DNA of 64,000 bases from positions 1 through 64,000 of the forward strand of contig JAQWPT010000003.1 of the NCBI GenBank assembly GCA_029245245.1. Direction: 5' to 3'. This DNA comes from Phycisphaerales bacterium (lineage in GTDB: Bacteria; Planctomycetota; Phycisphaerae; Phycisphaerales; SM1A02). Positions 1 through 64,000 of the stretch are shown piece after piece. The translations under genes were made by a program, and so were the position numbers. The notes beneath the pieces are model-generated. The model worked only from the letters and a program-made list of their open reading frames with translations, was not told the DNA's origin and ran no database searches. Each line of letters starts with the position of its first letter. The first letter of the stretch is position 1.

Positions 1-238
1 CTCCGGCAGCGCGTACATCTACGGTCCTCCTCCCACCCCGGCCACCGGCGCGTGCTGCGTGACGAACGGATGCACGGTCAACACTGAAGTCGCCTGCACC
101 GAACTCGGCGGCACCTGGACCGAAGGCGGCGTGTGCGCCGACTGTCCGGCTTCATGCGCCGGCGACACCAACGGTGACGGTGTCATCGACATCTTCGACC
201 TGCTGAACATGCTCGATGACTGGGGCACCTGCCCGTAA
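1..238 (+). CDS. C-terminal end of a secreted dockerin-like protein (5' truncated)
   Basis: The frame is open from base 2 and ends at TAA 236-238, so only the last 78 residues are visible. It shows a cysteine-rich stretch with the pattern GACC...GC...AC...GGTW...C, then a calcium-loop segment GDTNGDGVIDIFDLLNMLDD and a terminal WGTCP. Single terminal units of this type, like one half of a dockerin or an EF-hand-like loop, are common at the ends of exported planctomycete proteins. A related pair of units closes the metalloprotease at 16305-19121. The function of the missing N-terminal part cannot be told. Export and calcium binding are inferred from the motif only. Confidence 0.75.
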   Translation, partial: SGSAYIYGPPPTPATGACCVTNGCTVNTEVACTELGGTWTEGGVCADCPASCAGDTNGDGVIDIFDLLNMLDDWGTCP

Positions 239-291
239 GCAGCACCGGCGGGCTGAACACCTCCCTCGCAGCGTACCGAGGCCGACCGCGG

Positions 292-297
292 TATCCT
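292..297 (+). promoter_or_regulatory. Putative -10 element of hisS (leaderless)
   Basis: TATCCT ends exactly 7 nt before the hisS ATG at 305. There is no Shine-Dalgarno sequence in between, so transcription would start at or next to the A of the start codon. No clear -35 is seen. Confidence 0.55.
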
Positions 298-304
298 GCC
301 ATCC

Positions 305-1627
305 ATGGCCGGCTCCTCCCACGTCTACCAGGCCCCACGCGGCACCCGGGACTTCCTCCCGGACGACATGGCCGTCCGCCTCCACATCGAGCGGGCCTGG
401 CGCGACGCCGCCGTCAGCCACGGCTTCGACGAGATCGAAGGCCCCACCTTCGAACACCTCGAGCTCTACACCAGCAAGTCCGGGCCCGGCATCGTCAATG
501 AACTCTTCTCGTTCAAGCGAAGCGGCGGCGAAACCGACTTCGCACTCCGACCGGAGTTCACCCCGACCCTTGCACGCATGGCCGCGGCCATGGGACGGGG
601 ACTGGCCGTGCCCACCCGCTGGTTCTCCATGCCATGGCACTACCGGGCAGAGCGACCACAGCGAGGGCGGCTCCGCGAGTTCCGGCAGTTCAACGTCGAC
701 GTCATCGGCGACCCGTCCCCCGCCGCCGATGCCGAGACCATCGCCGTGGCCCTGGCCGCCCTGGGCCGACTTGGACTCGGACCCGACGACGTGCAGGTGC
801 GCATCAGCCACCGCGCCGCCGTCAACCGGATGCTCGCCGATCTGGGCATCGCCGAGGACCGCATCACCGACGCCCAGGACCTGCTCGACAAGCGCGACCG
901 CATCGAACCCGACGCCTTCGCCGCCAAGGCCGCGGAACTCGGACTCGACGCCGACGCCGTCGCCCGACTGGGCGCCCTGGGCGGCGAGGCCGTCCCCGCC
1001 TCCACCGACCCCGCCACGCTGGCCGAAGCCTGGTCCGTGCCCGCCGACACCCTCACCGAACTCGTCGCCCTGCGCAGCGAACTCGAGGCCCGCGGCCTGC
1101 TCGACTTCTGCCGCTGGGACATCTCCATCGTCCGCGGCCTCGCCTACTACACCGGCTGCGTCTGGGAGATCCACGAGATCAGCGGCAAGGAACGGGCCAT
1201 CGCCGGCGGCGGACGCTACGACACCCTCGTCGAGAGCTTCGGTGGACCCTCCCTGCCCGCCTGCGGCTTCGGCATGGGCGACGTCGTGCTCGAACTCGTC
1301 CTACGCGACCGTGATCTGATCACCGGCGGCGCCGACCTGCTCCCGCGCCCCGACGCCTTCCTCGTCTCGATGGGCGAGGACACCGACGCCGCCGTCGTGC
1401 CGCTGCTGACGCGACTCCGCGCCGCCGGCCTGCACGCCCGGGCCACCGACAAGTCCACCCGCAACCTCGGCAAGCTCCTCAAGGATGCCAGCCGGTGCCG
1501 AGCCAGATTCGCCGTGATCCTCGGCGAGGAACTGGCCCAGGACACCGTCGTGCTCAAGGACCTCGACTCGGGCGACCAGACCGAGGTGCCGCTGGCCGAA
1601 CTCGAAGCACGACTCGGAAACGGCTGA
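305..1627 (+). CDS. hisS: Histidyl-tRNA synthetase
   Basis: Class II aminoacyl-tRNA synthetase that charges tRNA-His in the cytoplasm; 440 aa, normal length. The N-terminus PRGTRDFLPDD is the family's hallmark. Motif 2 follows as YRAERPQRGRLREFRQFNVD at about residue 115. The histidine-specific HisA motif appears as RGLAYYTG (Ala where many enzymes have Asp), and a motif 3 region GFGMGDVVLELV follows. A C-terminal anticodon-binding domain starts near residue 345 (DAFLVSMGEDTDAAVVPLL). The Ala in HisA also occurs in some organellar-type HisRS, to my recollection. The start is set by homology to the family and by a -10 hexamer 7 nt upstream. mqnB follows after 3 nt and is probably co-transcribed. 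Confidence 0.95.
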   Translation: MAGSSHVYQAPRGTRDFLPDDMAVRLHIERAWRDAAVSHGFDEIEGPTFEHLELYTSKSGPGIVNELFSFKRSGGETDFALRPEFTPTLARMAAAMGRGLAVPTRWFSMPWHYRAERPQRGRLREFRQFNVDVIGDPSPAADAETIAVALAALGRLGLGPDDVQVRISHRAAVNRMLADLGIAEDRITDAQDLLDKRDRIEPDAFAAKAAELGLDADAVARLGALGGEAVPASTDPATLAEAWSVPADTLTELVALRSELEARGLLDFCRWDISIVRGLAYYTGCVWEIHEISGKERAIAGGGRYDTLVESFGGPSLPACGFGMGDVVLELVLRDRDLITGGADLLPRPDAFLVSMGEDTDAAVVPLLTRLRAAGLHARATDKSTRNLGKLLKDASRCRARFAVILGEELAQDTVVLKDLDSGDQTEVPLAELEARLGNG

Positions 1628-1630
1628 CCC

Positions 1631-2263
1631 GTGCGCTGCCTCATCGTCACCGCCGTCGATGCCGAGGCCGAGGCCATTGGCTCGATTCCCGACACCGTAG
1701 TCGTCGCCGGTGGTATCGGGCGTACCAACGCCGCTGCCGCCACCACCGAGGCCATCCTCACCCGCGGCCCCTTCGACCTGGTGATCTCCGCCGGCATCGC
1801 CGGCATGCTCCCGGGCGTGGAACTGGAGATCGGCAACATCCTCGTAGCCGAAGCCTGCGTCTACGCCGAGGAAGGACTGCTCACCCCCAACGCCTTCCTG
1901 GACATCCAGGGCATGGGCTTCTCCCTCGGTGACTTCGACGGCAACGCCGTACCCATCGACCCGGACCTGCTGGACCGCCTGCCCGAGGCGATCCGCATCG
2001 GCCGCATCGCCACCGTCGCCACCTGCTCGGGCAGCGATCACCAGGCCGACCTGATCGCCCGCCGCACCTCCGCCGTGGCCGAGGCCATGGAAGGCGCCGC
2101 CGTCGTGCACGCCGCCCGACGCCTCGGAGTTCCTGCCATCGAGGTGCGGGCCATCTCCAACACCACCGGCGACCGCGACCGGCAGCACTGGGACATCAAG
2201 TCCGCCCTGTCCAGCCTCGCCGAGAGCCTTCCCGGCATCATTGCCCACCTCGACGCAGGCTGA
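1631..2263 (+). CDS. mqnB: Futalosine hydrolase-like nucleosidase (MqnB)
   Basis: 210 aa protein of the phosphorylase/nucleosidase fold (MTA/SAH nucleosidase superfamily). It shows MRCLIVTAVDAEAEAI at the N-terminus, the substrate-pocket stretch LVISAGIAGMLPG, and the ribose/base-binding segment AEAMEGAAVVHAARRLGVPA followed by EVRAISNTTGDRDRQHWDI. The AMEGAA and ISN..GDRD pattern followed by W.I..AL fits futalosine hydrolase, which splits futalosine to dehypoxanthine futalosine in menaquinone synthesis, better than MTA/SAH nucleosidase. mqnE at 62369-63697 supports the futalosine route. The gene starts 3 nt after hisS. Substrate assignment is inferred. Confidence 0.78.
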   Translation: MRCLIVTAVDAEAEAIGSIPDTVVVAGGIGRTNAAAATTEAILTRGPFDLVISAGIAGMLPGVELEIGNILVAEACVYAEEGLLTPNAFLDIQGMGFSLGDFDGNAVPIDPDLLDRLPEAIRIGRIATVATCSGSDHQADLIARRTSAVAEAMEGAAVVHAARRLGVPAIEVRAISNTTGDRDRQHWDIKSALSSLAESLPGIIAHLDAG

Positions 2264-2409
2264 ACAACTCACCCAGAGCGAACTTCGCGCCCGCGCCACC
2301 CGCGCACTGGTCGCAGGTGGCCCCCCCCTGCATCCAGTCACCGGTTCGACCTGCAGAAGCCCGCCACGTGGACCGACATCCAAGGTGTGAACGTACCTGG
2401 AGGTCACCC

Positions 2410-3591
2410 ATGTTCCTGAGGCGAAACCGGACAAGGCCCATCGCGGTCGACATCGGATCCGGATCCCTCAAGCTGGTCCAGGTCGGGGGCACCAACGATC
2501 GACAGATCATCGCCGCCACGGAACGCGCCGTGCCGGCGGAGGTGACCGACGACTGGAACTCCATGGTCCAGTGGCTCTCGACCGCACTTCCCGAATGCCT
2601 CGACGAGGTCGACTTCATCGGCCGACGCATGGTCATCGCCCTGCCCTCGAACTGGACCACGGTGCAGCACATCCAGGTCGATCCCGAGGACCTGCCCCTG
2701 GCCGACCAGATCGCCGCGGCATCCCTTCCGGAACTCGAAGAAGAGCCGATGACACGGATCATCCACGTCGGCGATTTCCTGCGCAAGGAACGCATGCGAT
2801 CCGAGATCATCTGCATGGCGTTTCCCCGGCCGTTCATCTTCAACCTCGTGGAACTGCTGCACCGGCGTGGCATGGAGATCATGGACCTCCGCACCCAGGT
2901 GTGCGCAATGGTCGGCGCATTCGATCACCTGCATCGGCGCACGGAAGACGCAGCCGTCGCCACCATGTACGTGGACCTCGGCACCGGCGGCACCAACTGC
3001 GCCATCACCAACGGTGCCGACCTGGTCTCGGCCCGCCGCATCAACATTGGTGGACGCCATTTCGATCAGGCCGTGGCCAGGCACCTCGGGTGCGACCTGG
3101 AAGCGGCACGGGCCTACCGCATCGCCCACGACCTGTCCGAGCAGCATGAAGCCGCCACACACAGCGAACCTCCCCTGGCCGGCGGCGAGCACCTCGCGGA
3201 TCGTCGACGAAACATGCGTCCCTCCTCCCTGGGATCGCCCATGGCTCCGCTGGGTCTCGGCTCAGGCGGCGTGGTACCGGACTGCCCTGACCTGCTGGAG
3301 ACCATCGTGGATGAACTCCGCATGGCCATCCGCTACGACGCGGGCCTCTTTCCAGATCGTTCCCTGGAACGCATCGTGTTCCTGGGATCCGGCGCCCAGT
3401 CCGATCGGACATGCCGCCACATCGTCCAGGCCCTGCAGGTTCCCGGGCAACGCGGTGATCCCCTGGCCAGGTACGACTGTCCACCAGGGACTCGATGTCC
3501 ATCGAACTGGAATGGGAACCCCCGCCCCAGCTGGGCCGTCAGCGTCGGCCTGTTTTCAAAGTCACGACGCAAGGAGCACCTCCATGCCTGA
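2410..3591 (+). CDS. pilM: Type IV pilus assembly protein PilM
   Basis: 393 aa actin-like ATPase that sits on the cytoplasmic face and recruits PilN to form the PilMNO(P) alignment complex. The N-terminus RPIAVDIGSGSLKLVQV is the phosphate-1 loop of the FtsA/PilM fold. The phosphate-2 region reads TMYVDLGTGGTNCAI and is followed by the typical GGRHFDQAVARHLGCDLEAA. The C-terminal adenosine motif is seen as IVFLGSGAQ. The ATG at 2410 was chosen because GGAGG lies just upstream and the family motif begins soon after. An in-frame upstream extension lacks conservation. The end overlaps pilN by 8 bp. Confidence 0.9.
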   Translation: MFLRRNRTRPIAVDIGSGSLKLVQVGGTNDRQIIAATERAVPAEVTDDWNSMVQWLSTALPECLDEVDFIGRRMVIALPSNWTTVQHIQVDPEDLPLADQIAAASLPELEEEPMTRIIHVGDFLRKERMRSEIICMAFPRPFIFNLVELLHRRGMEIMDLRTQVCAMVGAFDHLHRRTEDAAVATMYVDLGTGGTNCAITNGADLVSARRINIGGRHFDQAVARHLGCDLEAARAYRIAHDLSEQHEAATHSEPPLAGGEHLADRRRNMRPSSLGSPMAPLGLGSGGVVPDCPDLLETIVDELRMAIRYDAGLFPDRSLERIVFLGSGAQSDRTCRHIVQALQVPGQRGDPLARYDCPPGTRCPSNWNGNPRPSWAVSVGLFSKSRRKEHLHA

Positions 3592-4318
3592 GCATGAATC
3601 CTTTCTGCCACCGGAATACGTCGAGCAGCGGCGTGACCATCGCACCACGTTTCTGGCCATCGGCCTGTTCTGCGTCATCGTGGCCGCGATTCTTGCGGCA
3701 TTCCTGCATCGACAGTCCCAGTTGCAGCAGGTCATCGATGTACAGGAGCATGTCATCAAGCGCACCGATGAAGCGGGACTCCAGGTCGCGATGCTCACCG
3801 CGCTCCAGCAGTCGCGCCTGCAGATGCTCGAGCGAGCCGAACTGGCGGCCGCCCTCGTTGAACGCGTACCTCGATCGGTGCTCATGGCGGAGATGATCAA
3901 CCGGATGCCCGAAGGACTCGGGCTGACCGAATTCGACCTCGCCTCCACGCGGATCCGAACACCGCCGCCGGCAGCCGCCACGGCGGCACACGGCCGCCGC
4001 GCAGCACGCGGCGAGACGACGGACAAGGATTCGCCCAAGGTCGAGGTGCCACGGTACATGGTGCGAATGAAGATGAAGGGCATCGCGCCAACCGACCTTC
4101 ACGTGTCCCGGTTCCTCTCCTCGCTCAACGAGTACCAGCTGCTGCAGGATGTACGACTGGAATCGACCGAGGAGGACCTCGTCGAGGATGACATCGTCCG
4201 ACGATTCGAGATCACGTGCGCCCTGAAACCCAACGCCGATGTCCGATCCAGCGTGGACGGACACAATGCCGTACAGGATGTCGTGGAACAACTGCGACGA
4301 AACGAGGTGCCCTGGTGA
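3584..4318 (+). CDS. pilN: PilN-like type IV pilus inner-membrane protein
   Basis: 244 aa. A short cytoplasmic N-terminus (MPEHESFLPPEYVEQRRDHR) carries the FLPPEY segment that resembles the PilM-binding motif of PilN. One membrane helix follows (about residues 22-42, TTFLAIGLFCVIVAAILAAF). After it comes a periplasmic coiled-coil stretch and a ferredoxin-like domain (VPRYMVRMKMKGIAPTDLHV...). An Ala/Arg-rich linker lies near residues 125-145. The start has AAGGAG 7 nt upstream and overlaps the end of pilM; the stop overlaps the GTG of pilO by 4 bp. Position between pilM and pilO makes the assignment secure despite low sequence conservation. Confidence 0.82.
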   Translation: MPEHESFLPPEYVEQRRDHRTTFLAIGLFCVIVAAILAAFLHRQSQLQQVIDVQEHVIKRTDEAGLQVAMLTALQQSRLQMLERAELAAALVERVPRSVLMAEMINRMPEGLGLTEFDLASTRIRTPPPAAATAAHGRRAARGETTDKDSPKVEVPRYMVRMKMKGIAPTDLHVSRFLSSLNEYQLLQDVRLESTEEDLVEDDIVRRFEITCALKPNADVRSSVDGHNAVQDVVEQLRRNEVPW

Positions 4319-4902
4319 ACGGAATCGTACGTCAACTTGGTTTCATCATCGTCATGGTCGCCGTACCACTGGTCTGCTGGTACTTCGTGTTCCAACCCCA
4401 GAATGCTCTGATTGATTCCGTCCAGGAAGACATCCAGACCCGGCAGGAGAAACTCGACGAAGTCGAGGCAATGGCGGCGGACCTGGAGGACCTTGAGTCC
4501 ATCGTCCAGAACGGCCTGCATGCCATTGAACTGATCGAGTCGAAACTCCCTCGGCAGCAGGATGTCGAAAGCATTCTCGAACAGGTCTGGCAGACCGCCC
4601 GTTCCAACGGCCTCGTGGTCAAGTCGGTGCGAAGCAAGAAGCCCGTCACCGCCATGGTCTACATGGAACAGCCGCTGGATGTCGAACTCGAAGGACCGTT
4701 CGAGGGGTTCTACGCCTTCATGCTGGCGGTGGAGAAACTTCCCCGTATCACGCGCATCTTCGACCTGGAACTGGCCAAGATCACCCACCTCAGCGGGCCC
4801 TCGAAGGACGAACTTCCCCTGGGCTCGGTCCGGGCTGATTTCACCCTGAGTATCTACTTCTCCACTGGCAGAAGGACCGTGAGCATGGAGGCCACCAGAT
4901 GA
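4315..4902 (+). CDS. pilO: PilO-like type IV pilus inner-membrane protein
   Basis: 195 aa. It begins at a GTG that overlaps the pilN stop (GTGA), with GAGG upstream. One N-terminal membrane helix (LGFIIVMVAVPLVCWYFVF) is followed by a coiled coil (IDSVQEDIQTRQEKLDEVEA). A periplasmic domain then shows the PilO-like strand pattern VELEGPFEGFYAFMLAVEKL followed by PRITRIFDLELAKI. PilO pairs with PilN as a spacer between the ATPase/PilM and the outer-membrane parts. The stop overlaps the next gene by 4 bp (ATGA). The identification is firm from fold signs and order. Confidence 0.85.
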   Translation: MNGIVRQLGFIIVMVAVPLVCWYFVFQPQNALIDSVQEDIQTRQEKLDEVEAMAADLEDLESIVQNGLHAIELIESKLPRQQDVESILEQVWQTARSNGLVVKSVRSKKPVTAMVYMEQPLDVELEGPFEGFYAFMLAVEKLPRITRIFDLELAKITHLSGPSKDELPLGSVRADFTLSIYFSTGRRTVSMEATR

Positions 4903-5618
4903 ACGAGCACCACGACAACACGGATGACACCAGGGCTCATGACCAGGGATTCGAACCCGGCTTCGGCATGGAACTGCCCGTGGAGTACGACGAGGATCCA
5001 GGTGGTCTTGAATCCATGCGGAACGTTTCGCGCCGACGGCAGCGGATGCTGCTGGTGGCCGTCATCGTCTGCGGCATCGGCGCGGTGTGGGCACTGAAGA
5101 TCCTGGGTGGCGGCATGCAGGAAGCCAGTGGCGACACCGTGATGGAACAACTCATCGACCACTTCATCAGTGATTCACAGCAGGTCGACGAACACGCAGA
5201 TTCGACCGGTACCGTTGAATCAAGCGAACAGACGTTGCTGGTCCTGCAGGAGAGTTATCAGCAGCAGCAGATTCCCGTCGAAGGCCTTCGATGCAATCCC
5301 TTCCTGCTGAGCGTCTACCTCGCCACCAGCAGCAATGACGGCCACCCTGCGCCTGACAACACGGAACTTCAGCGAACGCGGCGGATGGAGGAACTCCACT
5401 CGCTCGTTGCGGATCTCGCCATCGACTCGACGCTCACCGGGGCGAGGCCGATGGCACGCATCGGTGGCGAACTGGTGATGGAAGGATCCACCCTTGCTGG
5501 AACTCCGGACAACATCGTCGTCACCCTCGTGCACGTCGATCGCGGGGTCGTCACGCTCGAAGCAGTGGACCCCGTACTCGGGCTGACCGGTCGATGGCAG
5601 CGAAACGTAGGACGCTGA
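4899..5618 (+). CDS. PilP-position single-pass membrane protein
   Basis: 239 aa. A 45-residue acidic cytoplasmic N-terminus leads into one membrane helix (about residues 50-67, RMLLVAVIVCGIGAVWALKI). The periplasmic part is predicted to have a Gln/Ser-rich middle (LVLQESYQQQQIPVEG) and a small beta-rich end (GGELVMEGSTLAGTPDNIVV). It sits exactly where pilP is found in pilMNOPQ clusters and overlaps pilO by 4 bp, so it is probably part of the alignment complex. It lacks an obvious lipoprotein box, unlike classic PilP. I recognise no family, so the role is by position only. Confidence 0.6.
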   Translation: MNEHHDNTDDTRAHDQGFEPGFGMELPVEYDEDPGGLESMRNVSRRRQRMLLVAVIVCGIGAVWALKILGGGMQEASGDTVMEQLIDHFISDSQQVDEHADSTGTVESSEQTLLVLQESYQQQQIPVEGLRCNPFLLSVYLATSSNDGHPAPDNTELQRTRRMEELHSLVADLAIDSTLTGARPMARIGGELVMEGSTLAGTPDNIVVTLVHVDRGVVTLEAVDPVLGLTGRWQRNVGR

Positions 5619-5630
5619 GGAGACACCAGC

Positions 5631-7427
5631 ATGCGATCCGAACTCGACTGGATTCCCAACTCATCCGATGCCATCCCGGCAACTTCATCCCAGGAGCGGT
5701 CACCGACTTCCGATGGCACCGGTGCTGCATCTCCGGCAACAACTGGAGATCTGGGCACGACGCTGATCAAGCGGGGACTTCTCGACAGCAACACGCTGGC
5801 CAACGCGCAGCGTGTCCTGCAGCAGTCACCGGGGCGTTCCCTCTCGAAGGTACTGGTCGACCTGGGCGTGGATGAGCACGCCATCATGCAGGTCATTGCC
5901 GAGCAGCATGGCATCACTCGCATGGACATCGGTGGTGACGATGTGGACACCCAGTTGGTGGAACGACTCGGCAGCGAGTACTGCCGAGAGCACCTGGTCC
6001 TGCCGATTCGTCGTGAGAAACATCGCATGCTCGTCGGAACCGCCGATCCGGATTCGATCTTCATCCTCGATGAGATCAAGGTGCGGCTGGGGGCCCATGC
6101 GATTCGTCATGTCCTGATCGATGCCGCAAACATCGTCAAGGTGCTCGACGAACTCGCCCACGAACTGCACGATGACTACGATGTTGAATCCATCCTCGCC
6201 GATGTCGAGGCTGACGACGTTGAACTGCATGAGCAGAAAAGCGACAGTGATGACGATGCACAGTCATCACCCGTCGTTCGGTACGTGAACCACATCATCC
6301 AATCCGCCGTTCGTGACGGCGCATCGGACATTCACATCGAACCCGACGAGAAATCACTGAAGGTCCGATTCCGAATCGACGGCGTGCTCTACGAGGTGAT
6401 GAGCCCCCCGCGGAGCATGCACGCCGCGATCACCTCGAGAATCAAGATCATGGCGCAACTGGACATCGCGGAACGCCGACTGCCGCAGGACGGACGGATC
6501 CGGGCCACCGTGCTCAGCCGCCCGCTCGATCTGCGTGTGTCCACCGTGCCGACTCCGCACGGTGAAAAGACCGTCATGCGACTGCTTGATAACCGGTCCA
6601 TCGACGTGCCCCTCGACGCCCTGGGCTTCCAGAGTGACACCCTGGAGACCTGGAAACAGGAGATCAGCCGACCGCATGGCATCATTCTCGTCACCGGACC
6701 GACCGGATCTGGCAAGACAACGACGCTGTACGCCTCGATCCAGCAGATGGACATCAAGCAGTTGAACGTATCCACCGTCGAAGACCCGGTGGAATACCAG
6801 CTCAACGACATCACCCAGATCCAGGTGCACGAACGCATCGGGCTGACCTTCTCGGGCACCCTGCGCAGCCTGCTCCGCCAGGATCCGGACGTGATCATGA
6901 TCGGTGAAATCCGTGACCAGGAGACGGCGACCATCGCAACCCAGGCCGCCCTGACCGGCCACCTCGTGCTCTCCACGCTCCATACGAATGATGCGCCTTC
7001 ATCGGTGACCCGACTGATCAACATCGGCATCGAACCGTTCCTCGTTGCCGGAGCCCTCAATGCAGTGCTGGCCCAGCGTCTTGCGCGGCGGATCTGCAGC
7101 CAGTGCCTCGAGGTTGAACCGGTCAGCAGCGATGTGGCCGACATCCTGTCGCGGTACGGGCACCATGCCGAAACACTCCCGGTCGGAAAGGGCTGCCGAG
7201 CATGCCGCGGCACCGGGTACAGCGGACGACTCGGACTCTACGAGTTTCTTCGGATGAACGACACGCTTCGCGACCGCGTGGCCTCAAGTCCCTCCGTCAC
7301 CGAGTTCACCCGGCTCTGCCGGGAACAGGGCATGAAGACCCTGCGCGAAGAAGGCATTCTTCGAGTGCTCGATGGCTCGACGTCCGTTGAGGAAGTCCTT
7401 CGCGTCACGGATGACTTCGGCCACTGA
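5631..7427 (+). CDS. pilB: GspE/PilB-type secretion or pilus-extension ATPase
   Basis: 598 aa hexameric ATPase that powers pilus or pseudopilus assembly from the cytoplasmic side. An MshEN/GspE N-terminal domain lies at about residues 45-110 (LIKRGLLDSNTLANAQRVLQ). The catalytic core has Walker A GPTGSGKTTTLYA near residue 356, an Asp box, Walker B DPDVIMIGEIRD and the His box HLVLSTLHTNDAPSS. A zinc-binding tetracysteine unit follows (CSQC ... CRACRGTGYSGR). It lies 12 nt after the preceding gene with GGAG upstream of the ATG. Whether it serves a pilus (PilB) or a type II secretion system (GspE) cannot be decided. No pilT, pilC or secretin gene is in the window. Confidence 0.9.
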   Translation: MRSELDWIPNSSDAIPATSSQERSPTSDGTGAASPATTGDLGTTLIKRGLLDSNTLANAQRVLQQSPGRSLSKVLVDLGVDEHAIMQVIAEQHGITRMDIGGDDVDTQLVERLGSEYCREHLVLPIRREKHRMLVGTADPDSIFILDEIKVRLGAHAIRHVLIDAANIVKVLDELAHELHDDYDVESILADVEADDVELHEQKSDSDDDAQSSPVVRYVNHIIQSAVRDGASDIHIEPDEKSLKVRFRIDGVLYEVMSPPRSMHAAITSRIKIMAQLDIAERRLPQDGRIRATVLSRPLDLRVSTVPTPHGEKTVMRLLDNRSIDVPLDALGFQSDTLETWKQEISRPHGIILVTGPTGSGKTTTLYASIQQMDIKQLNVSTVEDPVEYQLNDITQIQVHERIGLTFSGTLRSLLRQDPDVIMIGEIRDQETATIATQAALTGHLVLSTLHTNDAPSSVTRLINIGIEPFLVAGALNAVLAQRLARRICSQCLEVEPVSSDVADILSRYGHHAETLPVGKGCRACRGTGYSGRLGLYEFLRMNDTLRDRVASSPSVTEFTRLCREQGMKTLREEGILRVLDGSTSVEEVLRVTDDFGH

Positions 7428-7455
7428 CGGCCTGCTTCAGGCAGACAGCAGGCCG
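7428..7455. terminator. Hairpin between convergent gspE/pilB and DUF456 genes
   Basis: Perfect 9-bp inverted repeat CGGCCTGCT (7428-7436) / AGCAGGCCG (7447-7455) with a 10-nt loop, lying across the stop end of the DUF456 gene. It could stop transcription from both sides. No T-run follows on either strand, so classical intrinsic termination is uncertain. Confidence 0.45.
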
Positions 7456-7985
7456 TAGGCAAGGACCGCCCAGACCACGACGGCGATCAGGACCTTGCAA
7501 CTGGTTCCGAGCACACGGCCCAGGGTCGCACCGATCGCCGGCTTGATCGACTCACCAGCCGACTTGGGATCCTTGCCACTCATCTCGCCGATGAGTGCGC
7601 CGAGGAAGCAACCGACCAGGGCTCCGATGAGCGTCCCGAGAATTGGAATGGGAATCACCCCTGTCAGCACGATCGCTCCGACCAGGCCACCGATGATCGC
7701 CCCCCAGGCCGAACGCTTGGAACCTCCACCAGCCTTCGCGCCGAGCGCACCGGCCCCGAACTCGATCAACTCTCCGATCAATGCAATGGCCACCGCGATG
7801 CCGATCGCCCACCAGCCCCGTGACGGATCGGTTCCAGTGGGAAGGAACCACGCGTCGTCGGCGAGGTGAATCAGCACCGCGAGGATGATCATCACCCAAC
7901 TGCCGGGCAACTGGGCCACGACCAGGAGCAGGCAGAAGAAGCCCAACACGATGAACAGGCCCCCGAGCAGGTAGTAGACGATCAA
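7437..7985 (-). CDS. DUF456 family membrane protein
   Basis: 182 aa integral membrane protein with about five hydrophobic segments. The sequence starts IVYYLLGGLFIVLGFFCLLL and has the family's features: a PGSWVMIILAVLIHLADD segment, an ELIEF...GAGALGAKAGGGSKRS loop, and glycine-zipper-like helices (GAIIGGLVGAIVL, LGTLIGALVGCFLGALIGE). The family's function is unknown. The ATG overlaps the stop of the upstream nitroreductase gene by 4 bp (ATGA), so the two form one transcription unit. Confidence 0.85.
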   Translation of the reverse strand: MIVYYLLGGLFIVLGFFCLLLVVAQLPGSWVMIILAVLIHLADDAWFLPTGTDPSRGWWAIGIAVAIALIGELIEFGAGALGAKAGGGSKRSAWGAIIGGLVGAIVLTGVIPIPILGTLIGALVGCFLGALIGEMSGKDPKSAGESIKPAIGATLGRVLGTSCKVLIAVVVWAVLAYGLLSA

Positions 7986-8668
7986 GACGAGCGCTCCTCA
8001 GGACGGTCCACGATCATGATTTCCTCCAGGGGCTTGCGGTGAATGTCCGGCACGGTACATCCCTCGGCCGGCCACCCTACCGGAATCAACAGGTAGGGGC
8101 GCTCGGAATCGGGGCGATCGAGAATACGGGCCAGAAACTTCATCGGGCTCGGAGTGTGCGTCAGTGCCACGAGCCCCGCGTGGTGAATCGCGGCCAGCAG
8201 CAGCCCCACCGCGATGCCGACCGACTCGTTGACGTAGTACACCTGGTCGGACATGGCGTCGGCGCGATCATCCTTCATGCACTTGAAGACGACGATGAGC
8301 CAGGGGGCCACTTCCAGGAACGGCTTGTGTTCATCAGTCCCCATGGGATGCAGGTCGCCCAACCATGTTTCGGAAGCACGCCGGGCATAGAACTCGCGTT
8401 CCTCGATCTCCGCGGCCTCGCGGATCTCCCGCTTGATCCCCGCGTCCTGGACCGCCACGAACCGCCACGGCTGCTTGTTGGCACCACTGGGTGCCGTTCC
8501 TGCAGCCGCGATCACCTGCTCGATCACTGCACGAGGAACCGCTCGATCGGAAAACATTCGAACCGAACGACGACGAGCCATGAAGGAATGGAACCGGGAG
8601 GCGGCCTCCAGCGGATCCTCCGGGGCAGGAGGTGGATCGAGAGGAATGAATGGAAAATCGTTGCTCAC
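7982..8668 (-). CDS. Nitroreductase family flavoprotein (iodotyrosine-dehalogenase-like branch)
   Basis: 228 aa FMN-dependent oxidoreductase. FMN-contact motifs are visible: ARRRSVRMFSD near the N-terminus, AAGTAPSGANKQPWRFVAV, and LTHTPSPMKFLARIL with LLIPVGWPAEGCTVPDI near the end. The SGANKQPW and THTPSPM...PVGWPA pattern resembles the subfamily that includes iodotyrosine dehalogenase rather than NfsB. The GTG at 8668 was chosen because it is preceded by TACCCT 8 nt upstream and the family homology begins there. Upstream in-frame Met codons would run into the divergent promoter. It forms an operon with the DUF456 gene. The real substrate is unknown. Confidence 0.8.
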   Translation of the reverse strand: MSNDFPFIPLDPPPAPEDPLEAASRFHSFMARRRSVRMFSDRAVPRAVIEQVIAAAGTAPSGANKQPWRFVAVQDAGIKREIREAAEIEEREFYARRASETWLGDLHPMGTDEHKPFLEVAPWLIVVFKCMKDDRADAMSDQVYYVNESVGIAVGLLLAAIHHAGLVALTHTPSPMKFLARILDRPDSERPYLLIPVGWPAEGCTVPDIHRKPLEEIMIVDRPEERSS

Positions 8669-8676
8669 GGATGACA

Positions 8677-8682
8677 AGGGTA
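8677..8682 (-). promoter_or_regulatory. Putative -10 element of the nitroreductase gene
   Basis: On the minus strand TACCCT lies 8 nt before the GTG start at 8668, with no Shine-Dalgarno sequence. The divergent gene at 8736 has a similar element, so the 67-nt gap holds two back-to-back near-leaderless promoters. Confidence 0.45.
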
Positions 8683-8722
8683 CCGCGATGTGGAGGAATT
8701 GGAGTTCACCCCCCCGGGGGAC

Positions 8723-8728
8723 TAGGCT
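8723..8728 (+). promoter_or_regulatory. Putative -10 element of the secreted-protein gene at 8736
   Basis: TAGGCT ends exactly 7 nt before the ATG at 8736. No Shine-Dalgarno sequence is present between them. This fits the leaderless pattern found at other genes in the window. Confidence 0.5.
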
Positions 8729-8735
8729 GCAGCAC

Positions 8736-10544
8736 ATGATTCGCACGAGCATCCTGCTGGCTCTGGTCGCATCAACGACGGCGATGGGAGATCCCAATGC
8801 CGCCGAGGCCTACCGCAAACTTCTGGCGGAGTTCGAGGCGATCCCGATGCAGCAGCGCCATGCTCTGATGGACATGCCACCCTACCTTGAGCCATGCGAC
8901 ACGACGCTCCAGGTCCGCATCCGATCGATCGAGGACCGACTTCACCGCGCTGCACAGTCGAAGGTCAGTGACTTCGAGCTCGACTTCTCGCAGGGGCCGG
9001 AACTGCTGATGCCGCACCTGTCGCCGATGCGAGTCATCACCCTTCACATGGCCGCCGAAGCCCGGCGGCAAACACTCGCGGGCAACGAACCGGCTGCCGC
9101 CCGACTGCTGAACACCATCAACCGCATGGCACTGCATCTGACCCAGGACCGCCTGCTGATCAGTTCACTGGTGGGGATATGGATGATCCGATCATCCATC
9201 GAGGCGACCGACTTCATGATCGAACAGGGACAGCTGGCGCCACGGGACGCCTCCATGCTGCTGAGCGGATTCAAGGATCTCGACGATCGGGATCCGATGG
9301 GACTCCTCGACGCCCTCGATCATGAACGGCAGTACGTCGGAGACTGGATCCGGGCCCAGCTTGCTGAGGACATGGGAGAGATGAAGGCCCTGCAGAAGCT
9401 TGGGCTTGCCGTCGACAACGCCGAGGAACTGGACACAGTGTTCGACATGGACGGCTATGACCGGGCCATGCGGGACACGCTCGACGCCATGGGCATGGAC
9501 GATCTCGATGCAGCGACGACACAGCTCAATTCCATCGAAGAGCGACTGTATGCGGGCGACTACGGCCCCTTGGCGTCGATGCTGTCGGTTTCATTCCACA
9601 ACATGCTCGTCATGCGATTCACACTTGAAGCCGAACTGGCCTGGCTGCGAGCAGGTCTGCAGCGGATCGCCGCAGGCGAGGAGGTCGAAGACGTCGAACC
9701 CAACGCCGCCTGGACGTACATCAAACTGGCCAGGGCGATCGACGCGGCTGCGCAAGTCGACACCGTCGATGAAGCGGCCCGCACCGCCCTCCTGGATGAA
9801 TTGATGCTTGCGGCATTGATGGAGCACTGCGAGTTTCCCATCGACGAGTTCGCCCCCCGCCCCGTGGTTCCCGTGTGGACGACCGGGCTCCATCGAGGAG
9901 GCCGCTGGCTGGTCGAGGACGCAAGGCGACGCTTCGAGGGGGCCGACATCGAAGGGGCTGCAAGCCGGATCATGACCGTGCTGGGACTCGCCGCAGATCT
10001 TTCCGCCACGACCCACCTGGTCGACTCGGCCATCGCCCAGGACATGACCACTGATGCCATGGCACTGGTCGAAGAACTGGATGAACTTGAACTGCTCGAT
10101 CCCGACATGCGGCGTGCACTGCTTGTCGCGCTGCGGGAGATCCCCGCCGGCGACCCCTTCGGCTACGAGCAATCGGCGCGGGACTCGCGACGGCTGCTGG
10201 CGTCCTACCTGCAGAAGATCGCGTGCAAGGTGCCCGACTCCATGCCCGGTGATGCCGATGGAACGGCCTACCTGCTCGTATTCCACGAACTGTTTGCGTA
10301 CCTGGGGTACCCCCCGATCCACTGCTGGCCGCTGGAGATCGACTTCGACGCGCTGGAAGGAATCGTCGATGCCACCATGGTCCAGGAGACCAGGCAGCAT
10401 GGACTGGACATGATGGAGGCCGCGAAACTGGATGTCTGGATCCCGATGGAACCGGCACCTGGAATCGTCACTCCATCCATCGCGGATCGAAGGATCGCCG
10501 CCGCCTCGCTGCTGAAACAATGGAAGCGCCGACTGGGCAACTGA
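8736..10544 (+). CDS. Secreted protein of unknown function
   Basis: 602 aa. It starts with a signal peptide (MIRTSILLALVASTTAMG, probable cleavage just after Ala-16 or Gly-18). The rest is predicted to be largely alpha-helical and acidic, with many Leu/Ala/Asp/Glu-rich helices. Cysteines are few. I see no catalytic motif and recognise no family; helical-repeat-like character is only an impression. The ATG at 8736 was chosen because it opens the signal peptide and has a -10 hexamer 7 nt upstream. The frame stays open further upstream, but that part is antisense to the nitroreductase gene. It lies 6 nt from the convergent lepB end. Confidence 0.75.
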   Translation: MIRTSILLALVASTTAMGDPNAAEAYRKLLAEFEAIPMQQRHALMDMPPYLEPCDTTLQVRIRSIEDRLHRAAQSKVSDFELDFSQGPELLMPHLSPMRVITLHMAAEARRQTLAGNEPAAARLLNTINRMALHLTQDRLLISSLVGIWMIRSSIEATDFMIEQGQLAPRDASMLLSGFKDLDDRDPMGLLDALDHERQYVGDWIRAQLAEDMGEMKALQKLGLAVDNAEELDTVFDMDGYDRAMRDTLDAMGMDDLDAATTQLNSIEERLYAGDYGPLASMLSVSFHNMLVMRFTLEAELAWLRAGLQRIAAGEEVEDVEPNAAWTYIKLARAIDAAAQVDTVDEAARTALLDELMLAALMEHCEFPIDEFAPRPVVPVWTTGLHRGGRWLVEDARRRFEGADIEGAASRIMTVLGLAADLSATTHLVDSAIAQDMTTDAMALVEELDELELLDPDMRRALLVALREIPAGDPFGYEQSARDSRRLLASYLQKIACKVPDSMPGDADGTAYLLVFHELFAYLGYPPIHCWPLEIDFDALEGIVDATMVQETRQHGLDMMEAAKLDVWIPMEPAPGIVTPSIADRRIAAASLLKQWKRRLGN

Positions 10545-10550
10545 TCCTGG

Positions 10551-12107
10551 TCAACGGATGAAGCGGATCCGCCCGAAGTCGGGGATCAGGCCCATTCCAC
10601 CCTCGCGCAGTGAATACGGAGCCGGGTAGTAGACAAGCCATGCCTTGCCGATGAGCAGTCGCCGATCAACGACGAAGGGCGACGGATCCAACTGCTCAGC
10701 CACGTAGGGATGCGGCGGGCCCCAGAGCCGCGAGTCGAGGGACCGGGCACTGTTGTCGCCAAGCACGAAGTACTGATTGTCCTTGAGGACCGCCAGCTTG
10801 CGAGGCGATGTTCCGAATCCCGGCGTCCCGGATTGGACAAGTTCCTCAAACCCCGGTGCCGGCGCATTCTTCATGGAGCGGGCCTGGAGGATGGCGCTGC
10901 GATACGCGAGATCACGGGCCATGCTCATGTTCGTGAGGTGGAACGGAGATCCTGAGAATGACCACCGCACGATCGGGGCCGCAGGCGAATCGCCGGCATA
11001 CGCCTTGCGTTCACGCGGAGTCCACTCCCAGTCCAGTTCGACCCGCCTGGTCCCATTGATCCAGATCGACATCGACTGGTCAATGCGCTGGAAACGCAGG
11101 GCGGTGGATGAACCCGCGGCCAACTGCGACACCGAGGTCGACTTCGATGTCACGTCTGCGGGGCGGGATTTGTGCCACATCGAGACCGTGGCCTGCCCGT
11201 CCTCGACCTGGAATCGAAAGACATGCCCGTCCGCCTCGAGATCAAGGTGTGTCTTCAGTCCCTCACTGCCCGGGCGGACTGTTCCCTCGATGCGAAGATC
11301 GCGGACGGAAAGCAGGTACCGCTGCCCCATGGGCGAAAGCATGTTGTAGGCCGTCCAGTCGTCAAGCGGATACCGGGTGGTATCCCATGCCAACGATGCG
11401 TCCTTGTCGGTGCTGCAGATGAAGGTGCGATCATCGGCAAGATCCCAGTCGTCCAGCGGCGATGCCTTCCATGGCGGACCACCCCATCGACGTGGAAGTT
11501 TCGACGGTTCCGTGGGAACAGTGTTGCTGTCCCAGATCGGCTGCCACGTCGCATCCTGGACATGATCGGGCTTTCGCTGGATGCTGAACGCATCCTCGCC
11601 GGGTCCCTTGACGAAGACATCCCCATCGACGAGCCAGATCGTTTCACCGGGAAGCCCGATCACCCGCTTGATGTAGTTGCCCGAGGGGCCCTCCGGCTCG
11701 GTCGGGTTCTTGAAGACCGCCACGTCGAATCGATCCGGCTGGAAGAACGGCCAGGCGTACTTGACCACGAGAATGCGATCACCGAGGCGGCGCTTCAGCG
11801 GACCCGAACCATCCAGTGGCTGTCCACGTCCCAACGCGGCGTCTTCAAGTCGGCCGGGGTTGGGGCGCCGGCTGCCGGATCCATCGAGGCCCACGGAAGA
11901 CATGTACCCGGTCTGCTCCGACTGCACGAGCCAATGCTCGCCCAGGAGCGTCGGTGCCATGGAGCCCGTGGGAATGACGAACCCTTCGACCACGAACCCT
12001 CGGAAGGTCATCGCCAGGACGAACGCGAGAATCAGCGACTGGATGGTGTCGATCCAGCCTCCCTCCTCGACCGCGGTGTTGTGGGTAACGTCGGTATCCA
12101 TGAGCAT
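10551..12107 (-). CDS. lepB: Signal peptidase I with a large internal insertion
   Basis: 518 aa, against about 180-320 in most bacteria. It removes signal peptides of exported proteins at the inner membrane. An N-terminal membrane helix (SLILAFVLAMTFRGFVV) precedes the catalytic serine in IPTGSMAPTLLG (Ser49). The general base lysine is in NYIKRVIGLPGE (Lys147). The conserved box E reads YFVLGDNSARSLDSRLWG near residue 446. Between roughly residues 175 and 440 lies an insertion with a beta-rich stretch (SMSIWINGTRRVELDWEW) that looks like a LamG/concanavalin-like fold. Another in-frame ATG at 12101 is possible. Catalytic residues are intact, so activity is expected. Confidence 0.9.
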   Translation of the reverse strand: MLMDTDVTHNTAVEEGGWIDTIQSLILAFVLAMTFRGFVVEGFVIPTGSMAPTLLGEHWLVQSEQTGYMSSVGLDGSGSRRPNPGRLEDAALGRGQPLDGSGPLKRRLGDRILVVKYAWPFFQPDRFDVAVFKNPTEPEGPSGNYIKRVIGLPGETIWLVDGDVFVKGPGEDAFSIQRKPDHVQDATWQPIWDSNTVPTEPSKLPRRWGGPPWKASPLDDWDLADDRTFICSTDKDASLAWDTTRYPLDDWTAYNMLSPMGQRYLLSVRDLRIEGTVRPGSEGLKTHLDLEADGHVFRFQVEDGQATVSMWHKSRPADVTSKSTSVSQLAAGSSTALRFQRIDQSMSIWINGTRRVELDWEWTPRERKAYAGDSPAAPIVRWSFSGSPFHLTNMSMARDLAYRSAILQARSMKNAPAPGFEELVQSGTPGFGTSPRKLAVLKDNQYFVLGDNSARSLDSRLWGPPHPYVAEQLDPSPFVVDRRLLIGKAWLVYYPAPYSLREGGMGLIPDFGRIRFIR

Positions 12108-12182
12108 CCAGTGCAGAAGGCTGGGAACAGGACCAGAAGTCTAGTCGACGAGATCCCACGTCGTCCGCCGGAAATTGAACGT

Positions 12183-13502
12183 TCAGGATCCGCCTTTGCC
12201 GGATGCCCCGGATCCGCCACCCTCGGAGCCACGCCCACCACGCCGACGGCGGCGGCGGCGTTTCTTCCTGCCCGTACCCCCGGAGGACCCGGCACCATCG
12301 GCCTGGGCCGAGGGAGCCGGCTTGGATCCTGCATCCGCAGTGCCAGTTTCCGCACCCTTGCGTCCTCGACGGCGGCGGCGGCGCTTGCGACCCTTGCCCT
12401 CGGATTCGTCGCCACCCTTCTCGCCACCCTTCTCGCCCTTGCGGGAGGAACGGGATCGCTTCTTCTTCGGCGGCGGCTCCAGTTCCGGAAGTACCTGCAT
12501 GGCGGCCATCCGCTTGGACTCCACCTCTTTCCTGGAAGGGCACGTGTCGGGATCGATGAGTTCCTCCAGTGGAATTGCAACTTCGCGATTGTCGTACTCG
12601 AGTTTCACGAGCACCAACTGGGTGAGGATTTTCGAGTCCACCACGATGCCGGGCCCTTCACTGGTTCCGACGCGGGTCTTGCGATGGGGAAGGTTCTTCT
12701 TGAGTTCCTTGTAGGTCTGGTCCTCGTAGCGAAGGCAGCACATCAGTCGACCACAGCGACCGGAGATCTTCAGCGGATCGAGCGTCGCCTTCTGCACCTT
12801 GGCGGAACGCATGGAGACCGGCTGGAGTACCTTGAGAAAGTTCTTGCAGCAGCAGTGCTGTCCACATCGTTCATAGTCGGCGACCAGCCGGGCCTCATCA
12901 CGGGCGCCGACCTGGCGCATCTCGACCCGGGCCGTGAACTCCGCCGCAAGGTCCCGGACCAGTTCCCGGAAATCGATCCGGTTCTCCGCCATGTAGTAGA
13001 ACGTGACCATCTCGCCACCGAGAATCGGTTCCGCTGCGACGAACTTCATGTCCAGGTTGTAGAACGCCACCAGTTCCCTGAAGACCTGCTCGTAGCGGGG
13101 CAGATCACCCTGCAATGCCGTCTGATCGGAAAGGTCCTCGGTCGTGGCGACACGAAGAATCCGCCCCCTCGTGTAGAAGGGATACTCGCGGCCACCGGAG
13201 TTCTCGATGTAGCCGAGCATCTCCTTGCGTGTGACCGATTTGCCGCACCCGGCATTTTCACAGGTGGTGGTGATGACCTCGGTGAGTTCGACGCCACGAT
13301 GAGTTCGGACCACGAGTTTGGAACCGCATCCGGGAATCACCCCGATCGCGTTCTTGTACTCACCGACCATCTTCATGCGGCCGAACCGCACCGCGATGGT
13401 CTTGGGCTCCTCGACCTCGGCCAACTGCTCCTCGAGAGTCAGGGCATCGCGATTGGCTGGATCGACGTCTTCTTCAAAGACGGGCAGGGGCAGAATAGGC
13501 AT
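12183..13502 (-). CDS. PSP1-domain (RicT-like) protein with Arg/Lys-rich tail
   Basis: 439 aa. The PSP1/RicT core spans about residues 30-300 and holds the family's cysteine motifs: CENAGCGKS, CGQHCCCKNFL and GRCGRLMCCLRYE. In Bacillus, RicT works with RicA and RicF in an iron-sulfur complex that affects RNase Y and RNA maturation; that role is carried over by homology only. The last roughly 100 residues are low complexity and very basic, with runs of up to eight arginines separated by Gly/Ser/Ala, suggesting nucleic-acid binding. The ATG at 13502 (MPILPLPVFEED) was preferred over an upstream in-frame TTG that would add a His-rich peptide. Confidence 0.82.
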   Translation of the reverse strand: MPILPLPVFEEDVDPANRDALTLEEQLAEVEEPKTIAVRFGRMKMVGEYKNAIGVIPGCGSKLVVRTHRGVELTEVITTTCENAGCGKSVTRKEMLGYIENSGGREYPFYTRGRILRVATTEDLSDQTALQGDLPRYEQVFRELVAFYNLDMKFVAAEPILGGEMVTFYYMAENRIDFRELVRDLAAEFTARVEMRQVGARDEARLVADYERCGQHCCCKNFLKVLQPVSMRSAKVQKATLDPLKISGRCGRLMCCLRYEDQTYKELKKNLPHRKTRVGTSEGPGIVVDSKILTQLVLVKLEYDNREVAIPLEELIDPDTCPSRKEVESKRMAAMQVLPELEPPPKKKRSRSSRKGEKGGEKGGDESEGKGRKRRRRRRGRKGAETGTADAGSKPAPSAQADGAGSSGGTGRKKRRRRRRRGGRGSEGGGSGASGKGGS

Positions 13503-13640
13503 GTGATGATGATGCGCCCGTGGCCCCAATGCCTGGGGTCACGGAAAACCGGGCTCGACTTGTCTCCAGGAGTGGTTTTTCAGTCCGTCCACCGGCCTGG
13601 TCCGGCAGCGGCTCAAGACGCATCATGCGAACCAAAAGTC

Positions 13641-13646
13641 TACCAT
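13641..13646 (+). promoter_or_regulatory. Putative -10 element of the PH-domain gene
   Basis: TACCAT ends exactly 7 nt before the ATG at 13654. It overlaps an earlier in-frame ATG (13645), which is therefore unlikely to be the start. Confidence 0.5.
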
Positions 13647-13653
13647 GGACTGC

Positions 13654-14199
13654 ATGAGCAAAGCCAGAATCCTCAAAGAAGCCGAATTCGATCCCAAGGT
13701 CTGCAGCTACTGGCTCCTGGCAGGGGGATTCATCCTGCTGGTCACCGTGGTCTGCATCCCCCTGATCCCCATCTGGATCCTTGTTGGGCTGATCATCACC
13801 AGGAAGTACCTGGAGCACATGAGTTGCACCCTGACCGAGAAGAGCCTGATCGTCCGCAAGGGCCTGCTCAACCGGATCGAGAAGACCGTGCCGCTTGAGA
13901 AGATCACGGACCTTGCCCTGAAGCAGGGCCCCATCATGCGGGCGATGGGACTCCACACCCTGACGATTGAAACCGCAGGGTCAAGTGGCAGCGCCGGCGG
14001 CGCCCTGGTGGGCCTCACCGGCATCGTGGATGTGATCGAGTTCCGCAACCAGGTCCTCGCACAGCGTGATCTGCTGGAGGACCGCAAGTCACACGCCGGT
14101 GCGGCACCCGCCGCAACGGGCCCATCCGATGCAACGGTGCTCGAGGAGATCCGCGACACCCTCCAGCGCATCGAGCAGCACATGGCGAGCAAAGACTAG
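13654..14199 (+). CDS. Bacterial PH-domain (YdbS/DUF304-like) membrane protein
   Basis: 181 aa. Two adjacent hydrophobic helices near residues 20-50 (YWLLAGGFILLVTVVCIPLI and IPIWILVGLII) are followed by a bacterial PH domain with the family's core: SCTLTEKSLIVRKGLLNRIE, TVPLEKITDLALKQGPIMR and LGLHT-like MGLHTLTIETAGSS. A hydrophilic C-terminal helix ends the protein. Proteins of this family are small membrane-bound modules of unclear role. The start at 13654 rather than 13645 follows the -10 hexamer spacing. The DJ-1-like gene follows after 4 nt. Confidence 0.8.
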   Translation: MSKARILKEAEFDPKVCSYWLLAGGFILLVTVVCIPLIPIWILVGLIITRKYLEHMSCTLTEKSLIVRKGLLNRIEKTVPLEKITDLALKQGPIMRAMGLHTLTIETAGSSGSAGGALVGLTGIVDVIEFRNQVLAQRDLLEDRKSHAGAAPAATGPSDATVLEEIRDTLQRIEQHMASKD

Positions 14200-14203
14200 C
14201 GCC

Positions 14204-14803
14204 ATGCGAGTCCTCCTGCCGGTCGCCGATGGAAACGAAGAAGTCGAATTCGCTTCGCTGTTCAACATTCTTGCCCGCGCGAACATGGAGATCGTGGTCG
14301 CCAGCGTCGAGGGGTCGATCGAACCCGTGACCCTCCAGAAGGGACTTCGCATTCTTCCCGAGTGCACGCTGGAAGACACCCGGGAGACCCGGTGGGACGC
14401 CATCGTGATGGCCGGTGGCATTCCCGGGGCGATGCACCTCGGGGCATCGTCACTGCTGCGGGAGATGCTGCAGCAGCAACATGCCCAAGGACGTCTCATC
14501 GCCGCGATCTGCCTCTCCCCCGCCCTGGTCCTGGAACCAGCCGGTGTGCTTGCCGAATCCGATCGGGCCACCTGCAATCCCATGCCGATTCGTACTCCCG
14601 ACCATGCCTGGCCACCGGACGAGTTCACCCGCCGCCTCGGCGACAAGTTCGACCCCGACGCCAGGGTCTGCATCGATGCCGAGCACCAGGTCATCACCTC
14701 CCAGACTCCGGGCACCGCCATGGAGTTCGCCCTCGCCATCGTCGAGCACCTTGCCGGGTCCGATGAAGCCGCGAAGATCCGCAACTACATCCTCCCGGCA
14801 TGA
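14204..14803 (+). CDS. DJ-1/PfpI family protein
   Basis: 199 aa. It has the class I glutamine amidotransferase-like fold of DJ-1, YajL and related proteins: MRVLLPVADGNEEVE contains the conserved glutamate, and the nucleophile-elbow cysteine is in IAAICLSPAL (AICLSP where most members have AICAGP). The C-terminal motif ITSQTPGTAMEFALAIVEHL is typical of DJ-1. Members act as protein or nucleotide deglycases, chaperones or redox sensors. It starts 4 nt after the PH-domain gene, so the two are probably co-transcribed. Confidence 0.85.
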   Translation: MRVLLPVADGNEEVEFASLFNILARANMEIVVASVEGSIEPVTLQKGLRILPECTLEDTRETRWDAIVMAGGIPGAMHLGASSLLREMLQQQHAQGRLIAAICLSPALVLEPAGVLAESDRATCNPMPIRTPDHAWPPDEFTRRLGDKFDPDARVCIDAEHQVITSQTPGTAMEFALAIVEHLAGSDEAAKIRNYILPA

Positions 14804-14822
14804 CCCCGCCGCATCGGCGACG

Positions 14823-14828
14823 TACACT
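14823..14828 (+). promoter_or_regulatory. Putative -10 element of the HD-domain gene
   Basis: TACACT lies 6 nt before the ATG at 14835. The surrounding CGTACACTGC also precedes gmk (20721-20730), where the spacing is 7 nt. Confidence 0.45.
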
Positions 14829-14834
14829 GCCGTG

Positions 14835-15419
14835 ATGGCCGATGCAATCACCCAGGACCAGGCACGATCGCTGATGCACGAGTGGGTCGAAAGCGACTCG
14901 CTGCGGATCCACATGGAAGCAGTTGCATGCTGCATGGGAGCCTGCGCCCGCGGCATTGATCCGGAGCAGGAGCAGCGATGGCGCATCGCCGGCTTGCTGC
15001 ACGACTTCGACTATGAAAAACATCCCACCGAGGCCGAGCACCCCTTCGTGGGAGTCGAACATCTTCGGCAACGAGGAGACGTCGACGAGGAGATCCTCGA
15101 AGCGATTCTCGGACACGCCCAGTACAGCGGCACCCCACGAACGACCAGCATGGCACGCTACCTCTTCGCGGTCGATGAACTGGCAGGCTTTCTCGTGGCA
15201 TGCTGCAAGGTCCGGCCCAACGGGGTCACCGACCTCGCACCGAAGTCCGTGAAGAAGAAGCTCAAGACCGAGAACTTCGCCGCCGGCTGCAACCGGCAGG
15301 ACATCGCCGAATCCATTGCTGACCTGGAACTCGAGCCGACCGAGCACATCCAGCACTGCATCGACGCCCTTCGGGATGATGGCGACCGGCTTGGCATCAC
15401 CCCGGACGCCGGGAGCTGA
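14835..15419 (+). CDS. HD-domain putative hydrolase
   Basis: 194 aa single-domain HD protein. Metal-ligand motifs are visible: His in RIHMEAVA, the HD doublet in AGLLHDFDYEKHP, later His in HPFVGVEHL and GHAQYSG, and an Asp in LFAVDELAGF. This arrangement matches small uncharacterised HD hydrolases acting on phosphate esters or nucleotides. The substrate is unknown. The start follows the leaderless-promoter spacing and homology. purU begins 33 nt downstream with its own promoter-like element. Confidence 0.82.
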   Translation: MADAITQDQARSLMHEWVESDSLRIHMEAVACCMGACARGIDPEQEQRWRIAGLLHDFDYEKHPTEAEHPFVGVEHLRQRGDVDEEILEAILGHAQYSGTPRTTSMARYLFAVDELAGFLVACCKVRPNGVTDLAPKSVKKKLKTENFAAGCNRQDIAESIADLELEPTEHIQHCIDALRDDGDRLGITPDAGS

Positions 15420-15439
15420 CCGCTCTCCCCCATGGTCGA

Positions 15440-15445
15440 TACCAT
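15440..15445 (+). promoter_or_regulatory. Putative -10 element of purU
   Basis: TACCAT ends exactly 7 nt before the ATG at 15453. This supports the internal ATG over the in-frame one at 15432. Confidence 0.5.
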
Positions 15446-15452
15446 CTCCTTC

Positions 15453-16301
15453 ATGCATGGCACACTCCTGTTCTGGTGTCCCGATCGTCCCGGCATCGTC
15501 TCCGCGGTCTCCGGCCACCTGTATGCCAACGGGTGCACCATCCTGCATGCCGACCAGTACTCCGATCCGGATACCGGGCTCTTCTACCAGCGAATCGCAT
15601 TTGAATCCGGTGACGAGGCTCCCGATCGCGATGAACTCACGGAGGGCTTTGCCGCTCTTGCCGCAACGCAGGAACTCGACTGGCGATTGTCCTGGAGCGA
15701 CCAGCCCAAGCGGGTCGCCCTGCTGGTCTCCCGACAGGATCACTGCCTCTGGGACATCCTGCTGCGACGTCGATGGGGCGAACTGCCCTGTGAAATCGCC
15801 TGCGTGATCAGCAACCACGAGGTCACCAAGGATGTCGCTGCCACCTTCGATGTCCCCTTCCACGTGCTCCCCGTCGACGATGGCAACCGCGCCGAGCAGG
15901 AAGGCCGGATCACGGAACTCCTGGCACGCGAACAGATCCAGCTGGGCATACTCGCCCGCTACATGCAGATTCTCTCACCGGAATTCATCGAGGCCGCCCC
16001 CTGCCCCCTGATCAACATCCACCACTCATTCCTGCCCGCGTTCAGTGGCGCACGGCCCTACCACCAGGCTCGACAGCGTGGAGTGAAATTCGTCGGCGCT
16101 ACCGCCCATTACGTCACGAGCGAACTCGACGCCGGGCCGATCATCGCTCAGGACGTCATCCGCTGTTCGCATCTGGACTCGGTCGAGGATCTCACCTGCA
16201 AGGGGCGCGATGTCGAACGCCTTGTGCTCGCACGGGCGGTGCGATGGCACCTCGAGGACCGGATCCTTCCGGGACCCGGCCGCGTCGTGGTCTTCGAATA
16301 G
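15453..16301 (+). CDS. purU: Formyltetrahydrofolate deformylase
   Basis: 282 aa from the ATG at 15453. It hydrolyses 10-formyl-THF to formate and THF, balancing one-carbon units and feeding purine synthesis. An N-terminal ACT domain (LLFWCPDRPGIVSAVSGHLY) is followed by the formyltransferase domain with NIHHSFLPAFSGARPYHQA (Asn and His catalytic) and ATAHYVTSELDAGPIIAQD (catalytic Asp). Length and domain order are standard for PurU. The start at 15453 fits both the family N-terminus and a -10 hexamer 7 nt upstream; 15432 would add seven residues. Confidence 0.93.
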   Translation: MHGTLLFWCPDRPGIVSAVSGHLYANGCTILHADQYSDPDTGLFYQRIAFESGDEAPDRDELTEGFAALAATQELDWRLSWSDQPKRVALLVSRQDHCLWDILLRRRWGELPCEIACVISNHEVTKDVAATFDVPFHVLPVDDGNRAEQEGRITELLAREQIQLGILARYMQILSPEFIEAAPCPLINIHHSFLPAFSGARPYHQARQRGVKFVGATAHYVTSELDAGPIIAQDVIRCSHLDSVEDLTCKGRDVERLVLARAVRWHLEDRILPGPGRVVVFE

Positions 16302-16304
16302 GAC

Positions 16305-19121
16305 TCAGAAGCAGCTGCCCCATGTCCCGATGACCAACAACAGGTCATTGACATCGATCATGCCGTCACCGGTGAGTTCCCCGTCGCACCAGGGGCAGGG
16401 ACCCCAGTTCATCAGGACGGCCAGCAGATCATCGATGCCCACGATTCCGTCATGATTGAAGTCGGTCGGGCACTGGCACTCATCAGGAATCCCATCGACA
16501 TTGACATCGACACTGAATCCGCTGAGCAGATCGCAGTCATCAGGACGACCGTTGCGGTTGCAGTCGATGGCGGTGCCGGGCATGAAGTCGAAGCCGGTGG
16601 GTTGCCACAGGTCCGTATCGTGACCGGTCACGTAGGAGCGGATGAAGATGCCCGAGATGCCGTCGAAGATGTACACGCGGGTCGAGTTGATGTGCAGGTC
16701 CCCGGTGTCCTCGCCCTCATGCATGTCGCCGTCGACGTCACCGTCGTCGCCTTCGTGGTCGTGCCCGTCACCATCACTCTCCTGGTAGGCGCCATGGCGA
16801 GACACGTAGAGGTTCCGATCGGGTCCGAGCCGAAGGCCCCATGGCTCATCCATGGTCAAGGCTGTCTCGGTGCCGCCATCGTTGAACACGCCCTTGAAGT
16901 CGCCGTGCTGCCCATCAAACCGAAGCACCTGCCTGGTTCCCATGCTGGCGACGACGATGTCTCCGCCGACCAGTTCCGCGATACCACGGGGACTGGCCAT
17001 GCCGCCGTTGTCGTTCTTGCTGATGAGCGTACCCAGGTGCTCACCGGTGGCCACGTCATAGGATTCGACCATGCCGACCGCCGAGACCACGAGGGCTCGT
17101 CCGTCCTGGGTCACGTGGATGTTCAGCGGAATGAAGTTCCATGGGGTTCCGGATGCGAAGACACCGAGGAACACCCCGGTCTCCGCATCGAACTCCATGA
17201 CCTCGTTTGAAGCCGTCGAACTCACCAGGATCGAACCCTGAGGAGTCAGGGCCAGTCCTGTCGGAGATTCGAGGCCGGCGGACGCGGGCACCAGGTCCTG
17301 CACCCATTCCCCGTGGTCGTCGAACTCGACGACGCGGCCGTCAAGGGTGGACGTAGCCAGGATCCGGCGGTCCCCGGTGATGGCCACTTCCCACACGGTC
17401 GGCACGTCGCCGCCATGCCCACTGCCAATTCGAGTCCCGACGATCGAGTGCATCTGTGCCAATGCACCACCGTGCTCCTCGTCGCGCCCCTCATGGGGCG
17501 GCGCATCGGATCCGATCCAGGTTGCCCAGGCACCACCGAGTTCCTCGAGATCGGTCTCACCATCGTCATCGCAGTCCTGGCAGGAATCCAGCACGAGGTC
17601 GCGGTCGAGGTCGAGTTCGGCATCAGCCTGGATCTGGTTGTAGTCCGACTGCCCGTCACCATTGCAGTCCACTTCGCATTCGTCGGGAACGCCATTGCCC
17701 CAGAGGTCGATGCTGGTGCCGTTGAGAATATCCAGGTCGTCCGGGAATGCGTTGCCATTGCAGTCGGGTTCGCATTCATCAGGAATCAGGTTGCCGTTGA
17801 GATCCAGAAGGGTGCCGGCAACCTCCTCCGGGTCCAGCAGTCCGTTGTCGTTGCAGTCCTCGCACTCGTCCGGCACGCCGTTGGCATTCACGTCGGCACT
17901 GGTGCCGGCGAGGATGTCCCCGGTATCCGAGACGGCGTTCCCGTTGCAGTCGCGGTAGAAGCAGTTGGGAAACTCGTCGTTGGCCTCGGCGAAATGCTCA
18001 CGCATCGCCTGACGGATCACGGTGTGGAATCGCACATCGGTCATCGCGTTGCCGCCACTGTTGGTCTGCGAGCAGTAGCTCATGATCGGACCGCGGATCG
18101 GGGCCGATGCGAGGTCGTCGCACTCGTCGAGTTCGTAGTTGTGGGTGTGCCAGGCTCCGCAATTGTGGCCGATCTCGTGGGCCGCGACGTGCACGTCGTA
18201 GTTGAAGACATCGGGACGGGTGATGTCACCCGTAAAGCCCAGTGCGTAGCCCATGACCGAGTAGCCGTAGCCCCGGCAGATCGCCGACAGCCAGGCCACG
18301 CCCCCGTAGGGCATGTCCCGCCGACCGGAAAAGAACTGGGCCAGGTTCCGGGGCACGTCGTCCATGTTCTGGTTCCAGTACTGCCGGAACTCGGACAGTG
18401 GGTCCTCGATATTGAACAGATCGTCCTCGGTCTCCCAGAGCCGGAGGTAGGTCATTTCCAGTCGCGTACCGGCGTCGCGCATGTAGATGTCGGCGATGAG
18501 TCCGTAGCAGAGGACGGCGTAGGCCGCAGCCTCGTCCGTCGACTCGAAGAGCTGGCGGTACTCCCAGTCCGTCTCGACCGCGATGCGCAATCGATACATG
18601 TCGGTGTCGGGCCCCGGCTCCTTCTCCTCACCGCTGCGTGGTTCACCGACCGCATGCCGACTCGGATCGAGCCCGCACATGGGCAGGTGGGGTGGGCGGG
18701 AGGATGTGAGTTCTGGCGAGTCCGTCTCGGCGAGGTGGTAGATCGAACCATCGCCTCTGTGCACGCGACCTCGCAGGTGGTTGCCATGCACGGCGATCAC
18801 GACATGCGAGTTCGGATCATTCTCGATCTGACCACGGAGCAGCCGGACCGAGGCTGGATCGAAGTCGAGCTCGACATCGACGCCACCACGATTTCCGATC
18901 ACGAACCTGGTCTCTGCAGTGGCCACCGAAAACGGAGCCAGGACGCAGGGAAGTGTCGTACCACTGGGCAGCGGCACCTGGAGGAGAACGGCCTCACCCA
19001 CTTCTCCCGGCACGGTGTCGGCCGCCAGGGGCAGCAGCGTGGGGCTCGATTTTCCGGGGGTGACGGGGCCCGTGGGGCTTCCGGCAGCCAGGACTGCAAC
19101 CAACGCAAATACGATCGTCAT
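16305..19121 (-). CDS. Large secreted zinc metalloprotease with Asp/Asn-rich repeats, beta-propeller and dockerin-like tail
   Basis: 938 aa. A signal peptide (MTIVFALVAVLAAGSPTG) is followed by a propeptide-like region and a reprolysin/M12-type catalytic domain with HEIGHNCGAWH at residues 315-325. About residues 390-520 hold repeats of the type DCNGN..PDD.DI..GTS.D...NGVPDECE, resembling calcium-binding thrombospondin-3 or dockerin loops. An NHL/SMP30-like beta-propeller follows, interrupted by a His/Asp/Glu-rich insert (DGDGHDHEGDDGDVDGDMHE). The end has two dockerin-like units (FNHDGIVGIDDLLAVLMNWG and LTGDGMIDVNDLLLVIGTWG). GGAG precedes the ATG. It is probably an exported, calcium-stabilised protease of surface or extracellular proteins; the substrate is unknown. 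Confidence 0.85.
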   Translation of the reverse strand: MTIVFALVAVLAAGSPTGPVTPGKSSPTLLPLAADTVPGEVGEAVLLQVPLPSGTTLPCVLAPFSVATAETRFVIGNRGGVDVELDFDPASVRLLRGQIENDPNSHVVIAVHGNHLRGRVHRGDGSIYHLAETDSPELTSSRPPHLPMCGLDPSRHAVGEPRSGEEKEPGPDTDMYRLRIAVETDWEYRQLFESTDEAAAYAVLCYGLIADIYMRDAGTRLEMTYLRLWETEDDLFNIEDPLSEFRQYWNQNMDDVPRNLAQFFSGRRDMPYGGVAWLSAICRGYGYSVMGYALGFTGDITRPDVFNYDVHVAAHEIGHNCGAWHTHNYELDECDDLASAPIRGPIMSYCSQTNSGGNAMTDVRFHTVIRQAMREHFAEANDEFPNCFYRDCNGNAVSDTGDILAGTSADVNANGVPDECEDCNDNGLLDPEEVAGTLLDLNGNLIPDECEPDCNGNAFPDDLDILNGTSIDLWGNGVPDECEVDCNGDGQSDYNQIQADAELDLDRDLVLDSCQDCDDDGETDLEELGGAWATWIGSDAPPHEGRDEEHGGALAQMHSIVGTRIGSGHGGDVPTVWEVAITGDRRILATSTLDGRVVEFDDHGEWVQDLVPASAGLESPTGLALTPQGSILVSSTASNEVMEFDAETGVFLGVFASGTPWNFIPLNIHVTQDGRALVVSAVGMVESYDVATGEHLGTLISKNDNGGMASPRGIAELVGGDIVVASMGTRQVLRFDGQHGDFKGVFNDGGTETALTMDEPWGLRLGPDRNLYVSRHGAYQESDGDGHDHEGDDGDVDGDMHEGEDTGDLHINSTRVYIFDGISGIFIRSYVTGHDTDLWQPTGFDFMPGTAIDCNRNGRPDDCDLLSGFSVDVNVDGIPDECQCPTDFNHDGIVGIDDLLAVLMNWGPCPWCDGELTGDGMIDVNDLLLVIGTWGSCF

Positions 19122-19246
19122 GGGGGCTCTCTCCTGCTGGGGTCGAATCCCAATTGGAGCATACCCCCGGTCTCAGGCAAGGCGGAAACCCCGTAGAAGA
19201 TGAAAAGGACCAGGCCTGGTCGCCCACTGGTGCCACCGGGCTGTTT

Positions 19247-20668
19247 TTATTCCGACCTGTTCTTGCCTTCCTTCAGTTCCTGCAGGTCGATGCGTTTCCG
19301 CTTGGAGAAGATCAGGCGGATGGGAACTTCGGAATAGGGCAGTTCTTCTCGCAGGCGGTTCATCAGGTACCGCTCGTAGCGGCCCCGGAACAACTGTGGC
19401 CGATTCACGACCAGGGCGATCGTCGGGGGTCGAACATCGACCTGCGAGGCGAAAAGCAACTTGGCCTGGGTGCCAAGCCTTGAGGAAGGACCACGCTTGC
19501 GAAGAATCGTGTCGACGACCGTGTTGATGCGACCGGTGGGCTCACGGTGTCCCGACTGCTCGTAGAGATTGAAGGCCATCGCCACCACATCCTCGAGCCC
19601 CTTGTTCTCCAGGGCGCTGATCATGACGATTGGTGCGAAGTCCAGCCCCCTCAGCTGCCGCGTGAGGTACTCGAGGAAGTCCTCGGGCTTGGTGCCATCC
19701 CCGACCTGGTCCCACTTGTTGACCACGATGACGGTGGGCTTGAATTGGCGCTGCAGTTCCTGTCCAAGTTTCTGGTCGACCTTGGAGATGGGTTCCGTGG
19801 CATCCACGAGGAACAGCACCACCTCGGCCCGCCGGATGGACTGCAGCATCCGATGGTAGGCGTAGTAGTCGATGTCGCCGGCAAAGCTCTTTCGCTTGCG
19901 AAGACCGGCGGTATCGATGGCCAGGAACGAACGATCCTTGATTTCAAACCGGACATCGATCGAATCCCGCGTCGTTCCGGCGATTTCGGACACGATGACG
20001 CGTTCTTCCCCGGCGAGAGCGTTGATGAGTGTCGACTTCCCGGCATTGCGTTTGCCGACGATGGCGAGCTTCATCTCTTCGTCTCGCTGGTCGAGAATCT
20101 CCACGTGCTGCAGGCCACGCCAGATGCGGTCGTTGAGTTGTGTCGCCCCGTACCCGTTGTGGGCGGAGAAGCAGATCGGTTCGCCCAGGCCGAGGGTCGC
20201 CGCCTCGAAGGCATGTGCTTCCCATGAATCGCTGTCGGTCTTGTTGGCCACGACCACGACCCGGTCCAGGAGATTCCGTCGACGCAGCAGGTCGGCGACG
20301 GTCTGGTCCAACGGCATGAGTCCAGCCTGCGCATCGATGAGGAACAGCACCAGGTCCGCCCGCTCCATCGCCTGGGCGATCTGGTGCTCGATGTCCTTGC
20401 GGAGAGATCTCAGGTCCTTGCCTGCATCATCGAATCGCCCCTCCTCGGTCGTATAGATGCCCCAGCCCCCGGTGTCGATGAGTTCCACCGGCATTGACGT
20501 CGTCCCCACGCCGGCATCCAACGGAGGGTCGACATCGATGATGACCGAAACACGATCGCGCGTGACACCCGGCGTCGGATCCACGATGGACACACGCTTC
20601 CTGGCCAGCCGATTCAACAGGCTGGATTTCCCCACATTGGGGCGACCCACGATGGCAACCTTCGGCAT
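19247..20668 (-). CDS. der: Ribosome-assembly GTPase Der (EngA)
   Basis: 473 aa with two tandem Era-like GTPase domains and a C-terminal KH-like domain. The first P-loop is GRPNVGKSSLLNRL with DTGGWG and NKTDS; the second is GKRNAGKSTLINAL with DTAGLRKRK and NKWDQ. The C-terminal FRGRYERYLMNRLREELPYS is typical of Der. It acts on the 50S subunit during assembly. The start MPKVAIVGRPNVG was fixed by family homology; the frame is open upstream, but that part is antisense to gmk. A TACAAT hexamer lies 15 nt upstream of the ATG. gmk is divergent, 67 nt away. Confidence 0.95.
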   Translation of the reverse strand: MPKVAIVGRPNVGKSSLLNRLARKRVSIVDPTPGVTRDRVSVIIDVDPPLDAGVGTTSMPVELIDTGGWGIYTTEEGRFDDAGKDLRSLRKDIEHQIAQAMERADLVLFLIDAQAGLMPLDQTVADLLRRRNLLDRVVVVANKTDSDSWEAHAFEAATLGLGEPICFSAHNGYGATQLNDRIWRGLQHVEILDQRDEEMKLAIVGKRNAGKSTLINALAGEERVIVSEIAGTTRDSIDVRFEIKDRSFLAIDTAGLRKRKSFAGDIDYYAYHRMLQSIRRAEVVLFLVDATEPISKVDQKLGQELQRQFKPTVIVVNKWDQVGDGTKPEDFLEYLTRQLRGLDFAPIVMISALENKGLEDVVAMAFNLYEQSGHREPTGRINTVVDTILRKRGPSSRLGTQAKLLFASQVDVRPPTIALVVNRPQLFRGRYERYLMNRLREELPYSEVPIRLIFSKRKRIDLQELKEGKNRSE

Positions 20669-20683
20669 TGACACGAGGCGGGC

Positions 20684-20689
20684 ATTGTA
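20684..20689 (-). promoter_or_regulatory. Putative -10 element of der
   Basis: On the minus strand TACAAT lies 15 nt before the der ATG. Transcription would then start about 8 nt before the start codon. It shares the der-gmk gap with the gmk element on the other strand. Confidence 0.4.
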
Positions 20690-20722
20690 CGCGGGACTAC
20701 TGAACCGCACCGGCATCTGTCG

Positions 20723-20728
20723 TACACT
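20723..20728 (+). promoter_or_regulatory. Putative -10 element of gmk
   Basis: TACACT ends exactly 7 nt before the gmk ATG at 20736. No Shine-Dalgarno sequence intervenes. Confidence 0.55.
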
Positions 20729-20735
20729 GCGGGGC

Positions 20736-21341
20736 ATGTCCGATTCAGGCTCAACCGGGCTCCTGCTGGTCCTCTCCGGCCCCTCCGGGGTGGGAAAGAC
20801 CACCATTGCGCATCGGGTCCAGGAGCGGTTTGACGGCATCTTCAGCGTCTCGGTGACGACCCGACCCCGCGGGCGGGACGAAGTGGATGGCAAGGACTAC
20901 ACCTTCGTGGATTCCGATCGCTTCAAGGCCATGCTTGAAGCGGGTGATTTCCTGGAATCGGCCGAGGTCTTCGGCAAGCATGCCTACGGCACACCCCGCC
21001 AGCCGGTCCAGAATCGACTGGCCGAAGGCCGCCTGGTGATTCTTGACATCGATGTCCAGGGAGCCGGCCAGGTTCGTGCCTCCATGCCGGATGCCTTCAT
21101 GCTCTTCATCCTTCCTCCCAGCGAGGAAGAACTCCACCGCCGCCTTGAATCACGTGGTCGAGACGAAGAGGAGGCGATCCAGCGACGATTCGCCGAGGCC
21201 CGGCACGAGATCGAACTTGCCACCACCCACGATCTGTACGACGCCTTCGTCGTCAATGCCAGCCTCGAACAGGCCATCGAGGAATCATGCGAACTCATCG
21301 CCTCACGCATGCACAGCGGGCCACGGGAATCGCTCGCGTGA
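20736..21341 (+). CDS. gmk: Guanylate kinase
   Basis: 201 aa. It phosphorylates GMP to GDP with ATP. The P-loop is LVLSGPSGVGKTTI; the GMP-binding segment has SVSVTTRPRGRDEVDGKDY; LVILDIDVQGAGQVR and RLESRGRDEEEAIQRR (lid region) are typical. Length is normal. The start follows a leaderless-type -10 element. The stop overlaps by 4 bp the GTG of the next gene, which makes the secreted protein downstream translationally coupled to gmk. Confidence 0.95.
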   Translation: MSDSGSTGLLLVLSGPSGVGKTTIAHRVQERFDGIFSVSVTTRPRGRDEVDGKDYTFVDSDRFKAMLEAGDFLESAEVFGKHAYGTPRQPVQNRLAEGRLVILDIDVQGAGQVRASMPDAFMLFILPPSEEELHRRLESRGRDEEEAIQRRFAEARHEIELATTHDLYDAFVVNASLEQAIEESCELIASRMHSGPRESLA

Positions 21342-23104
21342 CACGGTGGACCTCCTGCTTCGCCCTGCTCGCAATGGGATTCGTCAACGGCGACCTGCAT
21401 GCGGAACTCGATGCGCGAGATCTCAAGGTCATCGAAATCAGCAGCTACCCCACGCTTGCTCCACGCGGCGGCGTACTCCTGGCCCGACTTGCTTCACGCA
21501 ATGACACCTCGGGCTGGCCCACGACACTCACCGTTGAACTCGATGATGGCGAGGGCCGGATCGAACTGATCGGTCACGTGGGTTGGGTGGAACCGCTCAC
21601 CCTGCCGGGAAACCCGACCTGGAGCAACAACCGCACGGGCAATGTTATGCGACCGACCACCGCAGCCGACGACACCGCGGCCCTGCCGCAGGGCGAGCCG
21701 GGCAGCGGACCATACCTGCTCCTGGAACTGCCCTCCGACGGCTCGGGTGATCTGCTGGTGGGTCGACAACGCATCCCCCTGTATTGGACGGAACTTCCAC
21801 CGGACCTGCCGTTCCAGCAACCGGGCCGCGGCGTCACGCCCGCCGGAACGATGGTCATGGAGAATGCCCCGAATCGACCGCATGCCGACAATGCGTTCAG
21901 TTGGTGGCGCTGGACACTGCTGGCCAATCGGCTGAACATGAATCCGCCCCCGGCCCCGAATGCCAGCACCGTGCAGCGACTGCTCTCGCACCACATTGCG
22001 CAAGTATGGCGCATCGGGTTGCATCGGCTCGCTACGCAGAGCCTCGACATCGCATCACAGTGCCGTGATCTGCTGACCTTTACGTGTCACGATGAACAGG
22101 ACGAGTTCGCAGCATGGGTGAGCGATGCGGTTTCGATCAACGAACTGCTCAACATCCTCCTCGATCCGTCGGACCAGGACACCATCACCGAGCGTGCGCT
22201 GGCCTGGGCGGACCGCCAGGTTCCGATGGTGGCCTGGATCGAACAGGCCTACGGCAGCGAGATCGTTCTGGCCATCGGAAATCCATATCCAACCAGCCAA
22301 CTGGCCCAAATACTCTGGCGCAACCAGGGATCGGTCCCCATCGGCGTTGCGCTGGATCCGGGACTCGTGACCCGGGTGAAACTGCCCCGTCCACCAGAGA
22401 GCCTCATCACCACCTTCTACCCGGAGATCGATGCTCGAGAACTCCTGCACCTGAACCTCGTGGTGCGTGACCACGTCATGACCCTCGCCTTTGGACCAGA
22501 AATGATTCCCGCGGAACCTCCAGGCCCCCTGCTGGGCCCATTTCGTCCGCCGATGACCATGACCGCCGCCCGGACCCAGATTCCCCTGGTCGAGCCCGAA
22601 TCACGTTCCACGTGGTGCCAGATCCGGCGACTGTCCAATCGCTGGGAACTGTTCATCGAGTGCCAGCGTCCGCAGACAGGCACCGACAGCCATCGCCTGT
22701 CATCCTTCATGCGATCGCTGGATCAACTCCGGGGCATCGAGGCCGTCACCGTGCTGGTCGGTCCGCCACGCCACGAACGTGCTCCGGCCAGTTTCGGAAT
22801 CTGCATTCCGGAACAAGGAGATCCCCGCATCATCATCGGGCCCAGTGACGATGCGCCGGAAATCCACATCCGCTCGTACGAAGATCGATGGCTGGCACGC
22901 TTCGTCATGCCCAGCCACTGGCTGCCGGGCGGTGCGAATCCCCTGCTGCTTTCACTGATCCGAACCCATGGGGACAGCCGGAGCTTCGAAACCTCACCGA
23001 ACACGAGCGTTCCGTGGTCCATGCACGTGGACCCGGTTCACCTGGACATCTCGGCATGGAGCCGGAGTGATTTCCAACTGCCGGTGCCGCGACGGCGGGA
23101 ATAG
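21338..23104 (+). CDS. Secreted protein of unknown function coupled to gmk
   Basis: 588 aa from a GTG that overlaps the gmk stop (GTGA). A signal peptide (VTRWTSCFALLAMGFVNGDL, then HA) is followed by a beta-rich N-terminal part (LTVELDDGEGRIELIGHVGW). The middle is predicted to be helical, with a segment that reads like a periplasmic-binding or protein-interaction domain, and the last part is beta-rich. No catalytic motif is evident and I do not recognise the family. An in-frame ATG further upstream lies wholly inside gmk and is unlikely. It ends 5 nt from the convergent barrel gene. Confidence 0.72.
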   Translation: MTRWTSCFALLAMGFVNGDLHAELDARDLKVIEISSYPTLAPRGGVLLARLASRNDTSGWPTTLTVELDDGEGRIELIGHVGWVEPLTLPGNPTWSNNRTGNVMRPTTAADDTAALPQGEPGSGPYLLLELPSDGSGDLLVGRQRIPLYWTELPPDLPFQQPGRGVTPAGTMVMENAPNRPHADNAFSWWRWTLLANRLNMNPPPAPNASTVQRLLSHHIAQVWRIGLHRLATQSLDIASQCRDLLTFTCHDEQDEFAAWVSDAVSINELLNILLDPSDQDTITERALAWADRQVPMVAWIEQAYGSEIVLAIGNPYPTSQLAQILWRNQGSVPIGVALDPGLVTRVKLPRPPESLITTFYPEIDARELLHLNLVVRDHVMTLAFGPEMIPAEPPGPLLGPFRPPMTMTAARTQIPLVEPESRSTWCQIRRLSNRWELFIECQRPQTGTDSHRLSSFMRSLDQLRGIEAVTVLVGPPRHERAPASFGICIPEQGDPRIIIGPSDDAPEIHIRSYEDRWLARFVMPSHWLPGGANPLLLSLIRTHGDSRSFETSPNTSVPWSMHVDPVHLDISAWSRSDFQLPVPRRRE

Positions 23105-23109
23105 CCTGT

Positions 23110-24129
23110 TCAGAATGAGATGGTGCCCTGGGCACCGAGCAGGAACCCCATGCCGTAGTTCACACTGGCTGCCGTGCTGCCGTTGCTTCGAACCGCCTTG
23201 AGTTCACCGTAGGTATTGACACCGACGTAGAGGGACGCATTGAAGGCGGGCAGAGGATTCCAGTTGACGAAACCGAAGAATGGCAACGCCGTGAACTCAC
23301 CGACGCCACCGGCAATCGGACCTTCATCGTTGATGCGGAATCGCTGGTAGTCGTACGCGGCGCCGATACCCACGTCCCAGTTGTCGGTCCAGTGGTAGAC
23401 GAGTTCAATGCCTGTCTCGTTCGCCCAGCCGGTGGAAACCCGTGTCGTGAGAACGAGCCGGTCGATGATTTCCCAGTCCACGATGATGATCGGGTAGAAC
23501 AGCGGGTCTTCCTCGAGTTGGGTGATGACTCCGAGCCCACCACCGATGGTCAGCGTGTCACTGAATCGATAGCTGACCGCGGCAGCACCACCGGCTTCAA
23601 GACTGTCACTCCAATCGGCCTCGCTTTCCCGGGCGAACCGGAATACGCCGCCGGCAAAGACAGACCAGTGGTCATCGAGGGACCAGAAGCCACCGAAATT
23701 AAACTGCACGGTGTGGATGTCGCTCCAGGGCTGACCGGCCCCGAAGAAGCCACCCTCGGCAAAATTGAAGCCATCGTACTCGTAGCGAAATCCGTAGGAC
23801 AGGCTGAAGTCGTCCGTGATCGCCGTGCTCCCCTTGACTCGGAATCGGAGCTGATCCATGTCGAACTCACCCATGTCGTCATCGATCTTGCTGTTGAAGA
23901 GATGCGCGTAGTGGAAGGTGAACGACAACCGGGTCCCGAGGTTCCCTTCGACATCCTGTGCGAAGTTTGGAACATCCTCCTCAGCCACGGCGATCACGCT
24001 GCCATCACCGTCTTCTTCCATCATGGACAGCGATGGTGCCTGCAATGAGGCGAGCATGTCCTGATCGACTGCCTGGGGCATGGGTGCGAAAGCGGACGTG
24101 GCGAGTACGGCGGCAAGCAGTTGAAGCAT
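23110..24129 (-). CDS. Predicted outer-membrane beta-barrel protein
   Basis: 339 aa. An N-terminal signal peptide (MLQLLAAVLATSAFAPM) precedes a short acidic linker. Repeated amphipathic beta-strands rich in aromatic and Gly residues follow (FSLSYGFRYEYDGFNF, TVQFNFGGFWSLDDHWSVF, LTIGGGLGVITQ). The chain ends in Phe (GAQGTISF), a common C-terminal signal for outer-membrane insertion. It resembles the uncharacterised DUF6268-type barrels found in planctomycetes, though I cannot confirm that. It starts 15 nt after moxR on the same strand, so the two are probably co-transcribed. Confidence 0.75.
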   Translation of the reverse strand: MLQLLAAVLATSAFAPMPQAVDQDMLASLQAPSLSMMEEDGDGSVIAVAEEDVPNFAQDVEGNLGTRLSFTFHYAHLFNSKIDDDMGEFDMDQLRFRVKGSTAITDDFSLSYGFRYEYDGFNFAEGGFFGAGQPWSDIHTVQFNFGGFWSLDDHWSVFAGGVFRFARESEADWSDSLEAGGAAAVSYRFSDTLTIGGGLGVITQLEEDPLFYPIIIVDWEIIDRLVLTTRVSTGWANETGIELVYHWTDNWDVGIGAAYDYQRFRINDEGPIAGGVGEFTALPFFGFVNWNPLPAFNASLYVGVNTYGELKAVRSNGSTAASVNYGMGFLLGAQGTISF

Positions 24130-24144
24130 CGGGGAGTTCCGGGA

Positions 24145-25146
<1,002 letters not shown>

Positions 25147-25153
25147 GCCCCAC

Positions 25154-25159
25154 ATGGTA
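25154..25159 (-). promoter_or_regulatory. Putative -10 element of moxR
   Basis: On the minus strand TACCAT ends 7 nt before the ATG at 25146 and overlaps an earlier in-frame ATG, the same geometry as at 13641-13654. Confidence 0.5.
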
Positions 25160-25199
25160 GCGGGCGGCCGGGATCACCACAGTGGAAGCAACGCCGGGG

Positions 25200-25961
25200 C
25201 TATTCGTCGGCCTTGGCGATCTGCCAGTACTCCAACTCCACAGGAGCCTGGCGACCGAAGATCGTCACGAGCACGCGAACGAGCCCCTTCTCCGGCATGA
25301 CGTCGTCGACCGTGCCGTCGTAGTTCTCGAAGGGGCCTTCCTTGATGGTGACGTTGTCGCCCTTTTCGAACTCGAGCTTGACCGTCGGGTCTTCTTCCGG
25401 CATGCGGGAGTCGAAGAGCATCTTCTCGACCTCACCTGCGGACATCGGGGTCGGACGACCCGCGGTTCCGACGAAGTCGCCCACACCAGTGGTCTCCTTG
25501 ATCAGGAAGAAGACGTCCTGGGGGATCCGCCCGGCCGGATCGAGTTTCATCTCGACGAAGATGTAGCCCGGGTAAAGTTTGATCTCGGTGATTCGAGTCT
25601 TGCCGCCCTTGAGCGTCCGCGTCTTCTCGGTGGGAACCATGATGCGGCCCACGGCCCCTTCGAGGCCCTCGATCTGCACCTTCTTCTGAAGCGTGTCGCG
25701 GACGTAACTTTCCTTGTTGGAGGCGACGCGAAGCACGAACCAGTCCATGCCTGAACGATACATGGGCATGTCGACTGCGGGATCAAATGCTTCTTCTTCA
25801 CCTTCGATCGCCGAATCGGCGTTCGGGGTCTCGGTTGCGGTCGTTGTGTCCGCCTTGTCCTCGAGCTGGGAATCCGCAGCAACCACGCCATCGACCGACG
25901 GCGACTCGGTCGTCGCGTCAAGGTCTGCCTGGCCTGGATCTCTGGGTTGATCGTCGATCAT
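25200..25961 (-). CDS. nusG: Transcription termination/antitermination factor NusG
   Basis: 253 aa. The NGN domain begins near residue 72 (GMDWFVLRVASNKESYVRDT) and includes YPGYIFVEMKLDPAG. The C-terminal KOW domain has FEKGDNVTIKEGPFENYDGT. NusG links RNA polymerase to Rho or the ribosome. It differs from the roughly 180-residue standard form by an acidic, Thr/Ala/Asp-rich N-terminal extension of about 65 residues. It follows secE by 17 nt as usual. The genes normally next (rplK, rplA, rplJ, rplL, rpoBC) are absent, and moxR follows instead. rho lies nearby on the same strand. Confidence 0.95.
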   Translation of the reverse strand: MIDDQPRDPGQADLDATTESPSVDGVVAADSQLEDKADTTTATETPNADSAIEGEEEAFDPAVDMPMYRSGMDWFVLRVASNKESYVRDTLQKKVQIEGLEGAVGRIMVPTEKTRTLKGGKTRITEIKLYPGYIFVEMKLDPAGRIPQDVFFLIKETTGVGDFVGTAGRPTPMSAGEVEKMLFDSRMPEEDPTVKLEFEKGDNVTIKEGPFENYDGTVDDVMPEKGLVRVLVTIFGRQAPVELEYWQIAKADE

Positions 25962-25978
25962 TGCATCCGGCTCCCGGA

Positions 25979-26392
25979 TCAGTTGGAGGCGTCGAGGACG
26001 CCTGCGGAGTAGAAGATGTAGTAGAAGACCTGGTCGAAGACGAAGCAGAAGAACGCCAGAGCGAAGGTCAGGAAGATGACGGCCCAGGTCGATCGCTGCA
26101 GTTCACGCTTCGACGACCAGTTGACCTTCTTCATCTCACCCTCGGTGGCGATCATGAACTCGACGGTCCGTCGCTTGGACCCGATGAACCAGAATCCGAT
26201 GAGGCCGAAGACGAAGGCACAGACAAGCAGCGATCCGACCTGGACGTAGGCAGGCTCGATGCCGCCGAAGGTCTTGGTCTTGAGAAAGCCCAGGAGCCAC
26301 ATCAGGCCCATGGCGACCAGCACGCCATACGCGATGGCGGACATCAGTCTGACCCAGTACCCCTGGCCACTCTTGTAGATTCCATTTCCCAC
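25979..26392 (-). CDS. secE: Preprotein translocase subunit SecE
   Basis: 137 aa. It stabilises SecY in the inner-membrane translocon. The conserved C-terminal SecE region contains EFMIATEGEMKKVNWSSKRE followed by one membrane helix (WAVIFLTFALAFFCFVFDQV). Upstream are two extra hydrophobic helices (AIAYGVLVAMGLMWLLGF and VGSLLVCAFVFGLIGFWFI), giving three in total as in the E. coli protein; many bacteria have only one. The GTG at 26392 was chosen because AAGGAAG lies upstream, and a longer reading would run into the tRNA-Trp. It is flanked by tRNA-Trp and nusG, as in many bacteria. Confidence 0.9.
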   Translation of the reverse strand: MGNGIYKSGQGYWVRLMSAIAYGVLVAMGLMWLLGFLKTKTFGGIEPAYVQVGSLLVCAFVFGLIGFWFIGSKRRTVEFMIATEGEMKKVNWSSKRELQRSTWAVIFLTFALAFFCFVFDQVFYYIFYSAGVLDASN

Positions 26393-26441
26393 GATCCTGA
26401 CTTCCTTTCCTGGCACTCCCGCCCACAGGGGCGTTTCAGAA

Positions 26442-26514
<73 letters not shown>

Positions 26515-26553
26515 CCGGGGACGGGAAGCCGGACTTCCCGCCGCCATGTTGAC

Positions 26554-26733
26554 TCACTTCCGCTTGATCTTGTGAAGGGTGTGCTTTCGGAGACGGGGGC
26601 TGAACTTCTTGAAGCCAGCCTTGACCTTCTCGTCGATGCCGCCCTTCACACGGATGCTCGTCCGGTAGTTCAGGTCACCATTCTCGGTGCACTGGAGCCA
26701 GACGTATTCGCGATCTGTCGACTTCTTGGCCAT
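26554..26733 (-). CDS. rpmG: 50S ribosomal protein bL33
   Basis: 59 aa. The sequence MAKKSTDREYVWLQCTENGD and NYRTSIRVKGG with the basic end RKHTLHKIKRK is bL33. Only one cysteine is present, so this is the zinc-free (C-minus) type. The ATG at 26733 was chosen by family length; GGGGA lies just upstream. It is between tuf and tRNA-Trp, and a strong hairpin (26775-26811) lies 41 nt before its start. Confidence 0.93.
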   Translation of the reverse strand: MAKKSTDREYVWLQCTENGDLNYRTSIRVKGGIDEKVKAGFKKFSPRLRKHTLHKIKRK

Positions 26734-26774
26734 CTCGATTCCCCACGGGCTGAGCCCGAAGAACATCTGGCCCT

Positions 26775-26811
26775 GGAGTGCCTCACCCGAACAGAACGGG
26801 CGAGGCACTCC
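26775..26811 (-). promoter_or_regulatory. Strong stem-loop between tuf and rpmG
   Basis: Inverted repeat with 15-nt arms (26775-26789 and 26797-26811) and a 7-nt loop. On the minus strand the arms pair fully if one G-U pair is allowed. No T-run follows, so it is not a standard intrinsic terminator. It could be a partial terminator, an RNase III processing site or a stabilising structure that sets the ratio of EF-Tu to downstream products. Confidence 0.6.
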
Positions 26812-26837
26812 GGACCAGCTGAAGACACATCAGCAGA

Positions 26838-28034
<1,197 letters not shown>

Positions 28035-28201
28035 TGCAGTCTGTCTCCGAAATCCGAGTCCCACTGTTCATGCGTCCGGCGCACTCGAGCGGGCGTGTCT
28101 TCAACATGTCCGGGTCCCATGACCCGAGATCGCATGCCACCGGGGCAGTACGACCTGTCATTTCTTCATCTCGCCGCAGAACGACCACGACGAGTTCTTG
28201 A

Positions 28202-28273
28202 AGCCACCGACGGGACTTGAACCCGTGACCTCACCCTTACCAAGGGTGTGCTCTACCACTGAGCTACGGTGGC
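28202..28273 (-). tRNA. tRNA-Thr (anticodon GGT)
   Basis: A 72-nt cloverleaf on the minus strand. The acceptor arms GCCACCG and CGGTGGC pair, the D arm is GCTC...GAGC, the anticodon arm is CACCC-TTGGTAA-GGGTG with anticodon GGT, and the T arm is ACGGG-TTCAAGT-CCCGT. The discriminator is T and CCA is not encoded. It heads the tuf transcription unit. Confidence 0.95.
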
Positions 28274-28296
28274 GGGATTACCGTCCGTGACCCACC

Positions 28297-28313
28297 TGAT
28301 GTGATTCACATCA
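28297..28313. repeat. Palindrome upstream of tRNA-Thr/tuf
   Basis: TGATGTGA-T-TCACATCA, a perfect 8-bp inverted repeat around one base, 23 nt before the 5' end of tRNA-Thr. Its place near the expected promoter suggests an operator or activator site. It contains TGTGA...TCACA half-sites, but with only one base between them, so it is not a standard CRP site. Confidence 0.5.
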
Positions 28314-28374
28314 CACCATTGACCCCGCCAAGCGGGATCTCGGGAAACCGGCGAATCATCGTACCGGGTTCCCG

Positions 28375-28402
28375 AATAAAAACCGCCCCGGATACGGGAC
28401 GG
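28375..28402 (-). terminator. Intrinsic terminator downstream of the pseudopilin gene
   Basis: On the minus strand a 7-bp stem CCGTCCC/GGGGCGG (one G-U pair) with loop GTATCC is followed directly by TTTTTATT. This is the best intrinsic terminator in the window. It would separate the pseudopilin transcript from the tRNA-Thr/tuf unit. Confidence 0.75.
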
Positions 28403-28492
28403 AAGATGGATGAGTGTAGTCAATTTCAACCCCGGGGCAAGCCGGGGAGCCCTCCCGCGGCCCTGAGAGCCACGGAGCCCCGCTGGTGGGCT

Positions 28493-29701
28493 TCAGGGGC
28501 TGATCCCCCCGCCGCCACCGAGAATGACGGGCCGGGCCTGCCGCTTGTCCAGATCAAGAATTCGAATGCCTCGCCCAGGCTGCTGGTCATTGCGACCCTC
28601 GAGGTCCCAGAGGGAGGACCACTGCTCCTGCTGATCGACATGACCGTCGAGAAACAGCATCAGGCACTGGCCGCCATAGCGGAAGTCAACTTCCTGTTCG
28701 CACGATCCACTCTGCTCGGGCTTGGAGGATTCGCCTCCAACTGCATCCCTCAGTTCGGCAGCTACCTGGAAGGACCGAACCGTGTCGACGTAGTAGTCGG
28801 CTTGTTGTGTCGTGTAGTCGCTGGTGCCCAGGAATCCGGGGGTCCCACCGATTGTCTCACCCGCAAAGGAATCGACCAGGAACAGCGAGCGAGCCGGGGC
28901 CTTGATCTGGCCTTCCGACCAATAGCGATCCGCCTTCGAATCTTCCTGGTCACCGCTGACATCACGTGCGCTTCGAGCGTCGAAGAAGTTGTTCGCGGCG
29001 AAGAAGCCCGGCATGCCGCCCTCCCAGGCCCCATTGCCTCGCGGCAAGGGGAGGCCGACCGGGCCATTCTCGCCGTCGGTTCCGGCCAGTGCCCTGTTGA
29101 AGTCCGTCTGGTCGCCGCTGCCATCCCACCGAGGCCAGTTCCAACTGTTGACCACGACGCTTCGCAGCGGGTTCTTCTCCCAGCGAGGATTGTCCTCGTA
29201 GAACGTTCGATCCGGCGGGGTGTACTTGAAGGAACGGTAGAGATCGCCGCCACCACTGCCCCAGTCGTCGATGGGCATGTCCGCCATGGCCATGCTGTCG
29301 CCGAGGTTGCTTTCGGCCCAGAGAATGTCAGCCCAACTGCCCTTGTGGAGCAGTTCCGTACCTGGTTCCTGGGGTGCCTGGTAGGGATTGTTGTTGTCGA
29401 TCCACTCGACGCGGTCATCGTTGAGTTCGTAGGCCATCCGGGAGGCCGCTCCACCGATCGAATCGCCTTCCTCGTCGGAGCGGTCGAACTGGCTGGGAAC
29501 GATCCTCGCATCATGCGAGTTCGTGTAGTGCTGCATGAACTGATTGATCTCACGCAGGTTGTTCTGGGAGCGAAGCAACGCATCGGACTGGCTGAAACCG
29601 CTGCTGGCATAAAGCACCAGCGAAATCAGGATCGCCAGCATCATCATGACCACGAGGACCTCGGTCAGCGTGAAGGCATGTCGTGGATTCGATGTCTGCA
29701 T
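28493..29701 (-). CDS. Prepilin-type N-methylated pseudopilin (PulG-like)
   Basis: 402 aa. The short basic leader MQTSNPRHA is followed by the prepilin motif FTLTEVLVVMMMLAILISLV, with Ala instead of the usual Gly before the cleavage site and Glu at position +5. The long globular part is hydrophilic and Trp/Asp-rich, with the planctomycete-type C-terminal signature RYGGQCLMLFLDGHVDQQ. It is much longer than classic pseudopilins (about 150-200 aa), as often in planctomycetes. It may be assembled by the pilMNO/pilB machinery at 2410-7427, but is encoded far from it. TTTTTGGAG precedes the start, and a terminator follows its end. Confidence 0.85.
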   Translation of the reverse strand: MQTSNPRHAFTLTEVLVVMMMLAILISLVLYASSGFSQSDALLRSQNNLREINQFMQHYTNSHDARIVPSQFDRSDEEGDSIGGAASRMAYELNDDRVEWIDNNNPYQAPQEPGTELLHKGSWADILWAESNLGDSMAMADMPIDDWGSGGGDLYRSFKYTPPDRTFYEDNPRWEKNPLRSVVVNSWNWPRWDGSGDQTDFNRALAGTDGENGPVGLPLPRGNGAWEGGMPGFFAANNFFDARSARDVSGDQEDSKADRYWSEGQIKAPARSLFLVDSFAGETIGGTPGFLGTSDYTTQQADYYVDTVRSFQVAAELRDAVGGESSKPEQSGSCEQEVDFRYGGQCLMLFLDGHVDQQEQWSSLWDLEGRNDQQPGRGIRILDLDKRQARPVILGGGGGISP

Positions 29702-29822
29702 GCGTACGGCTCCAAAAAGGGCTCACATGTCCCCCAAGAAGCATATCCCCATTCCTGCCGAGGACCAGTGCCAGACGCGGAATGGCCCCGTTCCATGGGG
29801 GCGAATCAGGGCGGAGAGGGCC

Positions 29823-31262
29823 TCAGTTGAGGTTCATCGTCATCAGGAACTCGGCATTGGACTTCGTCTTGGCGAGCCGGCCCCGCAGGAGTTCCATGGC
29901 TTCGACCACGCTCATGTCCGAAACGACCTTGCGCAGTCGAATGACGAGATCCATCTCCTTGGGATCCAGCAGCAGTTCCTCGCGTCGCGTACCGGACGCC
30001 GCGATGTCGATCGCGGGCCAGATGCGTTTCTCGACGAGCTTGCGCGTCAGGTGCAGTTCGGAGTTGCCGGTCCCCTTGAACTCCTCGAAGATCACTTCGT
30101 CGGCCTTGGAGCCGGTGTCCACGAGGGCAGTGGCGATGATGCTCAGGGAGCCCCCGTCCTCGATGTTTCGAGCCGAACCAAAGAACTTCTTGGGCTTGAT
30201 CAAGGCCGTGCTGTCGACACCACCGGTGCCGATCTTGCCGCTGTTGGGCGTGGCATTGTTGAAACCGCGGGCGAGTCGCGTGATGGAGTCGAGAAGCACG
30301 ACGACGTTCTCACCGAACTCCACGAGTCGGCGTGCCTTCTCCATGACCATCTCGGCCACCTGAATGTGGCGGGAGGCGTGCTCGTCGAAGGTACTGGCAA
30401 CGACCTCGACCTTGTCGGGCGTGTTGCGGCGGAAATCAGTGACTTCCTCGGGCCGTTCGTCGATCAGCAGCACGATCACGTGCACGTTGTCGTGGTTCTG
30501 GGCGATGGCCGACGTGATCTTCTGCAGCAGCACGGTCTTGCCGGTCCTCGGCGGTGCCACGATCAACGCCCGCTGGCCGAATCCCAGTGGTGCCACCAGG
30601 TCGATCACACGGGTCTCCAGCGGCTCGGCTCCGGTCTCGAGCATGACCCGGTCCTCCGGGTGCAGGGGCGTCATGTTCTCGAAGGTCGGGAGGTTGCCGA
30701 GTTCCTTGGGATCCCGGCCATTGACCGCCTCGACCCGAAGCAGCGCAAAGTAGGTTTCCGACTCCTTGGGAGGACGGATCACACCACGAATGACCTGCCC
30801 GCGTCGAAGACCGAAACGCCGGATCTGCGAGGGACTGACGTACACGTCGTCGGCCGACGGCTGGTAGGAGTACTCGGGACTGCGCAGAAAGCCATAGCCG
30901 TCGGGAAGCAGTTCCAGGGTGCCCTCACCGATAAGCAGGCCGTGCTTTGAAGCCCGCGCCTTGAGTATCTCGAACACCAGTTTCTGCTTGGGCAGCGTCG
31001 ATGCGTCCACGATCTTGTGCTTCTTGGCGACCTTGGCCAGCTCCTCCCCCTTCATGTGCTGCAGGGAGGCGAGGTCGAGCCCTTCTTTCTTGGCATCGTC
31101 GAATCGCTTCTGGGTCTTGGAATCAAGTTCCTTCTCCAGTTCGGCGGCCTCCAGTTCCAGTTGCTCGTCGGTTGGAACCTCTCCGGGACTGAGGGTCATG
31201 ACGGCAACGCCGCCACCTCCACCGGATGAACTCTTCTTACGACGTCGTCGTTTCTTCGCCAT
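29823..31262 (-). CDS. rho: Transcription termination factor Rho
   Basis: 479 aa hexameric RNA helicase. A basic N-terminus (MAKKRRRRKKSSSGGGGG) and an acidic coiled stretch precede the Rho N-terminal domain and the RNA-binding cold-shock-like domain (LLPDGYGFLRSPEYSYQP, DVYVSPSQIRRFGLR). The ATPase core has Walker A APPRTGKTVLLQ, Walker B VVVLLDSITRLARG, and the R-loop/Q-loop region. The C-terminal GTGNSELHLTRKLVEKRIWP is typical. Another ATG at 31283 would add seven residues; neither has a clear Shine-Dalgarno. coaE and cysS lie upstream on the same strand. Confidence 0.96.
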   Translation of the reverse strand: MAKKRRRRKKSSSGGGGGVAVMTLSPGEVPTDEQLELEAAELEKELDSKTQKRFDDAKKEGLDLASLQHMKGEELAKVAKKHKIVDASTLPKQKLVFEILKARASKHGLLIGEGTLELLPDGYGFLRSPEYSYQPSADDVYVSPSQIRRFGLRRGQVIRGVIRPPKESETYFALLRVEAVNGRDPKELGNLPTFENMTPLHPEDRVMLETGAEPLETRVIDLVAPLGFGQRALIVAPPRTGKTVLLQKITSAIAQNHDNVHVIVLLIDERPEEVTDFRRNTPDKVEVVASTFDEHASRHIQVAEMVMEKARRLVEFGENVVVLLDSITRLARGFNNATPNSGKIGTGGVDSTALIKPKKFFGSARNIEDGGSLSIIATALVDTGSKADEVIFEEFKGTGNSELHLTRKLVEKRIWPAIDIAASGTRREELLLDPKEMDLVIRLRKVVSDMSVVEAMELLRGRLAKTKSNAEFLMTMNLN

Positions 31263-31454
31263 TGGTCTTGCTCGTGTATTCATGGATTCGATGTGGCCAT
31301 CCGCCGGGGGGCGGTTCATGTTTGAGGGGATGAGGGGTACGGAACGCGTCGAACGCGAATGAAATGGGAGGTTGTCCTGATCCGACACCGCCAAGGGGTC
31401 GCTCGATGCCGGTGGCGAGTATGCCAGTGGCTCGAGAAGCATCAAGGAAACGAT

Positions 31455-32063
31455 TCACCGTCGACCGAGTTTTCCCAGAAGGGAGTCGATCTGCTCACGC
31501 AGATCCTCGACTCGACCGTGATTCGATACCACATGATGGGCCATGGACCGCTTCTCGTCAAGCGGCATCTGTCGAGCTTCCCTGCGGGACACCTCAGCCT
31601 CATCCCAATTCCGTGAATCCGCCACACGCTGCAGTCGCAACTCCAGGGGGGCCTCCACGAAGACGATCATGTCACATGCGGAAGCCAAGCCCGCCTCCAG
31701 CAGCAATGGTGCATCGATGACCAGTGCAGGGACCGAGTCCGAAGCCTCGTCGAACGCGGCTTGCCGCATCACCTCGACGCGGGGATGCAGCAGCTTTTCG
31801 AGGCGGTCCAGTTCAGCCCGATCGGCGAAAACGCGATCGGCCACCACGGCACGATCCACCCGTCCCTGTGCATCGAGCACCTCCGCCCCCCACCAGGACA
31901 CGAGCACGTCACGAATGCCCGGCTCATTGATCGCCTGCCTGGCCAGGGCATCGGCATCCGAGACGAGGCACCCTGCCTCGGACAGCAACTCGGCCACGAT
32001 GCTCTTGCCGGAACCGATCCCACCGACAATACCGATGACCGGTGGTCGGTTCCCCCCGGTCAT
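31455..32063 (-). CDS. coaE: Dephospho-CoA kinase
   Basis: 202 aa. It performs the last step of coenzyme A synthesis. P-loop GIVGGIGSGKSIVAELL, DADALARQA, and the lid region with NWDEAEVSRREARQMPLDEK are all typical of CoaE. Length is standard. Its ATG overlaps the cysS stop by 4 bp (ATGA), so it is translationally coupled to cysS. rho follows after about 190 nt in the same direction. Confidence 0.94.
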   Translation of the reverse strand: MTGGNRPPVIGIVGGIGSGKSIVAELLSEAGCLVSDADALARQAINEPGIRDVLVSWWGAEVLDAQGRVDRAVVADRVFADRAELDRLEKLLHPRVEVMRQAAFDEASDSVPALVIDAPLLLEAGLASACDMIVFVEAPLELRLQRVADSRNWDEAEVSRREARQMPLDEKRSMAHHVVSNHGRVEDLREQIDSLLGKLGRR

Positions 32064-33601
32064 TGGATCACCTTCGACCAGGTCGTTCCCTGGGCACCGT
32101 CCTTGATGGCGATGCCCATCTCGAGCAGGTCGTCTCGAATGCGATCGGCCTCCGCCCAGTCCTTGGCATCGCGAGCCGCAATGCGTGCGTCGATCGCGGC
32201 CAGGATGGCGGCTTCGTCGACATCGCCACCACCGGTCGACTCGAGGGTCAACACGCCCAGCACGGTGTCCATTCGATCCAGGGCCGCAAGATCATCGGCC
32301 CACGTGCCGTCTCCCTCGGCGGCACATCCGTCCTGCATGGGCAACTCGCCGATCGCCTCGTTGAGCACACCCAGGGCTCCCGCGACGTTCAGGTCGCTGC
32401 AGAGCGCCTCCTCGAACCGCTGCAGCCCGACGACCAGCGGACCAGGCCCCGGACGCGGCGAGCTCGCGTGTTCAGCAAGCCAGGCACGGGCCTTTCGCCA
32501 GCGATCGATCTGCCGCTGTGAATCCTTCAGGCCCTGCATGGTGAAGTTCGAATTGGCCCGGTAGTGGGTCTTGATCAACTCCAGTCGGATGGCGGCCGGC
32601 GACACGCCTCGATCGATGAGGTCGCGAATGGTGAAGAAGTTCCCAAGGCTCTTGCTCATCTTGCCGCCATCGACCATCAGGTGGCGGGTGTGGAACCAGT
32701 AGCGGGCGAAACTCGGTGACCCGCTCGCGCAGCGGGACTGGGCGATTTCACATTCGTGGTGGGGGAAGATGTTGTCCTCGCCCCCGGAGTGCAGGTCGAT
32801 CTGATCATCGGTGTCCGAACCAAGCAGGGCCGACGCCATCACCGAGCATTCCAGGTGCCAGCCGGGGTACCCCGCTCCCCAGGGGCTGTCCCACTTCATC
32901 GTGTGCGATGCATCCGGTTTCCAGAGCATGAAGTCCGCCGGATTGCGCTTGACCGCCTGCGTCGACATGTCGACACGGCCACCTTCGCCGCTGCGAAGGG
33001 CATCAAGTGTGTTTCCGGACAAGCGTCCGTAGTCGGGGAAGGAGTCGACGCTGAAGTAGACGACACCGTCATCCGCGACGTAGGCATGATCCGATTCGAT
33101 GAGCCGCTCGATGAGTTCGATCATCTGCCGTACGTACTGCGTTGGCCGAGGCAGCAGGGTGGAATCGGCATCGGCATCAGTGATCACCTTCATGCCCAGT
33201 CGACGGGCATCTTCGATGAACGCATCGGCGTAGAAGGTCGCGATCGCCCAGGGGTCGCTCGGATCGATGTCGACGCCCTCGGGCAGGGAGCCGGACTTCT
33301 TCGCCTCCAGCAGCCTCCGCGATGCGAGTTCCATCTTGTCCTCGCCCCCACCATCGGGATTCGCATCGTCCGTCATGTGCCCGACGTCCGTGATGTTCAT
33401 CACGTGCCGGACTTCGTAACCGAGCAGTTCGAGCGTTCGACGCAGGACGTCCGCATTCAGAAAGGCACGGAAATTTCCGACGTGGGAGTAGTCGTAGACC
33501 GTCGGGCCGCAGGTATAGAAGCGCACCACTCTTCCCGATGGATCAAGCGGTGTAAACTCATCCTGTTCGCGCGTCAGCGTGTTGTAGAGACGAAGTGGCA
33601 T
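32060..33601 (-). CDS. cysS: Cysteinyl-tRNA synthetase
   Basis: 513 aa class I aminoacyl-tRNA synthetase. The zinc-site cysteine is in FYTCGPTVYDYSHVGNFRAF, which also holds the HIGH-like motif (SHVG). Further zinc ligands are in HLECSVM and HHECEIAQ, and the KMSKS loop reads GGKMSKSLGNFF. An insertion near residues 75-105 (ANPDGGGEDKMELASRRLLE) lengthens the protein relative to the E. coli 461 residues. The downstream end overlaps coaE by 4 bp. The start lies close to the divergent epimerase gene. Confidence 0.96.
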   Translation of the reverse strand: MPLRLYNTLTREQDEFTPLDPSGRVVRFYTCGPTVYDYSHVGNFRAFLNADVLRRTLELLGYEVRHVMNITDVGHMTDDANPDGGGEDKMELASRRLLEAKKSGSLPEGVDIDPSDPWAIATFYADAFIEDARRLGMKVITDADADSTLLPRPTQYVRQMIELIERLIESDHAYVADDGVVYFSVDSFPDYGRLSGNTLDALRSGEGGRVDMSTQAVKRNPADFMLWKPDASHTMKWDSPWGAGYPGWHLECSVMASALLGSDTDDQIDLHSGGEDNIFPHHECEIAQSRCASGSPSFARYWFHTRHLMVDGGKMSKSLGNFFTIRDLIDRGVSPAAIRLELIKTHYRANSNFTMQGLKDSQRQIDRWRKARAWLAEHASSPRPGPGPLVVGLQRFEEALCSDLNVAGALGVLNEAIGELPMQDGCAAEGDGTWADDLAALDRMDTVLGVLTLESTGGGDVDEAAILAAIDARIAARDAKDWAEADRIRDDLLEMGIAIKDGAQGTTWSKVIQ

Positions 33602-33666
33602 GGAGATAGGCTGAAATGCTCGGTACGGATCATTCTACGAAGATCGGCGAAGGGGCGTTCCACGAT

Positions 33667-34596
33667 GTGGAGGTTCTGGTCACCGGCGGCGGTGGCTTCA
33701 TCGGGTCGCACCTGGTGGATCGTCTGGCGGGGCACGGTGCACGCGTCCGGGTACTCGACGACTTCAGTACCGGCTGGCGAGCGAACCTCGAGGGACTCGA
33801 TGTCGAGATCATCGAGTCGTCGATCCTGGACGAGAAGGCCCTGAGCCAGGCCGTCCACAACTGCCGCTACGTGCTCCACCACGCCGCCTTCGTCTCGGTA
33901 GCAGCCAGCCATGAGCAGCCCGATGCCTGCCATCGGATCAACGTGGAGGGCACGGCCAGAGTGCTCGAAGCCGCCCGGGCCGCCGGCGTACAACGACTGG
34001 TCAATGCTTCCTCGGCAGCCGTCTACGGTGAGCAGGGATCCGATCCCGTCGGCGAAGGGGCGGAACTCCAGCCGGCCTCGGAATACGCACGCAGCAAACT
34101 CGCCGCGGAGCAGCTGGTTCGCGAGCGCCGCGGCGATCTGGACACCATTTCTCTCCGCTACTTCAACGTCTTCGGCCCACGGCAGCGAAGTGATTCCAAC
34201 TACGCGGCCGTGATTCCTGCCTTCGCCTCGGCACTGCACTCGAATCAACCCCTGCGTCTTGATGGAGACGGCGGCCAGACGCGGGATTTTCTGTCCTGCC
34301 GATCGGTCGTCGATGCGGTCCTCGCCTGCTGCCTGCATGATGAAGCCCTTGGCGGCATCGCGTGCAACATCGGATCCGGCCGACCCCAGAGCATCCTCGA
34401 TGTGCTGGAGACGATCGCAAACCTGCTGGGAGTCAAGCCCACCATCAAGCGGGGACCTGCTCGCCCGGGTGACATCAGGCATTCCTGTGCGGACATCTCC
34501 CTGGCAACCTCGTTGCTGGGATTTGCACCCCGGGATGCATTCGAAACGGATCTCCAGGCACTGCTGGCCTGGATGGCTCAGTCCTCACCCTGCTGA
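33667..34596 (+). CDS. NAD-dependent sugar epimerase/dehydratase (UDP-glucose 4-epimerase-like)
   Basis: 309 aa extended short-chain dehydrogenase. The Rossmann motif VLVTGGGGFIGSHLVDRL opens the protein; the catalytic Tyr/Lys pair is in SEYARSKLAAEQL, after a Ser in NASSAAVYGEQG. SLRYFNVFGPRQ is typical of nucleotide-sugar epimerases. It is probably needed for a sugar nucleotide of the polysaccharide region that follows. GTG 33667 was chosen because the Rossmann strand starts there; an ATG at 33616 would add 17 unconserved residues and lies only 14 nt from cysS. Its 3' end overlaps the convergent acetyltransferase gene by 19 bp. Confidence 0.85.
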   Translation: MEVLVTGGGGFIGSHLVDRLAGHGARVRVLDDFSTGWRANLEGLDVEIIESSILDEKALSQAVHNCRYVLHHAAFVSVAASHEQPDACHRINVEGTARVLEAARAAGVQRLVNASSAAVYGEQGSDPVGEGAELQPASEYARSKLAAEQLVRERRGDLDTISLRYFNVFGPRQRSDSNYAAVIPAFASALHSNQPLRLDGDGGQTRDFLSCRSVVDAVLACCLHDEALGGIACNIGSGRPQSILDVLETIANLLGVKPTIKRGPARPGDIRHSCADISLATSLLGFAPRDAFETDLQALLAWMAQSSPC

Positions 34597-35129
34597 GCAC
34601 GAGCCCGGATCTCCACCGCCGGATTTCCGGAGTAGATCGTCCAGGGCTTGAGGTCACGCATGGCCACCGCCCTGGCCCCGAGCACCGCCCCGTCTCCAAC
34701 CGTCACTCCCGGACCGACGAAGGCCCCCGCCGCCACCCAGGCGTCATCACCGATGCAGATGGGACGCACGTGCAGAGGCATCGAGGGATGGTTGAAGTCA
34801 TGGGTCCCGGCACAGAGTTCGGCATCCTGGGAAATCGAGGCCCGGCGTCCGATCGTCACGACGCCGAGGCAGTAGGCGTTGACCCGGTCACCGAGGCAGG
34901 CGTTGTCACCCATCACGAGATTCCACGGACACTCGACACGAACGGTGCGGCGAATCACGCAGTCTCGACCGATGGACGCACCGAATCGCCGGAGCAGGAA
35001 TCGTCGCCATCCATAGCAGTTGTGGAAACTCAGTCGGAACACCGTCGCCTGCACCATCGACCACAGCACACGTGCCATCTTCTGGCGCGACGAATACGGG
35101 CTGACATGACGATCGGTTTCGAGGCTCAT
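34578..35129 (-). CDS. WcaF-like hexapeptide-repeat acetyltransferase (1)
   Basis: 183 aa left-handed beta-helix acyltransferase. The hexapeptide repeats are visible in FGASIGRDCVIRRTVRVECP, NLVMGDNACLGDRVNAYC, TIGRRASISQDAELCAG and DAWVAAGAFVGPGVTVGDGA. The catalytic-type His lies in GTHDFNHPSM. Members of this WcaF/colanic-acid group O-acetylate polysaccharide sugars. The ATG overlaps the stop of the glycosyltransferase gene upstream by 4 bp. Two similar genes lie at 36056-37122. Confidence 0.85.
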   Translation of the reverse strand: MSLETDRHVSPYSSRQKMARVLWSMVQATVFRLSFHNCYGWRRFLLRRFGASIGRDCVIRRTVRVECPWNLVMGDNACLGDRVNAYCLGVVTIGRRASISQDAELCAGTHDFNHPSMPLHVRPICIGDDAWVAAGAFVGPGVTVGDGAVLGARAVAMRDLKPWTIYSGNPAVEIRARAQQGED

Positions 35130-35947
35130 GCCGCACGCTCCCTGCGAAGTTCCGCGAGCTTGAGACCGATGTGCAGTTCATACGAAGAGATGAAGAGGCA
35201 GAACCGGAATCCGGTCAGCCCGTCGAGCACACCGAGGCGCAGCACGTACATGTAGAGGAATCGAAACAGCCACTTCGCGGGAAGTCGACGGTACACGTGC
35301 CGCTTGATCCACCGTCGGCGTTCCAGGGCGTTGCCCGTCAAGGAGGCATCGAGGTCGCCGTCGTCATCGGCAATGGCCCTGGCCTCGAGGGTCGAATAGT
35401 GGTTGTGCTTGGCGATGTAGTCCTCGAGCCCGCGGTGGTCCTCGTGCAGCATCGGCGTCTTGATCCACCCGACGGGTTCCTCCACGAGCAGATGTTCGTG
35501 TACGGCGCGATCCTCGTATCGGCCGCATCCGCGCTTGAAGAAGCGAAGGTTCCAACTGGGGTAGTACCCGCAGTGCCGGATCGGCTTGCCCAGAAAGTAG
35601 AACAGGCGGTTGATGTAGAAGCCGTTTTCAGGCACCTCGGCCGCGGGCCGTTCGGCGATGCCCACAAGCCGATCCCGCAACGCGGGCGTGATGACCTCGT
35701 CGGCATCGACGATGAGCACCCAATCGCCTTCCATCGGCAGGTTGTCCAGCGACCAGTTCTTCTGCGCCGCGTAGCCCTCCCAGTCATGCTCCACCACCTC
35801 CGCCCCGAGTTCGCGGGCCAGGTCACGGGTGCGATCGGTGGAACCGCTGTCGACAACGAAGATCCGGCTCGTCCAGCCCGCCAGCGCGCGGAGGCAGTAC
35901 GGAAGGTTCGCCTCTTCATCCTTGGTGATGATCAGAACATCGATCAT
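35126..35947 (-). CDS. Family 2 glycosyltransferase (WaaE/KdtX-like)
   Basis: 273 aa GT-A fold transferase. It shows IDVLIITKDEEANLPYCLRA at the N-terminus, VVDSGSTDRTRDLARELGAE, and the metal-binding DxD-type VLIVDADEVITP. The tail segment GYYPSWNLRFFKRGCGRYED and VHEHLLVE is typical of the LPS-core beta-1,4-glucosyltransferase (WaaE/KdtX) group. It likely adds a sugar to a lipopolysaccharide or surface glycan. It is translationally coupled with the acetyltransferase downstream. Confidence 0.85.
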   Translation of the reverse strand: MIDVLIITKDEEANLPYCLRALAGWTSRIFVVDSGSTDRTRDLARELGAEVVEHDWEGYAAQKNWSLDNLPMEGDWVLIVDADEVITPALRDRLVGIAERPAAEVPENGFYINRLFYFLGKPIRHCGYYPSWNLRFFKRGCGRYEDRAVHEHLLVEEPVGWIKTPMLHEDHRGLEDYIAKHNHYSTLEARAIADDDGDLDASLTGNALERRRWIKRHVYRRLPAKWLFRFLYMYVLRLGVLDGLTGFRFCLFISSYELHIGLKLAELRRERAA

Positions 35948-36055
35948 GGGGTATGCGTCATGGGGCTGCCTGGGGTCGGAAGATCGTAGACCTGTTATCG
36001 ACTGGAGACACTGCGCGATCCAGCCTCCGTGGCAAGGTCCGAGAATGCACTGTGC

Positions 36056-36565
36056 TCAGGTCGACGAGTGCAGCACCCGCTCATGCCTGGCCCGGGCCGG
36101 CTCACCTGTGGCGATGTGCCATGCCGGGAGGCGGCCCTCCACCAGCCCACGCGCCCCCACCACGACCCCGGGCTCCAGGGTCGTACCCGGCAGCACCAGG
36201 GAATCGGTTGCGATCCAGCAGTCCTCACTGATGGTGATGGGCCCCTGCACCGGAGGATGCCCGGGCGATCCGGGATCCCGCACCGATGTCAACAGGGAGC
36301 AGTACTGGCTGATCACGCACCGGGATCCGATGTGGATCGGTGAACCGGCACGAAGGAGCACGTCGTCGCTGATCATCACCAGGTCATCAAGCCGGACATT
36401 CCACGGCTGGTCGATGTCCACCGTCCGCCGGCAACGCACCCGCCGTCCCAGTTGCATTCCAACAAGACGAAGCAGGAACCGCCGGAATCCATACGCGGGG
36501 TGCGGACTCCAGCGGAAGAGCGGGCGGGCACACCATGTCCAGATGAACCGACGGATCGCGATCAC
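36056..36565 (-). CDS. WcaF-like hexapeptide-repeat acetyltransferase (2)
   Basis: 169 aa from a GTG that overlaps the upstream acetyltransferase stop by 4 bp (GTGA). It has the same start (AIRRFIWTWCARPLFRWSP, YGFRRFLLRLVGMQLGRRVR) and the hexapeptide repeats DIDQPWNVRLDDLVMISDDV, PIHIGSRCVISQYCSLLTSV and ITISEDCWIATDSLVLPGTT. It is a paralogue of the genes at 34578 and 36562. An apparent longer frame that reads through from the upstream gene is a shadow. Predicted role: O-acetylation of surface glycan. Confidence 0.82.
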   Translation of the reverse strand: MIAIRRFIWTWCARPLFRWSPHPAYGFRRFLLRLVGMQLGRRVRCRRTVDIDQPWNVRLDDLVMISDDVLLRAGSPIHIGSRCVISQYCSLLTSVRDPGSPGHPPVQGPITISEDCWIATDSLVLPGTTLEPGVVVGARGLVEGRLPAWHIATGEPARARHERVLHSST

Positions 36566-37122
36566 GAGGCATCCGCCGAAGGACGCGCCGGATTGCCTTC
36601 CAGCATGGTGCCGGCCGGAAACGACTTGTAGACGCTGGCACGATGCAGCACCCGGCAGCGATCGCCGAGTTCCACATCGGGAGCGATGTAGGCATCGACA
36701 CCGATGAAACACTCGGCGCCGATCGTGATCGGCGGCCGTGTCAAGGGAAACCGCGTGTCGCGCATGTCGTGCGAGCCGGCGCAGAGGTGGGCACGAACAT
36801 CGATGACCGTACCCGGGCCAATGGTGATCGGTCCGAGTCCGTAGAGGATCACGCGTTCTCCGACCTGCACGCCGTCGCCAAGCGACACGTTCCACGGAAT
36901 GATGATCTCGATCGTTCTGGCCAGTCGACAGCCCCGACCCACCGTGCCTCCGAAGAGGCGGAGTACCGGAGCTCGGAACATCGGCACCTGCCAGCACAGT
37001 CGCCCGATGGTGCCCCAGGCCATGCGCAGGATCTTCTGGCGGGCGCTCCAGGCCGAGCGGCGTACCGGGGGCGCCGATTCCATGGCGGCCTGCTGCTGAT
37101 CGCGTGTCTCGATCCGGGGCAT
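36562..37122 (-). CDS. WcaF-like hexapeptide-repeat acetyltransferase (3)
   Basis: 186 aa. The N-terminal region RQKILRMAWGTIGRLCWQVP leads into the left-handed beta-helix: FGGTVGRGCRLARTIEIIIP, NVSLGDGVQVGERVILYGLG, PITIGPGTVIDVRAHLCAGS and TIGAECFIGVDAYIAPDVEL. The catalytic-type His is in AGSHDMRDTRFP. GAGGAAG lies upstream of the ATG, and a TACGCT hexamer lies 28 nt before it. It is coupled to the next acetyltransferase gene. It is divergent from the glycosyltransferase gene at 37355. Confidence 0.85.
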   Translation of the reverse strand: MPRIETRDQQQAAMESAPPVRRSAWSARQKILRMAWGTIGRLCWQVPMFRAPVLRLFGGTVGRGCRLARTIEIIIPWNVSLGDGVQVGERVILYGLGPITIGPGTVIDVRAHLCAGSHDMRDTRFPLTRPPITIGAECFIGVDAYIAPDVELGDRCRVLHRASVYKSFPAGTMLEGNPARPSADAS

Positions 37123-37169
37123 TGGTGCTTCCTCGAGGTGGACTGAATCAAGCGTAGGCGGACTCCGCG

Positions 37170-37209
37170 CCCGGGGGAAGGGGGGGAATCCCGGTGATCC
37201 GCCCCCGGG
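37170..37209. repeat. Inverted repeat in the divergent promoter region
   Basis: CCCGGGGG (37170-37177) and CCCCCGGG (37202-37209) are perfect 8-bp arms with a 24-nt spacer, between the divergent acetyltransferase and glycosyltransferase genes. It may be a regulator site or a hairpin. In GC-rich DNA such arms can arise by chance. Confidence 0.35.
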
Positions 37210-37354
37210 TCACATCGCCCGTAATATGGCCCTTAGACTGGGCTCCGGAGACTCTTCGGACCGATCGACGTGGAAACAGCCACATTTCCATCGAAAGTCG
37301 TGGCAGAAGCCGCCGGTTGAGCCAACAGTACGAATGGCAGCCAAGGAGCAAGGC

Positions 37355-38584
37355 GTGAAGGTCGTCATTCTCAATCAGTACTACGCACCGGACGTGGCAT
37401 CGACCGGTCACCTGCTGTACGAACTCGCCAACGACCTCTCCGCCAACGGGAAGAAGGTGCACGTCATCACGTGCCGTCCGTCCTACGGCCCCCCCGAGAC
37501 CTGGCAGCCCTGCCCACGCAATGAAACATCGCCCAGTGGGGTCAGCGTCCACCGGATGCTGGCCACCCGCTTCAACAAGGACCACCTGCTGGGTCGCATC
37601 GTCAACTCCATCACCTTCCTGCTCCCCCTGGCGGGGAGAATGCTCTTCCGGCTCCAACGCGACGAGGTGTTCCTGTACACCACGAATCCCCCCTACCTCG
37701 GCATCGTCGGGACCATGGTGGGCCTGTTCCGAAGACATCGGTACGTCGTGCTTCTCCATGACGCCTACCCGCAGATGGTGGTCTGGGTCGGCAAGATTCG
37801 CAAGGGTGGAATCATCGATCGCGTCTGGCACCTGCTGAACAAGTGGATGTACAAGCGTGCCAAGGAAACGATCGTGCTCTGTGAAGCGGCCAAGGACCTC
37901 GTCTGCGACACCTACGACATCGACCCGAACCGCGTGCACGTCATTCCCAACTGGGCCGACGGCGAGTTCCTTCACCCGATTGACAAGGCCGATTCTCCCT
38001 TTGCCAAGGAGCACGATCTCGTCAAGCCATTCACACTGCTGTACTCGGGCAACATGGGCCTCTACTACGACTTTGACACGATGCTCAATGCCGCCACCCT
38101 TCTTCGAGATGAGGACATCCGGTTCGTGTTCGTCGGGGGCGGTGGTGTTCGAAACCGGATCGAGCAGGAGATCGAGCAGCGCCAACTGGACAAGGCGCTG
38201 ATGTTCGCCCACCAGCCCTTCGAAACGCTCAATGAATCACTCAATGCCTGCGATGCCTCGTTCGTGACCATCGCCAAGGGGATCGAGGGCATCAGCTTTC
38301 CCTCGAAACTCTATACGTCACTGGCCGTCGGCAAGGTGATCATCGCCATCTGCGAACCCCACTCCTCGCTGCGAACGATCGTCGAGGAAAGCGGCTGTGG
38401 CGTCTGGGTTGAACTGGGAGATGCCGAGGGACTGGCCCGGTGCATCCGTGAACTCGCCGCCGACCCGGAACGCACTCGCCGCATGGGACAGGCCGCACGC
38501 GAACTCTTCGAGCGGGACTACACACTGCAGGCCTGCGCACGCCAGTATGCCCAGGTCCTCGAGCGGGCCCAGAGACGCCACTGA
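37355..38584 (+). CDS. WcaI-like family 4 glycosyltransferase
   Basis: 409 aa GT-B fold transferase. It opens VKVVILNQYYAPDVASTGHL, typical of the WcaI group (colanic-acid fucosyltransferase-like). The C-terminal nucleotide-sugar domain has FTLLYSGNMGLYYDFDTMLN, FVFVGGGGVRNRIE and the E-x7-E type region EGISFPSKLYTSLAVGKVII. GTG 37355 was chosen because AAGGAG (37343-37348) sits 6 nt before it; an ATG at 37334 would add seven residues. It probably takes part in exopolysaccharide or LPS assembly with the flanking genes. Confidence 0.87.
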   Translation: MKVVILNQYYAPDVASTGHLLYELANDLSANGKKVHVITCRPSYGPPETWQPCPRNETSPSGVSVHRMLATRFNKDHLLGRIVNSITFLLPLAGRMLFRLQRDEVFLYTTNPPYLGIVGTMVGLFRRHRYVVLLHDAYPQMVVWVGKIRKGGIIDRVWHLLNKWMYKRAKETIVLCEAAKDLVCDTYDIDPNRVHVIPNWADGEFLHPIDKADSPFAKEHDLVKPFTLLYSGNMGLYYDFDTMLNAATLLRDEDIRFVFVGGGGVRNRIEQEIEQRQLDKALMFAHQPFETLNESLNACDASFVTIAKGIEGISFPSKLYTSLAVGKVIIAICEPHSSLRTIVEESGCGVWVELGDAEGLARCIRELAADPERTRRMGQAARELFERDYTLQACARQYAQVLERAQRRH

Positions 38585-38590
38585 TTTCGC

Positions 38591-39619
38591 TCAGGATGTG
38601 TGGCGGCGCATGATCTCGGCCGGTGGCTGGTTCCACTCGGATGATTCTTCCCGACCACCATCGAGGTACCACTTGACCATGCGCTGCAGGCCCTCGGCCA
38701 ACGTGATCTCCGGCGTGAAGCCGGCCTCTCGCGCCTTGTCGGACTCGAACTTGGTCTGGTCCACGAAGAGCTTGCGAACCCGTGCCGAGGACACCGGAAA
38801 GTTCTTGCCGGTGATGGCGATCATGATGTCAAAGGGCTTGGCCATCGCCAGGGCGATGAACAGCGGAATCCGCAGGTAGGACTTCCCGAGGGCATCGGCA
38901 ACGGTGCGACTGATCTGCGCACTGTCCATGTCCGGCTTCTCAACCCAGTTGTAGATGGCGAAGGCGTCATCGTCACCGATCCGCTCCCAGAGCCACAGGG
39001 ACGCCGCCATGATGTTCTCGATGTAGGAGAGGCTCTTGATGTTGGTTGCATCGCCGGCCTGAAAGAACTGCTTGCGATCGATCTGCCGTATCAGCGAATA
39101 CATGTTGGCGAAGTTGTGCGGACCGAACGTGACCGTAGGACGGATGACCAGGCAGCGGCGATCATCGCCGGACAGGGTCCATGCCTCGAGCACCTTTTCG
39201 CCGGCCAACTTCGATCGGCCGTAATGACTGACCGGCTCGGGGTGGGTCTCCTCCGTCAGCGGTGGGCTGGCAGTGCCGTAGACGGCGACCGTGGAGAAGA
39301 AGCAGATGCGGCGAATGCCCACTTCATCCATGCCCTGGCAGAGCACGGAGGCGCCTTCCTTGTTGACGGCGAAGAACGTCGGCTCGGTGATTCCGAAATC
39401 GTGGTGGGCCGCCGCCAGGTGCAGGACCGCATCGCACCCGGACAGTGCATCTCGAACCGCCTCGATATCCCGGATATCACCTTGGACATAACGGGCATGC
39501 GGCAGATCGACCGCGGGCTCCACCAGGTCAATGATGACCACCTCGACGCCGCGTCGGGCGTACTCCTGGCAGAACCAGGAACCGATGAATCCAGAGCCTC
39601 CCGTAATGCAGATTTTCAC
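38591..39619 (-). CDS. NAD-dependent epimerase/dehydratase (3-beta-HSD-like)
   Basis: 342 aa extended SDR. The Rossmann motif KICITGGSGFIGSWFCQEY begins at the start codon. The Ser/Tyr/Lys triad lies in FFSTVAVYGTA and SHYGRSKLAGEKVLEAW, with LVIRPTVTFGPHNFANMY following. GTG 39619 was chosen because a perfect AGGAGG lies 7 nt upstream. Longer starts are unsupported. It closes the polysaccharide region, convergent with the glycosyltransferase gene (6 nt apart). It probably modifies a nucleotide sugar. Confidence 0.85.
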   Translation of the reverse strand: MKICITGGSGFIGSWFCQEYARRGVEVVIIDLVEPAVDLPHARYVQGDIRDIEAVRDALSGCDAVLHLAAAHHDFGITEPTFFAVNKEGASVLCQGMDEVGIRRICFFSTVAVYGTASPPLTEETHPEPVSHYGRSKLAGEKVLEAWTLSGDDRRCLVIRPTVTFGPHNFANMYSLIRQIDRKQFFQAGDATNIKSLSYIENIMAASLWLWERIGDDDAFAIYNWVEKPDMDSAQISRTVADALGKSYLRIPLFIALAMAKPFDIMIAITGKNFPVSSARVRKLFVDQTKFESDKAREAGFTPEITLAEGLQRMVKWYLDGGREESSEWNQPPAEIMRRHTS

Positions 39620-39793
39620 TTTCAGGCCTCCTGGTCCGCAACACCGGCGGGGTGTTCCTCTTTGATTTGGAGCGTTCGAAAATGAACACGCACGACGTTG
39701 ATCCACAATAGCGACCCGTCAGAATGTGAGTGATTCCAACGTCACGACTCGAAAAAGTGGAATTTGGGGGGCAAGATCAAGCCCCATGCCCGT

Positions 39794-40207
39794 TTAGCCC
39801 GCCACATCAAGGGGGCCGGAAGTATTTTCCTGCTCACCCGGAGTGGACTTCATCAAGTCCACGGCAGTCCGCCAGGCGTCCCGCTGCTGCTGAAGGATGG
39901 TGATGGGATCGTCCAGATCCTCGGCCCTGCTTGCACAGGCCACCTGCTGCCACAGCCAGGCGTGCAGGGAAGAGAGCTGCTCGGCGAGGTGGCGGTCCGA
40001 TGACGCATCCAGTTCCGTCATCAATGCGATGAGAATCGATCGGCAATGGGAACCCTGCTCCGAGATGCCATCGAAATCACGCTCACGGTGCGCCATCTGC
40101 AATGAGGTGGCCGCGGCGAGAGCGCCCTCAAGCAGCATCAGGCGTCGCTGCGAGGGCGATGCGGTCTTCACGTCGGTTTCACGATAGGTGGCTGCATTTT
40201 GAAGCAT
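39794..40207 (-). CDS. fliS: Flagellar export chaperone FliS
   Basis: 137 aa. The FliS pattern is visible: MLQNAATYRETDVKTASPSQ, RRLMLLEGALAAATSLQMAH and ILIALMTELDASSDRHLAEQ. FliS binds the C-terminus of flagellin in the cytoplasm and keeps it from polymerising before export. It follows fliD by 76 nt in the same direction, the usual order. The ATG at 40207 fits family length; a longer reading upstream is not conserved. No flagellin gene is in the window. Confidence 0.85.
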   Translation of the reverse strand: MLQNAATYRETDVKTASPSQRRLMLLEGALAAATSLQMAHRERDFDGISEQGSHCRSILIALMTELDASSDRHLAEQLSSLHAWLWQQVACASRAEDLDDPITILQQQRDAWRTAVDLMKSTPGEQENTSGPLDVAG

Positions 40208-40283
40208 GGCAGCACTGGGTATCGGTTCGGAATACGACAACTGTGCAACAGTGGGTTGCGACTTCCGATAACCAGCGAAATCA

Positions 40284-43049
40284 TCAGAGCATGGAGGACT
40301 GGAAGGAGAGCAGCGCCGAGTTCTGTGACTGCAGGGCCGCAAGCGCCCGTTCCATCGCGGCGAACCGCTCGATCAGGATGACCCGGCGGGCCTCGATGCG
40401 CATGTCGATCTGCTCGATGCTCTGGGCGGCAAGTTCTATCTGCGACTGGAACCGGTCGTCGGCGATCCCGAGGACACCCCCCGCTTCCGTCGTAAGCGAC
40501 TCAAGCAGATCATCGAAGCGCACCGCGAAACCCTGCTGCGACTCCTGTTCACGATTGAAGAGTGCCTCGACCGCATCCGGGTTCGACGCCAGTGCGTTGG
40601 ACAGCGATTCCTCGTCAACCTCCAGTTGCCCCGAGGATCCCATTCTGATTCCAATCTCCCAGAGCCCCTCGAATCCTTCGATTGATTCCTCGGAATCCAG
40701 CCGTTGCATGGCCAGTGCGGCCATGGCCCGGCTGATCCTGGCCACGGTCGGGTCACCGAACAGCGCTCCTCGCATCCCGGTGTCAACGTCGTAGGAATCA
40801 ACACTGCGGAGCAGATCGGCAACCTGGTTGTAGGACTCGACGAATGCCGTGACGGCTTCCCGCGCGGCACCGGCATCGCGTGACACGGACACGGTGACCG
40901 GAGATGCGGATATCGCGTGAAGGTCGATGACCAGTCCGTCAATGACATCGCTCAGCGTATTGGTGTGCGATTGCAGCACGATGCCATCGGCCGGATCATC
41001 TCCCAGCACGATCCGTGCATCGGCGCCCGTGACCACGGTCTCGACGCCCATCAGGCTTCCGCCTCCAAGGCGACCATCGACCATGAATCGTCCGCCACGC
41101 CCCTGCCGATCGCTGGACAGGCCCAGTCGCCAGGCGTCGGGCCCGTCACCGGCGTGCACCAGCGAAGCGGTCACGGGAATCCCGGCCTCCAGGATGAGTT
41201 CCTTGAGCTGGGCAAGGGTCGTCGATGCATCGACGGCGAGCACGTGCTCCGAACTGCCGTCGATGAAGGCGCCGGCACCATGCACGGCGGTCGATTCGCC
41301 GACAAGGTTCAGGTCCACGGCGGTCGTACCACCGGCCGCTTCGATCCGAAGCGTCACGGTCGATGCCGTCTCCGACGCCGTTGATTCAAGCAGGATGCCG
41401 TCACCGCGATCGTTGACACGAGCGGTCACGGCCAGTCCTTTCGATTCGATGAGATCGATCAGGTCGGCGACGGACTGCACGGATGCTCCCACGTCCACGG
41501 TTGCAACCTGACCCGTGGCATCACGAATGGTGAACGCGCCAGTCCCGACACCCTGTCCGCCGTTGAGGTTCGACAACAGCGTGCTCTCGTCGACGTATCG
41601 ATGCTGCAGATTCGCACCCTCGACCAGCGACACGGCGGCATCGTGCTCGATACCCAGCGCATTCGCCAGCGCTCCGTTGATCGCCAGCACCGCAGCAGGA
41701 TCCTCGATGCCCGTGGTGTCGACGACACGCAGGCCATTGCCGGCACCATTGAGTTCGAAGCGCACGGACACTCCAGCCTGGGACGCCTGCTGGTTCAGAT
41801 CATCGACGAGTTGTCCGAACGACTCGATGGAACTCGACAGGGTGAATGCACCCGTGGTCCCGGCGCGATCGGATACCTGCATCTGTTGGCCGGACACCAG
41901 GCCCGCTCCCCCGTTGAGGTTCGACAGCAGCACCGAATCAAGACCGGCCAGCAACCGGCTGCCACTGATGGTCGAGCCCGCCACCGACTGTTCGATGCCC
42001 AGATCCGAAGCCGCGTGGGGATTCCCTCCGGTTGACGCCACCGTGAAGGAGCCCGGACCGAGCGTCGTATCCGTAAACTCGAGCCGAAGCCCGTCGGCGG
42101 CGATGCTGACATGCATGCTTCCGTTGTTGGCGATTCCGTTGGAATCCACCGCGTTGTTGATGGCGTCGATGACATCCTGAAGGGTTGTCGAAGATGCGGG
42201 AATGTCGACGTCGAAAACCCGGCCGTCATGCGTCCTGATTCGAAGATCCGGCGTACCTTCACGCAGCAGCACACCGCTGCCGTCGTTCATGGACTGCAGC
42301 AGGGTCTCACCGCCAAGTACTGCGATCGCTTCTCCGTGCAGCACGCCCGTCGAACCGTCACCGGTGAGTCCGAGATCCTCCGCGGTCGTTGCACCATCGA
42401 GACTGCGTACGCTGATGGATCGTCCGTCCGTTGTTTCAAGTTCAATGGCCGCATCATCCAACGAAGCCTGCAACTGGGAATCCACCGACGCCAGGCGGTC
42501 CATCACATCCTGCACGGTCGTGATGCCGGTGCAGTCCACAACGTGCGTCGTGGCTCCCGCACCGGTACCCAATGTCACCTCGATGCGACCACGATCCACA
42601 CCGGTGCCACCGTTGAGCACTGACAGTTCCATGTCGGAAACGAGCGCACCCCCACCGAACTCGATCGAGAATGCATCGAGCCCCAGCGCAGCATCCTGCG
42701 ACACCGAACCACCGGCGAGAACCTGGTGACGTGATGCAAGGGCTTCGACGATGAACGTCCAGTCACCGGCGGGCGCACCGCTGGAAGCGGTGGCGGACAG
42801 CACATCGGCATGGCTGCTGCTTACCTGCATGGCGCCGAAACTCGAACCGGAACGAAGCAGGGAAACCGCCGACTGCAGACCGAGCAGGCGCGCGTTCACC
42901 TCGAGCATTGACGACTGCCGCGTCTGCAGCGTTGCGATCTGGCCCTGGAGCCGGAGACGACCGCGTGATTCGCCAAGAAGTATCTGTTCGATCAGGGATG
43001 CGGAATCGAAGCCGCTGATGATCCCGATGCCGGTAGAGAAACTGCCCAT
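40284..43049 (-). CDS. fliD: Flagellar filament-capping protein FliD (hook-associated protein 2), enlarged
   Basis: 921 aa, against about 450-700 in most bacteria. The N-terminal FliD domain begins ISGFDSASLIEQILLGESRG, and the C-terminal domain contains AVTAFVESYNQVADLLRSVD and the final coiled coil (QIDMRIEARRVILIERFAAM). Between them are four copies of the flagellin hook IN motif: LSVLNGGTGV (about residue 143), LLQSMNDGSGV (about 250), LLSNLNGGAGL (about 375) and LLSNLNGGQGV (about 493). The spacing of roughly 105-125 residues suggests a repeated domain. The cap guides flagellin assembly. AAGGA lies upstream of the ATG. Confidence 0.93.
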   Translation of the reverse strand: MGSFSTGIGIISGFDSASLIEQILLGESRGRLRLQGQIATLQTRQSSMLEVNARLLGLQSAVSLLRSGSSFGAMQVSSSHADVLSATASSGAPAGDWTFIVEALASRHQVLAGGSVSQDAALGLDAFSIEFGGGALVSDMELSVLNGGTGVDRGRIEVTLGTGAGATTHVVDCTGITTVQDVMDRLASVDSQLQASLDDAAIELETTDGRSISVRSLDGATTAEDLGLTGDGSTGVLHGEAIAVLGGETLLQSMNDGSGVLLREGTPDLRIRTHDGRVFDVDIPASSTTLQDVIDAINNAVDSNGIANNGSMHVSIAADGLRLEFTDTTLGPGSFTVASTGGNPHAASDLGIEQSVAGSTISGSRLLAGLDSVLLSNLNGGAGLVSGQQMQVSDRAGTTGAFTLSSSIESFGQLVDDLNQQASQAGVSVRFELNGAGNGLRVVDTTGIEDPAAVLAINGALANALGIEHDAAVSLVEGANLQHRYVDESTLLSNLNGGQGVGTGAFTIRDATGQVATVDVGASVQSVADLIDLIESKGLAVTARVNDRGDGILLESTASETASTVTLRIEAAGGTTAVDLNLVGESTAVHGAGAFIDGSSEHVLAVDASTTLAQLKELILEAGIPVTASLVHAGDGPDAWRLGLSSDRQGRGGRFMVDGRLGGGSLMGVETVVTGADARIVLGDDPADGIVLQSHTNTLSDVIDGLVIDLHAISASPVTVSVSRDAGAAREAVTAFVESYNQVADLLRSVDSYDVDTGMRGALFGDPTVARISRAMAALAMQRLDSEESIEGFEGLWEIGIRMGSSGQLEVDEESLSNALASNPDAVEALFNREQESQQGFAVRFDDLLESLTTEAGGVLGIADDRFQSQIELAAQSIEQIDMRIEARRVILIERFAAMERALAALQSQNSALLSFQSSML

Positions 43050-43108
43050 GCGCGTGCCATTCCTTCATCGAAGGACTGCAGCACGCACCAACATCCACAC
43101 GGATGGGT

Positions 43109-43315
43109 TCAGGCGGCGGATCGGTATTCGGGCTCCAGGCCCGAATCCTGCCAGGTCATTTCAAGCTGACCTGACTGGCGAAGCACCAGCAGGTCCCCGA
43201 CCCAGTTGCTCAGCGTGCGTCGAAATAGGGCCTGGGCCGCTTCAATCGACTCCTGAACATTATTGGCGTCCGGTGCCGTCGGGAGCTTCGTACTGTCACC
43301 TGGTGCGTAATGCAT
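43109..43315 (-). CDS. Small protein of unknown function upstream of fliD
   Basis: 68 aa, soluble and acidic, with a single predicted helix (NNVQESIEAAQALFRRTLSN). It starts at an ATG with a good Shine-Dalgarno (AGGAGA, 8 nt upstream), which supports it as real. It precedes fliD by 59 nt and is in the same direction. flaG often sits here in other bacteria, but this sequence does not look like FlaG. A flagellar accessory role is a guess from position. Confidence 0.6.
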   Translation of the reverse strand: MHYAPGDSTKLPTAPDANNVQESIEAAQALFRRTLSNWVGDLLVLRQSGQLEMTWQDSGLEPEYRSAA

Positions 43316-43400
43316 GTCCGATCTCCTGTCAGCAAATGCCGGGCCGGAATCGATCCCCTCGGGATCGGGCTTCCAAGGCCGAGATCGGACCAATGAGCAC

Positions 43401-43447
43401 CCCACTTTCCTGTTCCTGCGCTCTGCAGCGCAAAAAAGGAAGGTGGG
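43401..43447. terminator. Stem-loop downstream of parB
   Basis: Inverted repeat with 11-bp arms (43401-43411 / 43437-43447, one mismatch or G-U pair) enclosing a second 5-bp hairpin GCGCT...AGCGC (43418-43431). An A6 run on the plus strand (T6 on the minus strand) lies inside. It sits between parB and the small gene before fliD and probably ends parB transcription. A shorter perfect hairpin, CGATCCC/GGGATCG, follows at 43351-43367. Confidence 0.45.
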
Positions 43448-43470
43448 CCTCTCGTGGCCAGGAGACTGGA

Positions 43471-44436
43471 TCAGGAGTTGTTGAAGCCCATCTGCCCGAG
43501 CAGGCCGTCGAACTGGTCAAGATCGAAGAACTCGATCACGAGCCGGCCTCGACCAGGATTCCTTGCCTGCTGCTGGATCTGCACACGCGTACCAAGGTGC
43601 TCACCCAACTTCTTCTGGAGATCCTCGATGTTGGATTGGCGAGGGTTGACTTCGGTCTCCCCCTTGGTTGACTTGCTGCCTGAACCGTCGGAACTCTGAC
43701 GGACTTTTCGTTCCAACTCACGTACTGACCAGTGTTTAGAAATGCATTGGCGAAGCAGCCGTGCCCTCGACGTCAAGTTAGCAACTGCTAACATAGCCTT
43801 CGCGTGCCCCATGCTCAGGACCGCGGTTCGAACCGCCTGCTTCGTTGCTTCGTCCAGCTCGTTGAGCCTCAGGTGATTGGTAACGGAGGAACGATTGAGC
43901 CCGACCTTCTCAGCGATCTCCTGGTGCGTCAGCCCGAACTGATCCTGCAGGTGCTGGAATGCCTCAGCTCGCTCCATCGGATTGAGATCTTCACGCTGCA
44001 CGTTCTCGATGATGGACCACTCTGCGGCGGTCCGATCATCGACATCCTGGACTACAGCTGGGATACGCTCGAGCCCAACGATCTCGGCAGCCCGCAACCG
44101 ACGCTCACCAGCAACCAACTCGTAGCCGCCTGATGCGGCGGGCCGCACGACCACTGGCTGCATGACGCCCGCAGTGCGAATCGAATCCGCCAGAGAGGTC
44201 AGGGCCGCCTCATCGAAGACCTTTCGGGGCTGGTACTGGTTTGGCTGAAGCTGGCCCAGGGGGATGTGAATCAGGCCACCATCCGAAGCATCCTCAATGG
44301 CAGCCACTGGCTCCATGGTGGCAACGGCAACATCACCCGAGGGCTCCACCGAACCGGGAACCTCGACCTTCACTGGTGAGTTGATCATGCTTCCAAGACC
44401 ACGGCCCAATCGACGCTTCTTCTTCTTTGTCGCCAT
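43471..44436 (-). CDS. parB: Chromosome-partitioning protein ParB
   Basis: 321 aa CTP-dependent DNA clamp that loads at parS. The basic N-terminus (ATKKKKRRLGRGLGSMI) is typical of the ParA-contacting end. The CTPase domain has IPLGQLQPNQYQPRKVFDE and the GERRLRAA motif followed by IIENVQREDLNPMERA. The helix-turn-helix is LTHQEIAEKVGLNRSSVTNH. The C-terminal dimer domain ends FFDLDQFDGLLGQMGF. ATG 44436 was chosen because GGGAG lies upstream; a longer reading begins inside a parS site. parA is not adjacent but 14 kb away. Confidence 0.96.
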   Translation of the reverse strand: MATKKKKRRLGRGLGSMINSPVKVEVPGSVEPSGDVAVATMEPVAAIEDASDGGLIHIPLGQLQPNQYQPRKVFDEAALTSLADSIRTAGVMQPVVVRPAASGGYELVAGERRLRAAEIVGLERIPAVVQDVDDRTAAEWSIIENVQREDLNPMERAEAFQHLQDQFGLTHQEIAEKVGLNRSSVTNHLRLNELDEATKQAVRTAVLSMGHAKAMLAVANLTSRARLLRQCISKHWSVRELERKVRQSSDGSGSKSTKGETEVNPRQSNIEDLQKKLGEHLGTRVQIQQQARNPGRGRLVIEFFDLDQFDGLLGQMGFNNS

Positions 44437-44470
44437 TGCCACAAGCTCCCGTTCTTCCATGGGGCACGGA

Positions 44471-44486
44471 TGTTCCACGTGGAACA
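44471..44486. promoter_or_regulatory. parS centromere-like site (copy 1)
   Basis: TGTTCCACGTGGAACA, a perfect 16-bp palindrome matching the ParB-binding parS consensus, 35 nt upstream of the parB start. Confidence 0.93.
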
Positions 44487-44509
44487 GCGTCACCCAATTT
44501 CACCAGGGA

Positions 44510-44525
44510 TGTTCCACGTGGAACA
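44510..44525. promoter_or_regulatory. parS centromere-like site (copy 2)
   Basis: Second identical 16-bp palindrome TGTTCCACGTGGAACA, 39 bp centre to centre from the first. Two sites at the parB promoter suggest both segregation and autoregulation. Confidence 0.93.
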
Positions 44526-44681
44526 TCCCCAATGAACTCGACACCTTAGCGAGGCTCCGATAAGTTTTTCATCGTGAATCTGAACCAAGAGCAGGGGGGA
44601 AGCCACGCAATAAGGTGGCTATGGACGGCAATTGCATCGAACGCGCGGCCATCTGCGTCGAACGTGCTGGCTTCTGTTGTC

Positions 44682-44713
44682 TATTTTGCCTAACTTGCCC
44701 TAAACTCGCCTAA
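44682..44713. repeat. Three imperfect 10-bp direct repeats
   Basis: Ten-base units ending TAA at 44693, 44703 and 44713 (TTTTGCCTAA-like, CTTGCCCTAA, ACTCGCCTAA). They lie in the locally AT-richer gap between parS and the ABC ATPase stop codon. The rest of the gap (44526-44681) holds only a short AGCCAC/GTGGCT hairpin at 44601-44620. Their function is unknown. Confidence 0.45.
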
Positions 44714-45765
44714 TCCTTGAGGATGACGACATCTTCTGGCTTCACCGAGACCGTAAGCTCACCCTCAGCAGGATGGGCCGGGTTCAACTGCAAGGTCCTG
44801 ATGACCGATCCATCCTCCAGCCTCAGGTGGTACTGGGCCTGGTCACCGAGAAAGACATGACGATCAATCTCACCCGTGAAGGCATTGGCCTCGCCCGGGC
44901 TCGAAGCCTGCAAGGCCTCGGGGCGAATCGAGCACGTCACGCTGCCATGATCGGGGACTTCACCCTGATAGGAAGACGCAAGCACTTTCCCAACAGGAGT
45001 TTGCAACTCCACGCCGGCTTCGCTCTTGCCAAGCACCTCTGCTGAGAGGAAGTTCGTCTCGCCGAGAAACTCGGCGACGAAGCGGGTAGTAGGGCTCCGG
45101 TAGAGTGACCGTGGATCACCAACCTGCACGGCCTTGCCATGGCGAAGAACCGCCACTCGGTCTGCCATGGACAGCGCTTCATCCTGATCATGGGTCACGT
45201 AGACCGTTGTAATCCCTGTTTCCTTGCAGATACGGCGGATTTCACTTCGCATATCAAGCCGAAGCTTGGCATCGAGATTCGAGAGCGGCTCATCAAGCAG
45301 GAGAACTCCAGGTTCAACCACGAGAGCCCGAGCCAGGGCAACCCGCTGCTGCTGGCCACCAGAGAGTTCATTGGGCTTTCGCTGGGCGTACTGTTCCATC
45401 TGGACCATGGCGAGGGCCCGCTCCACCCGCTCCTGCTTCTGAGCGGCCGGCACCTTCCGCAGCACCAGCCCGTAGGCCACGTTCTCGGCCACCGTCATGT
45501 GCGGCCAGAGGGCGTAGCTCTGGAACACCATCCCAGTATTACGGCGATTTGGAGGGGTCTGGGTGACCTCACGCTCGTCGAAATGGATGGTTCCATCAGT
45601 GGGCTCGATGAAACCGGCGATCATCCGCAGCAGGGTGGTCTTGCCACAGCCGGATGGGCCCAGCAGGAAGAACAACTCGCCTGGCTCGATCTCAAGGTCG
45701 ATCCCGTCGACCGCGACGGTCGAGCCGTAGCACTTGCGGATACCAGAAAGTTTGATCGAGTTCAT
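44710..45765 (-). CDS. ABC transporter ATP-binding protein (MalK/PotA/FbpC-type)
   Basis: 351 aa importer ATPase with a C-terminal regulatory TOBE domain. Walker A is LGPSGCGKTTLLRMIAGF, the signature is NELSGGQQQRVALARAL, Walker B is GVLLLDEPLSNLDAKLR and the H-loop is TVYVTHDQDEALSM. The C-terminal part has SIRPEALQAS and VKPEDVVIL. It belongs to the group that serves sugars, polyamines or iron. No permease or binding protein is adjacent, so the substrate cannot be inferred. ATG 45765 is set by homology (MNSIKLSGIRKCYG), with a TATCGT hexamer 9 nt upstream. Confidence 0.9.
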   Translation of the reverse strand: MNSIKLSGIRKCYGSTVAVDGIDLEIEPGELFFLLGPSGCGKTTLLRMIAGFIEPTDGTIHFDEREVTQTPPNRRNTGMVFQSYALWPHMTVAENVAYGLVLRKVPAAQKQERVERALAMVQMEQYAQRKPNELSGGQQQRVALARALVVEPGVLLLDEPLSNLDAKLRLDMRSEIRRICKETGITTVYVTHDQDEALSMADRVAVLRHGKAVQVGDPRSLYRSPTTRFVAEFLGETNFLSAEVLGKSEAGVELQTPVGKVLASSYQGEVPDHGSVTCSIRPEALQASSPGEANAFTGEIDRHVFLGDQAQYHLRLEDGSVIRTLQLNPAHPAEGELTVSVKPEDVVILKD

Positions 45766-45774
45766 GGGCAGCAA

Positions 45775-45780
45775 ACGATA
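45775..45780 (-). promoter_or_regulatory. Putative -10 element of the ABC ATPase gene
   Basis: On the minus strand TATCGT lies 9 nt before the ATG at 45765. It would give a leader of about 2 nt. Confidence 0.35.
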
Positions 45781-45867
45781 CCAAGTACAGGCGATCTCGG
45801 GAGAGGGGTCCCACGCATGCGTTAGGATACGTCCCACCCCTGAGGGGTCCATGGAGGTGTCCTCGGA

Positions 45868-46209
45868 ATGTCGATGATGACGCTTAATCACCTGCAGCAG
45901 TTGAAGGAATGGCGTGGCCCACGCTCCCGGCCTTCGATCTACCAGGGCGCCATCACCAGAATTCATCGCGATGCCAAGCGGACCAGTCGACACCTTGGAG
46001 ACTTCATCGAACACTGGCAGGCACTGCTGCCCCGTGAGATCGCTGCGGGAACCTCGGTCGAATCGGCGCGCGGCGGCACCATTCACATACGAGTGAAGAA
46101 CTCGGCGATCGCCTTCGAAGTCGATCGACTGCTTCGTGGGGGCGTCCTCGCGAAACTGCGCAGTTCGTGCTCGATCACCGTTGCCGACATCAAGGTCCGC
46201 GTCCGCTGA
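45868..46209 (+). CDS. DciA-like (DUF721) protein
   Basis: 113 aa. The DUF721 domain is visible as LGDFIEHWQALLPREIAAGT, GGTIHIRVKNSAIAFEVDRL and KLRSSCSITVADIKVRV. DciA proteins load the replicative helicase in bacteria lacking DnaC/DnaI, and such genes are often near the origin; that function is inherited by homology. It lies between the parB/ABC region and mnmE. GGAGG lies upstream of the ATG, and a TAGGAT hexamer at 45823-45828 could be its -10. Confidence 0.75.
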   Translation: MSMMTLNHLQQLKEWRGPRSRPSIYQGAITRIHRDAKRTSRHLGDFIEHWQALLPREIAAGTSVESARGGTIHIRVKNSAIAFEVDRLLRGGVLAKLRSSCSITVADIKVRVR

Positions 46210-46210
46210 C

Positions 46211-46594
46211 TCAGTCGGCGGGCACCAGCGCATCAGGCAGCGGCCGGGGCCGACCATCACCATCAAGGCACGCGAGCACCGTTCGTCCGGTCACGAGCTT
46301 GCGACCGTCGAGTGACAACTCGTATGCATGCTCGAGCTTGACCCGGCTTCCGCCTGACAACGTCGTTCGAAGAGACAGCAGGTCGTCGTACCGCGCGGGC
46401 GCGTGGTAACGCACCTCGAGACTGATGACCGCCAACAGCACGCCTTCGGCTTCCATCTCCCGATAGGAACCGCCGAGGGAACGCAGCAGTTCCGTGCGCC
46501 CCATCTCGAACCAGACTGGGTACACCGTGTGGTGCACCACACCCATGGGATCGCATTCCTGATAGCGCGCCCGGACTTCGATGACGTGTTCCAT
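46211..46594 (-). CDS. YbgC/4-hydroxybenzoyl-CoA-type thioesterase
   Basis: 127 aa hotdog-fold acyl-CoA thioesterase. The active-site motif is visible as RYQECDPMGVVHHTVYPVWF (catalytic Asp and the conserved His), followed by VISLEVRYHAPARYDDLL. Length and pattern match the YbgC family. The substrate may be short-chain or phospholipid-related acyl-CoA. It follows mnmE by 20 nt but has its own TACCCT 7 nt before the ATG, so it is probably also transcribed alone, leaderless. It ends 1 nt from the convergent DciA-like gene. Confidence 0.85.
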   Translation of the reverse strand: MEHVIEVRARYQECDPMGVVHHTVYPVWFEMGRTELLRSLGGSYREMEAEGVLLAVISLEVRYHAPARYDDLLSLRTTLSGGSRVKLEHAYELSLDGRKLVTGRTVLACLDGDGRPRPLPDALVPAD

Positions 46595-46601
46595 GCCCGA
46601 C

Positions 46602-46607
46602 AGGGTA
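46602..46607 (-). promoter_or_regulatory. Putative -10 element of the thioesterase gene
   Basis: On the minus strand TACCCT ends exactly 7 nt before the ATG at 46594, just beyond the mnmE stop codon. Confidence 0.5.
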
Positions 46608-46614
46608 GGGGGTG

Positions 46615-47988
46615 TTACTTGCCGATGCAGAACGACGAGAAGATCCGACCCAGAATGTCGTCGGGAGTCAACACGCCGGCGAGTGATGCGGTCGCATCGA
46701 GGCTTCGGCGAAGGGACGACGCCACAAGTTCCGGGTTCTCCAGGGCACGCCGGGCACGAGCCGGTTCGACCAGGGCCTGCACCTCCCCAAGGCCCTCCCA
46801 TGCTTCCCTGAGCTCCGCTTCGTGCCGCGGCTGAAGCGCCATGGCGTTCGCCTCCAGCAGGGCGTGGCGATCTTCCAGTCGACTACGGATCGCCACACGC
46901 AACGAGTCCATGCCGTCTCCCCGCTGCGCACTGACGGACAGCACTCCGGGCTCGTCGCCGACTTCGGACAACTCGCACTTCGTCTGCAGTTGCAAGGCTC
47001 GCTCATCCTCGATGGTCCCTGGGCTCGAGCCAGCTTCATGACACACCAGCAGCAGGTCCGCGTGCTCGATGGCCTCGTGGGCCGCCGCCTGCATGTGGTG
47101 ATTCAGTGGTGACGGGTCCATGGCATCAAGTCCCGCAAGATCGACAAGCATGACCTCCTGCGGAGGCCCGATGCCACCGGAGAGGTCCAGTGGCTCTCGC
47201 AGCACGTCGCGGGTCGTTCCCGGCGATGCGGAAACGACGGCACGGTTGGAACCGAGCAGTGCATTGAACAGCGTGGACTTTCCCGCATTGGGTGGACCGC
47301 AAAGCACGACATGCGGCAGGGCCTGCAGCATTTCCATCCCGATGGAACGCTCGAGCACTTCTCCGACGCGCTCCCGCACGGGTGCGAGACGCTCCAGCAG
47401 TGCTTCGGGAGTGATGGCGACCACGTCCTCCTCGTCGGTGAAATCGACCCCGGCTTCGACCAGCGACAGCATGCCCGCAATGGACTCAGACAGTTCCATC
47501 GCCATGGTCCCGAGTCGGCCGGTACGCAGCATCGATGCGGCCTGCAGTTGCGCATCCGAGCAGGCTGCAATGGTGGCGGCAACACCCTCGGCTTCCGTCA
47601 GTGAACAGCGACCGTTGAAGAAGGCACGGGCCGTGAACTCGCCCGGCTCGGCAAGTCGAACATCCAGCCCGGCACCCGTTCCGACTTCGATGAGCCCATC
47701 GATGATGCGAGCCAGCAGGTGTGGATTGCCCGGGGCCTGGAGTTCCACGATGTCCTCGCCGGTTGCGGTTGCAGGACCTGGCGCGGTGAGCACGAGGACC
47801 GGCAGGTCCCCGACGCCGAACTGGAGGCGGGTCGGAATGATGGTGCGGGGCACGCCCTCGTCGGGCGGGCACGGATCGAGTCGAAGCCGCATGAGGGCGA
47901 ATGCATCACGACCACTGATGCGGACAAGGCCCCGGGCCGAGCGACCCGGTGGAGAACTGACCGCCAGGATGGTGGCGGTGGCATCCAC
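46615..47988 (-). CDS. mnmE: tRNA-modification GTPase MnmE
   Basis: 457 aa. With MnmG it modifies the wobble uridine of some tRNAs. The N-terminal folate-binding domain has ILAVSSPPGRSARGLVRISG and LAEPGEFTARAFFNGRCSLT. The GTPase domain has G1 GPPNAGKSTLFNALLG, G2 SPGTTRD and G3 VDLAGLDAM (usually DTAGLR). The expected G4 NKxD appears as TKCE. The C-terminal FCIGK motif, with the catalytic cysteine, is intact. GTG 47988 (VDATATILAV) was chosen with GAGGA upstream. It lies 13 nt after yidC. mnmG is not in the window. Confidence 0.93.
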   Translation of the reverse strand: MDATATILAVSSPPGRSARGLVRISGRDAFALMRLRLDPCPPDEGVPRTIIPTRLQFGVGDLPVLVLTAPGPATATGEDIVELQAPGNPHLLARIIDGLIEVGTGAGLDVRLAEPGEFTARAFFNGRCSLTEAEGVAATIAACSDAQLQAASMLRTGRLGTMAMELSESIAGMLSLVEAGVDFTDEEDVVAITPEALLERLAPVRERVGEVLERSIGMEMLQALPHVVLCGPPNAGKSTLFNALLGSNRAVVSASPGTTRDVLREPLDLSGGIGPPQEVMLVDLAGLDAMDPSPLNHHMQAAAHEAIEHADLLLVCHEAGSSPGTIEDERALQLQTKCELSEVGDEPGVLSVSAQRGDGMDSLRVAIRSRLEDRHALLEANAMALQPRHEAELREAWEGLGEVQALVEPARARRALENPELVASSLRRSLDATASLAGVLTPDDILGRIFSSFCIGK

Positions 47989-48001
47989 GTGGTTCAATTC
48001 C

Positions 48002-50320
48002 TCACTTGCGTTTCTTGAAGGACTTGGACTGCTTCTTCTTGGCCTCGCTCTTTCGGCGGTCAAGCATCTTCGCGTAGGCACGACCCTGGGGGTCCTTGAT
48101 CTTCTGCTTCTTGTCCTTGGATGGCGACGTGCCTTTCACGACCTCGACATCAAGATCTTCTCGATCGACCTGTCGGCGGATGTGCCGGCTCTCGATGATG
48201 CCGATGGAAGATGAAGTGAGGATGTAGAGCGTCAGGCCTGACGGTGCCGAGTACAGCATCAACGGGAACATGACGATCATCATCAACCGCATGATCTTCT
48301 GCTGCGACTCCTGCTCGGGAGACAGGGAGGACGTGGGCGGTGTCATGTACTTCTGCTGCACGAAGAAGAGAAAGCCCAGCAGGATCGGGAGCAGATTCAG
48401 GCCCGTGAGATTCCAGAAGAGGAAACTGACCGGCGTCTTGAACTCGGTGAAGAAGTGATCCGGACTGCTGAGATCTGCAAGGAAGGGCCAGTCCCAGAAC
48501 AGCTGGAAGAAGCCCCAGAATGCCGGCTCCTGCCGCAATTCGAAGGCAAAGTACAGCACCGCATACAGGGCGATCCAGATGGGCATCTGGAGGAACAGCG
48601 GCAGGCATCCGAGCATCTGCAGGGGATTGACCCCGTGCTCGCGCATCAGTTTCATCTGTTCCTGCTGCTTGCGTTTCGGGTCGTCACCGTACTTCTGGTT
48701 GATCTTGTCCATCTGGGGCTTGAGCTTGCCCATCTTGCGGGTGAATCGCTGCATGCCCACCTGCGACTTCTTCGTGATCGGGTGCATCAACGTCCGCACG
48801 ATGACCACGAGGCCGATGATGGACAGGGCCCAGTCGAAGAGGATGTAGTGATCGAGGAAGGACAGGACCACCACGAGGATGTCGGCCAGCCACTGGAAGG
48901 TGCAGATCGCGCAGAACGACGACATCTGGTAGAGGATCAGTCCCCGCATGTTCAGCGCCCTGTAGGGCTGATCATCCTCGAGCACTTCCCGTTCCAGCGG
49001 TCCGGCGAAGACCCCGATGCTCAGGTCATGCGTGTCGCCACCGGCCACCTTGATGGCCGGGCTTTCCAACGTACTGATGATCATGCGGCTCTGGTCGTCG
49101 CCCTGGATCCACTTGCCGATGGTCTGCACGAGCGGAGCCAGTGAACGGCTGCCCTGGCCCTCGGGCCCGAGCACGGGGTGCACGGCCATGCCGAAGTAGC
49201 GATTGGTCGAAGCGAACCAGGAGAGGGTGAACCCCTCGGTTTCGCCGAGTTCGTTGGGCCAGAAGCCCACGCCCACTTCGGACGCATCGGTCAACTCAAG
49301 GACCATGTCCCCCCCGGCGATCACATCGGCGACGTGATTGGGATCAAAGGACTCGGGATACTCGTACCCGAATCGAAATCGCCTTCGGTCCATGTACCGG
49401 CTGCGGTCGGGAATCAAGGAAGGGGGGCCGTACTGCGCCCAGGAAATCGTCATCGATTCGGAACTGAGATTCTCGAAGGACTGCTCCAGGGTGATGTCGT
49501 AGCCGGAGCCGAGTTCCCAACGTCGATGCACCCGGGCAACGGGCTTCTCGTCATCGTTGAGCACCGTGGCCGTGAACACGCCGGGGCTGGGCTGGGCCCA
49601 GTGATCACCCCGTGTCAGGTCGAGCACCGCGCCGTTGATGACCACCCGGTTGGCGGACAGGATCGAAACGACTCGCTGCTGCAGATCCCCCTCGGGATCA
49701 TTCCACGTGATCATCTGCTCGTTGAGCAGGATGTAACGTTCCGACTCCGGCGGAAGGCTGTAGCCGGTCGTGTCACCTGCCGCCTTGGCGCTGAAGTACA
49801 TCGATGCCTGGCGACGCGACGCGGCGGTCTGCCAGATGTTCGAGAACGGGATCTGGGTGAGCCCCGCGCCCTCACGGGTAAAGATCAACTTCATGGACCA
49901 CTGCCCGGGGTCGTCGAGATCTCCGACGGACTGGAGTGGTTCATCACCGGCGTACGGGTGCGCCTGCATGTGCAGCGACTCGATCGATGACTGCTTCGCA
50001 GGAGCTGCCTCGGTTTCCGCCTTGGCGGTGGTCTCCGATGGCTTGCTGGTCTCCGATGGCTTGCTGGTCTCCGCCGCCGTGGCGGGGGCCGCGGGAGCCT
50101 GCTCCTGCTCCGTCGAAACAGGAACGTCTTCCGTGGTGGGAGGCGTGGCTGCCGCTGCCGGGGCCGGGGCCGGGGCAGTGGCCGGCTTATTGAGATAAGC
50201 CGAGGTATCGACATTGTTCGATCCACCCTCGCCGGTAGCCACCAGGATGATGATGACCAGTGCCAGCGCACCGACCACCAGTGGCACGATCAATCTCAGT
50301 CTTCTCGATGGCTGCGGCAT
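48002..50320 (-). CDS. yidC: Membrane protein insertase YidC
   Basis: 772 aa. It inserts membrane proteins alone or with SecYEG. The N-terminal helix (LIVPLVVGALALVIIILVAT) is followed by a Pro/Ala/Thr/Glu-rich linker of about 90 residues, then the large periplasmic beta domain. The conserved insertase core near residue 500 (YILFDWALSIIGLVVIVRTL) shows the hydrophilic-groove arginine (VRTLMHPITKKSQ), PQMDKINQKYGDDPKRKQQE, LPLFLQMPIWIALYAVL and a later membrane helix. The C-terminus is strongly basic (KKKQSKSFKKRK). It is longer than usual because of the linker. The gene pair yidC-mnmE is origin-proximal in many bacteria. Confidence 0.95.
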   Translation of the reverse strand: MPQPSRRLRLIVPLVVGALALVIIILVATGEGGSNNVDTSAYLNKPATAPAPAPAAAATPPTTEDVPVSTEQEQAPAAPATAAETSKPSETSKPSETTAKAETEAAPAKQSSIESLHMQAHPYAGDEPLQSVGDLDDPGQWSMKLIFTREGAGLTQIPFSNIWQTAASRRQASMYFSAKAAGDTTGYSLPPESERYILLNEQMITWNDPEGDLQQRVVSILSANRVVINGAVLDLTRGDHWAQPSPGVFTATVLNDDEKPVARVHRRWELGSGYDITLEQSFENLSSESMTISWAQYGPPSLIPDRSRYMDRRRFRFGYEYPESFDPNHVADVIAGGDMVLELTDASEVGVGFWPNELGETEGFTLSWFASTNRYFGMAVHPVLGPEGQGSRSLAPLVQTIGKWIQGDDQSRMIISTLESPAIKVAGGDTHDLSIGVFAGPLEREVLEDDQPYRALNMRGLILYQMSSFCAICTFQWLADILVVVLSFLDHYILFDWALSIIGLVVIVRTLMHPITKKSQVGMQRFTRKMGKLKPQMDKINQKYGDDPKRKQQEQMKLMREHGVNPLQMLGCLPLFLQMPIWIALYAVLYFAFELRQEPAFWGFFQLFWDWPFLADLSSPDHFFTEFKTPVSFLFWNLTGLNLLPILLGFLFFVQQKYMTPPTSSLSPEQESQQKIMRLMMIVMFPLMLYSAPSGLTLYILTSSSIGIIESRHIRRQVDREDLDVEVVKGTSPSKDKKQKIKDPQGRAYAKMLDRRKSEAKKKQSKSFKKRK

Positions 50321-50370
50321 GCGGGGAGGAAAATCGATTCAGGAAGGTGAGGAAACGGGGGACAGGAGGA

Positions 50371-51132
50371 TCAACGCCCTTCCAGGAGTCGATCACCAAG
50401 CCAATTGCTCAACTCGGGTACCGCGTGAATCTTCTTGACCACGCTTTCGACATCGTAGGGCAGGCGGAAGAACTCGACGTGCCGCTGGTCCTCGTCAAGC
50501 ACGGCGTAGCTGGACCGCGGATCAAGGTCGCGTGGCTGACCAACCGAACCGGGGTTGATGATCAACCGATCCGATCCGTTGAGTTTGTAGACGGATTCAA
50601 CATCTTCGGGAGGGTAGAAGTCCGGTTCATCCGTGAAGACGCCGGGGACGTGGGTATGGCCCACGAGGCAGTAGGTCTGCACCCGCTCGAAGATCTGCTG
50701 CATCTTGACCGGAGAGTTGATCGCATCCTCGGGGAAGATGTACTCGTTGATGGGTCGCCGGGGCGAACCGTGCACGCAGAGGAAATCTCCGAATCCAACC
50801 CGGACCTTCAACCGGCCGAGAAACTCCCAGCGACGTCCCGCCGCCTGGTCATCCTCTTCCTTCTCGAATTGGGCTCGGGTCCAGTAGGCGGCCTGTTCAG
50901 CGGCGACGTTGAAGTTCGTCGGCTCGTAGAGTGCCCCGTAATCGTGGTTGCCCAGGAGGGACCAGTCACAATGCTCGGCGATGAGGTCCACGCAACTGAC
51001 TGGATCCGGGCCATAACCGAGGATGTCCCCGAGGCAGATGATCCGATCGCAGTTTCGTTCCTTGATGTCCCCGAGAACCACCTGGAGTGCCTCAAGGTTG
51101 CCGTGGATATCACTGATGATGGCCGTTCGCAC
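50371..51132 (-). CDS. Calcineurin-like metallophosphoesterase (YfcE/MJ0936-type)
   Basis: 253 aa. The dinuclear-metal motifs are complete: MRTAIISDIHGNLEAL (DxH), ICLGDILGYGP (GDxxG), LLGNHDYGAL (GNHD), VHGSPRRP and VGHTHVPGVF. It is a small phosphodiesterase whose substrate is not known. GGGAG precedes the ATG at 51132. It lies upstream of yidC in the same direction and is divergent from lpd. Confidence 0.88.
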   Translation of the reverse strand: MRTAIISDIHGNLEALQVVLGDIKERNCDRIICLGDILGYGPDPVSCVDLIAEHCDWSLLGNHDYGALYEPTNFNVAAEQAAYWTRAQFEKEEDDQAAGRRWEFLGRLKVRVGFGDFLCVHGSPRRPINEYIFPEDAINSPVKMQQIFERVQTYCLVGHTHVPGVFTDEPDFYPPEDVESVYKLNGSDRLIINPGSVGQPRDLDPRSSYAVLDEDQRHVEFFRLPYDVESVVKKIHAVPELSNWLGDRLLEGR

Positions 51133-51304
51133 GGGGTGCTCCCAAATGGTGAACGGTGGATGCTAGGGGGGGGCCCGTGGACCGTCAACGGGATGGCGCG
51201 CCCAGTCGCTCTCCATCTGCCTTCAAGGACCCGTGGCGGGGACTTCCCGAGGCAGGCACCGGGGTCGGAGCCGGACATGGCAGGCCATGACCGGCCGTGA
51301 GGGT

Positions 51305-51310
51305 TACAAT
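51305..51310 (+). promoter_or_regulatory. Putative -10 element of lpd
   Basis: TACAAT, 38 nt before the GTG start of lpd; a leader of about 32 nt would carry GGGAG (51336-51340). The 14-mer TACAATGCCCGCCT also occurs at the der promoter. Confidence 0.4.
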
Positions 51311-51348
51311 GCCCGCCTTCCTCGACACCAGATACGGGAGTGTGAAGC

Positions 51349-52821
51349 GTGGCAGATTCAGCGCAGTACGACCTAGTCGTCATCGGTACCGGCCCCGGCG
51401 GCTATGTCGGAGCCATTCGAGCCGCCCAACTGGGCATGAAAACCGCCGTCATCGAGCGAAACCGGCTCGGAGGCGTCTGCCTGAACTGGGGGTGCATTCC
51501 CAGCAAGGCGCTCCTGCACAATGCGGAGCTCTACTCGGAAGCCGTCCACCACGGCGACGAGTGGGGAATCAACTTCGAAGGAGTCAGCATCGACTGGGAC
51601 AAGATCATCGGTCGATCCCGGGGAGTTGCCGACAAGCTCAACAAGGGCGTCGGCTACCTGATGAAGAAGAACAAGATCGACCTCATCGAGGGGCATGCCA
51701 GGATCACCTCCGGTTCCGCCGACGGTTCACCCTGCGTCATCGAGGTCACGAAGGCCGACGAGAACTATTACCACGGCACGGGCTCGGATGTCATCGCCAC
51801 CGTGACGGCGAAGAAGATCATGATCGCCACCGGCGCCGCCCCAAGGGAACTTCCCTTCGCCCCGTTCAACGGCACCACGATCGTCGGTTCACATGACGCG
51901 ATGATCCTTCCAAAGCAGCCCAAGAAGATGGTCGTCATCGGCTCGGGCGCCATCGGCATGGAGTTCGCATACTTCTACAACGCGATGGGAACGGAAGTCA
52001 CCGTGGTCGAGATGGTCGACCGGATCCTGTCGGTGGAGGACGAGGACGTATCCGCGGCCGCACTGAAGGCTTTCAAGAAGCAGGGCATCACCTTCCATCT
52101 CGGTGCCAAGACCACCGCGATCGAAACACGGGACGGCGGCGCGACCGTGACCATGGTCGATGCCGCCGACGAGTCGAAATCGCAGCAACTGGACGCCGAT
52201 GTGGTCCTCGTCGGCATTGGCGTCGGCGGCCGGTTCGACGGTCTCTTCAACGACGACCTCGGTATCGAGATCGACCGTGGCCACATCAAGGTGGACTACC
52301 ACTGTGAACAGCCCACCTACGAAACCAGCGTGCCCGGCGTCTACGCCATCGGGGATGTCATCGGCCCCCCATGGCTGGCCCATGTCTCCTCGGAGGAAGC
52401 GGTCACCTGCGTCGAACGCATCGCAGGCGAACACACGCTCGGTGTGGACTACGCCGCCATCCCCGGCTGCACCTACACCAGCCCGCAGATCGCATCCATC
52501 GGCATGACCGAGGCGAAGGCGAAGGAAGCCGGCATCGAATACGACACCGGGACCTTTCCGCTGAGCGCACTTGGAAAAGCCATCGCGGTCGGACAGACGG
52601 AGGGATTCGTGAAGATCGTCACCGCGAAACCCTACGGTGAGATTCTCGGCGCGCACATCATCGGCAAGGACGCCTCGGAACTGATCCACGAGTTCTCGCT
52701 GGCGATCCGCCTCGAGGCGACCGCCGAAGACATCATCTCCACGATGCATGCCCACCCGACCATGGCCGAGTCCATCCACGAAGCGGCACTGGGCACCGAG
52801 AACCGCATCATCAACGCCTGA
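51349..52821 (+). CDS. lpd: Dihydrolipoamide dehydrogenase (E3)
   Basis: 490 aa flavoprotein disulfide reductase. The FAD-binding start YDLVVIGTGPGGYVGAIRAA is followed by the redox-active disulfide GGVCLNWGCIPSKALL. The NAD domain has VVIGSGAIGMEFAYFYNAMG, and the C-terminal interface has the His-Glu pair in HAHPTMAESIHEAAL. It reoxidises lipoyl groups in the 2-oxoacid dehydrogenase or glycine-cleavage complexes; no E1/E2 genes are near. It starts at a GTG with GGGAG about 8 nt before it. Confidence 0.94.
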   Translation: MADSAQYDLVVIGTGPGGYVGAIRAAQLGMKTAVIERNRLGGVCLNWGCIPSKALLHNAELYSEAVHHGDEWGINFEGVSIDWDKIIGRSRGVADKLNKGVGYLMKKNKIDLIEGHARITSGSADGSPCVIEVTKADENYYHGTGSDVIATVTAKKIMIATGAAPRELPFAPFNGTTIVGSHDAMILPKQPKKMVVIGSGAIGMEFAYFYNAMGTEVTVVEMVDRILSVEDEDVSAAALKAFKKQGITFHLGAKTTAIETRDGGATVTMVDAADESKSQQLDADVVLVGIGVGGRFDGLFNDDLGIEIDRGHIKVDYHCEQPTYETSVPGVYAIGDVIGPPWLAHVSSEEAVTCVERIAGEHTLGVDYAAIPGCTYTSPQIASIGMTEAKAKEAGIEYDTGTFPLSALGKAIAVGQTEGFVKIVTAKPYGEILGAHIIGKDASELIHEFSLAIRLEATAEDIISTMHAHPTMAESIHEAALGTENRIINA

Positions 52822-52849
52822 CCCGACTCCAGCAACAAGCCTGATCGCC

Positions 52850-54076
52850 ATGCCCGTCACGTACTGCGAACACGTCCTCTCCAACGGCCTTCGCATTGCA
52901 GCGGAAGTCGATTCGGAAGCGCACTCGGCGGCCATGGGCTTCTTCGTCCGCACCGGGGCCCGGGACGAGGATCCGGCCCGGATGGGAGTCAGTCATTTTC
53001 TCGAGCACATGATGTTCAAGGGTACCGAGCAACGTACCGGGGCCGATGTCGATCGGGAGTTCGACGACCTCGGAGCACGGCACAACGCCTGGACGAGCGC
53101 CGAGATGACGGCATTTCACGTCACCTGCCTGCCCCAGTACCTGCCCGACGCGGAGGAGATTCTCTCGGACATCCTGCGACCGTCCCTTCGCGAGGACGAT
53201 TTCAACGACGAGAAACCGGTGATCCTCGAGGAAATCGCGATGTACGACGACCAGCCCTTCTGGGGACTCTACGAAAAGGCCCTGGAGAAGTTCTACGGTG
53301 ACCACCGTCTCTCGCACCGGGTCCTGGGAACAAAGGAAACGGTCAGCGCCCTGTCCCGCGATGCCATGAACGAATACTTCCAGCAGCGGTATTCCGCGGA
53401 CAACACCGTGGTGTCCCTTGCCGGGAACATCGATTTTGCGGCCATGGTGCAACGCATCGAGGACCACTGCGGGCACTGGACCCGGACCGGAGCGGAACGA
53501 ATCTACGACCCACTGGAGCCATGCCGATCGGAATTCCGGGATGAAACCGACCGCATCAACCAGCACTACATCTGCCTTGCCGCTCCCGCCCCGCCCCTCC
53601 AGGACGATCGCCGCTATGCCGCAGGCATGCTGGCCCACATCCTGGGAAATCACGATGGATCGCGTCTCTACTGGGCCCTGGTCGAGACCGGCCTCGCCGA
53701 GGAGGCCCAGTGCCACTACGACCCCCGTGACAATGCCGGTGAATACCTGACCTGGTGCTCCTGTGCCCCCGGCGATGCCCAGCAGTGCCACGACACGGTG
53801 CTGGCCGAGATCGACCGGGTACTCGAGAACCTGGTCGAGGAGGACCTGCTGCGAGTCCGAAGCCTGGCCGCCACCGGCCTCACCCTGGCCGGGGAGCTGG
53901 CCGGGGATCGCATGCAACGCCTGGGCCGATTGCTCACCAGTACCGGCACCTATCGACCGCTGGAAGAGGAGCTCGACTGCATCCAGGCCGTGACATTGGA
54001 TGATCTGCTCGCCACGGCCGAGGCCTGGCCTCTGGCCCCGGTCGTCACCGGACACCTCGCGCCGAGTGCGGGCTGA
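52850..54076 (+). CDS. M16-family zinc peptidase
   Basis: 408 aa. The inverted zinc motif is SHFLEHMMFKGT (HxxEH), and the third ligand Glu lies further down, as in pitrilysin, processing peptidases and PqqF/Ymx proteins. VILEEIAMYDDQPFWGLYE is also typical. There is no signal peptide, so the protein is probably cytoplasmic. It has one M16 N domain and one C-terminal M16-like domain and may act as a dimer. It begins 28 nt after lpd, likely co-transcribed. ATG 52850 (MPVTYCEHVLSNGLRIA) fits the family start. Confidence 0.9.
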   Translation: MPVTYCEHVLSNGLRIAAEVDSEAHSAAMGFFVRTGARDEDPARMGVSHFLEHMMFKGTEQRTGADVDREFDDLGARHNAWTSAEMTAFHVTCLPQYLPDAEEILSDILRPSLREDDFNDEKPVILEEIAMYDDQPFWGLYEKALEKFYGDHRLSHRVLGTKETVSALSRDAMNEYFQQRYSADNTVVSLAGNIDFAAMVQRIEDHCGHWTRTGAERIYDPLEPCRSEFRDETDRINQHYICLAAPAPPLQDDRRYAAGMLAHILGNHDGSRLYWALVETGLAEEAQCHYDPRDNAGEYLTWCSCAPGDAQQCHDTVLAEIDRVLENLVEEDLLRVRSLAATGLTLAGELAGDRMQRLGRLLTSTGTYRPLEEELDCIQAVTLDDLLATAEAWPLAPVVTGHLAPSAG

Positions 54077-54147
54077 TCCACCTCGGATTCGAAGCGGGCT
54101 TCCCGTGAATCACCCGGGGACAGGCACCACCGATCGCACAACTCATG

Positions 54148-54153
54148 TATTCT
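54148..54153 (+). promoter_or_regulatory. Putative -10 element of the methyltransferase gene
   Basis: TATTCT, 13 nt before the ATG at 54167. It would give a leader of about 6 nt. Confidence 0.35.
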
Positions 54154-54166
54154 TCATGCACCTGCA

Positions 54167-56248
54167 ATGACCTCAGTACCCACCAAGAGGGGCATGCAAC
54201 CCGCCGACACGGATGTCGAGCTCGATGAATACGCCTTCATCGATGCCATGCTTCCATTGCAGGAAGCAATGCGCCTTCCATCCGATGCAGAAGCAGCCTG
54301 GCATGAACTGCTCGTCACGGGCTACGACCTGTGCTTCGCACTCCTGCATGATCGACGAACGCAGCGACGCATGAAGCCGTTCTCGCCAGTGGCGGAACTG
54401 TTCCTGGACAAGGTGTTCCGCGAGCAGGGGGGAGTGGCCCCCAACGAACATTCCCTGGCGAGAATGCACGAGCGACTGCTCGAATTCGTTCCCGTGCTCG
54501 ACCCGATCACCCATCGACTCGAGGTCCACGAGGCGACCCGGGAGCGCCGCCGACATCGCGGAGCCTTCTATACACCGGACTCGATCATCGACGGCCTCCT
54601 TGATCGCGGGCTGGATCCTCTTCTGGATGCAGCCGAATCCGCCGATGACCCACTGCAGGCCATCCTGTCCCTGCAGGTGTGCGATCCGGCCTGCGGCACC
54701 GGCCACTTCCTGGTCCGGGCCGGAAATCGAATCGTGGATCGGGCCATGACACACGTGCCGCAGGAGGACCTGCAGCGCATCCGGGTCCATGTCCTGCGCA
54801 ACTGCCTTCATGGATCCGACATCGACCCCATCAGCACCCACGTGTGTCGACGACGTCTCTGGAGCCTGGCCGGGGACTGGGAACTCCCGCCATCGCTGCA
54901 CGAACAGCGGATCCACTGCGGATCCGGCCTGCTTGGCGCCCCACCCCACATGCGGTCTCTCGAGGAAGCGGACCGCTGGTGCCGGGCGCATCTTGGCGAT
55001 GACGGTGTCACGGCCGTCAAGCCAGTGCACTGGCACCTGATCTTCGAACCAGGGTTCGATCTGGTCGTCGGAAATCCACCGTTTCTCAGCCAACTCGGAA
55101 GTCGAACGAGCCTCGCCCGAAATGCGGCCGCCCTGCTTCGTGAACGATTCGGCGACTCGGTCAAGGGCTACACCGATCCCGCGGCCATCTTCCTGCGTCT
55201 CTCCATGGAGTTGGCCAAGCCAGGGGGGCGTGTAGCGATGATCCAGCCCCAGTCGATGCTGGCCACCCGCGACGCACAGGGCATTCGCCGCGACCTGGCC
55301 CGTACTGCGCGACTGACGAACATCTGGCTGGCGATCGATCACGTCTTCGATGCCGCGGTCCATGTCTGCGCACCGGTACTGGAACGCACCAGTGAACGAA
55401 CCACCCGACTGCGCCGTTCCACGGGCGCCGACTTCCGCCAGATGGACGAACTCGATGTCGACATGGACCAGCTCGCCGACGAAGCAACCTGGTCCTCCCT
55501 CGTCAGCGACCTGGTGGGAATTCCACGCATCTCCACCACGTCATCGGGCACGATTGGAGACATCGCCAAGGCGACTGCCGACTTCCGAGACCAGTACTAC
55601 GGCCTCCGAGGCATGGTCAGTGAAGCACCCAAGGAGGGGCCGGATGCCGGGCATGTTCCGCTGGTGACTACCGGATTGATCGATCCAGCCGTCTCGTACT
55701 GGGGACAGCGAAGCCTTCGCTACGACCGTCAACGCTGGGAACGACCGCAGGTCGATCTGCAGTCTCTTGCCTGCAAGACCACGTTGGGCCCCTGGGCCGA
55801 TGCCCGACTGGTTCCCAAGATCCTGCTTGCAACCCAGACCCGGGTCCTGGAAGCCTACGTCGATGAAATCGGTGAACTGTTGCCAATGACGCCGCTGATC
55901 ACGATCGTCCCCCATGAGGACGATCGAATCTGGCACCTGGCAGTGGCCCTGGCCTCGCCGGTCACGACGGCCATCGCCGCCGGGCGTTATTTCGGCGTGG
56001 CCCGTTCCACCCATGCCATCAAACTGGCTGCCTCCCAGGTCCTGTCCCTGCCACTGCCCGAGCCCGGCCCGCACTGGGACGAAGCCGCCAACGCATTTCA
56101 TGCCGCCAACGATGCCACTGATGCGGACACGCGCAAGAAGTTCCTGCAGGAAGCCGCCACCGCTTCCTGCCATGCGTACGGCTGCTGCAACACAACGACC
56201 AGCCGCTTCATGGACTGGTGGACTCCCCGGGCAGGATTGCAGGACTGA
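54167..56248 (+). CDS. N6-adenine DNA methyltransferase (class I, Eco57I/type IIG-like), apparently without restriction partner
   Basis: 693 aa. Motif I is VCDPACGTGHFLVRAG (about residues 171-186) and motif IV is VVGNPPFLSQ (NPPF at 303-306), so both the SAM pocket and the adenine-binding NPPF are present. RRRHRGAFYTPDSIIDGLLD just before motif I is the usual YTP signature. The C-terminal roughly 350 residues look like a target-recognition domain. An N-terminal helical region of about 125 residues shows no PD-(D/E)xK nuclease motif that I can see. No endonuclease gene is adjacent. It is probably a solitary epigenetic or self-protection enzyme. Confidence 0.82.
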   Translation: MTSVPTKRGMQPADTDVELDEYAFIDAMLPLQEAMRLPSDAEAAWHELLVTGYDLCFALLHDRRTQRRMKPFSPVAELFLDKVFREQGGVAPNEHSLARMHERLLEFVPVLDPITHRLEVHEATRERRRHRGAFYTPDSIIDGLLDRGLDPLLDAAESADDPLQAILSLQVCDPACGTGHFLVRAGNRIVDRAMTHVPQEDLQRIRVHVLRNCLHGSDIDPISTHVCRRRLWSLAGDWELPPSLHEQRIHCGSGLLGAPPHMRSLEEADRWCRAHLGDDGVTAVKPVHWHLIFEPGFDLVVGNPPFLSQLGSRTSLARNAAALLRERFGDSVKGYTDPAAIFLRLSMELAKPGGRVAMIQPQSMLATRDAQGIRRDLARTARLTNIWLAIDHVFDAAVHVCAPVLERTSERTTRLRRSTGADFRQMDELDVDMDQLADEATWSSLVSDLVGIPRISTTSSGTIGDIAKATADFRDQYYGLRGMVSEAPKEGPDAGHVPLVTTGLIDPAVSYWGQRSLRYDRQRWERPQVDLQSLACKTTLGPWADARLVPKILLATQTRVLEAYVDEIGELLPMTPLITIVPHEDDRIWHLAVALASPVTTAIAAGRYFGVARSTHAIKLAASQVLSLPLPEPGPHWDEAANAFHAANDATDADTRKKFLQEAATASCHAYGCCNTTTSRFMDWWTPRAGLQD

Positions 56249-56267
56249 AGACGGAACACGCCCCGCG

Positions 56268-57761
56268 TCAGGCGGCGTGATCGATGCGGCCAAGCACATC
56301 ACTGCGACCGGACTGCTTGTCTTCGTACATGGCCTGGTCGGCCTGATCGATCAGCTCCTGCGCTGGACACGGGGCGTCCAGGCTCGAGCAGGCGACCCCG
56401 ATGCTCACGCTGGCCTTCAATGGCGGCCAGCCCTCGCCAGCAGGGCATGGCGTGGTGGTGATCACCTCCTGCAGACGCTGTCCGACCTGGCGTGCGGCGT
56501 CCAGGGCACAGTTTGGCAGCACGATCACGAACTCATCGCCTCCGTATCGCCCGACGATGCTTTCCTCGCGTGTGTGGGTGTCGAGCAGGGACGCAATGTG
56601 CTTGAGCACGGCATCACCGGCAAGGTGCCCGTGCTCGTCATTGACCAGCTTGAATCGATTGGCGTCGCAGAAGAGCACCGCGACCTGGCGACCGGTGTCC
56701 TGCGCCGCCTGCAGTCGCATCGACAGCGTTTCCTCCAGGGCGCGGCGTGACCAGGCCCCGGTCAACGGGTCGGTCATCACCTGTTCCTCAAGGTCCGCCT
56801 TGGCCGACTGGAGGGCCGCGGTCTTGCGATCCATGTCCAGTTGATGAGCGACGAGTTGTTCCTCGGCTGTGGCCAACAGGCACTCGGTACCGGTTGAACT
56901 TCCCGTGTTGATTGCCAGGAGAGAGGAGATCGCCTTGATGGCGTCACTGACCTCGATGATGATCGCCTGCAATCGCTTGGCATCGATGTCGAACCAGTTC
57001 CTCGCCAACGCCCGGCATTCCGCGAGGGCGGATCGGGGGGTGGAACTGTCCATCGCCGTGGACAATCGCCCGGCAAGATCAATGATGCGTGAATGAGCTC
57101 GGAACTCGATGGGGGCGGGGGATGCGTCGTGGTGATGCCGGATGGCCTCGACCTGAGCGCGAGGGAGTTGCCAGCGTTCGGCGATCGCGGCACTGAGCTG
57201 TGCGTGATCGCATTCCCACTCCGCTCGTTCCAGCGCTGGCACCATCGCGTGATTACCGCGAGCCGGTTCGATCTGATCGAGATACGCCGGCCCGAACTGT
57301 CGATACAACGCGATGACCCCGACGTCCTGCATGAGTCCGGCAAGGAAGGCTTCCTCCGGATCCCAGGCTCCGGTCTTCCGTGCCAACTCGCGAGCTGCGA
57401 CGGCACAGTGGATCGATCGCCTCCAGTAATCGGTGAAGTTGAATCCGTTGAGGTCGGCACCACGACCATCGACCGTCTCCACGAGGCTGAAACTCAGTAC
57501 GAGTGTCTTGACGGTATTGAGACCGAGGTAGACCATCGCCTGCCGAACGGTCCCGCACGGACGGGAGAGTCCGTAGAAACTGGAGTTGACGGTGCGCAGC
57601 ACCTTGGCCGCAAGGGCCTGGTCCATCTGCACGACATCGGCGATGCGCCGAATATCGATGTCGTCTTCCGAGGTCATCTCCAGCACCTGGGCCGCGACCG
57701 CCGGAAGGGTGGGCAGCCGATGGCCGTTGATGATTTCCTGGATGGTCTGGAGACTTGACAC
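56268..57761 (-). CDS. HDOD-GGDEF signalling protein
   Basis: 497 aa. An N-terminal HDOD domain (LPTLPAVAAQVLEM, VQMDQALAAKVLRTVNSSFY) is followed by a coiled coil (about residues 305-330) and a GGDEF diguanylate cyclase domain (TDPLTGAWSRRALEE, VGRYGGDEFVIVLPN). The GGDEF signature is intact, so it should make cyclic di-GMP. HDOD domains sense or bind unknown signals. It has no membrane segment. GTG 57761 was chosen because GAGGGA lies about 8 nt before it; an ATG at 57785 is also possible. It may tie c-di-GMP to the flagellar or polysaccharide genes of the region. Confidence 0.87.
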   Translation of the reverse strand: MSSLQTIQEIINGHRLPTLPAVAAQVLEMTSEDDIDIRRIADVVQMDQALAAKVLRTVNSSFYGLSRPCGTVRQAMVYLGLNTVKTLVLSFSLVETVDGRGADLNGFNFTDYWRRSIHCAVAARELARKTGAWDPEEAFLAGLMQDVGVIALYRQFGPAYLDQIEPARGNHAMVPALERAEWECDHAQLSAAIAERWQLPRAQVEAIRHHHDASPAPIEFRAHSRIIDLAGRLSTAMDSSTPRSALAECRALARNWFDIDAKRLQAIIIEVSDAIKAISSLLAINTGSSTGTECLLATAEEQLVAHQLDMDRKTAALQSAKADLEEQVMTDPLTGAWSRRALEETLSMRLQAAQDTGRQVAVLFCDANRFKLVNDEHGHLAGDAVLKHIASLLDTHTREESIVGRYGGDEFVIVLPNCALDAARQVGQRLQEVITTTPCPAGEGWPPLKASVSIGVACSSLDAPCPAQELIDQADQAMYEDKQSGRSDVLGRIDHAA

Positions 57762-57891
57762 GATGCGTCCCTCGCATGGATTCACATGGGACCGATAACC
57801 ACTGGATGGCCATGGCCCGCTACGTCTTCAATCGACGGCATCGCGAGCCGTATCCAGCCCGATCCGGGAGAAGGTGCGAGGCGAAGTGGAC

Positions 57892-58647
57892 TCAGCGGGC
57901 TACGAACTGCGTTCCAGGGGACAGATCCGGAAACGCCCAACGCATGGCCGGAGGTTCCTCGCCCAACAGCTCCCGCGCGTAGCAGGCGAGCAGTCGGTTC
58001 GCCTTGTCCAGCGAATCGGTGTCCTCGATCGACGATCCCGACGCCATGGAACGGAGGAGATGAATGGTGGTCGGACGGACCCGCCAACGATCGGGATGAC
58101 CGGTGTCCTCCACCGTACCCCCATGCAGGGCACTGAAGCCGATGGCCTCCGACGATTCATCCAGGGGTTCACCGGTGACGACATCATGCTGCAACTCGGG
58201 GCGGTAGCCACATGCCTCCAGAATCTGCCACTGGAAGGCCAGCAGGGCACGGGATGATTCGCCAGGAAGGCCACATCGCTTCAGCGACGAGACCAGTGCA
58301 TCGAAGACATCCGGGTGCGGATCCTGATCCGTCAGCATCCGGTGGGTGAGATCCGCCATGTAGAGGGCCGCACGGTTGGCGGCAAGGTTCTGACGCAGGG
58401 CACGGAAGACCTCCTGCAGATGCCAGGCAGTCAACAGGGCCAGTTCCCGGCCGGGCTTGATGATCGCGACCAGTTGCCCGCAGGTCAGTGGATCGAATCC
58501 GCCTGAAAACGAGCCACGGGGACGCTTGGCCCCCTTGGCAATCCCACGAAGCATCCCCCGGCCACGCGTCAGCAGGCTGACCGTCTGGGATGTCTCGGAG
58601 TAATCCCAGCAACGAAGGCAGATGGCCATTTCAGTGATGCTCGACAC
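57892..58647 (-). CDS. recO: DNA repair protein RecO
   Basis: 251 aa. The N-terminal OB-fold region has AICLRCWDYSETSQTVSLLT and GRGMLRGIAKGAKRPRGSFS, then the helical RecO C domain (FQWQILEACGYRPELQ). It helps RecA load on SSB-coated DNA in the RecFOR pathway. The zinc-finger cysteines of many RecO proteins are mostly missing. GTG 58647 was chosen because TACAGT lies exactly 7 nt upstream and the family N-terminus fits; a Met 18 nt further in is an alternative. It is divergent from parA. Confidence 0.88.
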   Translation of the reverse strand: MSSITEMAICLRCWDYSETSQTVSLLTRGRGMLRGIAKGAKRPRGSFSGGFDPLTCGQLVAIIKPGRELALLTAWHLQEVFRALRQNLAANRAALYMADLTHRMLTDQDPHPDVFDALVSSLKRCGLPGESSRALLAFQWQILEACGYRPELQHDVVTGEPLDESSEAIGFSALHGGTVEDTGHPDRWRVRPTTIHLLRSMASGSSIEDTDSLDKANRLLACYARELLGEEPPAMRWAFPDLSPGTQFVAR

Positions 58648-58654
58648 GCTGCTG

Positions 58655-58660
58655 ACTGTA
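58655..58660 (-). promoter_or_regulatory. Putative -10 element of recO
   Basis: On the minus strand TACAGT ends exactly 7 nt before the GTG at 58647. This is the one 7-nt case with a GTG start. Confidence 0.5.
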
Positions 58661-58738
58661 GCACGGAGCCCCGCCAGAGAGTTCATCCACCGCCGGGGCC
58701 TCGACGACTCGGCTCCCGCTTCCGGATGGGCTGGGGGC

Positions 58739-58744
58739 TATACT
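58739..58744 (+). promoter_or_regulatory. Putative -10 element of parA
   Basis: TATACT ends exactly 7 nt before the ATG at 58752. It is the closest match to the TATAAT consensus among the leaderless-type elements. Confidence 0.55.
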
Positions 58745-58751
58745 CGCTTTC

Positions 58752-59645
58752 ATGCCCCGGGTGATCGCGATGATGAACCAGAAGGGTGGCGTGGGAAAGA
58801 CCACGTCAGCGGTGAACCTCGCGGCCGCGCTGGCCGCCTCGGGTCAACGCGTCTGCCTGATCGATCTCGATCCACAGGCCCACATGACCCTCCACGTGGG
58901 ACTCGATCCCGACGAGATCGAATGCACGGTCTACGACCTCTTCTCTGATTCCACGAAATCCGCCGCCGACGCCATCGTGCAGGTCGATGAGCGACTCGAT
59001 GCCATCGCATCCGAAACCGATCTGGCCGCTGCCGAATCCGAACTGGCACAGCAGGATGGGCGAAGCGGCCTGCTTGCGGAGGCCTTCAAGCCCGTCGCCG
59101 ATCGCTACGACGTCGTGATGATCGACTGTCCCCCCAGTCTCGGCGTCCTGACGATCAATGCCCTGTCGATGGCCGACGAGGTCCTCGTCCCCATGCAGGC
59201 GCACTTCCTGGCCCTGCAGGGAGTCGGCAAACTGCTCGAGACCGTCGGCCTCGTCTGTCAATCGGTAAACCCGGACCTGCAGGTCACTGGCATCATTCTC
59301 TGCATGCACGAACGACATACCAACCTCGCCAGGGAAGTCGTCGAGGACCTCGAAGGTTTCTTCACCGAAGCCCGGGGCAGCGATGTTCCATGGAAAAACT
59401 GCCGGGTACTGCAGCCACCGATTCGACGAAACATCAAACTGGCCGAGGCGCCGAGTTTCGGACAGACCATCTTCCAATATGAACCCGCAAGCCACGGAGC
59501 ATCGGATTACGCGGCGCTCGCGTCATGCGTACTTGCCGGCTGGAACGGTGACCCGGCACCTTCACCACAGACCGAACCCCCGATCGCTGAAACACTGGAT
59601 GCACCCATCGCCGCCGATTCGACTGGCGCACAGGGGACCCCGTGA
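58752..59645 (+). CDS. parA: ParA/Soj-like chromosome-partitioning ATPase
   Basis: 297 aa. The deviant Walker A is NQKGGVGKTTSAVNLAAALA and the Walker B region reads YDVVMIDCPPSLGVLTINAL. IRRNIKLAEAPSFGQTIFQY is characteristic of Soj/ParA. The DNA-gradient ATPase segregates ParB-parS complexes. The C-terminal 25 residues are a low-complexity extension. It lies 14 kb from parB instead of beside it. The stop overlaps the GTG of the next gene by 4 bp. Its assignment as the parB partner is likely but not proven; some Soj-like ATPases have other cargoes. Confidence 0.9.
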   Translation: MPRVIAMMNQKGGVGKTTSAVNLAAALAASGQRVCLIDLDPQAHMTLHVGLDPDEIECTVYDLFSDSTKSAADAIVQVDERLDAIASETDLAAAESELAQQDGRSGLLAEAFKPVADRYDVVMIDCPPSLGVLTINALSMADEVLVPMQAHFLALQGVGKLLETVGLVCQSVNPDLQVTGIILCMHERHTNLAREVVEDLEGFFTEARGSDVPWKNCRVLQPPIRRNIKLAEAPSFGQTIFQYEPASHGASDYAALASCVLAGWNGDPAPSPQTEPPIAETLDAPIAADSTGAQGTP

Positions 59646-60778
59646 CACGCATCGACCTTTCGGATCCCGCCGCTATCCGCCGTGAAGGTGCCGCCTGGCC
59701 ATGGCGCATCGCGTTCCTGCTGTTCGGCGTGTTCCTGCTGATTGCCACCCACTGGCCCGGATCGGACCAGCCCAGCAGTGGTCACGAATCGCCCGACAAA
59801 CTTCTCCACTTCCTGTGCTTCGGGGGACTGGCATTCCTGCTCTGGATGACGGACTGGATCCGTCGCTTCTGGATCGTCTCCATCCTGGCCATCGGATTCA
59901 CGATTCTCGATGAACTGACGCAGTCGTTCTTCTCCATCAACCGGGAAGCATCGGGCGCAGACATCGCCGCTGGAATTCTCGGCGTCCTGACAGCCAGCGC
60001 CTGGATGTCGACCTTCAACTCCGCGGAACAACTGGTCACTCGACAACAGGATCGCCGTCTCCACTACATCCTCGACGAGATGCTCGCACGCCCCGCCAAC
60101 TGGTTCCTGCTCGGCGCGGCCTTCGCCCTGCCGATGGTCCTGCTCTTCGTGGTGATCTACTTCCTGACCTGGAACTTCCTTGGATTCAGCATCAGCAACA
60201 TCGCCCTGACCATCGGCGTGGTGGCGGGCATGGCCGTCGCGCTGGGCATGCTGCTTCGACTGGCTCCCCCATTCATCGAGTCCGTCGAAGTCAATCATCC
60301 CTGCTTCGACTGCGGGGCGAGCCTGGTCGACCTTGAACTGGATGAACACGGGCATGGTCACTGCACTTCCTGCGGGCACCCCGTCCATGCATCACAATGG
60401 CACCAGCTTCCTGCTCCGAACATTCCGGTGTCGGTCCTCCTCAGTACCGACGGCCCGCTCGGCTTCGCATGCATGCTCTGCTACCTGGTGCTTGCCATCA
60501 TCGCGGGCCCCTTGCTGCTGCTCGCCTCCGGGCATGCCGGCCTCGCCACCGCGATCTTCTATACCGGCATCGGGATTGCCGGGGCCATGTTCTGGCAGTG
60601 GTACCGGATCCAGCGAACGGTGATTCTCAATCAAGGCGGCGATCGCTGCATCCGGTGTTCAGTCGATATCGCTGCCATCGAGGCAGAAGGTGGCATTGGG
60701 CACTGCCCGAACTGCAAGGCGATTTTCGCGCGAAGCAGGTCGAGCGTGGACGATGAGCAGAACAGCGACCGCACATGA
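59642..60778 (+). CDS. VanZ-like membrane protein with two zinc-ribbon motifs
   Basis: 378 aa from a GTG overlapping the parA stop (GTGA). The N-terminal VanZ-type part has DKLLHFLCFGGLAFLLWM and ILDELTQSFFSINREASGAD, with four membrane helices. Further helices follow near residues 150-210. A first zinc-ribbon (CFDCG ... CTSCG) lies at about residues 220-250 and a second (CIRCS ... CPNCK) near the C-terminus at about 340-365. VanZ proteins have been linked to cell-envelope or glycopeptide tolerance. The two-ribbon arrangement is unusual to me. It probably shares a transcript with parA and murJ. Confidence 0.75.
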   Translation: MTRIDLSDPAAIRREGAAWPWRIAFLLFGVFLLIATHWPGSDQPSSGHESPDKLLHFLCFGGLAFLLWMTDWIRRFWIVSILAIGFTILDELTQSFFSINREASGADIAAGILGVLTASAWMSTFNSAEQLVTRQQDRRLHYILDEMLARPANWFLLGAAFALPMVLLFVVIYFLTWNFLGFSISNIALTIGVVAGMAVALGMLLRLAPPFIESVEVNHPCFDCGASLVDLELDEHGHGHCTSCGHPVHASQWHQLPAPNIPVSVLLSTDGPLGFACMLCYLVLAIIAGPLLLLASGHAGLATAIFYTGIGIAGAMFWQWYRIQRTVILNQGGDRCIRCSVDIAAIEAEGGIGHCPNCKAIFARSRSSVDDEQNSDRT

Positions 60779-62372
60779 TCGCACCCCTCCGAACCGCCCC
60801 CGAATGACTGATCGGCTTGAATCCAATACACGGACCATCATGGTTCTCACGGCAGCCAGCCGTGTGACGGGACTGGTCCGTGACGGCGTCCTCAGCAGGG
60901 CTTTCGGTGCCACCGAGCTGATGAGTGCCTTCTGGTTCGCCTTCCTGATTCCCAACCTCTTCCGGAAGCTCTTCGGCGAGGGAGCATTGTCCGCCTCGTT
61001 CCTGCCGGTATACGCGAAACTCCGTGACAAGGATCCAAGGCAGGCCGCACAACTGGCCAGCATGCTCGTCGCCGGACTCATGGTGCTGCTGGGCGTGCTG
61101 CTGCTGATCGGGGAGTCGATCCTGTTTCTCGTCTCAGCTGCCAGGGATCATGGTGACACCGCCATCTGGCTGATGATGGTCACCCTCCCGTACATGCCGT
61201 TGGTATGCCTGGTCGCGATGCTGGGCGCCATGCTGCAGGTCATCGGTCGCTTCGGCCCACCGGCAGCGGCACCGATTCTGCTCAACGGCTGCATCATCGT
61301 CGTCGCGATCGTCCTGAGCCTCGTGCTCGTCGACAGCGAGCAATCACGACTCATCAGCATCGGAAGCATCGCCGCATCGGTGTTCCTCGCCGGACTGCTG
61401 CAGGCAGGGTGGATGCTCTGGGCACTGCGCTCCGATGCAGCCTGGGAATGGAATCCCCAGGCCGCCATGGGACCTGCCAGCACGGTCGTGCGCAAGGCGA
61501 TGCCGATGCTCCTTGGACTGGGCGTCCTGCAGTTGAACACGTTTCTCGACGGCATCATCGCCAGCTACCCGGCCATCATGGGCACGGACCAGGTCTTCGG
61601 CACAACCTACCCGCTTGACACCGGGGCGATGACGATCATCAGCTATGCCCAGCGGCTGTACCAGTTCCCACTCGGAGTCTTCGCAATTTCCGTAGCCACC
61701 GCCATCTACCCGATGCTGTCGCGGCAGTCCGAAGATGATGCCGGGTTCGCCGATACGATTCGGCGTGGCCTGCGGATGATCCTGTTTCTCGGCGTCCCGG
61801 CCAGCGTCGGGCTGGCCCTCGTGCGTGAACCCCTGGCGGCATGCATTCTCCAGGGTGGCGAGTTCACCGCCGACGACGCGAGCCGAGTCGCTGCCGTGCT
61901 GCTGGGGTATTCGGTCGCCATCTGGGCCTACTCGATGAATCAGGTGCTCACCCGCAGTTGCTACGCCAAGATGGACATGATGACTCCGGTGCGGATCGCC
62001 GTGGGGATCGTGGGCCTGAACCTCGTGCTGAACCTCGGGCTCATCTGGACTCCGCTGGGTGAAACGGCCCTGGCCTGGTCGACCGCAATCTGCGCGGTGC
62101 TCCAATGCCTGCTCCTGCTGCGTGCAGCCGGGCGGCATGTCTCACGTCCCATCGACGCCCAGGTCGGAACCTGCGCCTTGCGCGTGATCCTGCTCGCCGC
62201 CATCATGGGCGGCCTGGTCTGGTGGGTGCATTCGTGGTTCGAACAGGCCAACCACTTCGGCGAACTCATCCTGCAACTGCTGGTGCTGGTTGCGGTGGGT
62301 GGAATCACCTACGGATGCGGCGCACGGCTGCTGGGGATGCCTGAACTTCGCTGGTCACTGGGACGCCGCTAG
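60753..62372 (+). CDS. murJ: Lipid II flippase MurJ (MviN family)
   Basis: 539 aa, with about fourteen hydrophobic segments. It moves the peptidoglycan precursor lipid II across the inner membrane. The N-terminus has TASRVTGLVRDGVLSRAFGA and FWFAFLIPNLFRKLFGEGAL; the central segment reads YQFPLGVFAISVATAIYPML. This suggests that the cell makes peptidoglycan. The start is uncertain: 60753 overlaps the previous gene by 26 bp, and another ATG at 60804 is possible. Its stop overlaps the convergent mqnE stop by 2 nt. Confidence 0.92.
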   Translation: MSRTATAHDRTPPNRPRMTDRLESNTRTIMVLTAASRVTGLVRDGVLSRAFGATELMSAFWFAFLIPNLFRKLFGEGALSASFLPVYAKLRDKDPRQAAQLASMLVAGLMVLLGVLLLIGESILFLVSAARDHGDTAIWLMMVTLPYMPLVCLVAMLGAMLQVIGRFGPPAAAPILLNGCIIVVAIVLSLVLVDSEQSRLISIGSIAASVFLAGLLQAGWMLWALRSDAAWEWNPQAAMGPASTVVRKAMPMLLGLGVLQLNTFLDGIIASYPAIMGTDQVFGTTYPLDTGAMTIISYAQRLYQFPLGVFAISVATAIYPMLSRQSEDDAGFADTIRRGLRMILFLGVPASVGLALVREPLAACILQGGEFTADDASRVAAVLLGYSVAIWAYSMNQVLTRSCYAKMDMMTPVRIAVGIVGLNLVLNLGLIWTPLGETALAWSTAICAVLQCLLLLRAAGRHVSRPIDAQVGTCALRVILLAAIMGGLVWWVHSWFEQANHFGELILQLLVLVAVGGITYGCGARLLGMPELRWSLGRR

Positions 62373-63697
62373 TCGCAGTTGTCGTCGACGACCGACCATT
62401 CGCGGCCGTCACGCTGCACGGGCCGGTAGAGCGTGTCACGCTCCACGGGGTGGAAACCGGCTTCCCGAGCCGCCCGCTGAAGATCGCGCTGCGTCACTTC
62501 CTGGTGCGTCCCGGCTCCGTCAACCTTCGTGATGTCGTACCACACCACGGTGCCGTCGATGTCGTCCGCCCCGTTCTGAAGCATGAACTGGGCCATCTCC
62601 AGGGTCTGCATGATCCAGAACGCCTTCACATGCGGGAAGTTGTCGAGCATGATTCTCGCGACGCACATGGTCCGAAGATTTTCGAGTCCCATCGGCCCCG
62701 GCAAGTGCTCCAGCTCGCTGTCGTCGGGAATGAACGGCAGTGGAATCAGCGTCTGGTAGTACCCCGTGTCGCAGGTCGACGGCAGCGGCTGCAGGCGGGA
62801 CTCCGCCGTGTCCGGGTGCGTCAGGATCACGGCCTCGTGCTCCTGACCCTCGTGATCCACGGCCGTCTGTACCTGGGCTCCATGCCGCCGGGCCCACTCC
62901 AGCAGGGTCCGATCCTGTTCCTGCCGCAGCAGTTGCATGTGCCGGATGCGGTCTGCGAACGTCTCCACGTGACCATAGAGCATGGTCGCGTTCGTATTGA
63001 GTCCCTCTTCGTGCGCAATGCGATGCACATCGAGCCAACGATCGCCGGTGATCTTGCCTCGGTGGGTCTCGGCATGGACACGGTCATCGAAGACCTCTGC
63101 GCCACCACCGGGCAGCGAGCCGAGGCCGGCTTCCATGAGCTCACGGATGACCCACCGAATCCCCTCGGCGCCGTCACGTCCTCGCTTGGCGATACGGGCG
63201 AGGTGTACCACTTCGACGGCAGTGAACGCCTTGATGTGGACCCGGGGAGCCGTCTCGCGGATCGCACGCAGCATGTCCACGTAGTACTCGAACGGAAGCC
63301 AGGGATGCAGTCCCCCGACGATGTGCATTTCCGTGGCACCGGCCTCGATGGCCTTGGTCGCCTCGGCACGGATGTCATCGAGTGAATATTCGTATGCACC
63401 GTCCTGTTCCCGCTTGCGGTAGAAGGAGCAGAACTTGCAACTCAACGCGCAGATGTTCGAGTAGTTCAGGTGCCGATTGACGTTGTACCAGACGACATCA
63501 CCGTTGAGCCGCCGACGGACGAGGTTCGCCAGCGAGCAGACCGTCCAGATGTCCGCAGTGGTGAACAGGGTCATGCCCTGGTCCGCATCAATCCGGCGTC
63601 CCTGGAGCACGGCCTCCACGATGGGCGCAAGCTCCGGATCGCGCACATGCTCGAGCAGGCGATCGGAGGAGGTATCGATGGTAGGCAGGGTGGTCAT
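62369..63697 (-). CDS. mqnE: Aminofutalosine synthase (radical SAM, MqnE)
   Basis: 442 aa from the ATG at 63697. It joins the chorismate-derived enolpyruvyl compound with SAM in the first committed futalosine-pathway steps. The radical-SAM iron-sulfur site is CALSCKFC (Cys83, Cys87, Cys90), in YSNICALSCKFCSFYRK. MHIVGGLHPWLPFEYYVDML and LPGGGAEVFDDRVHAE are typical of MqnE/MqnC. The sequence TMCVARIMLDNFPHVKAFWI is also seen in MqnE. MqnC has a similar fold, so the choice of MqnE is likely but not certain. Starts at 63703 and 63721 are possible; a TACAAT hexamer lies 10 nt upstream of 63697. Confidence 0.87.
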   Translation of the reverse strand: MTTLPTIDTSSDRLLEHVRDPELAPIVEAVLQGRRIDADQGMTLFTTADIWTVCSLANLVRRRLNGDVVWYNVNRHLNYSNICALSCKFCSFYRKREQDGAYEYSLDDIRAEATKAIEAGATEMHIVGGLHPWLPFEYYVDMLRAIRETAPRVHIKAFTAVEVVHLARIAKRGRDGAEGIRWVIRELMEAGLGSLPGGGAEVFDDRVHAETHRGKITGDRWLDVHRIAHEEGLNTNATMLYGHVETFADRIRHMQLLRQEQDRTLLEWARRHGAQVQTAVDHEGQEHEAVILTHPDTAESRLQPLPSTCDTGYYQTLIPLPFIPDDSELEHLPGPMGLENLRTMCVARIMLDNFPHVKAFWIMQTLEMAQFMLQNGADDIDGTVVWYDITKVDGAGTHQEVTQRDLQRAAREAGFHPVERDTLYRPVQRDGREWSVVDDNCD

Positions 63698-63707
63698 GGA
63701 CATTGCG

Positions 63708-63713
63708 ATTGTA
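63708..63713 (-). promoter_or_regulatory. Putative -10 element of mqnE
   Basis: On the minus strand TACAAT lies 10 nt before the ATG at 63697 and would give a leader of about 3 nt. The rest of the gap to 63892 shows nothing else clear. Confidence 0.35.
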
Positions 63714-63892
63714 TCGATCATCGGGGTCGTGGAAACTCCCCGGCTCGCATGCGCCCGACAACCGCTCCAGAGCAACGCCACAGGACCGCTGCATCGCGGA
63801 TTTGCCGAAATGCCCCCTTGAGGCGATCACGGAGCGGGCCGATGAATTGGGTTGCCGGGGAGGCACAACCGGGGCGACCCGGGGAGACGAGA

Positions 63893-64000
63893 ATGTCCCC
63901 GCACGTTGATTCCAAGCACGCCGGAGACGGCACTCCCATTCACGAACCGGACGAGGTCATGGACCTGCTGGCCCAGGTCGAATCGCAGTTCGATCGAATC
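63893..64000 (+). CDS. N-terminal start of an unidentified protein (3' truncated)
   Basis: Only 36 codons are visible before the window ends. The reading begins MSPHVDSKHAGDGTPIHEPD and continues with an acidic helix-prone stretch (VMDLLAQVESQF). GGGGAG (63881-63886) lies 6 nt before the ATG, a good Shine-Dalgarno. Nothing can be said about function. It is divergent from mqnE. Confidence 0.55.
   Translation, partial: MSPHVDSKHAGDGTPIHEPDEVMDLLAQVESQFDRI

Follow-up and report, generated by a model that had tools for sequence, protein, structure and literature searches.

A dockerin-fold tail on a predicted exported metalloprotease of a Phycisphaerales bacterium as a possible sorting or anchoring tag

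What does a dockerin-like unit do at the end of a predicted exported protease when no cohesin is detected in the genome that encodes it? Dockerins are usually read as a sign of cohesin scaffolds. The question is raised by a mosaic protease, P0001, encoded in the window analyzed here, a stretch of 64,000 nucleotides from a Phycisphaerales bacterium (assembly GCA_029245245.1, contig JAQWPT010000003.1, positions 1 to 64,000).

P0001 is encoded by an open reading frame of 938 amino acids on the minus strand (16305..19121, stop codon included, ATG start). Its hydrophobic N terminus (MTIVFALVAVLAAGSPTG..., 19047..19121) resembles a signal peptide; it contains no K or R and is not called as one by our crude, home-made rule. 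A beta-rich domain in the AF2 secondary structure (residues 45-129, 18735..18989) is taken as a putative prodomain. It is followed by a metzincin catalytic domain of the M12B/reprolysin-like type (residues 176-383, 17973..18596), supported by Pfam and the AF2 model. The domain contains the zinc motif HEIGHNCGAWH (residues 315-325, 18147..18179), which conforms to HExxHxxGxxH, and a downstream MSY turn as the Met-turn; neither the zinc-binding residues nor MSY vary in a 13-sequence alignment. Four M12B models exceed their Pfam cut-offs, among them Reprolysin_5 (E 1.9e-14). P0001 is hence a predicted M12B-type zinc protease. In the whole-protein Pfam table, SnoaL_3 and PQQ_2 fell below cut-off and were disregarded.

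The catalytic domain is followed by Asp/Asn/Cys-rich CNxN..DxNxNGxPDEC repeats (residues 391-530, 17532..17951, minus strand) that look thrombospondin-type-3-like by eye and match nothing in Pfam or NCBIfam at E<=1. An NHL-type beta-propeller comes next (residues 534-850, 16572..17522); it is weak by Pfam (20.3 bits, cut-off 20) but clear by fold (6d69, E 2.2e-13). Within it lies a His/Asp-rich insert of low model confidence (residues about 777-812, 16686..16793), which in the same 13-sequence alignment is hypervariable, being present in kind in several orthologues and missing from others. One further CNRN..PDEC repeat (residues 853-883, 16473..16565) links the propeller to the tail. The initial annotation had described a single 938-residue protein with an HEIGH metalloprotease, calcium-loop repeats and an NHL-like propeller with a His/Asp-rich insert; these elements were all recovered, the repeats as a visible sequence pattern that the domain libraries do not recognize.

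The C-terminal tail (residues 882-938, 16308..16478, minus strand) consists of two calcium-loop/helix units with a WG..C signature. Its AF2 model (pLDDT 84.4) places helices at tail positions 20-28 and 48-56, so that a short helix follows each of two F-hand calcium loops in the predicted structure, as in dockerins. A tail profile searched against the PDB returned a dockerin as its top match (E 5.9e-6), and alignment with VIA to the type II dockerin 2y3n_B gave Z 9.4 and 1.8 A over 58 residues. The VIA alignments are a second look at Foldseek matches, and Foldseek alone gave a best E of 0.077, with nothing under 0.001; the assignment is therefore based on the profile match and the Z score together. 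The two dockerin-like units noticed initially are thus both present, but are predicted to form one dockerin fold. The loop sequences suggest that the tail binds calcium. The same unit had also been reported at 1-238, where the 3' end of another protein, on the plus strand and thus opposite to P0001, is truncated by the contig boundary, the window beginning at the first base of the contig. This end, with a Cys-rich ACC repeat, does have a tail, but one with a single calcium loop in place of two.

By sequence, the tail is a divergent (WG) form of a known NCBIfam family, NF041540, the GC-type dockerin domain-anchored protein. The model (cut-off 29 bits) gives no match on P0001 at E<=1 and 16.1 bits, below cut-off, on the end at 1-238. 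In this genome as a whole it has 64 matches at E<=1, with nine other places exceeding the cut-off alone and one with its neighbours, and two orthologues of P0001 in other genomes exceed it as well (L159, 65.8 bits; L160, 37 bits). Because of these matches the kinship is plain, and it is the model that does not cover the WG form, which is largely missed at present. The literature searched contained no mention of "GC-type dockerin" as a term, and nothing that joined dockerin with "sorting signal" and "PEP-CTERM".

To what extent is the tail used in this organism? A profile, A1, was built from 31 tails picked as cleanly readable; the 30 others are 34-52% identical to the tail of P0001, yet keep the W..G signature. 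In the 2.69-Mb genome the profile gave 141 matches in 133 reading frames, a lower bound given that 150 of 209 candidates were scored. The tail is C-terminal in 110 of the 133 frames and internal in 23. Under the crude home-made rule, a signal-peptide-like start is found in 101 of 117 complete tail frames (excluding 16 that are open at an end), compared with 13 of 35 control frames from the window, where membrane proteins are among the positives and the frame of P0001 is itself one of the 35. The proposal that the unit is used across exported proteins is consequently upheld: collecting its bearers showed them to be neither few nor mostly devoid of signal-peptide-like starts. The bodies of the tail proteins are very diverse, and among the families listed (the best 25 of 48 and 25 of 39) the cargo is mostly not cellulolytic. 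Pfam Dockerin_1 matches 18 of 46 and 24 of 70 tail proteins at E<=0.001. Single-loop and loop-deleted ("WGxPYxVDDLL", "PY") tails exist too; their totals of 20 and 19, respectively, are rough, since "PY" frames 44 and 55 are two-unit tails and "single" frames 52, 63, 79, 121 and 122 have a second helix.

Comparison with other genomes shows that the tail can be exchanged. Orthologues of P0001, at 37-78% identity, keep the body but end in different tails. The 75 body frames yielded 64 readable ends, after ten were dropped as cut by a stretch or contig end and one as a duplicate. In family f2, all 18 ends (14 genomes) are of a GC-ending type by a loose rule (a GC end with a D-[FVYL]...F/L core) that also accepted the f7 end L202, while placing its near-twin L176 under "other". 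Sub-variants are visible within f2 (L183, L191, L192, L195), the last three with FLN.W in place of F..F. In family f1, all 16 ends (14 genomes) are of a DL..LL..W type, five with terminal WG..C, again by a loose rule; one of them (L241) was called "other" by the rule and counted by eye. Families f7, f18 and f21 have mostly other ends, among them the IPTL-CTERM sorting signal of the orthologue L203 (TIGR04174, 22.7 bits, cut-off 20.5).

Tail types also differ between genomes as a whole. A profile of the f2 type, A5, matched every one of the 150 candidates scored per genome in G003, G013 and G032 (best E 8.4e-30) and 19 of 150 in G000 (best E 3.5e-9), whereas the best E of A1 was 1e-25 in G000 against 1.8e-13 to 3.5e-11 in the g12 genomes G003, G013, G032 and G046; each profile was built mainly from the lineage that it favours. 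In addition, tails of other proteins near the orthologues were compared at five loci (L155, L159, L160, L164, L165), leaving aside L168 and L169 because neither is an orthologue of the body, as well as an incomplete unit of L155 (205-354). All eight tails, two of them nearly identical, best match the orthologue tail of their own genome, while the eight bodies resemble the P0001 body no more than expected by chance (lowest E 0.57). Family does not strictly fix the tail type. Of 33 candidates scored with A1, 32-33 match in each of G090, G096 and G113, three genomes of f2 that lack a body match (best E 3.5e-15 to 4.1e-14), and 33 match in each of G006, G106 and G176, which lie outside the order. 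Conversely, G167 belongs to f1 but has no match to either A1 or A5.

Tail swapping and genome-specific tail types fit a sorting or anchoring tag that is read by a lineage-specific partner. On balance we think it probable that the tail is such a tag on an exported protease, with a partner other than a Pfam-detectable cohesin. The suggestion of an anchoring or sorting signal made in the initial annotation gains indirect support in this way, though the cohesin-like partner proposed with it was sought with Pfam and not found. A classical cohesin-dockerin assembly would be a rival explanation, with a scaffold cohesin either too diverged for Pfam or encoded in the part of the genome that is absent from the assembly. 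The tail fold is that of a dockerin, closest to a type II dockerin, and a 2019 study of freshwater planctomycetes put forward a model in which M12B and M14 peptidases are tethered by cohesin and dockerin (PMC6461901); one tail protein of this genome has a lamin-tail domain, as does the anchor protein in that model. Cohesins are also present in 29 of 198 genomes of the class, 13 of which have A1-type tails. However, the cohesin model PF00963 found nothing at E<=1 in the present genome, which is 96.5% complete, and nothing at E<=0.01 in the 11 genomes of the family, 10 of which have at least 28 tail matches among about 33 scored. Across the 198 genomes the two are not associated (both 13, tails only 81, cohesin only 16, neither 88), in a hand count where tails mean A1 at E<=1e-5 and not all dockerin types. 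A two-fold dockerin is likewise a poor fit to single-loop and loop-deleted tails, and we regard such an assembly as unlikely.

The tail might otherwise be a passive, calcium-stabilized C-terminal cap that has no receptor and has spread within each genome by domain duplication, which alone could account for its uniformity there. The codons of conserved Leu residues are more similar between tails (pairwise identity 0.63 and 0.53) than background Leu codons are (0.34), pointing to shared descent or codon bias; internal copies and the lack of a detected partner would also suit a cap. Such a cap is also unlikely in view of the strong C-terminal placement, the signature kept among divergent tails and the IPTL-CTERM signal exchanged for the tail in an orthologue. 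Covalent processing, by lipidation of the terminal Cys or by cleavage and joining of the end by a sortase-like enzyme, would resemble MYXO-CTERM. The terminal Cys is common, and a Myxococcota relative (L158) has a MYXO-CTERM-like end instead of the tail (Cys, hydrophobic stretch, RRRR), with weak similarity (E 0.18) to the C-terminal portion of a model for a myxosortase-dependent phosphatase. This likeness is one of layout: TIGR03901 was not reported on the L158 tail at E<=5, and its 18 weak matches in that genome are all below cut-off. Planctomycete genomes also match MYXO-CTERM weakly, a few above cut-off, and the search does not discriminate. Among 67 tails with two units, 45 have both cysteines of the outer pair, 18 have neither and 4 are mismatched (Fisher p 2.5e-12); for the inner pair the counts are 38, 23 and 6 (p 9e-13). 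This covariation suggests that a disulphide probably joins the Cys before loop 1 to the Cys after the last WG, closing the tail, but it may mirror subfamilies instead. The absence of both outer cysteines from these 18 tails, the co-occurrence of the terminal Cys with that before loop 1 and the lack of a membrane helix with Arg-rich end, as described for tripartite C-terminal signals (PMC11980579), make covalent processing very improbable. Exosortase does not track the tails either; being present here and in 194 of the 198 class genomes, it singles out nothing and was rejected as a lineage marker, although it makes the tail not the only possible sorting route of this genome. A search for the Type IX secretion protein SprA (PF14349) matched none of nine genomes, nor the control genomes.

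Under the favoured reading of a tag with a lineage-specific partner, P0001 would be exported, probably self-inhibited by its prodomain, and kept at or outside the cell surface. The rod of CNxN..PDEC repeats and the propeller would probably space the protease and bind substrate. The last 57 residues would be a calcium-binding dockerin-fold tag, GC-type and of WG subtype, common to more than 100 mostly exported proteins. After Sec export, suggested by the signal-peptide-like starts, the tag would fold around calcium, with a disulphide probably closing it, and its partner would recognize it and sort or anchor the cargo. More tentatively, Phycisphaerales-type bacteria may have a cohesin-free form of dockerin sorting, in which each lineage has its own code (WG, F..GC, others) that co-evolves with a receptor or secretion apparatus and marks, in each genome, from some tens of proteins to over 150; within this genus the tag would even have been reduced to a single calcium loop or to the loop-deleted form. 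If this is true, a whole class of surface display has been overlooked, with dockerins being taken for cellulosome parts. A genome with at least 133 dockerin-bearing frames and no detectable cohesin, together with a tail exchanged on one conserved protease body, makes it testable what reads GC-type dockerins.

The system recalls several known ones. The "planctosome" (PMC6461901) likewise pairs a planctomycete M12B protease with a dockerin, and its model includes TSP3 repeats and a lamin-tail protein; it depends, however, on cohesins. Cellulosomal dockerins (Pfam Dockerin_1; 2y3n) share the fold and the calcium-loop sequence, but differ in acting with cohesins, in lacking the WG..C end and in their cargo. 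Proteins of NF041540 similarly carry a C-terminal dockerin unit on exported proteins, with DFxxF..GC helices where the present tails have DLL..VI..W-G-x-C, and single-loop and loop-deleted variants occur here. Finally, the tripartite IPTL-CTERM and MYXO-CTERM-like signals are short C-terminal modules that stand in for the tail on a P0001-type body. They comprise a motif, a membrane helix and a basic end, whereas the tail, free of a membrane segment, would be a folded calcium-loop domain.

The reading frame of the initial annotation exists: it extends from 19121 to 16305 on the minus strand and encodes 938 residues. Following a hydrophobic N terminus, the protein comprises a beta-rich domain (residues 45-129), a metzincin domain with the motif HEIGHNCGAWH (176-383; Pfam Reprolysin_5, E 1.9e-14), CNxN..DxNxNGxPDEC repeats that no Pfam or NCBIfam model matches (391-530; window 17532-17951, minus strand), a propeller matching NHL structures (534-850; 6d69, E 2.2e-13), an extra single CNRN..PDEC repeat, and a C-terminal tail (882-938). 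An AF2 model of the whole protein is moderate (mean pLDDT 66.1, 13 sequences). By hand count, roughly seven further frames of this genome also carry the CNxN repeats, and many of the repeat positions are invariant among orthologues. One propeller blade carries a His/Asp-rich insert (residues ~777-812; window 16686-16793, minus strand), hypervariable in length and letters yet H/D/E-rich in several orthologues (L154, L158, L160), which is possibly a metal-binding loop.

The tail has a dockerin fold. Dockerins are the best PDB relatives of its profile (2y3n_B, E 5.9e-6). Modelled alone from 12 sequences, it forms two loop-helix units (pLDDT 84.4) that superpose on 58 residues of 2y3n_B (Z 9.4, 1.8 A). 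The best 13 Foldseek matches were all cohesin-dockerin or scaffoldin entries, with E never below 0.077.

Such tails are abundant in the genome and their cargo is diverse. With 150 of 209 candidates scored, A1, a profile of 31 WG-type tails, found at least 141 matches (E<=0.01), spread over 133 reading frames; the unit lies no more than 22 residues from the stop in 110 frames and internally in 23. By a crude rule applied identically to both sets, signal-peptide-like starts were found in 101 of 117 tail frames complete at both ends and in 13 of 35 control frames from the window. Pfam typing of 46 longer and 70 shorter tail frames identified peptidases (M12B, astacin, subtilase, C25 with propeptide, papain-type and others), beta-helix proteins (four longer, 12 shorter), esterases, an LPMO, a polysaccharide lyase and a Porphyromonas-type peptidyl-arginine deiminase. 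The dockerin-unit frames at L061-L143 include two gingipain-family C25 peptidases with propeptide, as well as the deiminase; in Bacteroidota, both types are characteristic cargo of type IX secretion. The type IX protein SprA (PF14349) was matched in none of nine genomes, and control genomes likewise gave none.

Tails are exchanged among relatives that share the protease body. The named collection contains 18 related loci, of which 12 (L154-L165) have the body in common and six share repeats and tail only; the nearest body relative is 'Phycisphaerales bacterium UBA3160' (76%). Body identity in the alignment is 37-81%, and at E<=1e-60 the body profile matched 101 of 397 genomes in the class survey, shorter protease-only relatives included. 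Ends were readable in 64 of 75 body frames. In the genome's own family (f1), a DL..LL..W tail closes 16 of 16 ends from 14 genomes, one of them assigned by eye, with a terminal WG..C in five. In family f2, all 18 ends (14 genomes) are GC-type under a loose rule, four of these ends being sub-variants. The 30 frames of f7, f18 and f21 mostly have other ends, many dockerin-like by eye and some Ig-like or Cys-rich; one in f18 (L203) closes with an IPTL-CTERM sorting domain (22.7 bits, cut-off 20.5). The Myxococcota relative L158 ends in CGIGFELAPLLLGLAWWRRRR, a layout like that of MYXO-CTERM as described in PMC11980579; the MYXO-CTERM model did not confirm this end.

Within genomes, tails resemble one another. 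Eight tails of other proteins near an orthologue (three at L155, two at L159, one each at L160, L164 and L165) were each closest to the orthologue tail of the genome they come from, though two at L155 are nearly identical, so that fewer than eight cases are independent; the bodies of these proteins did not match the protease body (lowest E 0.57). In the present genome, 117 of 124 frame ends, internal-unit frames included, are closest to a WG-type orthologue tail and seven to a non-WG tail. The f2-type profile A5, built from f2-type lineages themselves, matched 150 of 150 scored candidates (hence at least 150) in each of three f2 genomes, 123/150, 117/150 and 68/98 in three more genomes, and 19/150 here (best E 3.5e-9). 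From these comparisons, tail type would at best characterise genomes or genera and not entire families, because three f2 genomes without a body match (G090, G096, G113), and likewise some genomes outside the order, gave 32-33 A1 matches of 33 scored. Recognition by a partner may not be the whole cause of this likeness. Duplication of the tail within genomes, or codon bias, probably contributes as well, because codons of conserved tail leucines are more alike (0.63 and 0.53) than background leucine codons (0.34), which counts against a reading of pure recognition.

By a rough rule, tails in the genome are two-loop, loop-deleted or single-unit. The loop-deleted form (WGxPYxVDDLL) lacks the second calcium loop and retains the second helix. 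It looks young and local because matches to its profile (A9, E<=1e-10) are confined to five of 18 genomes searched (23 here, 26 in a same-genus genome, seven in G137, one each in G329 and G392), with none in the other 13. Across 67 two-unit tails, the outer cysteine pair (one before loop 1, one after the last WG) is complete in 45, entirely missing in 18 and mismatched in four; the inner pair gives 38, 23 and six. This pairing suggests two disulphides, of which the outer would close the domain, or alternatively could reflect subfamily history. Another type of end (CLYDLNGDGVVDQVDRRRVSSAIRRG...DNYGECP) occurs in five near-identical copies, one only partly covered, near the starts of contigs C7 (L111:191-4877) and C5 (L075:16-1763), and is read as a distinct, recently duplicated dockerin-like class. 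The end at window 1-238 (plus strand), from a protein truncated where the contig begins, has a single calcium loop. A Cys-rich repeat, GACC..G.C.......C...GG.W.G....C....C (window 1-150, plus strand), directly precedes single-loop tails and is also found in several other tail proteins, e.g. L117, L101 and L105.

Most likely, cargo would be exported via Sec, the C-terminal tag would fold with calcium, and a lineage-specific partner would recognise the folded tag and sort the cargo or hold it at the surface. What the data show is the fold of the tails, their distribution, their exchange and their likeness within a genome; calcium binding, the disulphides, the partner and the anchoring are inferred. 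The initial annotation had suggested looking for a cohesin-like partner or a sortase-like processing enzyme; cohesin PF00963 gave no match at E<=1 in the genome. Among 198 genomes of the class, A1 tails (E<=1e-5, about 33 candidates scored per genome) are present in 94 and cohesins (E<=0.01) in 29; a hand count from the two lists gives 13 with both, 81 with tails only, 16 with cohesin only and 88 with neither. Of the 11 genomes in family f1, to which this one belongs, 10 are rich in tails (at least 28 A1 matches of about 33 scored) and none of the 11 has a cohesin (PF00963, E<=0.01). The sole tail-less member, G167 (one contig, 3.8 Mb), has no A1, A5 (0/34 scored) or body match and is a natural control for a receptor hunt. 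Exosortase is present in 194 of the 198 genomes, this one included. Genes resembling PilM/N/O and GspE/PilB, and a pseudopilin-like start, were recognised by reading at 2317-7427 (plus strand) and 28493-29701 (minus strand); the organism may thus have an apparatus for type II secretion or a type IV pilus.

The nearest published idea found is the 'planctosome' (PMC6461901), which requires cohesins, whereas none were detected in this genome or its family. The tail is akin to GC-type dockerins. Their NCBI model, NF041540, matched 64 places of the genome at E<=1; nine of these exceed the cut-off on their own and a tenth does so together with its neighbours. It did not match the protease itself and scored 65.8 and 37 bits on orthologues L159 and L160, whose helices are DFxxF..GC-like, in contrast to the DLL..VI..WG-x-C helices of the genome's own form. 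As the GC-type dockerin family is already named in NCBIfam, the protease tail is a variant of a known family, for which the mechanism is offered as a proposal.
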